From Bacteroidaceae bacterium (GTDB taxonomy: Bacteria; Bacteroidota; Bacteroidia; Bacteroidales; Bacteroidaceae), in the NCBI GenBank assembly GCA_017546505.1, contig JAFYWV010000013.1, forward strand, positions 1 through 37,627: a DNA stretch of 37,627 bases, written 5' to 3'. The notes beneath the pieces were generated by a model, which searched no databases, was not told the origin of the DNA, and saw nothing but the letters and a program-made list of their open reading frames with translations. How positions within the stretch are numbered: the first letter of the stretch is position 1; each line of letters begins with the position of its first letter. Below are positions 1 to 37,627 of the stretch, one piece after another. The position numbers and the translations under genes are program-made.

Positions 1-175
1 ACAGAATTGTAGAGCTCTAGCCCCCAAAGAAGACAAAAGCAAAGAATAAACACTATTGTTGCAATTCATATTATTGATAACAAGTTGACTTTATTAGAAG
101 TTTCCTGTAATGAGGTGCTTGAGGATTTATTCGCCAACGATTTCAGATAGGTTGTAGATAGCGGCATTCTTTTTG

Positions 176-871
176 TCAGAATATGAATCCCACTGAAAAA
201 CTCAGGATGTTGTCGTGTCTGTTGGTAGTGAATATTTTTCCGTCTGAATGTGATATAATATGGCTGGTGACCTTGTTCAGTCCGGCATCAAATGTCATAT
301 CAAGGAATACTCTGCTTATTTTTATGCCTAGGCCAACTTCCCAATAGTATGTTTTTGTGTGAAGAATTTCCTCAAGTCCATCGTATTTGAAGTGCTTGAA
401 ACTTTGCTTGCAGAGTGATGGTAGCAGGATTTTTGTTCGCGGGCCTGTAAAAAGGCTCAAACAGTATCTGTCTGTCTCAATAAAGTTAAAACCAAAGAGT
501 ATGGGAACTTGTATACAATATGTTCTCAGGTCGTAGACCGTGTTGTTTGGAATGAAGTTGCCATCTACCTTCTCTTGTTCATCCTGAAAATCAAAACTGT
601 GGTTTGTAATGCCGAATGTACCTTCTGTTTGCAGATAGCATCTGTTCTTTGTGACCCTGGCAAACAAGGAAAAGGCATAACCGATTTTGTTGCTCTGTAT
701 GTTGTTCGTGTCAAACTTGTACCCTTCGATGTTGAATTCTGGGTCGTTGTACGTAACAGCCTGAAAGCCGGCTTTTACACCGACATTGAATTTTGTCTTG
801 TCCATCTCTTGTGCTACTGTCAGAAATGGTAAGACTGCAATCAAAACTGCAATCAGGCTATCTCTTCTCAT
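176..871 (-). CDS. outer-membrane beta-barrel protein (PorT/OmpW-like fold), function unknown
   Basis: This 231-residue protein starts with a basic end and a hydrophobic stretch ending in FLTVAQ, which reads as a Sec signal peptide. The mature part alternates polar and hydrophobic residues, is rich in Tyr, Phe and Gly, and ends in SVGFIF. A terminal aromatic residue is typical of outer-membrane beta-barrels. The pattern fits the 'outer membrane protein beta-barrel domain' families common in Bacteroidota, but I see no motif giving a specific role. The frame is open upstream to 895. I chose the ATG at 871 because it puts the signal peptide at the N-terminus and lies 2 bp after the stop of the flavin reductase-like gene, so it is probably the last gene of the pyrBI transcript. 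The fold is fairly secure; the function is unknown. Confidence 0.7.
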   Translation of the reverse strand: MRRDSLIAVLIAVLPFLTVAQEMDKTKFNVGVKAGFQAVTYNDPEFNIEGYKFDTNNIQSNKIGYAFSLFARVTKNRCYLQTEGTFGITNHSFDFQDEQEKVDGNFIPNNTVYDLRTYCIQVPILFGFNFIETDRYCLSLFTGPRTKILLPSLCKQSFKHFKYDGLEEILHTKTYYWEVGLGIKISRVFLDMTFDAGLNKVTSHIISHSDGKIFTTNRHDNILSFSVGFIF

Positions 872-873
872 TG

Positions 874-1437
874 TTACTTCTTCTTTACACTCCAACCGAA
901 CTTACCGATGAAATCGCCAAGGTGAAAATATTTTCCGTGAGTATACACCAATGGGTCGGCAGCCGCAAGATTCCATTCGCCTGTCACGGGGTCAAGATAG
1001 CGGTCGTCAGCTTGCACGTTAACCACCTCGGCAAGGAACATATCGTGTGAACCGAGCGGTATTATCTGCTTTACCTTGCACTCAATACTCAGTGGTGATT
1101 CTGCTATTATTGGAGCTTTGACGTTTATTGACGGGGCGTATGTAAGCCCTGTTTCCTTTGCCTTGTCATAGTCCTTGCCCGAACGGACACCACACCAGTC
1201 TGTGGCCTTAGCCATATCTGCCGTGGTGAGATTGATGACAAACTCGCCGGTCTCTTTTATTATCGGATAGGAGTGTCTTTCGGGGCGCACGGATATATAA
1301 CACATTGCAGGGTTGGTACAAGTTGTTCCTACCCACGACACTGTGAGCATATTGTAGTTCTTGGGATTGTCGCCACAAGTTATCAGCACGGCCGGCAAAG
1401 GGTATATCATTGTGCCGGGTTTCCAGCTTATCTTCAT
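874..1437 (-). CDS. flavin reductase-like protein (FMN-binding split barrel)
   Basis: A 187-residue cytoplasmic protein with the flavin reductase-like split-barrel organisation. It opens with KPGTMIYPLPAVLITCGD, where the PLPAVLIT strand is typical of flavoredoxin-like members. A middle segment (TCTNPAMCYISVRPERHSYP) corresponds to the FMN-phosphate region, and ETGEFVINL follows. Family members bind FMN and reduce flavins or pass electrons to a partner; the actual substrate cannot be read here. The gene follows pyrI by 2 bp on the same strand, and the barrel protein follows it by 2 bp. Co-transcription with pyrBI is likely, but the physiological link to pyrimidine synthesis is not known to me. 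Confidence 0.88.
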   Translation of the reverse strand: MKISWKPGTMIYPLPAVLITCGDNPKNYNMLTVSWVGTTCTNPAMCYISVRPERHSYPIIKETGEFVINLTTADMAKATDWCGVRSGKDYDKAKETGLTYAPSINVKAPIIAESPLSIECKVKQIIPLGSHDMFLAEVVNVQADDRYLDPVTGEWNLAAADPLVYTHGKYFHLGDFIGKFGWSVKKK

Positions 1438-1439
1438 TA

Positions 1440-1904
1440 TTATAACAGTTTAATGTCGTTCAAGGCAACCTCTTTCTCGCAATAGCGACATTTAAGCGTG
1501 TGCGTGGCGCGGTCTGCTATGTAGAAGTGTGTTGCCATCGGTTCGTTGTTGGTGATGCAGTTGAGGTTGTTGCACTTTATTATGTTGTGTATTTCGTCGG
1601 GCATCTTGACCTCCCGTTTTTCAACAACATTGTAATCCCGTATAGTGTTCAGTACCACATTGGGTGCAACAACAGAAATTTTGTTTATCTCATCGTCGGT
1701 AAAGAACCTGTCCGAGATTTTTATCAGTCCTTTTTTGCCCAATTTCTTGCTTTCGAGATTATATCCAATTGTTACATTGTTACTCATTGTTTGGATGTTG
1801 AGCAGGTTGACAACAGCAAACAACTTGTCGGCAGGAATGTGGTCTATCACTGTGCCGTTGCATAGTGCCGAAACTTGCAATGCCGGCTTTTTATTATCGT
1901 TCAT
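1440..1904 (-). CDS. pyrI: aspartate carbamoyltransferase regulatory subunit
   Basis: A 154-residue protein, the usual length for PyrI. The N-terminal half is the allosteric nucleotide-binding domain ([19 protein letters not shown], then the NVTIGYNL region). The C-terminal half is the zinc domain, with four cysteines at about residues 111, 116, 139 and 142 (C-x4-C ... C-x2-C). In the known holoenzyme these bind zinc and hold the catalytic trimers together. PyrI gives ATCase its CTP inhibition and ATP activation, so this enzyme is probably of the E. coli-like allosteric class. It lies 11 bp downstream of pyrB on the same strand. Confidence 0.96.
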
Positions 1905-1915
1905 ACTCTTTTGGA

Positions 1916-2830
1916 TTAAATGTTAATGCCTAGGACATCACAGATTATTGCCTCGCGTACATAGAGACCGTTCTGCGCCTGCTGAAAATAGTAAGCCTTT
2001 GGGTTGTCATCCACATCCTGCGCAATCTCGTTCACACGTGGCAGTGGGTGGAGAATTCTAAGGTTCTCTTTCGTGTTTGCCAACATTGCATTTGTGAGCC
2101 GATAGCAGTTTTTGACTTTTTCGTATTCCATAATGTCGCTGAAACGCTCGCGTTGCACTCGTGTCATATAGATGATGTCTGCGTCGGAAATGACATCTTC
2201 ATTGAATTCAGATGTTTCGGTATAAGGGATATTGTTCTTTTCGCAGAAAAGTCGGTACTCCTCGGGCATACGCAATTCGTCGGGCGATATGAAACAGAAT
2301 GTGGGGTTGAAATGACGCATCGCGTGCAACAATGAATGCACTGTGCGACCATACTTCAAGTCGCCCACAAGGTGTATTTTCAAACCTTCAAGGGTACCCT
2401 GTGTCTTTTTGATGGAGTAGAGGTCGAGCATTGTCTGCGATGGGTGTTGGTTCGCCCCGTCTCCTGCATTTATTATAGGCACCTGCGATACTTCGCTTGC
2501 ATAGCGGGCTGCACCTTCGAGCTTGTGTCTCATAGCAATGACATCTGCATAACTCGACACCATCTTGATGGTGTCCTTCAAGGTCTCACCTTTGGTGGCC
2601 GAACTTGTGGCTGCATCACTGAAACCTATGACACTTGCACCAAGTCTGTTGGCCGCTGTCTCAAAACTCAAACGTGTTCTTGTCGATGGCTCAAAGAAAA
2701 GCGAACCGACAATTTTTCCTTTTAGTATATCCCTGTTGGGGTTCTCTTCGAACTTCTCTGCTGTTTCAAGCAGTGAGAGTATCTTCTCACGTGAGAGGTC
2801 GTTAATCGAAACAAAGCTCCTGCTTTTCAT
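1916..2830 (-). CDS. pyrB: aspartate carbamoyltransferase catalytic subunit
   Basis: A 304-residue enzyme that condenses carbamoyl phosphate with aspartate to N-carbamoyl-aspartate, the committed step of pyrimidine synthesis. Signature motifs are present: [12 protein letters not shown] (carbamoyl-phosphate loop), [12 protein letters not shown], the [15 protein letters not shown] region (active-site His and Gln), the aspartate-domain [13 protein letters not shown] and HPLPRV near the C-terminus. The frame opens with a TTG at 2836. The ATG at 2830 (MKSRSFVSI) is preferred. It is the first gene of the minus-strand transcript and diverges from the pbp1A operon. Confidence 0.97.
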
Positions 2831-2860
2831 CTTCAATGCTGATTACAAAATAAATTTCTT

Positions 2861-2892
2861 GTAAAGATAGCGCAATAATCTTTTTTAAGCAA
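2861..2892 (-). promoter_or_regulatory. candidate promoter of pyrB
   Basis: Read on the minus strand, 2868-2861 is TATCTTTA, one mismatch from the Bacteroidota -7 consensus TAnnTTTG. A TTG at 2892-2890 lies about 21 bp upstream as a possible -33. The -7 element is about 30 bp upstream of the pyrB ATG. The one mismatch and weak -33 keep confidence low. Confidence 0.35.
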
Positions 2893-2974
2893 TATCCGGA
2901 CGTTATTTTATTTCAAAAATCCTGTAGACATTCAAAGGGACTCAAAAGCTTGCACGATATTGGATTTTTTGTAT

Positions 2975-2982
2975 TAAATTTG
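2975..2982 (+). promoter_or_regulatory. candidate -7 element of the pbp1A operon
   Basis: TAAATTTG matches TAnnTTTG exactly and lies 59 bp before the ATG at 3042. A possible TTG -33 at 2950-2952 is 22 bp upstream, at the long end of the usual spacing. It sits in the 211-bp region between divergent pyrB and pbp1A. Confidence 0.45.
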
Positions 2983-3041
2983 CAGAACTATGATTTTCCT
3001 TTAAAAGGAAACCATTGGGTATCTTTTATAACACGACAGAT

Positions 3042-5438
3042 ATGAAAAAAACTAAAAGGATATTGATTGCGATATGGGTTATTCTCGCAATCTCTGTTTT
3101 GGCGGTTGCCTTCCTGTTCTATGCAACATCTCGCGGATGGGTGGGGTATGTGCCTGATACAAGCGAACTCGAAAATCCACAATACAAATACGCCTCTCAA
3201 ATTATTTCGGCCGATGGGAAAGAGATGGGTACTTGGTCTTACAGCAAAGAAAACCGTGTTCGTGTGGAGTTTGATGAGATACCAAAACATCTGATAGACG
3301 CTCTGATTGCTACCGAGGATGTCCGTTTCTTTGACCATTCGGGTATTGATGGCAAATCTCTTTTGCGTGTAATGGTGAAGAGTATAATTCTGCAACAGGA
3401 GAATTCCGGTGGCGGTAGTACAATCACCCAACAGCTGGCAAAACTTCTCTATTCGGGAGCATCGGGCAGTATACTCGACCGCATCTATCAGAAACCCAAT
3501 GAGTGGGTTATTGCCGTGAACCTTGAACAACAATACACCAAGAACGAGATACTTGCAATGTACCTTAATAAGTATGATTTCGGATACAATGCTGTGGGTC
3601 TTGCGAGTGCGGCGGCTGTCTATTTTGGCAAGCGTGCAAGTGAACTCACGATTGAGGAGTCGGCTATGCTCGTCGGTATGTGCAAGAACTCATCTCTCTT
3701 TAACCCTATTCGTCGTCCCGAGATGACCCGCGATCGCAGAAATGTCGTGTTTATGCAGATGCATAAGGCTGGATATCTTACAACCGACGAGTGCGATTCG
3801 TTGTCAAGACTTCCATTGGGTATAGATTATCACACAGCCGACCATAACGAGGGTGTTGCTCCCTACTTCCGCGAATATCTGCGTCTTTATATGACGGCAA
3901 AGAAACCTGAGCGCAAGAATTACCGTGGTTGGCAAATGCAACAGTTCTATGACGACTCGCTCCGTTGGGCAACAGATTCGCTTTTCGGGTGGTGTAACAG
4001 GAATGTAAAGCCCAATGGTGAAAAGTACAATATTTATACAGATGGATTGAAAATATATACAACCATTGATTCACGTATGCAGTCATACCTTGAAGATGCT
4101 GTGCAAAAACACGTTGCAGGTAAGCTGCAGACCGATTTCTTCAAAGCGAAGAAAGGCAAGAAAACAGCTCCTTTCAGTAGCGACCTGAAAGTGGCCGAGG
4201 TTGAAAGTATAATGCTCCGGAATATGAAACAGAGTGAACGCTATCGTCTTATGAAGAAAAGCGGACATTCACAAAAGGAGATTGAAGAGGCTTTCAATAC
4301 CAAACAAGAAATGAAGGTCTTTACCTATCAGGGGCTGAAGGATACTGTGATGACTCCTATGGATTCTATAAAGTATTATAAATATTTCCTTCGTACGGGA
4401 GCAATGTCTATGGACCCGCTCTCCGGTGAAGTCAAAGCCTATGTAGGTGGAACAAACTACCACTATTTCAAATATGATATGGTAAGCAACGGCCGTCGTC
4501 AGGTGGGCTCAACAATCAAACCGTTCCTCTATTCATTGGCTATGGAGCGTGGCTTCTTGCCTTGTGATGAGACCCGTAATGTTGAGCAGACTCTCTTTGA
4601 CGACCTTGGACGAGTTTGGAAACCACGTAATTCGTCGCGCGACAGATATGGCGAAATGGTGACACTGCGCTGGGGATTGTCAAAATCGAACAACTGGATT
4701 TCGGCCTACCTGATGAACCAGCTAAGCCCTTATTCCTTGAAGAAACTTATACACGAATTCGGCTTGACAAACCAAAGCATTGAGGCTACACAATCATTGT
4801 GCTTGGGCTCGTGCGATGCTTCGGTGTCCGAGATGGTCAGTGCATATACCGCTTTTGTCGGTAAGGGTATGCGTGTTGCTCCTCTTATGGTTTCACGCAT
4901 CGAAGATAATGCAGGCAATGTCATTGCAACATTTTCTGCTCAAAAGAATGAAGTTATCAGCCGCGAAAGTTCATACAAGATGATTGATATGATGCGTGGC
5001 GTCATCAACGAGGGAACGGGCTATCGTCTCCGAGGCGTATATAATATAAAAGCCGATATGTGTGGAAAAACCGGTACAACCCAGAATATGTCCGATGGTT
5101 GGTTTGTCGGCTACACACCGTCGCTTGTTACCGGCTGTTGGGTCGGTGGAGAAGAGCGTAACATCCACTTCGATAGAATGAGTGAAGGACAGGGAGCATC
5201 AATGGCTCTGCCTATCTATGGCTTGTATATGCAAAAGGTTTATGCCGACAAATCGTTGCCTTATAGCGAGGATGAACTTTTTGACATACCCGAAGATTTT
5301 GACCCTTGTCGCAGTAAATTCTTGCCGTTTGAAGAGATTGAGAGCGATACGCTCTCTGTTGCAGATGAACTTGCTCCGGCTAAGTTGTATGTGCCCGAAG
5401 AGACACTGCAAGAGGGTTTTGATGATATTTTTGAATAA
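3042..5438 (+). CDS. class A penicillin-binding protein 1A (transglycosylase/transpeptidase)
   Basis: A 798-residue bifunctional peptidoglycan synthase anchored by an N-terminal transmembrane segment (about residues 6-28). The glycosyltransferase family 51 domain follows, with the catalytic Glu at about 92 in TEDVRFFDHSGID and GGSTITQQLAK at 124-134. The C-terminal transpeptidase has SxxK at 490-493 (GSTIKPF), SxN at 549-551 and KTG at 676-678. All catalytic motifs are intact, so it should both polymerise and cross-link glycan strands in the periplasm. An in-frame TTG at 3015 exists, but the ATG at 3042 (MKKTKR, followed by the membrane anchor) is more plausible. It is followed 31 bp later by kdsB. 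The size and motif order fit PBP1A (mrcA/ponA-type). Confidence 0.96.
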   Translation: MKKTKRILIAIWVILAISVLAVAFLFYATSRGWVGYVPDTSELENPQYKYASQIISADGKEMGTWSYSKENRVRVEFDEIPKHLIDALIATEDVRFFDHSGIDGKSLLRVMVKSIILQQENSGGGSTITQQLAKLLYSGASGSILDRIYQKPNEWVIAVNLEQQYTKNEILAMYLNKYDFGYNAVGLASAAAVYFGKRASELTIEESAMLVGMCKNSSLFNPIRRPEMTRDRRNVVFMQMHKAGYLTTDECDSLSRLPLGIDYHTADHNEGVAPYFREYLRLYMTAKKPERKNYRGWQMQQFYDDSLRWATDSLFGWCNRNVKPNGEKYNIYTDGLKIYTTIDSRMQSYLEDAVQKHVAGKLQTDFFKAKKGKKTAPFSSDLKVAEVESIMLRNMKQSERYRLMKKSGHSQKEIEEAFNTKQEMKVFTYQGLKDTVMTPMDSIKYYKYFLRTGAMSMDPLSGEVKAYVGGTNYHYFKYDMVSNGRRQVGSTIKPFLYSLAMERGFLPCDETRNVEQTLFDDLGRVWKPRNSSRDRYGEMVTLRWGLSKSNNWISAYLMNQLSPYSLKKLIHEFGLTNQSIEATQSLCLGSCDASVSEMVSAYTAFVGKGMRVAPLMVSRIEDNAGNVIATFSAQKNEVISRESSYKMIDMMRGVINEGTGYRLRGVYNIKADMCGKTGTTQNMSDGWFVGYTPSLVTGCWVGGEERNIHFDRMSEGQGASMALPIYGLYMQKVYADKSLPYSEDELFDIPEDFDPCRSKFLPFEEIESDTLSVADELAPAKLYVPEETLQEGFDDIFE

Positions 5439-5469
5439 TAGAATAGAACGGATTTTATACAAAATAACA

Positions 5470-6237
5470 ATGAAATTTGTAGGAATTATACCGGCACGAT
5501 ATGCCTCTACCCGCTTTCCGGGAAAACCGTTGGCTATGTTGGGTGGAAAGCCTGTAATCCAGCGTGTGTATGAACAGGTGAAGGAGTGCTTTGATGATCT
5601 GTATGTGGCTACAGACGATGACCGCATAAAAGATGCTGTGCTTGCTTTTGGCGGCAAGGTGGTGATGACATCGCCCGATTGTAACAACGGCACCGAGCGT
5701 TGTCTCGATGCATATAAGCGTTTGGGGCTGGAGTGTGATGTCATTGTGAATATACAAGGTGATGAACCTTTCATTCAGCGCAAACAGGTTGATGCTCTCA
5801 TTGCTTGTTTCGATAGCGAGGAGACTGATATAGCAACACTGGTAAAGCCTTTTGAAGCAGCCGATGGCATTGAGCGTCTTGAGTGTCCCAATTCTCCAAA
5901 GGTAGTTCTGAATGAAAAGGGATATGCCATCTATTTCAGTCGTTCTGTTGTGCCTTATCTCCGTGGAGTGGAAAAAGCAGAGTGGCTCAGCAAACACACA
6001 TTCTACAAGCATCTTGGTATATACGCCTATCGTGCCAATCTCTTGGAGACACTGACAACTCTCCCTCAGTCACCTATGGAAAAGGCCGAGTCGCTTGAGC
6101 AACTCCGTTGGCTTGAGAATGGTTACAAAATAAAGGTCGGTGTTACTGATATTGAAACTATCGGTATTGATACACCGGAGGATCTTGAGCGCGCAAAGGC
6201 ATTTGCCGCATCTATCGGTTTTGCTTGGAACGACTGA
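5470..6237 (+). CDS. kdsB: 3-deoxy-manno-octulosonate cytidylyltransferase (CMP-Kdo synthetase)
   Basis: A 255-residue cytosolic enzyme that activates Kdo with CTP for lipid A-core assembly. It begins MKFVGIIPARYASTRFPGKP, the nucleotide-binding signature of the family, and carries VNIQGDEPFI with the metal/CTP-binding Asp. GIDTPEDLERAK at the C-terminus is also typical. The open frame continues upstream to 5182 inside pbp1A, but only the ATG at 5470 gives the conserved N-terminus. It lies 31 bp after pbp1A and its TGA overlaps the next ATG by one base (TGATG), so the two downstream genes are probably translationally coupled. Confidence 0.96.
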   Translation: MKFVGIIPARYASTRFPGKPLAMLGGKPVIQRVYEQVKECFDDLYVATDDDRIKDAVLAFGGKVVMTSPDCNNGTERCLDAYKRLGLECDVIVNIQGDEPFIQRKQVDALIACFDSEETDIATLVKPFEAADGIERLECPNSPKVVLNEKGYAIYFSRSVVPYLRGVEKAEWLSKHTFYKHLGIYAYRANLLETLTTLPQSPMEKAESLEQLRWLENGYKIKVGVTDIETIGIDTPEDLERAKAFAASIGFAWND

Positions 6238-7508
6238 TGAAACCGCTGCCACCGACAATAAAACCTATGTTGCTCGAACATTTGGCGTTGCCACGTTTGG
6301 TGACAATGCCGAATGGCGTGCCGTTGTATATGCTCGACAGTGTTGACAAGGGCGTCGTGAGGCTTGATATCCTGTTCAAAGGCGACTATTCAGTGCAGAC
6401 TAAACCGCTGTTGGCAATGTTCACAAATAGAATGTTGCGTGAGGGTGCCGGTGCTTTCACTGCTGCTGACATTTCGCAGAAACTGGATTTCTACGGAGCT
6501 TGGATAGATATGTATTCTTCCCAGAACTGCAATCATATCACCCTCTATACGATGTCCAAGCACTTCGTGCCATTGTTGTCGGTGCTTGAGGAACTCGTCA
6601 AGCATCCGTCGTTTCCTCAGGAGAACCTTGATACTGTCAAGAGTAACAATAAATCCTACTTCTTGGTAAATTCCCACAAAGTAGACGTCGTTTCACAACG
6701 CTATTTCGAGAATTGTCTGTGGGGTAGTGAGCACCCGTTGGGGCACGTTGTTGAAGCATCGGACTATGATGCCATAACACGTGATGACATTATAGGCTAC
6801 TATAATGACTATTATGGCAGTAGAAACTGTTCGGTTTTTGTTTCCGGGGCTGTTGACGAACCTATGCTCTCTGCTTTGTTTGCCGGTTTTGGAGAGGATG
6901 CGTGGGGATGTTCAAAAGTGTGTGCCCCCAATGACGTTGAAGACCCTGCTCCACATACAGGACGTCGTGATGTTCCTGTTCCCGATACAATGCAGAGTGC
7001 TGTAAAGATAGGTTTTATGGCAATGGATTCTCAACATCCCGATTTCCTTAAATTCCGTTTCTTGTGTGTGCTGCTTGGCGGTTATTTCGGTAGCCGTCTG
7101 ATGAGCAATGTCCGCGAGGACAACGGATACACCTATCATATCGCGGCAGAACTGGATGCCTATGGCTCACGCAATGCATTTATGATAAGTAGCGAGTGCG
7201 CGACGGAGTATGTTGAGCCTTTGATTGAAGAGGTCTATCGTGAATTGGACCGTCTTGTCAACGAGCCCGTAGATGAACAGGAGATAGAACTTGTCCGTAA
7301 CTATATAATGGGTGAGTTGTGCCGTGAGTATGAAGGGCAGTCTGCAAAGTCAGAGGTCTTTATAAATGCCTGGCTTTCAAGTGTTGATTTTTCATCGGTA
7401 AACAGGTATATCGATGAAATTAAGTGTGTGACACCACTTGATTTGCAGCGTCTTGCACGTGAATATTTTAAAAAGGAGAATATCATTGAGGTTGTAGCCG
7501 GTAAATAG
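6237..7508 (+). CDS. M16-fold (insulinase-like) protein without the zinc-binding motif
   Basis: A 423-residue protein with the two-domain layout of M16B peptidases: an N-terminal half (MPNGVPLYML ... RLDILFKGD) and a C-terminal half containing FGSRLMSNVREDNGYTYHI, the conserved Arg/Tyr region. No signal peptide is visible. The HxxEH zinc motif is missing: at the equivalent place the sequence reads AMFTNRML where active members have AHFLEHML, so His, Glu and His are replaced by Met, Asn and Arg. In known two-subunit M16 peptidases the partner subunit is degenerate in this way. It is probably catalytically dead, or the non-catalytic partner of a peptidase encoded elsewhere. The ATG at 6237 overlaps the kdsB stop; a TTG at 6225 is less likely. 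Confidence 0.85.
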   Translation: MKPLPPTIKPMLLEHLALPRLVTMPNGVPLYMLDSVDKGVVRLDILFKGDYSVQTKPLLAMFTNRMLREGAGAFTAADISQKLDFYGAWIDMYSSQNCNHITLYTMSKHFVPLLSVLEELVKHPSFPQENLDTVKSNNKSYFLVNSHKVDVVSQRYFENCLWGSEHPLGHVVEASDYDAITRDDIIGYYNDYYGSRNCSVFVSGAVDEPMLSALFAGFGEDAWGCSKVCAPNDVEDPAPHTGRRDVPVPDTMQSAVKIGFMAMDSQHPDFLKFRFLCVLLGGYFGSRLMSNVREDNGYTYHIAAELDAYGSRNAFMISSECATEYVEPLIEEVYRELDRLVNEPVDEQEIELVRNYIMGELCREYEGQSAKSEVFINAWLSSVDFSSVNRYIDEIKCVTPLDLQRLAREYFKKENIIEVVAGK

Positions 7509-7630
7509 AGAGAACCTTCTTGTACATCGGCTGTTAGACTCTTTCCTATCTCTGTATAAAATGAAAAGTCGAAAATCTCACATTTTTTCAAAATAAATAG
7601 CTCATCGTTCTTTTTTCTCAACTTTGTTAT

Positions 7631-7638
7631 TATCTTTG
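7631..7638 (+). promoter_or_regulatory. candidate -7 element upstream of the MORN-protein operon
   Basis: TATCTTTG is a perfect TAnnTTTG match in the 279-bp gap after the M16 gene. It implies a start near 7645 and a leader of about 140 nt before the ATG at 7788. No strong -33 TTTG is visible at the usual distance. Confidence 0.45.
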
Positions 7639-7661
7639 TGATTGCAGTATTGTTTATTGCA

Positions 7662-7784
7662 ATGTTGCGTCGGCTTCGGAATTATATTGTTCTAATTCGG
7701 AGTGATGTCAAGGAAACTATGGCTTGGATGTCTCGCAACGTTGCAGCCCTTGCGGGCAACAATATTGTTGTTTTAAAAAGATAA
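7662..7784 (+). CDS. possible 40-residue leader ORF (uncertain)
   Basis: An ATG at 7662 opens a 40-codon frame that ends with TAA at 7782-7784, only 3 bp before the ATG of the MORN gene. The predicted peptide is basic (MLRRLRNYIVLIRSD ... NNIVVLKR). It lies in the leader implied by the -7 element at 7631 and could be a short coupled leader peptide. I know of no family like it, and the arrangement could be chance. Confidence 0.2.
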   Translation: MLRRLRNYIVLIRSDVKETMAWMSRNVAALAGNNIVVLKR

Positions 7785-7787
7785 TTG

Positions 7788-8960
7788 ATGAAACGCTTTT
7801 TTGCTATACTACTTCCTGTCTTGTTTGTTCCGGTAGTTCTGCCGGCTCAGACCGAAAAGAGTGATGTTGCAGTTGCTCCATCAGCAGCTGTTTCAATTTT
7901 TTCTAAAAATAAATCAAAGAGTGTTGTTTCTACAGTTTTGCGCGATGGCTCTGTGTACATTGGCGAGGTAAAAAGAAAGCGCCCGAATGGAACAGGTCGT
8001 GTCGTCTATCCCAATGGCGATAAATACAAAGGAACTTTCCTTAAAGGCAAACGTCACGGAGCCGGAGTCTATGAATACAAAAACGGTGACAGCTACGAGG
8101 GTAGTTACAAAGAAGGTGAGAGACAGGGCTCCGGTGTCTTCAAATTTGCCGATGGACGCAAATACGATGGCAGTTGGGTTGATGACCGGATGCAGGGCTA
8201 TGGCCGCATCGATTATCCTAATGGCGACTATTATGTCGGCGCTTGGGTGATGGGCAGACGCGAAGGTTCCGGAACATATATCTATTCTACCGGTGAATCG
8301 TATGCCGGTGAGTGGGTAAATGACAAATATAATGGAGTCGGGACCTACATCTGGGCCGATAACAGCAAATACATAGGTCAGTGGAAAAATGGTAAGCGAG
8401 AGGGTGAAGGCATTTTTCTTTCTCCTCTTGGTGACAGTTACAATGGAATGTGGGCACATAATGTGTATGAGGGTAAAGGTTGCTACATATATTCTAGCGG
8501 AGCTGTCTACGAAGGTGAGTTCAAGGATGGCATTTGGAATGGCAACGGAAAATATATCTCGCCAGATAGTGTTGTGTATGAAGGTACATTCAAAGGCGGG
8601 CAACGCAACGGCATAGGCAAAATGTACTTTTTAAATGGTGATGTCTATGAAGGTGAATGGAAAGACAATGTACGTTGTGGCAAAGGACTCTACACTTGGG
8701 CGAACGGAGACGTTTACGATGGCTGTTGGGAAGATGATATGATGAATGGTCCGGGCGTGCTTCGCCTTAGTGATGGTCGCAAATACAGCGGAGGATTTCT
8801 CGAAGGTCTTGAGCACGGAGCCGGTGTGGCAATCGACGCAGACGGATTGCGTTACGAAGGTGTCTTTGACGAGGGACAGCGCAATGGAAAATTTATAGTG
8901 AGGGATACTGATGGCAGTGTGCTCCGCGAATGTGTATATAGTTTGGGAATAATAGAATAA
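7788..8960 (+). CDS. secreted MORN-repeat protein (about 14 repeats)
   Basis: A 390-residue protein with a signal peptide (MKRFFAILLPVLFVPVVLPA, cleavage near PAQ), then a short Ser/Lys-rich linker. From about residue 53 to 374 it is almost entirely MORN repeats of 23 residues (YxGxxxxGxxxGxGxxxxxxG): I count about 14. Repeats vary at surface positions but keep the Tyr-x-Gly and Gly-x-Gly core. MORN arrays form elongated beta-sheet rods that bind proteins or lipids, and sometimes sit next to catalytic domains; none is attached here. With the signal peptide it should work in the periplasm or at the surface. The start at 7788 (ATG) is preferred over the in-frame TTG at 7785. It is followed 9 bp later by the YhcH-like gene and then glgB. 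The binding partner is unknown. Confidence 0.88.
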   Translation: MKRFFAILLPVLFVPVVLPAQTEKSDVAVAPSAAVSIFSKNKSKSVVSTVLRDGSVYIGEVKRKRPNGTGRVVYPNGDKYKGTFLKGKRHGAGVYEYKNGDSYEGSYKEGERQGSGVFKFADGRKYDGSWVDDRMQGYGRIDYPNGDYYVGAWVMGRREGSGTYIYSTGESYAGEWVNDKYNGVGTYIWADNSKYIGQWKNGKREGEGIFLSPLGDSYNGMWAHNVYEGKGCYIYSSGAVYEGEFKDGIWNGNGKYISPDSVVYEGTFKGGQRNGIGKMYFLNGDVYEGEWKDNVRCGKGLYTWANGDVYDGCWEDDMMNGPGVLRLSDGRKYSGGFLEGLEHGAGVAIDADGLRYEGVFDEGQRNGKFIVRDTDGSVLRECVYSLGIIE

Positions 8961-8969
8961 AACAGATTT

Positions 8970-9419
8970 ATGGTACTTGATTTGTTGGAAAACTTTAAAT
9001 CTTATGAGGCTTTGAATCCTCATTTTTCTAAAGTTATTGATTTTTTGGAGAACGAAGATTTGTCGAAACTTCCTTTGGGAAGGAATGAAATATGCGGCGA
9101 CTTGGTCTATGCGAATGTGATGGAAGCTAAACCTAAATCCAAGGAAGAGGCTTTTGTTGAGGTGCACCGCAGATTTATTGATATACAGATACCCGTCTCG
9201 GCCGATGAAATAATGGGTTATACGCCAATAAATGAGCTGCCCGAGGCCTCTTACAATGATGCCGATGATGTTGTGATATATCCGGTTGGTATGCCGGCAA
9301 GAGAGTATATCAACGTCCGTAGAGGGGAATTCGTAATCTTCTTTCCGCAAGATGGACACGCACCGGCAATAACATCGGCACCGCTAAAGAAAGTGGTCAT
9401 CAAGGTGGCCGTTGAATAA
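8970..9419 (+). CDS. YhcH/YjgK/YiaL family protein (cupin-like sugar-related protein)
   Basis: A 149-residue protein, the family's usual size. The central stretch AFVEVHRRFIDIQIPVSADEIMGYTP and the C-terminal GEFVIFFPQDGHAPAI are the characteristic conserved blocks; the HRRFIDIQ and FPxDxHxP histidines and acids probably bind a metal in a beta-helical cupin-like barrel. Relatives (YhcH, YiaL, EbgC-type) sit in operons for sialic-acid or other sugar use, and anomerase-like roles have been proposed. Here it sits 9 bp after the MORN gene and 30 bp before glgB, so a sugar-related role fits, but the substrate cannot be deduced. Confidence 0.9.
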   Translation: MVLDLLENFKSYEALNPHFSKVIDFLENEDLSKLPLGRNEICGDLVYANVMEAKPKSKEEAFVEVHRRFIDIQIPVSADEIMGYTPINELPEASYNDADDVVIYPVGMPAREYINVRRGEFVIFFPQDGHAPAITSAPLKKVVIKVAVE

Positions 9420-9449
9420 AAGAATATTAACAACCATAATATTACTACT

Positions 9450-11456
9450 ATGCTGAAACTTGTAGAACGCGACAGCTATTTGGAACCATATAGCTTGAGT
9501 ATCGAGGGACGTTACCAGTATTTTGTAAATAGAGTAAAACAATTTACAAAGAACGGTCGTCAGACATTGTCCGACTTTGCTTCGGGTTATCTATATTTTG
9601 GTCTGCACCGCACTTCGACAGGGTGGGTGTTCCGTGAGTGGGCACCAAATGCAAAGAAAATAGTTCTCATTGGTGATTTCTCCAATTGGGAAGAACTGCC
9701 CGAGTTTGAATTGAAACCATTACCCGGTGGTGTGTGGGAAAGGAAAATGCCAAAGAAAGCACTCTCTCACGGACAACACTACAAGATGAAAGTCTATTGG
9801 GATGGCGGTTGCGGCGAGCGCATCCCGGCTTGGGTGCGCAGAGTTGTGCAGGATGAGGCAACAAAGATTTTCAGCGCACAAGTGTGGGCTCCCGAACAGG
9901 AGTATGAGTTCAAGAACAAGAAATTCGTTCCCAAGAGTACCCCTCTGCTCATTTATGAGTGTCACATTGGTATGGCACAAGAGGAGGAAAAAGTGGGAAC
10001 ATACCGCGAATTCCGTGAGAATGTGTTGCCACGCATTGCAGCCGATGGCTACAACTGCATACAGATTATGGCAATTCAGGAGCACCCCTATTACGGCAGT
10101 TTCGGTTATCACGTATCCAATTTCTTTGCTGCATCTTCCCGTTTCGGAACCCCGGAGGAACTTAAGGAACTCATTGATGCCGCACACGGAATGGGCATCG
10201 CAGTCATTATGGACCTTGTTCACTCACACGCCGTAAAGAACGAGAACGAAGGTCTTGGCCTGCTCGACGGCGACCCGGCACAATATTTCTATGGCGATGA
10301 TAAACGTGTTCATAGTGCGTGGGATTCTCTATGTTTTGATTATGGCAAGAACGAGGTTGTTCACTTCCTGCTCTCGAACTGCAAATATTGGCTCGAGGAG
10401 TTCAAATTCGACGGTTTCCGTTTTGATGGTGTAACCTCAATGATATATTACAGTCACGGTCTTGGAGAGTCTTTCTGCAGTTATGCCGACTACTACAATG
10501 CCGGACAGAACGGTGATGCAATATGTTACCTTACTTTGGCCAATAAGCTCATACACGAGCTTAATCCAAAGGCAATAACCATTGCCGAGGAGGTTTCCGG
10601 AATGCCTGGTCTTGCTGCACCGATTGAGGATGGAGGCTACGGCTTCAACTACCGTATGGCAATGAACATCCCCGACTTCTGGATAAAGATTATCAAGGAG
10701 CGCAAGGACGAGGATTGGAAACCCTCTGAAATCTTTTGGGAACTCACAAACCGCCGAAAGGACGAAAAGACAATCTCATACGCCGAGAGCCACGACCAGG
10801 CACTCGTTGGCGATAAGACAATCATCTTCCGCCTTGTCGATTCCGATATGTACTGGCACTTCAACCGTGGTGATGAAACATATATGGTGTCACGTGGTAT
10901 CGCACTCCACAAGATGATACGTCTTATGACGCTCGCTACCATAAACGGCGGTTATCTCAACTTTATGGGTAATGAGTTCGGACACCCCGAATGGATAGAC
11001 TTCCCGCGCGAAGGCAACGGTTGGAGTCATAAATATGCCCGTCGTCAATGGAGTCTTGTCGACAATCCAGCCTATAACTATACACTTCTTGGCCGCTTCG
11101 ACAAGGAGATGATTGATTTGGTGGGTGGCGTGCGTAATTTCCAAAACCGTCCGGTGCAGGAAATCTGGCATAATGACGGAGACCAGATTCTCGCCTTCTC
11201 GCGCAAGGATTTGATATTTGTCTTCAATTTCAGTCACGACCGTTCGTTCACCGATTATGGTTTGCTGGTGCCGGAAGGTTCATATTCTATAGTACTGAAT
11301 ACCGATTCTGAGCGTTTCGGTGGCAATGCGCTTGTTGACGAGACACAGACACATTTTACACAATATGATAAACTTCACGCACGTCGCAAGAAAGGTTGGC
11401 TTTTGCTCTATCTGCCTGCCCGTACAGCTTTGGTGCTGAAAAAGAATAAGGAATAA
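9450..11456 (+). CDS. glgB: 1,4-alpha-glucan branching enzyme, eukaryote-like GH13 type
   Basis: A 668-residue enzyme that makes alpha-1,6 branches in glycogen. A CBM48-type N-terminal domain (about residues 45-145, GWVFREWAPNAKKIVLIGDFSNW) precedes the GH13 barrel. Barrel motifs are DLVHSH (about 255-260), GFRFDGVTSM with the nucleophile Asp at about 326, TIAEEVSGMP with the acid Glu at about 380, and ESHDQALVGDK with the transition-state His-Asp. An all-beta C-terminal domain follows. FRFDGVTSM and IAEE/DVSGMP are the wording of eukaryotic and plant branching enzymes, unlike E. coli GlgB. The next gene begins on the base after its stop. Confidence 0.96.
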   Translation: MLKLVERDSYLEPYSLSIEGRYQYFVNRVKQFTKNGRQTLSDFASGYLYFGLHRTSTGWVFREWAPNAKKIVLIGDFSNWEELPEFELKPLPGGVWERKMPKKALSHGQHYKMKVYWDGGCGERIPAWVRRVVQDEATKIFSAQVWAPEQEYEFKNKKFVPKSTPLLIYECHIGMAQEEEKVGTYREFRENVLPRIAADGYNCIQIMAIQEHPYYGSFGYHVSNFFAASSRFGTPEELKELIDAAHGMGIAVIMDLVHSHAVKNENEGLGLLDGDPAQYFYGDDKRVHSAWDSLCFDYGKNEVVHFLLSNCKYWLEEFKFDGFRFDGVTSMIYYSHGLGESFCSYADYYNAGQNGDAICYLTLANKLIHELNPKAITIAEEVSGMPGLAAPIEDGGYGFNYRMAMNIPDFWIKIIKERKDEDWKPSEIFWELTNRRKDEKTISYAESHDQALVGDKTIIFRLVDSDMYWHFNRGDETYMVSRGIALHKMIRLMTLATINGGYLNFMGNEFGHPEWIDFPREGNGWSHKYARRQWSLVDNPAYNYTLLGRFDKEMIDLVGGVRNFQNRPVQEIWHNDGDQILAFSRKDLIFVFNFSHDRSFTDYGLLVPEGSYSIVLNTDSERFGGNALVDETQTHFTQYDKLHARRKKGWLLLYLPARTALVLKKNKE

Positions 11457-12614
11457 ATGAGAAATAACGGAGAAAAGCGTTTGCAAAGAGTTGTGGCAAC
11501 TGTGTGTGCCACACTCTTTGCCGTTTTTACATTTTTGTTTGTTGGGGTGTACCAAGCACCTCTGCTCGAGGCATTCTATAACGAAGTTGCAACCGGAAAA
11601 CTCGATTACAATCCCTGGTTGGTGGGTGGAGTGGTGTCGCTTGTTCTTACTCTGTTGGCACTGTGGCTCAACAGCTTCGCCAAGCTACGTCGTGAATGGA
11701 CTGCATTGGCCTATCTGCCGTCGGCGTTGCTGTTGGCGTTTATCACCGATGTTGACCGCTGCCTTTATACCGGTGCAGGCTTCTCATATTCGTGGATATT
11801 TATTTTCGCTTTGGGACTTGCCTTTTATGGCTTCATTGCTTTTGTCCTACGCCGCATTCTCTTTGAGAAAATCAAGGATGTCACAATGGTGACAAACAGG
11901 GTGCTATGGCGTAATATGATGCTCCTTGTGCTGATGATGTGTCTTGTTGGCACACTTTCCAATGGAGATGGCGATTTCAAACGTGAAACATTGACGATGT
12001 CGCGTTTTAATAATGGAGATTTTGACGGTGCTTTGCGTGTGGGCAAAAACTCTCTCGAGGCTTCGCGTGAGCTCACAGCAATGCGTGCATATATCCTTGC
12101 ATCTGAGAATGCTTTGGGTGAGCACTTTTTTGAATATCCGCAGTATTATGCCGCCGAAGGCTTGTTGCCGCCGCAGCAACGCACCTCGTCGCTTGTTCCG
12201 GATAGTGTCTATTCGCTGTTGGGTGCTGCACCATCTATGGATGAGGTTGCAACGGATTATTTTGCCCGTATAGTCTCTACCGACTCTGTTACAAATGTTG
12301 CACAAGACTATTACTTTATGTCGTTATTGCTTGAAAAACGGCTCATAGAGTTTAAGGAGAATGTTCTTGCACTCTATGGCGCAGCCAACGCCGACAGTCT
12401 GCCTAAACACTACCGCGAGGCACTTATGCTTTATACTGATATTGCCGACCCGGCAGAGGAACAGACTTTCGTAATAAACGATGCTTCAATGCGTGAAAGG
12501 TTTGGTGCTATGCGTGCCGAGGAGGCAAAACATAGCGATGCCTTTGTACGCGGAAACTATGTGCGTTTACAATTTGGTGACACATATTGGTGGTATTATC
12601 TATATTCAAATTGA
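11457..12614 (+). CDS. integral membrane protein, DUF6057-like
   Basis: A 385-residue protein. After a basic start (MRNNGEKRLQR) there are four to five transmembrane helices (about residues 12-33, 52-72, 80-96, 105-130 and 150-163). A soluble C-terminal region of about 220 residues follows, helical and TPR-like in look (for example FNNGDFDGALRVGKNSLEASRELTAMRAYILA). The layout resembles the DUF6057 proteins of Bacteroidales; I recognise the pattern but cannot confirm the family. No enzymatic motif is seen. Its ATG directly abuts the glgB stop, so the two are co-transcribed and probably co-translated. A link to glycogen or envelope physiology is inference. Confidence 0.72.
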   Translation: MRNNGEKRLQRVVATVCATLFAVFTFLFVGVYQAPLLEAFYNEVATGKLDYNPWLVGGVVSLVLTLLALWLNSFAKLRREWTALAYLPSALLLAFITDVDRCLYTGAGFSYSWIFIFALGLAFYGFIAFVLRRILFEKIKDVTMVTNRVLWRNMMLLVLMMCLVGTLSNGDGDFKRETLTMSRFNNGDFDGALRVGKNSLEASRELTAMRAYILASENALGEHFFEYPQYYAAEGLLPPQQRTSSLVPDSVYSLLGAAPSMDEVATDYFARIVSTDSVTNVAQDYYFMSLLLEKRLIEFKENVLALYGAANADSLPKHYREALMLYTDIADPAEEQTFVINDASMRERFGAMRAEEAKHSDAFVRGNYVRLQFGDTYWWYYLYSN

Positions 12615-12812
12615 TATTTAGTATTTGATAAGTGTTTTTTGTTGTGTAGAAACCACTGTTGGTTGAAAAGTTTTCTTTTTTGTAGAATTATTTTCAAAAT
12701 AATTTTGCATACATCAAAAAAGAATTTAAATTTGCATTACTCTCTAAAGGGAGTAATGATAGTATAGTTTTTTCTTAGTTGTTTAGTAAATGTTGGAAGT
12801 ATCTCTTTGTGA

Positions 12813-12850
12813 AAAGGGGTACTTCTTTTTTTGAAAAGAAGTACCCCTTT
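12813..12850. repeat. 17-bp perfect inverted repeat (hairpin)
   Basis: Arms 12813-12829 and 12834-12850 are perfectly complementary around the 4-nt loop TTTG. The right arm is the start of the 73-bp direct repeat. There is no U-run after the stem on either strand beyond T/A within the arms, so a simple intrinsic terminator is not obvious; it may be part of a palindromic repeat element. Confidence 0.75.
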
Positions 12851-12896
12851 CGCTAAAGCACGCAACAGATTGTCAAGCGTAGCATAGCCGCAGGTT
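12824..12896 (+). repeat. 73-bp direct repeat, copy 1
   Basis: Identical over 73 bp to 12942-13014, with copies offset by 118 bp and separated by 45 bp. From 12852 this copy continues into an imperfect palindrome that extends to 12929: outer arms 12852-12863 and 12918-12929 (12 bp, one G-T pair), inner arms CAAGCG at 12874-12879 with CGCTTG at 12901-12906, and GCAT at 12882-12885 with ATGC at 12897-12900. Confidence 0.85.
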
Positions 12897-12941
12897 ATGC
12901 CGCTTGGCTTGCGATAAGCGTGCTTTGGCAAAATCACATTA

Positions 12942-13014
12942 TCTTTTTTTGAAAAGAAGTACCCCTTTCGCTAAAGCACGCAACAGATTGTCAAGCGTAG
13001 CATAGCCGCAGGTT
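12942..13014 (+). repeat. 73-bp direct repeat, copy 2 (truncated palindrome)
   Basis: Exact copy of 12824-12896. The right half of the palindrome found in copy 1 is missing after 13014, so this copy cannot form the full nested hairpin. It probably arose by tandem duplication or partial excision. Confidence 0.85.
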
Positions 13015-13167
13015 TTCCTCCAACTTTTCAGGTGATCCAATAATGTGGACGAGAATAGAATTTATTGCAATTTTTTTTCGTCTGCATATTTTATGCTGTG
13101 TTTGTGAAAAAATAGTCCGTTGTAGGGCAATATCTATATCATTACCTGAAATTTTTAGTCTGATTTA

Positions 13168-13197
13168 TTTGTTGAGTTTGTTTTTTTTATACTTTTG
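13168..13197 (+). promoter_or_regulatory. promoter of the efflux operon
   Basis: TTTG at 13168-13171 and TACTTTTG at 13190-13197 match the Bacteroidota -33 and -7 elements (TTTG / TAnnTTTG) with an 18-bp spacer. The start site would fall near 13204, inside the palindrome at 13202-13226, about 37 bp before the tetR ATG. Confidence 0.65.
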
Positions 13198-13201
13198 CAT
13201 T

Positions 13202-13226
13202 AACAATCTTGTTAAACAAAATTGTT
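13202..13226. promoter_or_regulatory. candidate TetR-family operator
   Basis: A 25-bp palindrome with 12-bp arms around a central A at 13214. The arms match at 11 of 12 positions (AACAATCTTGTT against AACAAAATTGTT). It covers the expected transcription start just downstream of the -7 element and lies immediately before the TetR-family gene. This is the classic position for autorepression of the whole efflux operon. Confidence 0.6.
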
Positions 13227-13240
13227 GAATTACGGAATAT

Positions 13241-13867
13241 ATGGATAATCAAGAAAACAAAAGTAAAGAGCAACTGATACTTGCTGCAGCTGAGCAAGAA
13301 TTTTTGACCAAGGGTTATGACGGTGCGAGGACGATATCGATAGCCAAGGCGTCAGGTGTAACGCACGCAATGCTACACTACTATTTTCGCACCAAGGAGC
13401 AACTTTTTGAGCGTATTGTAGATGAAAAATTTGCAACGATGTCAAGTTCGATGTTTGCCATTATGGGCGATCCGTTGTTGCCTATTGTTGAGCGTATCAA
13501 GGGCGGTATTGCGGCTCACTTTGACTTTGTTGCCGCCAATCCGCTTTTGCCACGCTTTGTCATTAATGAGATAGTTTCGCGTCCCGAACGATACGAAGTG
13601 TTGTATAAGCGTGCAGGCATAGTTCTAAATAGTGTGTATAATGGTCTGCAAGCTGAAATCGACCGTGCCGCCGAGCGTGGCGAAATTGAACGCGTCGATG
13701 TTAAAATGTTGTTTATCAGTATTATGTCGCTCAATATTTTCACTTTTGTTGCTTATCCGTTTATGGAGCCTATTATGGGTGAGCTGATGGCTGACCGTGA
13801 GCGGTTCTTGGCAGCTCGTAAAGCAGAGAACATTGAAACCATATTGAGGAGAATCAAAAAACAATGA
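13241..13867 (+). CDS. TetR/AcrR family transcriptional regulator
   Basis: A 208-residue repressor-type protein. Residues about 8-55 form the TetR helix-turn-helix (QLILAAAEQEFLTKGYDGARTISIAKASGVTHAMLHYYFRTKEQLF split across the domain), including the typical YYFRTKEQLF end. The remaining helical region would bind an inducer and dimerise. It is the first gene of the efflux operon, 4 bp before the TolC-like gene, and a palindrome overlaps its promoter, so it probably represses its own operon. Its position corresponds to CecR (YbiH), which controls ybhGFSR in E. coli. The ligand is unknown. Confidence 0.93.
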   Translation: MDNQENKSKEQLILAAAEQEFLTKGYDGARTISIAKASGVTHAMLHYYFRTKEQLFERIVDEKFATMSSSMFAIMGDPLLPIVERIKGGIAAHFDFVAANPLLPRFVINEIVSRPERYEVLYKRAGIVLNSVYNGLQAEIDRAAERGEIERVDVKMLFISIMSLNIFTFVAYPFMEPIMGELMADRERFLAARKAENIETILRRIKKQ

Positions 13868-13871
13868 GCCT

Positions 13872-15149
13872 ATGAAACGGATTTTTTCAACACTGTTTGT
13901 GGCGGCGTGTGTAGCGAGTGCCGGTGCGCAGTCGCTAGATGAGTGTCGCCGTCTTGCGCGGGAGCACTATCCCGAAATCAGGCAATACGACCTTATCGCG
14001 CAGACCGAGCAGTATAACCTGTCAAATGCTTCTCGCGCGTGGATTCCGCAGGTGGCATTGTCAGCTCAGGCGACCTATCAGTCCGCTGCGCCCACCTATC
14101 CCGATGCGTTCAATGCGATTTTGCAGTCTAATGGGATTGAGATGACGGGTATTCGCCGTGACCAATATAAGGTTGCTATTGATGTATCGCAGAATATTTG
14201 GGACGGCGGAAAATCGAAGGCTGACAAAGCTGTTGTCGAGGCCGAGGCCACAGAGCAATGTTGTCGAGTAGATGTGTTGCTCTACGATTTGCAGTCAAGG
14301 GTAGATAACCTCTATTTCGGCATTTTGTTGCTTGATGAGCGCGTCGCGCAAACCGAGGTCTTGATTGGGGTTTTGGAGAGCAACTTGAAACGTATGAAAT
14401 CCTATTTTGATAATGGTGTAGCGCGTCAATCCGATGTTGATGCAGTGGAGGCGGAGTTGCTTACTGCCCGTCAGACGCTCGGTCAGGTAGAGTCGTCGCG
14501 TGCAAGTTACCGCCGTATGTTGGAAATCTTTATAGGGCAATCACTCACCATTGACAAGTTGGAACGACCCGCAATGCGTGAACTTCAATCACGCACATCG
14601 TTGCGCCCAGAACTATCTCTGTTCGACGCACAAAAGAGTAAATTGGCGGCACAGCGCAAAGCAATGAATGCCTCGTTGATGCCTCGCTTCTCGGCATTTG
14701 CGCAGGGCTACTATGGTTACCCAGGGTTGGATATGTTCAAAAATATGCTTTTTTCGGATTGGTCGCTCAATGCCATTGTCGGTGTGCGTATGTCGTGGAA
14801 TATAGGGGCGTTTTACAACAAGCGCAACAATCTTGAAAAACTCAATGCCGCAGAGAGGCAAATTGCCGTCCAGCGCGATGTGTTCCTCTTTAATACCCAG
14901 ATGCAGACCACGCAGGACGATGGCGAGATTGCTCGCCTGCATCAAGCCATCAAGGACGATTCACGTATCGTGGAGTTGCGTCGCAGGGTGCGTATAGCTG
15001 CAGAGTCACAGTTAAACAATGGAGTGATTGATGCCACCGACTTGTTACGAAAAATCTCCGATGAGACGACGGCCGCACTTGCACGCACCACTCACGAAAT
15101 AGAACTTTTGCAAGCAATATACAGATTGAAAACAACATTAAATCAATAG
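13872..15149 (+). CDS. TolC-like outer-membrane efflux protein
   Basis: A 425-residue protein with a signal peptide (MKRIFSTLFVAACVASAGAQ). Two related helical halves follow, as in outer membrane efflux (OEP) proteins: SLDECRRLAREHYPEIRQYDL opens the first, and QSRTSLRPELSLFDAQKSKLAAQRKAMNASLMP, read over its length, opens the second. Members trimerise into an outer-membrane beta-barrel with a long periplasmic alpha-helical tunnel. It should be the exit channel for the inner-membrane transporter encoded downstream. It lies 4 bp after tetR and 3 bp before the adaptor gene. Confidence 0.92.
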   Translation: MKRIFSTLFVAACVASAGAQSLDECRRLAREHYPEIRQYDLIAQTEQYNLSNASRAWIPQVALSAQATYQSAAPTYPDAFNAILQSNGIEMTGIRRDQYKVAIDVSQNIWDGGKSKADKAVVEAEATEQCCRVDVLLYDLQSRVDNLYFGILLLDERVAQTEVLIGVLESNLKRMKSYFDNGVARQSDVDAVEAELLTARQTLGQVESSRASYRRMLEIFIGQSLTIDKLERPAMRELQSRTSLRPELSLFDAQKSKLAAQRKAMNASLMPRFSAFAQGYYGYPGLDMFKNMLFSDWSLNAIVGVRMSWNIGAFYNKRNNLEKLNAAERQIAVQRDVFLFNTQMQTTQDDGEIARLHQAIKDDSRIVELRRRVRIAAESQLNNGVIDATDLLRKISDETTAALARTTHEIELLQAIYRLKTTLNQ

Positions 15150-15152
15150 AAT

Positions 15153-16037
15153 ATGAAAAAGGTATTATATATCGCTATGGCTCTGCTTGCCCTTGCGTGT
15201 AGCGAGGAGGTGGAGTTTGACGCACAGGGTACATTCGAGGCCACTGAGGTTGTTGTATCGTCAGAGGCTACGGGTCGAATTATTAACTTTGATATCGAGG
15301 AGGGTATGACAATCTCTGCCAATCAAACGTTAGGCACGATTGATAGCCTTCAACTCCATCTGCAGCGCAAGCAGCTCATAGCACAGCTGTCGGCATTGCT
15401 CAGCTCTCGCCCCGATGTAAAGAAACAGGTAGCGGCGTTGCGTGAACAGATTGTAAAGCAGAAGAGTGAACTTCGTCGCGTGGATAATATGTTGTGTGAT
15501 GGAGCTGCGACACAGAAGCAGAAAGACGACATCGAGGCGCAGATAAAAATCTTGGAAGGGCAGTTAGAGGCCACGCTCTCAACGCTGTATAAAAACACCT
15601 CTACCATCAACGAAAACTCTGTTGCTTTGGAGGCACAGATAGCCGCCCTTGATGACCGTATCTCAAAGTGTCGCATTATCTCGCCCGTCGGTGGCACCGT
15701 GTTGGTTAAATATGCCGAGGCCGGCGAGTTGGCATCGGTAGGTAAGCCTTTGATGAAGATTGCTGACCTTAAAAATATCTATCTGCGAGCCTACTTTACC
15801 TCCGACCAACTTGCCAATGTCAAATTAGGTGATGAGGTGAAGGTCGTTGCCGATTTTGGCGGTGAGGAACGATATGACTACACTGGTCGCGTTGCGTGGA
15901 TTTCGTCCGAAAGCGAATTTACGCCAAAAACAATTCAGACAAAGGATTCTCGTGCCAATTTAGTTTATGCTGTAAAGATTGCCGTTGAGAATGATGGCAG
16001 ATTGAAGATAGGCTTGGCTGGTGAAGTTATTTTGTAA
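15153..16037 (+). CDS. HlyD-family periplasmic adaptor lipoprotein
   Basis: A 294-residue membrane-fusion protein. MKKVLYIAMALLALAC ends in a lipobox with Cys16, so it is probably a lipoprotein anchored to the inner membrane. A split lipoyl-like domain (EATGRIINFDIEEGMTISANQ, and CRIISPVGGTVLVKYAEAGE later) flanks a coiled-coil hairpin at about residues 70-175 rich in Lys, Glu and Gln. A beta-barrel domain follows (LRAYFTSDQLANVKLGDEVKV). Such adaptors bridge ABC transporters to TolC-type channels; it corresponds to YbhG. The C-terminus ends one base before the ATG of the first ATPase. Confidence 0.92.
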   Translation: MKKVLYIAMALLALACSEEVEFDAQGTFEATEVVVSSEATGRIINFDIEEGMTISANQTLGTIDSLQLHLQRKQLIAQLSALLSSRPDVKKQVAALREQIVKQKSELRRVDNMLCDGAATQKQKDDIEAQIKILEGQLEATLSTLYKNTSTINENSVALEAQIAALDDRISKCRIISPVGGTVLVKYAEAGELASVGKPLMKIADLKNIYLRAYFTSDQLANVKLGDEVKVVADFGGEERYDYTGRVAWISSESEFTPKTIQTKDSRANLVYAVKIAVENDGRLKIGLAGEVIL

Positions 16038-16038
16038 T

Positions 16039-16938
16039 ATGGGTGTTATTGATGTACATAATCTCTCCAAGAGTTACGGCAAAGTGCTTGCACTCGATAG
16101 AGTGTCGTTTTCGGTCGGACGAGGTGAATTGTTCGGTCTTATCGGCCCCGACGGAGCGGGTAAGACTACGCTTTTTAGACTACTCACTACGCTCATCAAT
16201 CCCGACGATGGCTGTGCTGAGGTCGATGGATGCGATATAATAAAGGATTACCTCTCTATCCGAAAGCGTGTAGGTTATATGCCTGCTCGTTTCTCTCTCT
16301 ATCCGGATTTGTCGGTTGAGGAGAATTTACAATTCTTTGCTGCCCTGTTTGGCGTTACTGTCGAAGAATCGTATGACCTTATAGCGCCTATTTACAAGCA
16401 GATAGAACCATTTTGCACCCGTCGGGCAGGCAAACTCTCGGGTGGTATGAAGCAGAAACTTGCCTTGTCGTGTGCCTTGATTCATCGTCCAAGCGTATTG
16501 TTTTTAGATGAGCCGACAACGGGTGTTGATGCCGTATCTCGTAATGAATTTTGGGATATGCTTGCGGCGTTGAAGGAACGTGGAATAACCATACTCGTAT
16601 CTACACCATATATGGACGAGGCGAGCCGTTGCGACCGCATCGCACTTTGCAGTGAGGGGCGGATTTTGGGTATCGACACACCTACAGGCATTGTGCGTGG
16701 CTTTGATAAACCTCTCTACGGCATTAGTGCCAAGAATATGTTTGCCTTGTTGGAAAGGGCACGCAGCGAAGAGGGAGTGGAGGATTGTTATCCTTTTGGC
16801 GAAAAGCACCATCTGGTTGCAGGCGAAGGCTTTGACGAGGAGAGATTCAAGGCGGCACTTGCTGATGTGGAGTGTCTGGAGATTGTGAGCACAGAGCCGA
16901 CAATCGAGGATATGTTTATAAAACTGATGAGAAGATGA
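16039..16938 (+). CDS. ABC transporter ATPase, first of a pair
   Basis: A 299-residue ABC ATPase. It has Walker A GPDGAGKTT, the signature LSGGMKQKLALS, Walker B VLFLDEPTTGVD, and an H-loop position occupied by Pro in ILVSTPYMDEA where most ABC ATPases have His. The other ATPase of the operon reads TTHYMDEA at the same place. The missing switch His suggests this subunit has weak or no hydrolysis and that the pair is asymmetric. A GTG at 16021 would overlap the adaptor gene; the ATG at 16039, 1 bp after the adaptor stop, is chosen. Its end overlaps the next ATPase by 4 bp (ATGA). In E. coli, YbhF joins two such ATPases in one chain. Confidence 0.93.
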   Translation: MGVIDVHNLSKSYGKVLALDRVSFSVGRGELFGLIGPDGAGKTTLFRLLTTLINPDDGCAEVDGCDIIKDYLSIRKRVGYMPARFSLYPDLSVEENLQFFAALFGVTVEESYDLIAPIYKQIEPFCTRRAGKLSGGMKQKLALSCALIHRPSVLFLDEPTTGVDAVSRNEFWDMLAALKERGITILVSTPYMDEASRCDRIALCSEGRILGIDTPTGIVRGFDKPLYGISAKNMFALLERARSEEGVEDCYPFGEKHHLVAGEGFDEERFKAALADVECLEIVSTEPTIEDMFIKLMRR

Positions 16939-17675
16939 GCGATGTTGTAATTTCTGTACGCGACCTGACAAAGCGTTTCGGCGACTTTACTGCCGTTGAC
17001 CGCATCTCGTTTGATGTGCACCGAGGCGAGATTTTTGGTTTCCTTGGTGCAAACGGAGCGGGCAAAACGACTGCTATGCGTATGCTCTGTGGTTTGAGCT
17101 ATCCCACATCGGGCAGCGGTACCGTTGCGGGATACGATGTGCGCACCGAAAGCGAGCAGATTAAGCGCCATATCGGCTATATGAGCCAGCGTTTTTCGCT
17201 CTACAACGACCTTACGGTGTGGGAGAATATTCGTCTGTTTGCGGGTATCTACGGTTTATCTAAAACACAAACCGAAGAGCGTGCCACAGAGTTGCTCGAC
17301 CGTCTGAATTTTTCATCCGAGCGTAATACTTTGGTTTGCTCTCTGCCACTCGGCTGGAAACAGAAACTATCGTTTGCCATTTCCACTATACACCGCCCCG
17401 AGGTTGTATTTTTGGACGAGCCTACGGGAGGTGTTGACCCTGTAACACGCCGTCAGTTTTGGGAGATGATATATGAGGCTGCGGATGGTGGCACTACCAT
17501 CTTTGTCACTACACACTATATGGACGAGGCGGAGTATTGTTCGCGCGTCTCGATTATGGTCGATGGCGAGGTACGGGCACTTGATACTCCAGCACGTCTG
17601 AAACAACAATTTGCCGCAGAGTCTATGGACGAGGTGTTCCGCACGCTGGCTCGTGGCGCACAGAGAGGAGAGTGA
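16935..17675 (+). CDS. ABC transporter ATPase, second of a pair
   Basis: A 246-residue ABC ATPase with Walker A GANGAGKTT, Walker B VVFLDEPTGGVD and the H-loop His in TTHYMDEAEYC. The signature region reads CSLPLGWKQKLSFA, so the canonical LSGG is degenerate (LPLG) here, whereas the partner ATPase keeps LSGG. The composite dimer would therefore have one normal and one altered site. The ATG at 16935 overlaps the previous stop by 4 bp; the frame is open further upstream inside the partner but has no motif there. It is followed 4 bp later by a permease. Confidence 0.93.
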   Translation: MSDVVISVRDLTKRFGDFTAVDRISFDVHRGEIFGFLGANGAGKTTAMRMLCGLSYPTSGSGTVAGYDVRTESEQIKRHIGYMSQRFSLYNDLTVWENIRLFAGIYGLSKTQTEERATELLDRLNFSSERNTLVCSLPLGWKQKLSFAISTIHRPEVVFLDEPTGGVDPVTRRQFWEMIYEAADGGTTIFVTTHYMDEAEYCSRVSIMVDGEVRALDTPARLKQQFAAESMDEVFRTLARGAQRGE

Positions 17676-17679
17676 GGCT

Positions 17680-18774
17680 ATGAAACAGAACTTTGGCTCA
17701 TTCGTAAAAAAGGAGTCGTTGCATATACTCCGTGATAAGCGTACGATGTTGGTCGTGATGCTTATCCCCGTAATGCTGATGACACTCTTCGGTTTTGCCA
17801 TTTCCACCGAGGTCAATAATATCAATGTGGCAGTTGTTGCTTCTGAGCGCACTGATGGAGTGCGTGATGCCGTTGAGCGACTATCGCAGAACGGATATTT
17901 TACCTTTAATGGTTACATCTCGCAAGATGAGATAGATTATTTTTTGCGTTCGGGCAAGGCGGGGGCGGTAGTGGTTTTTGCTTCGGACTATGACCGTCGT
18001 GTAGAGCAAACGGTTGCTGGCGTAGCGACAAAGCCAATTATCCAACTCATTGTCGATGCTTCGAATGTCAATACCGCAGCCTCTGCAACGTCTTATCTGC
18101 AAAATATCTTGCTCGGTACCGCCTCACAGCAGGCTATGTTTGAGACGCGAATGTTGTTTAACCCGCAGATGCGCTCGGCCTACAACTTCGTGCCAGGTAT
18201 TATGGGCCTGATTTTTATTCTTGTCTGTGCAATGATGACATCGGTGTCGATTGTGCGCGAAAAGGAGGTCGGCACGATGGAGGTACTTCTGGTTTCGCCC
18301 GTGCGCCCGGTGAAGATTATCTTCGCCAAGATGATACCATATTTTGCCATATCGTGCATTGTGCTTGTAACTATTATGCTTTTGGCGCGATACCTCCTTG
18401 GAGTGCCGATGTCGGGCGGTGTCGGGGGGATATTTTCACTCTCGCTGCTCTATTTGGCATTGTCGCTCTCGCTCGGACTTTTGGTATCGACCATTGCCAC
18501 CACACAGATGGCAGCGTTGCTCATCTCGGCTATGGTAATGATGATGCCGATACTGATGTTGTCTGGTATGCTGTTCCCGATTGAGAATTTGCCCAAATTC
18601 TTCCAAGTGGTATCGAATATTGTGCCTGCAAGGTGGTATATCGACGCTGTGCGAAAGATGATGATTCAGGGACTGCCGTTAGTGGCTGTATGGAAAAATT
18701 GTGTAATTCTGATTGGTATGACGGTGGCTATTCTCAGTGTATCACTCAAAAAGTTTAACGATAAATTGGAGTAA
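17680..18774 (+). CDS. ABC-2 type permease, first of a pair (YbhS-like)
   Basis: A 364-residue integral membrane protein of the ABC-2 class. One N-terminal transmembrane helix (VVMLIPVMLMTLFGFAI) is followed by a large periplasmic region of about 140 residues, then five C-terminal helices starting at VPGIMGLIFILVCAMM. Between them is SIVREKEVGTMEVLLVSPVRP, the conserved cytoplasmic REKExGTxExLLxSP coupling motif. This is the layout of YbhS/YbhR- and DrrB-type exporters. The ATG at 17680 gives a basic N-terminus; it lies 4 bp after the second ATPase and 2 bp before the second permease. Confidence 0.93.
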   Translation: MKQNFGSFVKKESLHILRDKRTMLVVMLIPVMLMTLFGFAISTEVNNINVAVVASERTDGVRDAVERLSQNGYFTFNGYISQDEIDYFLRSGKAGAVVVFASDYDRRVEQTVAGVATKPIIQLIVDASNVNTAASATSYLQNILLGTASQQAMFETRMLFNPQMRSAYNFVPGIMGLIFILVCAMMTSVSIVREKEVGTMEVLLVSPVRPVKIIFAKMIPYFAISCIVLVTIMLLARYLLGVPMSGGVGGIFSLSLLYLALSLSLGLLVSTIATTQMAALLISAMVMMMPILMLSGMLFPIENLPKFFQVVSNIVPARWYIDAVRKMMIQGLPLVAVWKNCVILIGMTVAILSVSLKKFNDKLE

Positions 18775-18776
18775 CT

Positions 18777-19880
18777 ATGAGAGCATTTATCGTACTCGTT
18801 CAGAAGGAGTTCTTGCAGATACGTCGCAACTCGTTCTTGCCGCGACTCATCATTGCCTTCCCGATACTTGTGATGTTGCTTATGCCGCTCATTATGACTA
18901 TGGATGTGCGTCAGGTGAATGTGGCCGTTGTCGATCTCGACCGCTCGACTACATCACGTCGCATAGCCTCTCATATCAGTGCCTCGGAGTACCTTACGCT
19001 GGCGCAGACCACTGCCGAATATCCATTTGCAATGGAGGCTTTGGAGCAGGGTCAGGTAGATGTCATAGTACAGATACCCGCAGATTTCGAGCGCGATATG
19101 ACTGTTGCCACGCCCGAGCGTATCAGCATAACCGCCAATGCAGTAAATGCTACAAAAGGGGGGATGGGGATGCAGTACGTTGTGCAGACCATAGCCCACA
19201 CACTATCCGAACTGCGTGGTGAGAAGAGCCCTGCCAAGCTGTCGGGGTTGGTAACTATTGAGAATCGCTATAATCCCACGCTCAACTACCGCTACTATAT
19301 GATTCCTGCGCTGATGATAATTCTCTTTATCTTGATTTGCGGTTTTCTGCCGGCATTGAGTATCGTGGGCGAGAAGGAGAACGGCACCATTGAACAGATA
19401 AACGTAACGCCTATCTCACGTTTTATGTTTATCCTCTCAAAACTTGTGCCGTATTGGCTTATCGGATTTTTTGTCGTGACGGTGGCTATGCTTGTGGCTC
19501 GATTGGTCTATGGCCTTACGCCCGTAGGCTCTATCGGAGCAATATACTTCGGGGCATTACTGTTTATCCTTACTATTTCGGGATTCAGCCTCACCATTGC
19601 CAACTTCTCGGAGACGATGCAGCAGACGATGTTTGTGATGTTCTTCTTTATAATGATCTTTATGCTGATGAGTGGCCTGCTTACTCCCATTGACTCAATG
19701 CCTATGTGGGCGCAACGTTTTACGCTGATACTGCCACCACGCTACTTCGTCGAGGTCCTCCGCTCGGTCTATTTGAAAGGAACAACAATTGTCGAACTGT
19801 GGACAAACTACGCCGCGCTAGGTGTTTTTGCTCTTATCTTCAACATCCTCGCTGCTCTTACCTATAAAAAGCAGGCGTAA
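18777..19880 (+). CDS. ABC-2 type permease, second of a pair (YbhR-like)
   Basis: A 367-residue homologue of the preceding permease. An N-terminal helix (RLIIAFPILVMLLMPLIM), a periplasmic domain with NVAVVDLDRSTTSR, and five C-terminal helices after YMIPALMIILFILICGF are visible. The coupling motif reads SIVGEKENGTIEQINVTPISR. It probably forms a heterodimeric channel with its neighbour. It is the last gene of the operon; no clear terminator follows, and a tyrS fragment begins within a few bases of its stop. Confidence 0.93.
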   Translation: MRAFIVLVQKEFLQIRRNSFLPRLIIAFPILVMLLMPLIMTMDVRQVNVAVVDLDRSTTSRRIASHISASEYLTLAQTTAEYPFAMEALEQGQVDVIVQIPADFERDMTVATPERISITANAVNATKGGMGMQYVVQTIAHTLSELRGEKSPAKLSGLVTIENRYNPTLNYRYYMIPALMIILFILICGFLPALSIVGEKENGTIEQINVTPISRFMFILSKLVPYWLIGFFVVTVAMLVARLVYGLTPVGSIGAIYFGALLFILTISGFSLTIANFSETMQQTMFVMFFFIMIFMLMSGLLTPIDSMPMWAQRFTLILPPRYFVEVLRSVYLKGTTIVELWTNYAALGVFALIFNILAALTYKKQA

Positions 19881-19884
19881 ATAA

Positions 19885-20091
19885 GCAACAGCAACTGACC
19901 TAATAACCGACCTTGATGCTGTCTTTGCTTCAAAGGGCGAGATGCGTAAACTTGTTCAGGGTAGTGTTTCAATAAACAAGAAGATGCTTGCTGTACTCGA
20001 CCAAATTATCAATTGTGAGAATTTGCTCAACGACAAGTATATACTTGTTCAGAAGGGTAAGAAGAACTATTATCTTATCATTGCAAAGTAA
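19885..20091 (+). pseudogene. tyrS: 3' fragment of a tyrosyl-tRNA synthetase gene (S4-like C-terminus)
   Basis: An open stretch of 68 codons ending in TAA at 20089 encodes the end of a Tyr[18 protein letters not shown] is the S4 RNA-binding motif that usually reads SKGEARRLVQGGGVSxN, and [18 protein letters not shown] is the characteristic C-terminus of bacterial TyrRS. The aminoacylation domain (HIGH and KMSKS regions) is absent: a stop at 19882 and then the permease gene lie directly upstream. The usual GGG is reduced to GS. The only internal ATG (19942) would give about 49 residues. It is a remnant left by a deletion, insertion or recombination; an intact tyrS must exist elsewhere in the genome. 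Confidence 0.75.
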
Positions 20092-20137
20092 TAGGGCAGA
20101 AACTCTGTTCTATTGAAAAAGTGGGAGTCTCACAGCT

Positions 20138-20168
20138 TTTTGCCAAAGCACGCTTGGCTTGCGATAAG
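20138..20168 (+). repeat. third, rearranged copy of the 12.8-kb palindromic repeat
   Basis: 20138-20153 (TTTTGCCAAAGCACGC) is the reverse complement of 12918-12933. 20151-20168 (CGCTTGGCTTGCGATAAG) equals 12901-12918 in direct orientation. The two pieces share CGC, so this copy joins an arm of the palindrome to its inner part. It lies between the tyrS remnant and the histidine kinase gene. Confidence 0.75.
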
Positions 20169-20175
20169 GCAGTGT

Positions 20176-21612
20176 TTACTTCCTGAGTGTAAACTCGAAT
20201 TTCAAACCACCACTCGGGCGGTTGGTAACGTTGATGTTTCCACCGTGGAATTGCACGGCGTGCTTCACAATTGCAAGCCCAAGCCCTGTGCCACCCATCT
20301 GGCGCGAACGCCCCTTGTCGACACGGTAGAACCGCTCGAACAGGCGTTGTAGCTGTTTCTCTTCAACACCGCAACCGTCATCCTCAAAAGTGATTTTGCA
20401 CAGCTTGTCGTTGTTCTCAATCAACGAAATGTAGATATTCCTGCCGCCTGAATAGGCAATGGCATTTTCTGTAAGGTTGCGGAATATTGAGCCAATCAGC
20501 GACAGGTTCCCATCAACAAATACCTGTTCTTTGAAATCGGTGTGCAGCTCAAAACGCTCGTTCTCGGGCATAATCTCAAGTTCTGCTGCAATTTCGTTTA
20601 TGATATTGTTTATCTCGACAGGTTCTTTACCAATCAGTTGGCTGCCGTCCTCCATTCGTGTAATGAGCGAGACGTCGCCCAACAGTCTACGCAGTCGCTC
20701 GTTGTTGGTATAGCATCGTTCTATAAGTTCCTGTCGTTTCTCTTCGCTAAGGTTAATGCCCGAAAGTAATGTCTCAAGGCACACTTGGATTGATGCGACA
20801 GGGGTTTTTAGTTCGTGATTTATATTGTTGGTGAGTTGTCGTTTTATGCGTATCTTCTCCTGCTCCTCTCGCAAAGTAGCCTCGTGGGCAATATCCCTGT
20901 CCTTTATGGTCTGTTGCCATTGTGTATATAGTTGTACAATGTGGTTGGAGATTGAGCCTAGCTCGTCGTTTGGGAACATCTCGCCGTCATCAAACGACTC
21001 GCCTTTTTCGGCCTTTGCCGCAAAACGGTTAAGTCGTTCAATATTCTTTCCCAATCTGCGTGTGGCAAAATAGACAAGAACGCTCATTGCAAGGCTTATT
21101 GACATCATTGTTCCCAAAAAGGTCCAGTCTGTCTTCAACAGTTCCTTCAGCGCATCGGATTGTGGTATGGCTGTGCGCACAACGAACTCCTTTCCGCGTG
21201 TTGCCGAATAGAAATATTCACGTCCGTCACTTGCCGATAGTCGTTCGGTGTTGTGTCCTTTTCCTTTCTTGAGCGCATCGGCCACCTCGGGGCGCAGACA
21301 GTGGTTGTCGAGTGAATCAACTGCGAGCATATTGTCATAGATGACTGTTCCGTCGAGTGAAATTATTGATATGCGCAAATCCTCAAATGGCAACGTGTGT
21401 GTGTTGACATACTCCTCAAACGATGGAGTATTTTCAATGGTCTGCAATAGAGTAGTGTTGTAGAGCTGCAACTGCGAGTTGAGAAATTCCGATTTATACT
21501 CTTTCTCTCTTATATACTGAAAACCTACAAAGCATAGTATGATACTCCAGAAAAACGCAAGCAGCATCAAAAACAGCCGCTTGTGGTATGATAACTTAAT
21601 CACGGAACCCAT
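20176..21612 (-). CDS. sensor histidine kinase, PhoR-like by context
   Basis: A 478-residue membrane kinase. Transmembrane helices at about residues 13-33 and 166-184 enclose a periplasmic sensor region of about 130 residues. A HAMP-like linker leads to HisKA with the phospho-acceptor His at about 266 (NNINHELKTPVASIQ). The ATP-binding domain has the N box RNLTENAIAYS, G1 DDGCGVEE, F box FERFYRVDKG and G2 GGTGLGLAIVKH. All catalytic motifs are intact. The ATG at 21612 overlaps the response regulator end by 17 bp; a GTG at 21603 is an alternative. The pair lies divergent from a porin-pst operon with PhoB-like sites, which suggests phosphate sensing, although E. coli PhoR itself has only a small periplasmic part. 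Confidence 0.9.
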   Translation of the reverse strand: MGSVIKLSYHKRLFLMLLAFFWSIILCFVGFQYIREKEYKSEFLNSQLQLYNTTLLQTIENTPSFEEYVNTHTLPFEDLRISIISLDGTVIYDNMLAVDSLDNHCLRPEVADALKKGKGHNTERLSASDGREYFYSATRGKEFVVRTAIPQSDALKELLKTDWTFLGTMMSISLAMSVLVYFATRRLGKNIERLNRFAAKAEKGESFDDGEMFPNDELGSISNHIVQLYTQWQQTIKDRDIAHEATLREEQEKIRIKRQLTNNINHELKTPVASIQVCLETLLSGINLSEEKRQELIERCYTNNERLRRLLGDVSLITRMEDGSQLIGKEPVEINNIINEIAAELEIMPENERFELHTDFKEQVFVDGNLSLIGSIFRNLTENAIAYSGGRNIYISLIENNDKLCKITFEDDGCGVEEKQLQRLFERFYRVDKGRSRQMGGTGLGLAIVKHAVQFHGGNINVTNRPSGGLKFEFTLRK

Positions 21613-22297
21613 AGCCAAATCCAGAACGTGTTACAATATATGAACCGTATGTACCTATTTTGGAACGCAGACGAGTGATGTTCACGTCTATGGTACGGTC
21701 GAGTACCACAACCTCATCACTCCATACACGGCTGAGAATCTGTTCGCGTGAGAGAATTTTTCCACGGTGCGAAATGAGATAGGCCAACAGCTCAAATTCT
21801 TTTTTTGCAAGTTTTACCTCTTCGCCATCTACCGTACAACGCTTGAACTCCATATCAAGTTGCAACCCCTCGACCTTCAGCACATTTGGTTTTTCGTTGG
21901 TTGCCGCCATAGCACTCTTTTGTCCCGATGTGCGGCGCAAAACGCTTTTCACCCTGGCAATCACATTGCGTACAGTATAGGGCTTCATAATATAATCGTC
22001 GGCACCAATGTTCAGCCCCATAACCATATCATCCTCGCTATCGCGAGCGGTGCAAAAAATTATAGGTATATCAGCTGTCGTTATATCGGCCTTCATCATT
22101 TTTGCCATTTTTATGCCACTTATTTCTCCCATCATAATATCAAGGAGAATGAGTGAATAGCTCTTGAGGTCAAGTGTCAGGGCTTCTTCGGCGCTGAATG
22201 CAATGTCCACATCGTATCCCTCGTTTTCAAGGTTCAACTTGAGCACCTCACATAGAGTCTCCTCATCGTCCACAATCAATATACGTTCTGTTGCCAT
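21596..22297 (-). CDS. OmpR/PhoB-family response regulator, PhoB-like by context
   Basis: A 233-residue regulator. The receiver domain (about 1-125) has the acidic pair D10-D11, phosphorylation site D53 (LILLDIMMGE), T82 in the CTAR segment and K104 in MKPYTVRN. The C-terminal winged helix (about 140-233) includes KKEFELLAYLISHRGKILSR and DRTIDVNITRLRSKIG, the recognition and wing region of PhoB-type proteins. It is the first gene of the minus-strand pair and the overlapping gene is its kinase. Two arrays of 11-bp-spaced half-sites in this window are its likely targets, because OmpR/PhoB proteins bind as head-to-tail dimers with about that spacing. Confidence 0.93.
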   Translation of the reverse strand: MATERILIVDDEETLCEVLKLNLENEGYDVDIAFSAEEALTLDLKSYSLILLDIMMGEISGIKMAKMMKADITTADIPIIFCTARDSEDDMVMGLNIGADDYIMKPYTVRNVIARVKSVLRRTSGQKSAMAATNEKPNVLKVEGLQLDMEFKRCTVDGEEVKLAKKEFELLAYLISHRGKILSREQILSRVWSDEVVVLDRTIDVNITRLRSKIGTYGSYIVTRSGFGYGFRD

Positions 22298-22319
22298 ATA
22301 CTCATATATTATCCTGTTG

Positions 22320-22327
22320 CAAAAATA
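22320..22327 (-). promoter_or_regulatory. candidate -7 element of the response regulator/kinase operon
   Basis: The minus strand reads TATTTTTG at 22327-22320, an exact TAnnTTTG match, 22 bp upstream of the response regulator ATG. No clear -33 TTTG is seen at the right distance; weak half-sites at 22354-22382 lie further upstream. Confidence 0.4.
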
Positions 22328-22390
22328 GGGAGAAAAACCGAACTTGTGATTACATCAACTGATATTTAATAAAAATGTAACATTTATTAC

Positions 22391-22441
22391 TGTAACAACC
22401 TTTCAACCGCTTCTTAACCTTTATGTAACATTTATGAAACC
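22391..22441 (+). promoter_or_regulatory. candidate Pho box: five direct half-sites at 11-bp spacing
   Basis: Half-sites begin at 22391 (TGTAACA), 22402 (TTCAACC), 22413 (CTTAACC), 22424 (TGTAACA) and 22435 (TGAAACC). Each is exactly 11 bp from the next; the shared core is NNNAAC(A/C). The last ends 9 bp before a -7 element, so the array takes the place of a -33 element, as for PhoB-activated class II promoters. It stands upstream of the porin-pst operon and beside a PhoB/PhoR-like pair. Confidence 0.7.
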
Positions 22442-22450
22442 TCTTCCCCA

Positions 22451-22458
22451 TACCTTTG
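22451..22458 (+). promoter_or_regulatory. -7 element of the porin-pst operon
   Basis: TACCTTTG is an exact TAnnTTTG match, starting 16 bp after the start of the last Pho half-site. It predicts a start near 22465 and a leader of about 95 nt before the porin ATG at 22561. No TTTG -33 is present at the usual distance, as expected for an activator-dependent promoter. Confidence 0.6.
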
Positions 22459-22560
22459 CCATCGAAAAGTTAAAGGGTAACAAATGCTATTGCGGGAGAA
22501 GGCTAGCATCTCAAGCAGCGGTATATGTTCTCTGTAAATAAGAAAACAATTTAAAAGACT

Positions 22561-23541
22561 ATGAAAACAAAATTTATTTTGGCGGGCATTTTGGCCTGCA
22601 TCGGTTTGACAGCTCAGGCACAGGAGGTAAAACGGGAAGAGCCTAAAGGTAAAGCAATCGTTCAGGTGTTCGGTAATTTGAACGCCGGTTTCAGCAGCGG
22701 CGATGTGAATGTCGGGTTTGATTTGGAACGTAGTTACATCGGTTACGAGTACAAGCTCGCTCAAGGCTTTTCTGTAAAAGGCGTAATGGATATAGGTAAA
22801 TCCAACGATGTCAGCGACTACCAACGTATTGCTTACATTAAGAATGCAATGCTTTCGTGGAAAACGGGAAATCTGACATTGAACGCAGGTTTAATCTCAA
22901 CCACTCAATTCAATTTTCAAGAGAAATTCTGGGGATACCGTTATATAATGAAATCTTTCCAGGATATGTATAAGTTCGGTAACAGTGCCGACTTGGGTAT
23001 TTCTGCCTCGTACAAATTTGCCGACTGGATATCTGCCGATGCTATAATCGTTAATGGCGAAGGCTATAAGAAGATACAGAAAGGCAACGGCTTCAACTAT
23101 GGTCTGGGTGCAACATTGACAGCTGTTAAAGGCTTTCAGATACGTCTGTATGGCGGCTTTAACGACAGCGGTGAGGGTGGCAAAGCCGGGGTGGTGAATA
23201 TGGCGGGTTTCATTGGCTATAAGCACGAGAATTTTACCCTTGGTGCAGAGTATAATCATATGCTCAATGCTTCGGGCAAGGAGGGTAATGACCAGTTCGG
23301 CTATTCGGTATTCGGCTCGGTGAATTTGCCAAAGAATGTATCATTGTATGCACGTTTCGATGATTTGTACTCAAAGGATAATTGGAATATATCAAAAGAT
23401 GAGCAGGCCGCTATTATAGGTGCGCAGTTCAAACTAGGAAAGTATGTCAAGCTTGCTCCTAACTTCAGAATGAACTTGCCAAAGGCCGAGGGTGCTGAAA
23501 ACAAGTATTCTGCATACGTCAGCTGTTACTTTGGGTTGTAA
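22561..23541 (+). CDS. outer-membrane porin, probably for phosphate uptake
   Basis: A 326-residue beta-barrel. It has a signal peptide (MKTKFILAGILACIGLTAQAQ) and then many amphipathic strands such as GFDLERSYIGYEYKLAQGFSV and MLSWKTGNLTLNAGLIST, ending in CYFGL. The style resembles OprO/OprP-type phosphate-selective porins, though shorter and without a certain match. Its position, 30 bp before pstS and behind a candidate Pho box, makes outer-membrane passage of phosphate the natural role. Selectivity is inference from context. Confidence 0.8.
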   Translation: MKTKFILAGILACIGLTAQAQEVKREEPKGKAIVQVFGNLNAGFSSGDVNVGFDLERSYIGYEYKLAQGFSVKGVMDIGKSNDVSDYQRIAYIKNAMLSWKTGNLTLNAGLISTTQFNFQEKFWGYRYIMKSFQDMYKFGNSADLGISASYKFADWISADAIIVNGEGYKKIQKGNGFNYGLGATLTAVKGFQIRLYGGFNDSGEGGKAGVVNMAGFIGYKHENFTLGAEYNHMLNASGKEGNDQFGYSVFGSVNLPKNVSLYARFDDLYSKDNWNISKDEQAAIIGAQFKLGKYVKLAPNFRMNLPKAEGAENKYSAYVSCYFGL

Positions 23542-23571
23542 AATAAATAATGTTTAAAATTCAGGATTATT

Positions 23572-24633
23572 ATGAAAAAGATTTTTTCGTCAATTGTGAC
23601 ATTGGCAGTTGCCCTCGCTATTACAGCTTGTGGCGGTAATTCAAACGATGGAGGCCGTAATGCTCAGGAACTCTCAGGAGCAGGTGCAACATTCCCTCTT
23701 CCGTTCTATAATGTAGTGTTTGAGAACTTTTCTCAGGTAAACGGTGATGCCGTTGCGTACGGAGGTATAGGTTCTGGTGGTGGTGTGCGTAACTTACGCG
23801 ACAAAATTGTTGATTTTGCAGGCAGTGACGCTTTCCTTTCCGATAAGGAGATGGCTGAAATGAATCCGGTAATCCATATTCCTACCTGTATGGGAGCTGT
23901 GGTTCTGGCATATAACCTTGACGGTGTAAGCGAACTCAAACTCTCGGGCGAGGTTATTGCCGACATTTTTGCAGGCAATATAAAGATGTGGAACGATGAG
24001 CGTTTGGTTGCTCTTAACCCCGATGCGACTCTTCCGGCTGAAGCTATCATCCCTGTTTATCGTTCAGACGGCTCTGGTACAACATTTGTGTTCACTGACT
24101 ATCTGACAAAGGTAAGCCCGATGTGGGCATCCAATTTCGGTGCCGGCAAGTCTGTCAACTTCCCTTCGGGTCAGGCAGCAAAGGGTAATCCCGGTGTGGC
24201 CGGTGTCATCAAGCAGACCAAGAACTCCATTGGTTATGTAGGCTCGGAGTATGCATTTGCTCAGAAGATTCCATACGCAAGAATCCGTAATTTGCGTGGT
24301 GAATTTGTTGAACCTAATGCTAATTCAATCTCTGCTGCCGCTTCGGGTGAAATCCCGGCTGATACTCGTTGTTCTATCACTAATTCTGATGCGGCAGGTG
24401 CTTATCCAATCTCAACCTTCACCTGGATGATTATCTACAAGGAACAGAATTACTCCGGCCGCTCAATGGAGCAGGCTGTGGCGACGCTTGACCTTTTGCG
24501 GTATATCCTCTCTGACGAGGCACAGAACATTACCTCTGAAGTACACTATGCACCGCTTCCTGCCAAGGCAAAGGAATTCAGTATAACAAATTTGAAGACC
24601 GTTACTTTTGACGGTGTGGCAATATTGCAATAA
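23572..24633 (+). CDS. pstS: phosphate ABC transporter substrate-binding lipoprotein
   Basis: A 353-residue periplasmic binding protein. MKKIFSSIVTLAVALAITAC gives a lipobox with Cys20, so it is membrane-anchored. Phosphate-site motifs are present: SGAGATFPLPFY near residue 37, GIGSGGGVRN (about 67-76), DFAGSDAFL, and YRSDGSGTTFVFTDYL (about 163-178). It captures phosphate and delivers it to PstCA. It lies 30 bp after the porin gene and 9 bp before pstC, without an internal promoter. Confidence 0.96.
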   Translation: MKKIFSSIVTLAVALAITACGGNSNDGGRNAQELSGAGATFPLPFYNVVFENFSQVNGDAVAYGGIGSGGGVRNLRDKIVDFAGSDAFLSDKEMAEMNPVIHIPTCMGAVVLAYNLDGVSELKLSGEVIADIFAGNIKMWNDERLVALNPDATLPAEAIIPVYRSDGSGTTFVFTDYLTKVSPMWASNFGAGKSVNFPSGQAAKGNPGVAGVIKQTKNSIGYVGSEYAFAQKIPYARIRNLRGEFVEPNANSISAAASGEIPADTRCSITNSDAAGAYPISTFTWMIIYKEQNYSGRSMEQAVATLDLLRYILSDEAQNITSEVHYAPLPAKAKEFSITNLKTVTFDGVAILQ

Positions 24634-24642
24634 CAGAGGTCT

Positions 24643-25500
24643 ATGAACGACAAGATATATAAAGTTATATTATTCATAGCTGCACTGATAATGCCGATAG
24701 TGTGCGGGGGCGTTGTTTACGCCCTCGTCACTGACGCCTATGAAGCGTTTGAGCATTTCGGGTTCTTTAAGTTCCTTACCTCTTCCGAGTGGAGCTACAC
24801 CGAAGGTGCAGAACAATACGGTGCGTTGCCATTCATTACGGGTACACTGATGACTACCTTGCTGGCGCTTATCTTCTGTATTCCTTTCTCCCTGCCCGTA
24901 GCATTGTTTGTGGGCGAGTATTTCAAAGGAACACGAGTGGCGGCGGTGTTAAGTACCGTTACCGATTTGCTTGCTGGCATTCCCTCAATCATTTACGGCT
25001 TGTGGGGGTTCTATACGCTCCGTCCGTTGATTATGGCTCTCAATATCTCGCCACAAGGCTCTGGTGTTCTCACTGCTTCATTGGTACTGGCGATTATGAT
25101 TGTGCCATACGCAGCTTCACTGAGTGCCGAGTTTATCAAGATGGTGCCGAACGACTTGAAGGAGGGGGCATATAGTCTTGGTGCAACCCGTGCCGAGGTG
25201 GTACGTAAGGTGATTTTCCCCGTTGCAGGCTCGGGAATATTCTCATCGTATATCTTGGCTATCGGTCGTGCATTGGGTGAGACTATGACCGTAACGATGC
25301 TTATCGGAAATACCAACAACATTCCCGACTCAATAACCTCTACTGGAAACTCAATGGCATCCATTATTGCCAACCAGTTCGGTGAAGCGGATGGATTGAG
25401 ACTCTCTTCTCTGATAGCGATAGGTTTTATCCTGTTCCTGATAACAGCCCTTATCAATATGATAGGTAAGATTATGATTAAACGTGCAAGAATTGCTTAA
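24643..25500 (+). CDS. pstC: phosphate ABC transporter permease PstC
   Basis: A 285-residue inner-membrane permease with about six helices. The first begins near residue 7 (VILFIAALIMPIVCGGVVYAL). The EAA-type coupling loop is AYSLGATRAEVVRKVIFPVAGSGI, and IGRALGETMTVTMLIGN is a family signature. It forms the channel with PstA. The order S-C-A-B matches known pst operons and the next gene starts 3 bp later. Confidence 0.95.
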   Translation: MNDKIYKVILFIAALIMPIVCGGVVYALVTDAYEAFEHFGFFKFLTSSEWSYTEGAEQYGALPFITGTLMTTLLALIFCIPFSLPVALFVGEYFKGTRVAAVLSTVTDLLAGIPSIIYGLWGFYTLRPLIMALNISPQGSGVLTASLVLAIMIVPYAASLSAEFIKMVPNDLKEGAYSLGATRAEVVRKVIFPVAGSGIFSSYILAIGRALGETMTVTMLIGNTNNIPDSITSTGNSMASIIANQFGEADGLRLSSLIAIGFILFLITALINMIGKIMIKRARIA

Positions 25501-25503
25501 CTT

Positions 25504-26370
25504 ATGACGAAACTGAAAATAAAAAACAGATTGGCACAAGACCGCCTGATGCTGTGGAGTGTATGTCTGTTCGCAGCGCTGACAGCAGTGCCGTTGCTTG
25601 CCATCTTGGGCGAAGTGCTGTTGCGTGGTTATGACCAACTCTCGTGGTCGTTCTTTACAGAACCTACCCCAACGGCATATAAAGCAATGAAGGCCATCGA
25701 AGCGGGAGCACCCATACCGGGTGGCATAGCCAACGGTATCATCGGTACGATGATTATGCTGGGGATGGCTGTCGTTGTTGCAGTCCCTTCGGGTATTTTA
25801 TGCGGTGCATATCTGGCAGAGAATCCAAAGAACCGTTTTGCCCAAGTTGTAAGTTACCTTACCGACTTGCTGCAAGGTACACCATCGGTCATTATCGGTA
25901 TTATAACCTACATTTGGGTAGTCGTTCCTATGAAGGGATACTCGGCAATTGCTGGTAGTGTGGCGCTTTGTATAATGATGCTTCCGCTTATCATCCGTTC
26001 TACCGAGGAGACGCTTAAAATCCTCCCTGCATCACTAAAGGAGGCCGGGCTTGCTCTTGGTGGCAACAAGGCAAGAGTAATGATGAAAGTGCAACTTCCT
26101 GCTGCTTTTGGCGGAATCTTTACAGGTGTCTTGCTTGCTATTTCGCGAGTGATTGGTGAGACAGCACCACTTATGTTTACTGCGCTAGGTTGCTCGTTTA
26201 TCCGCTTCGCGGTCGATAAACCCATCTCTGCTGTGCCTCTGCTTATATGGGAATTCTTTAACGATCCCAACCTGCAAGAACTAATTTGGGGTGCATCGCT
26301 CTTCCTCTTGTTGTTTGTACTTACTTTGAACTTATTATCAAAATATCTTGCTAAAAAATGGAATCAGTAA
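25504..26370 (+). CDS. pstA: phosphate ABC transporter permease PstA
   Basis: A 288-residue permease paired with PstC. The first helix (LWSVCLFAALTAVPLLAILGEVLL) follows a basic start. The coupling loop reads GLALGGNKARVMMKVQLPAAFGGI and is followed by AISRVIGETAPLMFTALG, the typical PstA signature. Its last 13 bases overlap the start of pstB, suggesting tight co-translation. Confidence 0.95.
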   Translation: MTKLKIKNRLAQDRLMLWSVCLFAALTAVPLLAILGEVLLRGYDQLSWSFFTEPTPTAYKAMKAIEAGAPIPGGIANGIIGTMIMLGMAVVVAVPSGILCGAYLAENPKNRFAQVVSYLTDLLQGTPSVIIGIITYIWVVVPMKGYSAIAGSVALCIMMLPLIIRSTEETLKILPASLKEAGLALGGNKARVMMKVQLPAAFGGIFTGVLLAISRVIGETAPLMFTALGCSFIRFAVDKPISAVPLLIWEFFNDPNLQELIWGASLFLLLFVLTLNLLSKYLAKKWNQ

Positions 26371-27125
26371 CACCTATTCTTGAGTTTAAGAAAACTTGTG
26401 TATCATATACAAAGCAGACAATGGCTGTAAAATATGTATCGGCTGCCATTGAACGAAATACCATCACGGCTATTATGGGACCTTCGGGATGCGGTAAATC
26501 AACGCTCCTACGTGCGGTAAACCTGATGCACAACCTCTATCCGAACATTCGCGTTGATGGTGAAATATTGCTTAATGGCGAAAATATCCTTGCGATGGAA
26601 CCTATCGATGTGCGTCGCCGTGTGGGTATGGTCTTCCAACGTCCTGCACCGTTCCCCACAATGAGCATCTATGACAATGTACTGTCCGGATTTGTATTGA
26701 ACGGTATCAAACTTTCAAAGGTTGAGAAAGATGCTACGGTTGAACGCTGTTTACGAAGTGTAGCACTTTGGGATGAGGTAAAGGACGTACTCAATAAGAA
26801 AGGTACATTCCTTTCTGGCGGTCAGCAGCAGCGATTGTGCATTGCCCGTGCCTTGGCAATGAAACCCGATGTTCTTCTGATGGACGAGCCTACCTCAGCA
26901 CTTGACCCGATTGCGACCAAACATATCGAAGAACTGCTCTTGGAGTTGCAGAAAGAGGTTACAATCCTTATTGTGACGCACAATATGGGACAGGCAAAAC
27001 GTATATCGTCAAAGTCAATGTTTATGTACTTGGGTGAGTTGGTTGAGTACGGCGACACCGAAACGGTGTTCTCTAAACCATCAGACGAACGAACCAAAGC
27101 ATATTTGACCGGCAAGATGGGGTAA
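26358..27125 (+). CDS. pstB: phosphate ABC transporter ATPase PstB
   Basis: A 255-residue ATPase. Walker A is GPSGCGKST, followed by the PstB-specific LLRAVNLMHNL, signature LSGGQQQRLCIARALAM, Walker B VLLMDEPTSALDP, and H-loop TH in ILIVTHNM. The Q-loop region VGMVFQRPAPFPTMSIYDNV is also PstB-like. It powers PstCA. The start overlaps pstA by 13 bp. Unlike many pst operons, no phoU gene follows; instead a Na+/phosphate transporter with a PhoU-like tail begins 90 bp later behind its own promoter. Confidence 0.96.
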   Translation: MESVTPILEFKKTCVSYTKQTMAVKYVSAAIERNTITAIMGPSGCGKSTLLRAVNLMHNLYPNIRVDGEILLNGENILAMEPIDVRRRVGMVFQRPAPFPTMSIYDNVLSGFVLNGIKLSKVEKDATVERCLRSVALWDEVKDVLNKKGTFLSGGQQQRLCIARALAMKPDVLLMDEPTSALDPIATKHIEELLLELQKEVTILIVTHNMGQAKRISSKSMFMYLGELVEYGDTETVFSKPSDERTKAYLTGKMG

Positions 27126-27136
27126 CCATAATCATC

Positions 27137-27176
27137 TTTAACCGATAGATAACATACTTGTAATATTTTTGAAACA
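27137..27176 (+). promoter_or_regulatory. candidate Pho box: four direct half-sites at 11-bp spacing
   Basis: Half-sites begin at 27137 (TTTAACC), 27148 (GATAACA), 27159 (TGTAATA) and 27170 (TGAAACA), each exactly 11 bp apart, with the same NNNAA(C/T)(A/C) core as the array before the porin gene. The last half-site starts 16 bp before the -7 region, the same offset as in the other promoter. Confidence 0.6.
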
Positions 27177-27185
27177 TATTCGATG

Positions 27186-27193
27186 CTATTTTG
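27186..27193 (+). promoter_or_regulatory. weak -7 element of the Na+/Pi cotransporter gene
   Basis: CTATTTTG keeps the TTTG half of TAnnTTTG but not the TA. It starts 16 bp after the last Pho half-site and about 23 bp before the ATG at 27216. A weak -7 behind activator sites fits a promoter that depends on activation. Confidence 0.4.
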
Positions 27194-27215
27194 TAGCAGA
27201 AATTTATAATGACTT

Positions 27216-28955
27216 ATGGAAATATTACAACTATTTACACTGTTGGGAGCATTGGGAATGTTCCTCTACGGTATGAACCTTATGAGTTCGGGCCTTCAGA
27301 AGGCTGCCGGTGACAGGTTGCGTGGCTTTCTTTCGGCAATGACATCAAATCCTTTCAAGGGAGTTATGACCGGACTGGGAGTGACATCTGTCATACAATC
27401 ATCATCGGCAACAACGGTGATGGTGGTGAGTTTTGTGAATGCGGGATTGCTTACCCTCACGCAGGCCATCGGTGTTATTATGGGTGCAAATATAGGAACA
27501 ACCGTTACTGCTTGGATGGTTTCTTGGCTTGGCTTCAAAGCCGATATTTCAATCCTGGCAGTGCCGCTGATGCTCTTTGGTTTTCTGTTCTCAAATTCAA
27601 AGAAAGACAAACGCAAGAATATCGGTGAGCTGATTGTCGGTTTCAGCCTTCTTTTCCTGGGACTCTCTTTTATGAAAGAGTCTGTACCCGACCTGCGCCA
27701 GACCCCCGAGGTGTTGGAGTTTGTCACGGCTTGGTCGTCTCACGGCTTTGGCTCGGTACTGCTGTTTCTTGCTTTTGGTACAGTGCTTACACTTGTACTG
27801 CAGTCATCATCGGCAACGATGGCTATCACGCTTATTATGCTCAGTATGGGTTGGATACCATTCGATATGGCCTGTGCAATGGTTCTTGGTGAGAATATTG
27901 GTACAACCATCACTGCAAACATTGCTGCTTCGGTTGGTAACACTCAAGCCAAACGTGCCGCAATGTCCCACACAATTTTCAATGTCTTTGGTGTTGTCTG
28001 GGCGTTGATACTCTTTAAGCCATTTTTGAAACTTGTTGGTTATATAACAGAAACACTATTTGGTTTGCCTAATCCCGCAGCAGATGGATTTGTTGTTGCT
28101 GACTCTACATCTGTTGAAGGTACAGCAGCACTTTATGGTTTGTCGATGTTGCATACTCTGTTCAATACCATCAACACATTGTTACTTGTGTGGTTCACAC
28201 AGTGGATTGCAAAGGCTGTGAGCTGGATTATCCGCACACCCGAAAATCAAGAGAAAGAGGTGTTCAAACTCAAATATATCTCAGCCGGACCTCTTGCAAC
28301 CCCAGAGTTGTCGGTAGAGCAGGCCTTTGACGAGATTGTCCATTTTGCACAGATTTCAAAGAATGGGGCAGTGTATGCAAAGAGTGCAGTAGAGAATGCC
28401 GATGGTGACAAGTTCGAGGATTTGAGGGGAAAGCTTGTGAAATACGAGGAGATTTCCGACCGCATAGAGTACGAAATTGCAACATTCCTCAATGGCGTGT
28501 CGGCCGAGGAAGTGAGTGAAAGCACCTCGCTGAAGATAAAGGCTATGTACAAGATAGTGGGTGAACTGGAGTCTTTGGGCGATGCGGGCGAGACAATAAG
28601 CCGCATACTTTCAAGGAAAAATATACACAAGAAGAGGTTTGATGCCGATGCCATCAAGAACCTCAATACAATGGGCGATGCCGTGCTTGCTGCATACGAT
28701 GTGATGATAGAAAACCTTGAAGCAGCCCACAATGGAACGCTCACTGAAATTTCCAATGCTTATAATGCCGAGCAGCGCCTAAACACTCTGCGCAACAATT
28801 TCAGGGATTCCGTAATAGAGGATATGGAGAACGGCGCCGGCAACTACCAGGCAATGGTCTACTATATGGATATTATAAACGCCTACGAACGTATGGGTGA
28901 TTTTATGATAAATATTTCACAAGACCTTGAACGTGGGTTTGTTGTAAAACGATAA
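27216..28955 (+). CDS. Na+/phosphate cotransporter (NptA/YjbB-like) with C-terminal PhoU-like domain
   Basis: A 579-residue transporter. The membrane part (about 1-340) contains two inverted Na+/Pi cotransporter repeats, each with the motif QSSSAT: Q61 (VIQSSSATTVMVV) and Q197 (VLQSSSATMAITL). Each is followed by a GxNIGTT segment (GANIGTTVTA, GENIGTTITA). The C-terminal 200 residues are helical and PhoU-like (for example LRGKLVKYEEISDRIEYEIATFL and YQAMVYYMDIINAYERMGDFMINI). It should move phosphate with Na+ across the inner membrane. It has its own Pho-box-like promoter and a strong terminator after it, so it forms a separate unit next to pst. Confidence 0.92.
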   Translation: MEILQLFTLLGALGMFLYGMNLMSSGLQKAAGDRLRGFLSAMTSNPFKGVMTGLGVTSVIQSSSATTVMVVSFVNAGLLTLTQAIGVIMGANIGTTVTAWMVSWLGFKADISILAVPLMLFGFLFSNSKKDKRKNIGELIVGFSLLFLGLSFMKESVPDLRQTPEVLEFVTAWSSHGFGSVLLFLAFGTVLTLVLQSSSATMAITLIMLSMGWIPFDMACAMVLGENIGTTITANIAASVGNTQAKRAAMSHTIFNVFGVVWALILFKPFLKLVGYITETLFGLPNPAADGFVVADSTSVEGTAALYGLSMLHTLFNTINTLLLVWFTQWIAKAVSWIIRTPENQEKEVFKLKYISAGPLATPELSVEQAFDEIVHFAQISKNGAVYAKSAVENADGDKFEDLRGKLVKYEEISDRIEYEIATFLNGVSAEEVSESTSLKIKAMYKIVGELESLGDAGETISRILSRKNIHKKRFDADAIKNLNTMGDAVLAAYDVMIENLEAAHNGTLTEISNAYNAEQRLNTLRNNFRDSVIEDMENGAGNYQAMVYYMDIINAYERMGDFMINISQDLERGFVVKR

Positions 28956-28975
28956 CCTGTACATACATTTTTGTA

Positions 28976-29021
28976 GCCGCATTGTTCTTTGTATAAATGA
29001 AGAATAGTGCGGCGCTTTTTT
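28976..29021 (+). terminator. intrinsic terminator after the Na+/Pi cotransporter
   Basis: Arms 28976-28989 and 29000-29013 form a 14-bp stem with two G-U pairs and a 10-nt loop, followed by GCTTTTTTC. It starts 20 bp after the stop codon. Confidence 0.8.
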
Positions 29022-29085
29022 CTAATCTATACTCAATGTCTTAAAATCTTTTAAAGAAATAATATGAATATTAAATATAAACCCT

Positions 29086-29093
29086 TAACTTTG
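29086..29093 (+). promoter_or_regulatory. candidate -7 element 1 of the V-ATPase operon
   Basis: TAACTTTG matches TAnnTTTG exactly, about 116 bp upstream of the first ATPase gene and downstream of the terminator. No clear -33 is seen. Confidence 0.4.
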
Positions 29094-29169
29094 TAAAATG
29101 TTGTATTATGCCGTGAAAATGGAAAAAGATGAGCCACAAAATAGGTATGGCAAATACATTTTTAATGGT

Positions 29170-29177
29170 TAAATTTG
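29170..29177 (+). promoter_or_regulatory. candidate -7 element 2 of the V-ATPase operon
   Basis: TAAATTTG matches TAnnTTTG exactly and lies 32 bp upstream of the ATG at 29210. It lies within an in-frame 5' extension of the first gene, which supports the later start. Either or both candidate promoters may be used. Confidence 0.4.
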
Positions 29178-29209
29178 CAATGGTGATTACAAACAAAAAC
29201 TTTATATAT

Positions 29210-29800
29210 ATGGAAAATAAGATTCAGGAATTGACTGAAAAAATCTATGCCGAGGGCGTAGAAAAAGGAAAATTCGAGGCTGACCGCCTTGTCTGCGAGG
29301 CAAAGGAACGTGCTGCTGAAATAGTGAAGAAGGCCGAAGCCGAGGCTGAGGCTATCATTGCAGCAGCAAAGAAAAAGGCCGGGGAGTTGGAGGCAAACAC
29401 CCGTTCCGAGATTAAACTCTACGGTGCACAGGCCGTTGGCGCTCTGAAGTCTGAGGTTACAAATGTCGTCACCGATACAATTGTGAAGGCAGCCGTTAAA
29501 GAGGCTCTTGCAGGCGACTCGGTAAAGGCTATGCTTGTGAAGATTGCCGAGCGCTGGAATTCTGATGAGGCTCTTGTCATTTCAACAGCCGAGGCCGAGG
29601 AACTCAAGGCTTATTTTGCAAAGAATGCAAAGGCATTGCTCGACAAGGGTGTTGAAATCAAGCAGGTGAATGGCTTGAAAACTCTTTTCTCCATTGCTCC
29701 AGCCGATGGCTCATACAAGGTGAATTTCGGTGAGGGTGAGTTTGAGGCTTTCTTCAAGTCTTTCCTACGTCCTCAAATGGTAGAACTCCTATTCTCGTAA
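29210..29800 (+). CDS. V/A-type ATPase subunit E
   Basis: A 196-residue peripheral-stalk subunit. Residues about 1-70 form a long charged helix rich in Ala, Glu and Lys (ADRLVCEAKERAAEIVKK and similar), the coiled coil of stalk E subunits. A compact C-terminal domain follows (FLRPQMVELLFS at the end, typical of E subunits in this lineage). The frame is open from 29129, but residues before the ATG at 29210 look non-coding and contain a promoter element. It is the first gene of the operon and the DUF2764 gene follows 3 bp later. Confidence 0.87.
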   Translation: MENKIQELTEKIYAEGVEKGKFEADRLVCEAKERAAEIVKKAEAEAEAIIAAAKKKAGELEANTRSEIKLYGAQAVGALKSEVTNVVTDTIVKAAVKEALAGDSVKAMLVKIAERWNSDEALVISTAEAEELKAYFAKNAKALLDKGVEIKQVNGLKTLFSIAPADGSYKVNFGEGEFEAFFKSFLRPQMVELLFS

Positions 29801-29803
29801 TCA

Positions 29804-30643
29804 ATGGCTAACTACTATTGTCAGGTGGCGGGTTTGCCCGATGTTGCCTTTGACGGCAGCAAGGTGGCTTTTACTGTGGAGCGTTTCAAGGAAGAACTCT
29901 ATCCGTCTCTCTCTGCCGGCGATGCAAAATGCATAGATTTGCTGTTCCTGTCGTTGGACAATGCAAATATCCTTAATATTCTCAAGAACGGTGAGGATGT
30001 AAAAGTTGAGCAGCTGGGTTGCTACGACAAAGAGGAACTTGTTGAAATAATTTCCTCGGCAAAGGACGGCGACTCTCCCAAGAAGGGTGTTCCTTCATAC
30101 CTCTATCGTTTTTTCGACTACTATTTTGCCAATGAAGGCAATGAGAATATCATCTGGAACGATGTGCTTAGCGCATACTACTACGACTATGCAATAAGCT
30201 CATCCAACAGCTTTGCATCCCGATGGTTTGCCTTCAATCGCAATGTAAACAACATACTTGTGGCTTTCACAGCCCGCAAGTATAGGATGAACATTGCCGA
30301 TGTTGTCATTGGCGACGACGAGGTTGCCAACCTGTTACGTACATCGGCTGCCCGTGATTTTGAACTGTCGGGAGCGCTTGACTATTTCGAGACCGTGCAG
30401 CGATTGAGTGAGAACGGAAAGTTACAGGAGCGTGAACATCAGCTCGACGAATTGCGTTGGCGTTGGCTTGACGACAATTCGGTTTTCAACTATTTTACGG
30501 TGGAACGCCTGTTCGTCTTCTTGCAGAAACTGATTATTGTCGAGCGTTGGGAGGCTCTTGATGCCGACAAGGGAATGGAACGCTACAACAAGATGATTGC
30601 CGAGCTGAAATCGGGAATGGACAGTAGCTCTTTTGAGGTTTAA
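29804..30643 (+). CDS. DUF2764 family protein of the V-ATPase operon
   Basis: A 279-residue soluble, largely helical protein that begins MANYYCQVAGLPDVAFDGSK. It contains Trp/Arg-rich segments (SSNSFASRWFAFNRNVNNIL, LDELRWRWLDD), features of the DUF2764 proteins found only in V-ATPase operons of Bacteroidota, chlamydiae and relatives. Its place between E and A is that of subunit C in other V/A-ATPase operons, and no subunit C or F gene is present, so it may replace C as the link between stator or ring and rotor. That role is inference. Confidence 0.82.
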   Translation: MANYYCQVAGLPDVAFDGSKVAFTVERFKEELYPSLSAGDAKCIDLLFLSLDNANILNILKNGEDVKVEQLGCYDKEELVEIISSAKDGDSPKKGVPSYLYRFFDYYFANEGNENIIWNDVLSAYYYDYAISSSNSFASRWFAFNRNVNNILVAFTARKYRMNIADVVIGDDEVANLLRTSAARDFELSGALDYFETVQRLSENGKLQEREHQLDELRWRWLDDNSVFNYFTVERLFVFLQKLIIVERWEALDADKGMERYNKMIAELKSGMDSSSFEV

Positions 30644-30672
30644 GAAAAAAAGAAAAATAAATTAATATAGAT

Positions 30673-32427
30673 ATGGCTACAAAAGGAAAAGTAACCGGTG
30701 TTATAGCGAATATGGTGCTCTTGGCTGTCGACGGCCCTGTGGCGCAGAACGAGATTTGCTATATCAAGACCGGTGGTGACCGTCTGATGGCAGAGGTTAT
30801 CAAAATCAATGGTGCCAAGGTGTATGTTCAGGTCTTTGAGAGCACACGCCGTTTGAAGATTGGTGAAGAGGCAGAGTTTACCGGGCATATGCTCGAGGTT
30901 TCGCTTGCACCCGGTATGTTGTCAAAGAACTACGACGGTTTGCAGAACGACCTCGACAAGATGGAGGGTGTTTTCCTCAAACGTGGTGACTATACCAACC
31001 CTCTTGACGAGGAGAAAATCTGGCACTTTGAACCAATCGTTAAAACCGGTGACATTGTTGAGGCAGCCGCTTGGCTCGGCAAGGTAGAGGAGAACCACCA
31101 GAACCTCAAGATTATGGCACCTTTCGGCATCGAGGGCAAGTGGACTGTAAAGTCAATTGCAGCCGAAGGTGACTACAGGATTACAGACACAATTGCTGTA
31201 ATAGTAAACGCCGAGGGCGAGGAGAAACAGCTCAATATGATACAGAAATGGCCGGTTCGTGTTGCAATGAGCGACTACAAGGAGAAACCCCGTCCATTCA
31301 AGTTGCTCGAGACCGGTGTGCGCACAATCGATACCCTCAACCCCATAGTAGAGGGTGGTACAGGTTTTATCCCCGGTCCTTTCGGTACAGGAAAGACCGT
31401 GCTCCAGCACGCCATTTCAAAACAGGCCGAGGCTGATATCGTTATCATCGCAGCCTGTGGTGAGCGTGCCAATGAGGTTGTGGAAATCTTTACCGAATTC
31501 CCCGAACTTGTCGACCCACATACGGGCCGCAAACTTATGGAGCGTACAATCATCATTGCCAACACCTCAAATATGCCGGTTGCGGCACGTGAGGCTTCGG
31601 TATACACAGCAATGACAATTGCCGAGTACTACCGTGCAATGGGCTTGCGCGTTCTGTTGATGGCCGACTCTACATCACGTTGGGCACAGGCACTGCGTGA
31701 GATGTCTAACCGTATGGAGGAACTTCCCGGCCCCGATGCGTTCCCGATGGATATCTCTTCAATCATTGCCAATTTCTACAGCCGTGCAGGATATGTGTAT
31801 CTCAACAACGGCGAGGCCGGTTCAATTACCTTCATCGGTACAGTATCGCCGGCGGGTGGTAACCTCAAAGAGCCTGTGACCGAGAACACCAAGAAAGTTG
31901 CACGCTGTTTCTATGCCCTTGAGCAGGAGCGTGCCGACAAGAAACGCTATCCGGCTGTGAACCCCATCGACTCATATTCAAAATACATCGAGTATCCCGA
32001 GTTCGAGAGCTATATCACCGGCCTTGTGGGCGACGGTTGGTTGCCGATGGTGAACGAGGCAAAGACACGCTTGCAACGTGGTAAGGAGATTGCCGAGCAG
32101 ATTAATATTCTTGGTGACGACGGTGTACCAGTGGACTACCACGTTACATTCTGGAAGTCAGAGCTCATTGACTTTGTTATTCTGCAGCAGGATGCATTCG
32201 ATGAAGTCGATGCCGTAACACCTCTCGAGCGCCAGCAGGAGCTTTTGAAGATTGTTACCGACATCTGTCGTGACGAATATGAGTTCGACAATTTCCAGCA
32301 GGTTACCGACTTCTTCAAGAAGGCAATCAACATTTGCAAGCAGATGAACTATTCTGTGTTCAAGAGTGAGAAGTACAGTTCATATTATACCGAGCTTATG
32401 AACCACCTTGAGACAAAGCAGGCTTAA
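30673..32427 (+). CDS. V/A-type ATPase catalytic subunit A
   Basis: A 584-residue catalytic subunit. It has the A-type non-homologous insertion region (about 115-195), Walker A GPFGTGKTV at about 235-243, the catalytic-Glu region ACGERANEVVE, and the conserved LMADSTSRWAQALREMSNRMEELPG. ATP is hydrolysed or made at three A-B interfaces of the hexamer. It follows DUF2764 by 29 bp and precedes B by 18 bp. Confidence 0.96.
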   Translation: MATKGKVTGVIANMVLLAVDGPVAQNEICYIKTGGDRLMAEVIKINGAKVYVQVFESTRRLKIGEEAEFTGHMLEVSLAPGMLSKNYDGLQNDLDKMEGVFLKRGDYTNPLDEEKIWHFEPIVKTGDIVEAAAWLGKVEENHQNLKIMAPFGIEGKWTVKSIAAEGDYRITDTIAVIVNAEGEEKQLNMIQKWPVRVAMSDYKEKPRPFKLLETGVRTIDTLNPIVEGGTGFIPGPFGTGKTVLQHAISKQAEADIVIIAACGERANEVVEIFTEFPELVDPHTGRKLMERTIIIANTSNMPVAAREASVYTAMTIAEYYRAMGLRVLLMADSTSRWAQALREMSNRMEELPGPDAFPMDISSIIANFYSRAGYVYLNNGEAGSITFIGTVSPAGGNLKEPVTENTKKVARCFYALEQERADKKRYPAVNPIDSYSKYIEYPEFESYITGLVGDGWLPMVNEAKTRLQRGKEIAEQINILGDDGVPVDYHVTFWKSELIDFVILQQDAFDEVDAVTPLERQQELLKIVTDICRDEYEFDNFQQVTDFFKKAINICKQMNYSVFKSEKYSSYYTELMNHLETKQA

Positions 32428-32445
32428 CCATTAACACATTGAACT

Positions 32446-33768
32446 ATGGCTACAGAAGCATTCAAAAAGATATATACAAAAATCAATTCGATAACCAAGG
32501 CCACCTGTTCACTCAATGCAACAGGTGTAGGTTATGACGAACTTGCCACTGTTAACGGCAAATTGGCTCAGGTGGTAAAGATTATGGGTGATGAGGTTAC
32601 CCTGCAGGTCTTTGAGGGTACGGGTGGTATCCCAACCGATGCCGAGGTTGTTTTTATGGGTAAAGCTCCTTCGCTAAAGGTTAGCGATGAACTCACAGGC
32701 CGTTTCTTCAATGCGTATGGCGACCCCATCGACGGCGGTCCTGCCGTTGAGGGCAAAGAGGTTGAGATTGGCGGTCCCTCGGTGAACCCCGTGCGCCGCA
32801 AGCAGCCGTCGGAACTCATTGCGACAGGTATTGCCGGTATCGACCTCAACAACACCCTTGTGACAGGCCAGAAGATTCCGTTCTTTGCCGACCCCGACCA
32901 ACCATACAACCAGGTGATGGCTAACGTGGCGATGCGTGCCGAGACCGACAAGATTATTCTTGGCGGTATGGGTATGACAAACGACGACTACCTCTACTTC
33001 AAGAACCTCTTTACAAACGCAGGTGCTCTCGACCGTATCATCTCGTTTATGAACACAACCGAGGACCCTGCCGTGGAGCGTCTGCTCATCCCCGATATGG
33101 CGTTGACAGCTGCCGAGTACTTTGCAGTTGAGAAGAACCAGAAGGTGCTTGTGCTGCTCACCGATATGACAATGTATGCCGATGCGCTCTCAATCGTGTC
33201 GAACCGTATGGACCAGATTCCTTCAAAGGACTCTATGCCGGGTTCGCTCTATTCAGACCTTGCAAAAATCTATGAGAAGGCCGTTCAGTTCCCTGCCGGT
33301 GGCTCAATCACCATCATTGCAGTGACAACCCTTTCGGGTGGCGACATTACACACGCTGTGCCCGATAACACAGGTTACATCACCGAGGGTCAGTTGTTCC
33401 TCCGTCGTGATAGCGACATCGGTAAAGTCGTCGTCGACCCATTCCGTTCACTCTCACGTCTGAAGCAACTTGTTGCAGGTAAAAAGACACGTAAGGACCA
33501 TCCACAGGTTATGAACGCAGCCGTGCGTCTCTATGCCGATGCTGCAAACGCAAAGACAAAGATGGAGAACGGTTTCGACCTCACTGACTACGACAAACGA
33601 ACACTTTCGTTTGCCAAGGAGTACTCGGACAAGCTTCTGGCTATCGACGTCAACCTCAATACAACCGAAATGCTCGATGTTACTTGGGGCTTGTTCTCAC
33701 GTTACTTCAAGCCCGAGGAGGTGAACATCCGTCAGGAATTTGTCGATACATATTGGAAAAAACAATAA
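32446..33768 (+). CDS. V/A-type ATPase subunit B
   Basis: A 440-residue non-catalytic hexamer subunit. It lacks a canonical Walker A, as is normal for B. Conserved segments are [32 protein letters not shown]-like (here [21 protein letters not shown]), [38 protein letters not shown] in parts, and [26 protein letters not shown] in the nucleotide-facing part. B helps form the catalytic sites with A. Confidence 0.96.
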   Translation: [440 protein letters not shown]

Positions 33769-33774
33769 GCGGAA

Positions 33775-34377
33775 ATGATAGCATTTCAATATAATAAAAC
33801 ATCACTTCAGCAACTCGAAAAGCAACTGAAGATGCGTGTCAGGACTCTGCCTATCATCAAGAGCAAGGAGAGTGCCCTGCGCATCGAGGTGAAGAAGTGC
33901 AAGGCCGAGATGCAGTTGCACGACGAGGAGTATGCTGCCCAGCTCGAGCAGTACCGCGCGCTCTTTGCGCTGTGGAACGAGTTCGACCCCTCGCTTGTAC
34001 GCACAGGCGAACTGTTGATAGGGCAGCAGAAGGTAGCCGGCGTCAAAGTGCCTGTGTTGGAGAACGCCAGCTTTGTCATCGGTCGCTACAGCCTCTTCAA
34101 CTCGCCAAAATGGTTTGCCGACGGTATTGAGTTGCTCAAGGAGATGGCAATGACGGCAATACGCCGTGAATTGCTGAACCGCAAACTGGTGTTGCTTGAG
34201 CACGCCCGAAAAAAGACCACCCAAAAGGTTAATCTTTTTGAAAAGGTGCAGATACCGGGCTACCAGGATGCCATTAGAAAGATTAAACGATTTATGGAAG
34301 ATGAGGAGAACCTTTCAAAGTCTTCACAGAAAATTTTGAAGTCCTTGTTGGAACAAAGAGAGGAGGTGACGGTATGA
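33775..34377 (+). CDS. V/A-type ATPase subunit D (central rotor stalk)
   Basis: A 200-residue, mostly helical protein with a long N-terminal helix (YNKTSLQQLEKQLKMRVRTL) and C-terminal helix (AIRKIKRFMEDEENLSKSSQ), the antiparallel coiled coil of rotor subunit D. It transmits rotation between the A3B3 ring and the membrane ring. An AGGAGG-like run stands upstream of the next gene inside its 3' end; its TGA overlaps subunit I by 4 bp. Confidence 0.9.
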   Translation: MIAFQYNKTSLQQLEKQLKMRVRTLPIIKSKESALRIEVKKCKAEMQLHDEEYAAQLEQYRALFALWNEFDPSLVRTGELLIGQQKVAGVKVPVLENASFVIGRYSLFNSPKWFADGIELLKEMAMTAIRRELLNRKLVLLEHARKKTTQKVNLFEKVQIPGYQDAIRKIKRFMEDEENLSKSSQKILKSLLEQREEVTV

Positions 34378-36218
34378 TTACGAAGATGAAAAAACTGGCA
34401 CTGCTTGTCTATCACAAGGAGTATGCCGCCTTTCTCGAAAAATTGCGCGAGGTTGGTGTCGTTCACATTCAGGAACGCGAGAGCGGTAGTGTAGAGAACC
34501 CCGAACTGGAGCAGAAACTCTCTGTTGCAGGCCGCTATACACGCATAGTAAAGCGTCTTGAAGCCTGCTCACCCGAGGCTCTTGAGCCTGTTGGCAATAC
34601 GGCTGATGCAATGGCCATAATGGACAAGGTTGATACTGTTATAGCGGATATCGAACAGCACAGGACACTGCAGCAGGTTATAGACAAGGATATTGCAACA
34701 TTGCAACCTTGGGGTAATTTCAACTGTTCCGATGTGGATAAGTTGCGCGAGGCCGGTTATGAGCTGAACTTCTTTGTGACATCATCAAAGAGCTACCAAA
34801 GCGAGTGGGAGAGTGATTATAACGCAATTCTCATTGCCGAGAAACAGTCACGTGTATATTTTGTTACCATCACACCCCAAGGAGTGGCTGTGGATATCGA
34901 TGCCGAGCCGGCCAAGTTACCTACAGCATCGCTTGCATCGTTGGAAGACGAACTTGCGACCGTTACGGCACGCATTGGCGAGCTTGAGACCGAACTTGCT
35001 CTGATTGCCCGTGATGGCTTGAATACCCTCAAGGCAGCCCAAGAGTTGCAAAGACGTGACATTGAGTTCACAAAGGTTATGCTTGGCGGCGAAAAGGTTT
35101 CCGGTGACAAACTTGTTATGCTCGAAGGTTGGGTCCCCGAGGAATCTGTGGCATCCCTCAAGACAATGCTCGATGCCAGCGGTGCGTTCTACGAACTGCG
35201 TGCTGCACGTCGCGGTGATAATGTACCTGTGAAGCTCAAGAATAATGCCTTCACCCGAATGTATGAGGTGCTTACCAAGATGTACGGTATGCCCAGCGGA
35301 ACGGATTTTGACCCCACACCAATTGTGGCGCCGTTCTTCTCGCTGTTCTTCGCATTCTGTATGGGCGATGCCGGTTACGGCTTGCTTATGGTTCTTTTGG
35401 GTTTCCTCTTAAAGAATAAACTGGGCAAGAATATGGCCGGAATGATGAACCTTGTAATCACACTCGGTATCTTCACAACGGTTATGGGTGCATTGCTTGG
35501 AACATTCTTCGGTATGAGCCTTCTGGAGTTCACCGGTATACCGCAGAGCATCAGAGACTTCATAATTGCCGGCGAGGTAGAGGTTATGGGTTCTACATAC
35601 GACAAGCAAATGTTGCTTGCTCTTGGAATTGGTGTAATCCACATCTCTATTGCAATGACGGTAAAAGCTGTCAACAGCACTGTGTTCTATGGCTTTAAGG
35701 AGTCCTTGAGCGCGTGGGGATGGTGGCTTGTCGTGGTTGGCGGTGTGATAGTGGGTACTCTCTCGTTCCTGAGCGTAATCCCTGCCGGGGTATCAAAATG
35801 GATGTTCATCGCTGTTGGCGGCATTGGTGCATTGGGTATCTACATCCTCAACAATCTGCGTCGCAATATCCTGGTGAACATCGGTGCGGGCTTGTGGGAT
35901 ACCTACAATATGGCATCGGGTCTGTTGGGTGATATCCTTTCATACATCCGTCTTTTTGCACTTGGTCTTGCCGGCGGTATGTTGGGAGCAACATTCAACA
36001 GTCTAGCAATGATGGTTGTCGAGGGGCAAGAGGGCTTTGGAGCTGTGCTTGGCTGGATAGGCTTCGGTCTCATTATCCTTATCGGCCATACACTAAATAT
36101 TGCAATGTCGTGCCTCAGTGCCTTTGTACACCCGTTGCGTCTGACATTCGTGGAGTATTTCAAGAATGCCGGCTACGAAGGCAAAGGTGAGGAGTACAAA
36201 CCGTTCAAAAATGAATAA
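34374..36218 (+). CDS. V/A-type ATPase subunit I (stator, ion half-channels)
   Basis: A 614-residue membrane subunit. The first about 300 residues are soluble and coiled-coil-rich (LEDELATVTARIGELETELA). The rest has seven to eight transmembrane helices, starting at PIVAPFFSLFFAFCMGDAGYGL, with GDAGYG and the TM7 segment SYIRLFALGLAGGMLG holding the Arg that contacts the c-ring. HPLRLTFVEYFKNAGYEGKGEEYKPF near the end is also conserved. It holds the ion half-channels facing subunit K. It overlaps subunit D by 4 bp. Confidence 0.94.
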   Translation: MITKMKKLALLVYHKEYAAFLEKLREVGVVHIQERESGSVENPELEQKLSVAGRYTRIVKRLEACSPEALEPVGNTADAMAIMDKVDTVIADIEQHRTLQQVIDKDIATLQPWGNFNCSDVDKLREAGYELNFFVTSSKSYQSEWESDYNAILIAEKQSRVYFVTITPQGVAVDIDAEPAKLPTASLASLEDELATVTARIGELETELALIARDGLNTLKAAQELQRRDIEFTKVMLGGEKVSGDKLVMLEGWVPEESVASLKTMLDASGAFYELRAARRGDNVPVKLKNNAFTRMYEVLTKMYGMPSGTDFDPTPIVAPFFSLFFAFCMGDAGYGLLMVLLGFLLKNKLGKNMAGMMNLVITLGIFTTVMGALLGTFFGMSLLEFTGIPQSIRDFIIAGEVEVMGSTYDKQMLLALGIGVIHISIAMTVKAVNSTVFYGFKESLSAWGWWLVVVGGVIVGTLSFLSVIPAGVSKWMFIAVGGIGALGIYILNNLRRNILVNIGAGLWDTYNMASGLLGDILSYIRLFALGLAGGMLGATFNSLAMMVVEGQEGFGAVLGWIGFGLIILIGHTLNIAMSCLSAFVHPLRLTFVEYFKNAGYEGKGEEYKPFKNE

Positions 36219-36259
36219 ATAGATTGCGACTCTTTACCATTCGGCTAAAACAGAAAACT

Positions 36260-36281
36260 CTCCCTCTTCTGCAAGAGGGAG
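36260..36281. repeat. intra-operon hairpin between subunits I and K
   Basis: Arms 36260-36268 (CTCCCTCTT) and 36273-36281 (AAGAGGGAG) are perfectly complementary around the loop CTGC. There is no U-run after it. It sits in a 139-bp gap, the only long gap of the operon, just before a promoter-like element. It may protect or process the K message, or be a dispersed repeat. Confidence 0.65.
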
Positions 36282-36303
36282 CACCCGAAGGGGAGTGAGA
36301 TTG

Positions 36304-36311
36304 TATCTTTG
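36304..36311 (+). promoter_or_regulatory. candidate internal -7 element before subunit K
   Basis: TATCTTTG matches TAnnTTTG exactly, 46 bp upstream of the K ATG at 36358. No -33 TTTG is obvious. It would allow K to be made in excess of the single-copy subunits. Confidence 0.35.
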
Positions 36312-36345
36312 ATTAAAATGAAAAAATAAAAATTATAAATATTAA

Positions 36346-36777
<432 letters not shown>

Positions 36778-36796
36778 TAAAAGAGTAGGGTAAATT

Positions 36797-36836
36797 ACAG
36801 AAAAGTTCTCAAGGCGTGCCTTGAGAACTTTTCTGT
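36797..36836. terminator. intrinsic terminator after subunit K
   Basis: Arms 36798-36814 and 36819-36835 are a perfect 17-bp stem around CGTG, extended by an A-T pair at 36797/36836. The 3' arm ends in ACTTTTCTG, so the U-rich tail is inside the stem. It starts about 20 bp after the stop codon. Confidence 0.75.
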
Positions 36837-36962
36837 GTATTGTCGGGAAGGAGTGGTTTTTATCTGTTTGTGAAAATCTATTCTTTTTTTTGTTGTTTAC
36901 AATATTTGTAGTGTGTATAAAAATATTAACTGTGAAAATGTTTTTCTTGCTCATTTAATCAA

Positions 36963-36970
36963 TAATTTTG
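36963..36970 (+). promoter_or_regulatory. candidate -7 element of the small lipoprotein gene
   Basis: TAATTTTG matches TAnnTTTG exactly, 34 bp before the ATG at 37005. The region upstream is A+T-rich, with no clear -33. Confidence 0.45.
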
Positions 36971-37004
36971 TAAAAATGATTTGTTAACATTATACTTTGT
37001 GAAA

Positions 37005-37454
37005 ATGAAAAAAAATAAGTTATTGTCTGTGCTGATGGTGCTATTGTCGATGACCGTTGGAATCTCTTCTTGTGAAAATCTTTTCAAAAAGGATATTCCC
37101 GAAAACAATATTTCCGGTTACTATGCATCCTCAACACGTTCATCAAAATTCAATGGAAAGAACTATTCTATTCGTAGTGTATATAACTTTGTCAGCCATA
37201 GCGAGGTGGTTTACTATTCAATGGTTGCAAATGGCAGATTGTGGAATACCTCATCCACTGGTGACCGCTCGGCTGCTTTCCCTGAACATAGCGGCTGGTA
37301 CTATCAGACAGGAACCGAAAAGACCTATAGTTATACCAGAATAGAAGACAAGGTCTATATTACCAATAAAGGTGTTATATTTGATATTGTAGATGATGGC
37401 GACGGCCTGGTTCCTGAAAGTTCAGGTTACAGCGAAGGGTATTTCAAATGGTAA
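37005..37454 (+). CDS. small lipoprotein of unknown function
   Basis: A 149-residue protein. The first 22 residues form a lipoprotein signal with Lys-rich start and hydrophobic core, ending in ISSC with Cys23. The mature part is Ser-, Tyr- and Asn-rich and looks like a compact beta-rich domain (for example YYASSTRSSKFNGKNYSIRS, GWYYQTGTEKTYSYTRIED). The acidic residue Asn-Leu rather than Asp at +2 or beyond gives no clear sorting signal. I do not recognise the family. The ATG at 37005 is preferred over the TTG at 36981. It stands alone between two terminator-like palindromes. Confidence 0.72.
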   Translation: MKKNKLLSVLMVLLSMTVGISSCENLFKKDIPENNISGYYASSTRSSKFNGKNYSIRSVYNFVSHSEVVYYSMVANGRLWNTSSTGDRSAAFPEHSGWYYQTGTEKTYSYTRIEDKVYITNKGVIFDIVDDGDGLVPESSGYSEGYFKW

Positions 37455-37579
37455 TATCTTCTGAAATAAATGCTATATATATCAATTAATAAAGGATGTT
37501 AAGTAGATGAAAATATTAAAATTTTCAAACTTCTGATATTGATATTTTTCTAAATAACAGGAAGCCTTGTGAGCTGTCT

Positions 37580-37627
37580 GCAAAAAGTAAAGAGTCCGGT
37601 GCGCGCACCGGACTCTTTACTTTTTGC
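37580..37627. terminator. 48-bp perfect palindrome, probable (bidirectional) terminator
   Basis: 37580-37603 is exactly complementary to 37604-37627, 24 bp per arm with no unpaired loop in DNA. The RNA hairpin would be GC-rich at the top (GTCCGGTGCG) with A/U-rich ends (CAAAAAGT and ACTTTTTG), so it can terminate in both directions. It lies about 125 bp after the lipoprotein gene and ends exactly at the window edge. Confidence 0.8.

Follow-up and report, generated by a model that had tools for sequence, protein, structure and literature searches.

Genes and promoter elements at the pst locus

The window, that is, the whole stretch of 37,627 nucleotides analysed here, belongs to an incomplete genome assembly (2.62 Mb in 130 contigs, 86% complete) and includes a porin-pstSCAB gene cluster facing divergently transcribed genes for a PhoB-type regulator and a PhoR-like kinase (Table 1). 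The regulator passed the cut-off of NF053854, which is the Bacteroides-type PhoB model of NCBIfam, but the kinase remained under that of the PhoR model, its best stretch covering residues 251–480 of 480. No NCBIfam match was obtained for the porin-like protein. On the other side of the cluster, from 29129 onward, V-type ATPase genes may come next (a subunit E-like protein below the NCBIfam cut-off, followed by a DUF2764 protein).

Table 1. Genes and predicted regulatory elements around the pst cluster of the window
Feature	Positions	Strand	Evidence or remark
PhoR-like histidine kinase	20176..21618	-	NCBIfam NF053855, 478.2 bits, below cut-off 500
PhoB-type response regulator, receiver and winged helix	21596..22297	-	NCBIfam NF053854, 344.9 bits, cut-off 270; Pfam
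-7 element TATTTTTG of the divergent phoB promoter	22320..22327	-	
Near-invariant 19-bp element TGTTACATTTTTATTAAAT / TRTTACATTTTYATTAAAT, phoB promoter	22364..22382	-	
Half-site TGTAACA	22391..22397	+	Fifth, in phase; score 7.1; unconserved in most of the genus
Half-sites TTCAACC, CTTAACC, TGTAACA, TGAAACC	starts 22402, 22413, 22424, 22435	+	Period exactly 11 bp
Core Pho box (predicted), four 7-bp half-sites	22402..22441	+	Sequence; genus conservation
-7 element TACCTTTG of the porin-pst promoter	22451..22458	+	Without TTTG at -33
Outer-membrane beta-barrel, porin-like, first gene after the box	22561..23541	+	Weak Pfam BBP2, 23.2 bits, cut-off 26.2
pstS	23572..24633	+	TIGR00975 above cut-off
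pstC	24643..25500	+	TIGR02138 above cut-off
pstA	25504..26370	+	TIGR00974 above cut-off
pstB	26358..27125	+	Best NCBIfam TIGR00972, 337.3 bits, just under cut-off 343.2
Second, weaker Pho box (predicted)	27137..27176	+	Half-sites 27137, 27148, 27159, 27170
-7-like element CTATTTTG	27186..27193	+	16 bp after the last half-site start of the second box
Na/Pi cotransporter with PhoU domain, after the second box	27216..28955	+	Pfam Na_Pi_cotrans and PhoU

Between the two divergent gene sets, five NNNAAC(A/C) half-sites follow each other from 22391 at intervals of 11 bp, with the letters and spacing that had been claimed for them. Promoters of Bacteroidota carry TAnnTTTG at -7 and TTTG or TTG at -33. 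The first of these motifs is matched by TACCTTTG, whose first base lies 16 bp past that of the last half-site (22435), again as proposed, leaving 9 bp from the end of the heptamer. The position of the -33 element corresponds to 22424–22436 (TGTAACATTTATG), within which neither TTTG nor TTG was found; judged from these letters and the 9 bp gap, the array does lie in place of a -33 element.

Exact runs of AAC[AC] reached a maximum of five copies in the whole window at period 11 on the plus strand, and a maximum of two or three at the remaining periods from 7 to 15. When the whole window was shuffled 60 times preserving dinucleotides, the longest run at periods 7–15 on both strands was of two (30 times), three (29 times) or four copies (once), and 5000 such shuffles of positions 22298–22560 (plus strand, same periods) gave no run longer than three. 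The linkers of the array are of three kinds, ACCT, GCTT and TTTA (the latter twice), and the half-sites also differ from one another, so that the array is no recent tandem duplication. TGTCAT was absent from all five half-sites.

The 27137 site, also part of the original prediction, proved real, with four half-sites and a TTTG at the right position, although it is weaker than the main box, as its second half-site, GATAACA, scores -0.9 and its -7 reads CTATTTTG. Located between pstB and the Na/Pi-PhoU gene, it could provide the latter with a separate phosphate-controlled start inside the cluster.

Conservation and specificity within the genus

PhoB relatives were found in 96 of 150 genomes, and the comparison covered the regions upstream of phoB in the 30 loci that matched best, that of the window among them. 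Of these 30 loci, 28 contain two half-sites spaced by 11 bp before a -7 element, and in all 28 sites the gap from the start of the last half-site to the -7 was 16 bp, in a search that allowed from 10 to 28 bp. Four half-sites, equivalent to 22402–22441, are kept in the genus and the 22391 position is not. Consequently, a box of five half-sites was ruled out as the conserved unit, as the 22391 position varies among the 28 genus sites; the five-fold array that had been described is present in the window, but its conserved part comprises four units. In two of the 28 sites (L005 and L008), the outer two half-sites are the phoB-side element of Table 1, shifted by 1 bp. The gene following the box varies across these loci, being a porin gene or, in several of them, a Na/Pi transporter gene. 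L007 and L009 are the two loci where no box adjoins phoB. The L007 genome has its box at a greater distance, in front of the porin gene that belongs to the pst operon, and the L009 genome has it about 2.2 kb ahead of pstC, leaving room in which a porin gene and pstS would fit. In addition, genome G043 showed a further box (L230, 7741–8265; E 2.8e-14) that is followed by another porin-like stretch, located past the Na/Pi gene.

The phoB-side element is near-invariant across the 30 loci. On the plus strand it reads as two half-sites 11 bp apart, TTTAATA (22365) and TGTAACA (22376), both of them fitting TKTAAYA, the consensus drawn from 43 sites selected by score; its best half-site fit is on the strand opposite phoB. 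It extends from 38 to 55 bp upstream of the start of the phoB -7, which puts it out of phase with the box positions by about 5 bp. The spacing between the element and the phoB -7 is constant in 29 of the 29 loci where that -7 was found, and the spacing between the element and the box ranges from 23 to 194 bp across the box-carrying loci; because only the former is fixed, the element was ruled out as a part of the pst-side box. A search allowing one mismatch in 44 genomes gave 33 matches in 31 genomes, and two for a reversed control pattern. Thirty matches were exact, 29 of them upstream of a phoB and the other (G017) next to a pst box where a contig ends, and among the three with one mismatch, one was at phoB and two were elsewhere. 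In other genera, an ordinary box instead of the element was found before phoB in 10 of 20 upstream regions, and this was also the case in all four of the named genomes described below. The element is possibly a PhoB site in the opposite orientation, or the site of another regulator.

For a genome-wide view, a sequence-only profile (R1) was built from the 28 genus sites. In the window genome, R1 recovered the main box, a training site, with E 1.6e-13 and the 27137 box, a non-training one, with E 3.9e-5; with the third match at E 0.017, only these two were significant. Across 44 genus genomes (the window's included, under stricter filters), 68 matches were detected at E<=0.01 in 37 genomes, and none in the other seven at that threshold. 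Fifty-nine of them reached E<=2e-4, 28 being training sites and 31 non-training, and 57 of the 59 lay within 6 kb of phoB or pstC, as placed by distance to these genes and not by the gene directly after each match. The remaining two preceded Na/Pi-transporter genes elsewhere. The nine weaker matches (E 6e-4 to 0.0084) included one near pst and one before a PHO4-family phosphate transporter. No recognisable phosphate gene followed the other seven (L218 and L220–L225), which were dropped as targets after inspection of their open reading frames; at L220, the only one of them submitted to Pfam, the following gene encodes a primary-type sigma factor. The enrichment before phosphate genes expected from the original prediction was thus found in the genus and, as described below, in other genera and several named genomes.

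The code in other genera and named relatives

The geometry was also examined with a test that presupposes no spacing, in which 21 of the 28 genus sites supplied both a pooled half-site matrix and a -7 matrix, and the two were combined over 91 cells (periods 8–14, gaps 10–22). Period 11 with gap 16, hereafter (11,16), was the best cell in 12 of 13 pst upstream regions from ten other genera and in 10 of 20 phoB upstream regions of other genera, another cell being best in the remaining 10. It was also best in five, and not in 15, of 20 regions preceding genes for class II PstC proteins, which are more distant and mostly longer. From named genomes, 80 further loci with class II PstC were collected, a few of them non-Bacteroidota by title, and among the 77 that were long enough, (11,16) was best upstream of pstC in 26 and not in 51, with four for the next cell. 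As for the pstC and phoB upstream regions without (11,16), some operons may start elsewhere.

Eight Bacteroides-group loci were examined, six of which (L145, L147, L149, L150, L152, and L212) showed six in-phase positions before TTTCTTTG at pstC. In these, the outer three positions score well and the second and third from the -7 poorly, the first being poor too in L212. The genome of L144 also contains the box, as found in the pstC upstream scan and again at L253.

Another profile (R2) drew on 31 sites chosen by score, 28 of them from other genera; these 31 included eight phoB promoters but no promoter of a PHO4 or ppk gene. The genomes scanned with R2 were those of Bacteroides oleiciplenus, B. 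timonensis, Parabacteroides massiliensis, and Mediterranea massiliensis, the Bacteroides relatives being scanned in place of B. fragilis, which is absent from the 80 loci. The best eight matches in these four genomes, none of them a training site, preceded phoB (four) and a PHO4-type permease (four). At E<=1e-3, there were 20 matches, which in addition to these eight comprised one before pstS, one before ppk, two before pstC (both promoters used in training), one before an outer-membrane protein beside pstS, three before SusC-type receptors, one before a lipoprotein-SusC-SusD locus with a PHP-domain protein, two before a small orthologous protein, and one 409 bp away from groES; at least this last one looks like a chance match. 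These identities rest on Pfam for a single phoB, permease, and SusC copy each as well as for pstS and ppk, and on likeness for the rest; the outer-membrane protein beside pstS gave no Pfam match.

Some of the remaining sites touch on other functions. Box-like sites stand before SusC/SusD loci (L267–L270), downstream of which are found a GH92 protein (L267, and L268 by likeness), an endo/exonuclease-phosphatase family protein (L269), and the PHP-domain protein (L270). In two Bacteroides species (L242 and L246), a box-like site precedes a small protein of about 60 residues (MKLNRNDYAIEAT...), whose L242 copy showed no Pfam match. In B. timonensis, a match of E 0.0102 (L273, 1730–6699) was detected before genes for a metallophosphoesterase, a glycosyltransferase, ppk, and ppx in a row, a gene order reminiscent of the PlcP-glycosyltransferase pair by which marine bacteria remodel their lipids; a paper on such remodelling reported that PlcP gene clusters carry putative Pho boxes and that Bacteroidetes have PlcP homologues (PMC4796936).

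The sole R2 match in Rufibacter hautae (E 1.5e-5) was located before a Porin_O_P gene, about 2 kb before pstC by coordinates. In two of three Flavobacterium genomes, the best match (E about 9e-4) preceded a PhoU_div gene, assigned by Pfam in one case and by likeness in the other, and the sole match in the third (E 0.0385) was before a gene with no apparent link to phosphate. Furthermore, when 700 bp ahead of class II pstC were scanned in the three Flavobacterium species (L153, L154, and L160), (11,16) was never the best cell. We conclude that a predicted code of four to six in-phase half-sites, ending 16 bp before the -7, marks Bacteroidales phosphate genes, and that the same code probably extends more widely in Bacteroidota, a phylum-wide claim that is weaker than the Bacteroidales one because of the Flavobacterium results.

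Relation to known Pho boxes and proposed mechanism

The array has the properties by which Pho boxes are generally recognised: direct repeats of 11 bp with seven conserved and four less conserved positions, a PhoB-family response regulator encoded in the genome and adjoining the box, a sequence position about 10 bp before the -10/-7 in place of the -35/-33, and recurrence before phosphate-acquisition genes together with rarity elsewhere. As its period and promoter position match those of known Pho boxes, the predicted box is of a known kind. The Pho box of E. coli stands in for the -35 element. It consists of head-to-tail 11-bp units of 7 conserved positions plus 4, located 10 bp upstream of the -10 (PMC4415409, PMC1906773). 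The array shares with it the head-to-tail 11-bp units and a PhoB-family regulator, with 9 bp here between the heptamer and the -7, but differs in its half-site (TKTAAYA versus CTGTCAT), in having TAnnTTTG at -7 instead of a -10, and in its four to six half-sites. The E. coli-type half-site CTGTCAT did not appear in the consensus of the 43 sites; set against TGTCATA, TKTAAYA differs mainly at two positions.

Two other systems come closer in sequence. A DAP-seq study of PhoP from Riemerella anatipestifer, also a member of Bacteroidota with a PhoB/PhoP-family regulator, defined a motif from 583 peaks, which was compared with that of ArcA and whose top conserved letters, TTTAACA, are close to the half-site found here (PMC9603813). 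Unlike our sites, that motif comes without a geometry relative to the -7 in the text available to us, and the main text of the study contains neither "direct repeat" nor "pst" (PMC9603813). The cyanobacterial SphR Pho box, in which 8-bp units, three or more in tandem, are separated by 3-bp linkers (CTTAACCT; PMC1906773), has the same period and nearly the same half-site, but belongs to another phylum and another promoter type. The expected departure from CTGTCAT holds for the consensus, but the sequence is less alien than had been supposed, as it resembles the half-sites of both Riemerella PhoP and SphR.

Alignment with E. coli PhoB placed the recognition helix of the window PhoB at DRTIDVNITRLR. 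Most DNA-contacting residues of E. coli PhoB are kept in it, namely Arg193, Val197, Arg201, and Arg203 (E. coli numbering), together with Thr194 in seven of eight aligned Bacteroidales proteins. All eight Bacteroidales proteins have Asn198 and Thr200, where E. coli PhoB has His198 and Arg200, and this pair of residues could explain why the half-site is TKTAAYA rather than TGTCATA.

The closest experimental data come from B. fragilis, whose PhoRB system has a PhoB-type regulator of the same order. Its PhoB binds a 512-bp pstC promoter fragment in EMSA, and pstS is arranged head to head with pstCAB-phoU (PMC3547664). Transcripts of phoB, phoR, and pstC rose more than tenfold at low phosphate by qPCR, and the wild-type array listed no change of pstCAB under this condition (PMC3547664). 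Deletion of phoB lowered pst transcripts 103- to 542-fold and those of a phosphate permease 52-fold, and abolished the induction of BF2645 (ppk) and BF2646 (ppx), the second ppk gene, BF3714, being induced without PhoB (PMC3547664). The text available to us defines no binding site, with no occurrence of "consensus" and a single one of "Pho box", in general terms (PMC3547664). The boxes that we detected in relatives precede genes corresponding to these PhoB-dependent genes.

Taken together, the array is very probably a Pho box, a predicted PhoB operator that replaces the -33 element and would switch on porin-pstSCAB. At low phosphate, PhoR would phosphorylate PhoB, which would bind head to tail, one molecule per 11-bp TKTAAYA half-site, forming two tandem dimers on four half-sites. 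The last half-sites cover the -33 place, so that bound PhoB would take over the -33 contact and, by analogy with E. coli PhoB, recruit RNA polymerase to the -7, turning on porin-pstSCAB. The 27137 box would act likewise for the Na/Pi transporter gene. This type of switch is already known; for its sequence code in Bacteroidales we found no earlier description, nor any PhoB recognition code for the order, in the open-licence literature, and subscription papers may hold one.

Many regulators of the OmpR family bind 11-bp direct repeats, and an operator of another OmpR/PhoB-family member would look similar. A candidate would be an additional PhoB-like protein, a paralogue of about 50% identity encoded by part of the genus, which in G001 shares the contig of pst; still, we regard this as improbable, since the window genome, at 86% completeness, has a single PhoB-family match at E<=1e-40, the code stands before phoB itself in the four named genomes, and its targets match the PhoB-dependent genes of B. 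fragilis. Regarding the paralogue itself, the G001 copy (G001:C33:42599-43261) lies on the contig of phoB and pst, other genus members have one too, and in some genus genomes it is the sole PhoB-like match.

Still less credible is that PhoB binds the array but represses, or that the box mainly serves the divergent phoBR promoter. Both promoters share the intergenic region, and B. fragilis phoB is induced at low phosphate (PMC3547664), but the spacing of the box is constant relative to the -7 facing the porin/pst or Na/Pi genes, it is the 22364–22382 element and not the box whose spacing to the phoB -7 is constant, and loss of phoB in B. fragilis makes pst transcripts collapse (PMC3547664). An AT-rich UP-like promoter element or a local tandem duplication, with no dedicated regulator, would suit the AT-rich, repetitive sequence near the -7, but is just as hard to sustain when strong genome-wide matches are confined to phosphate loci and the spacing stays constant in diverged sequences whose neighbouring bases drift.

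Beyond the PhoB operator at this locus, a broader reading can be offered tentatively, which we consider somewhat less likely to be right than wrong as a whole: that Bacteroidota share an ancestral Pho-box code, in which TKTAAYA half-sites, four to six of them in phase at 11-bp intervals, end 16 bp before the -7 and a row of PhoB replaces the -33 contact of the phylum's divergent primary sigma factor, and that the genus has, in addition, rebuilt the autoregulation of phoB around a single near-invariant PhoB site, facing away from phoB and half a helical turn off-phase relative to the usual positions of the box.

Phosphate control is important for the lifestyle of Bacteroidota, and in B. fragilis PhoB regulates survival in abscesses, as the title of the corresponding paper states (PMC3547664). 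A code of fixed geometry makes the Pho regulons of the group predictable from genomes, including phoB, the PHO4 permease, pst, porins, ppk/ppx, the phosphoesterase-glycosyltransferase pair, and perhaps some SusC/SusD loci. In addition, it offers a clean test of how an activator would replace the -33 contact of the unusual promoter of Bacteroidota.
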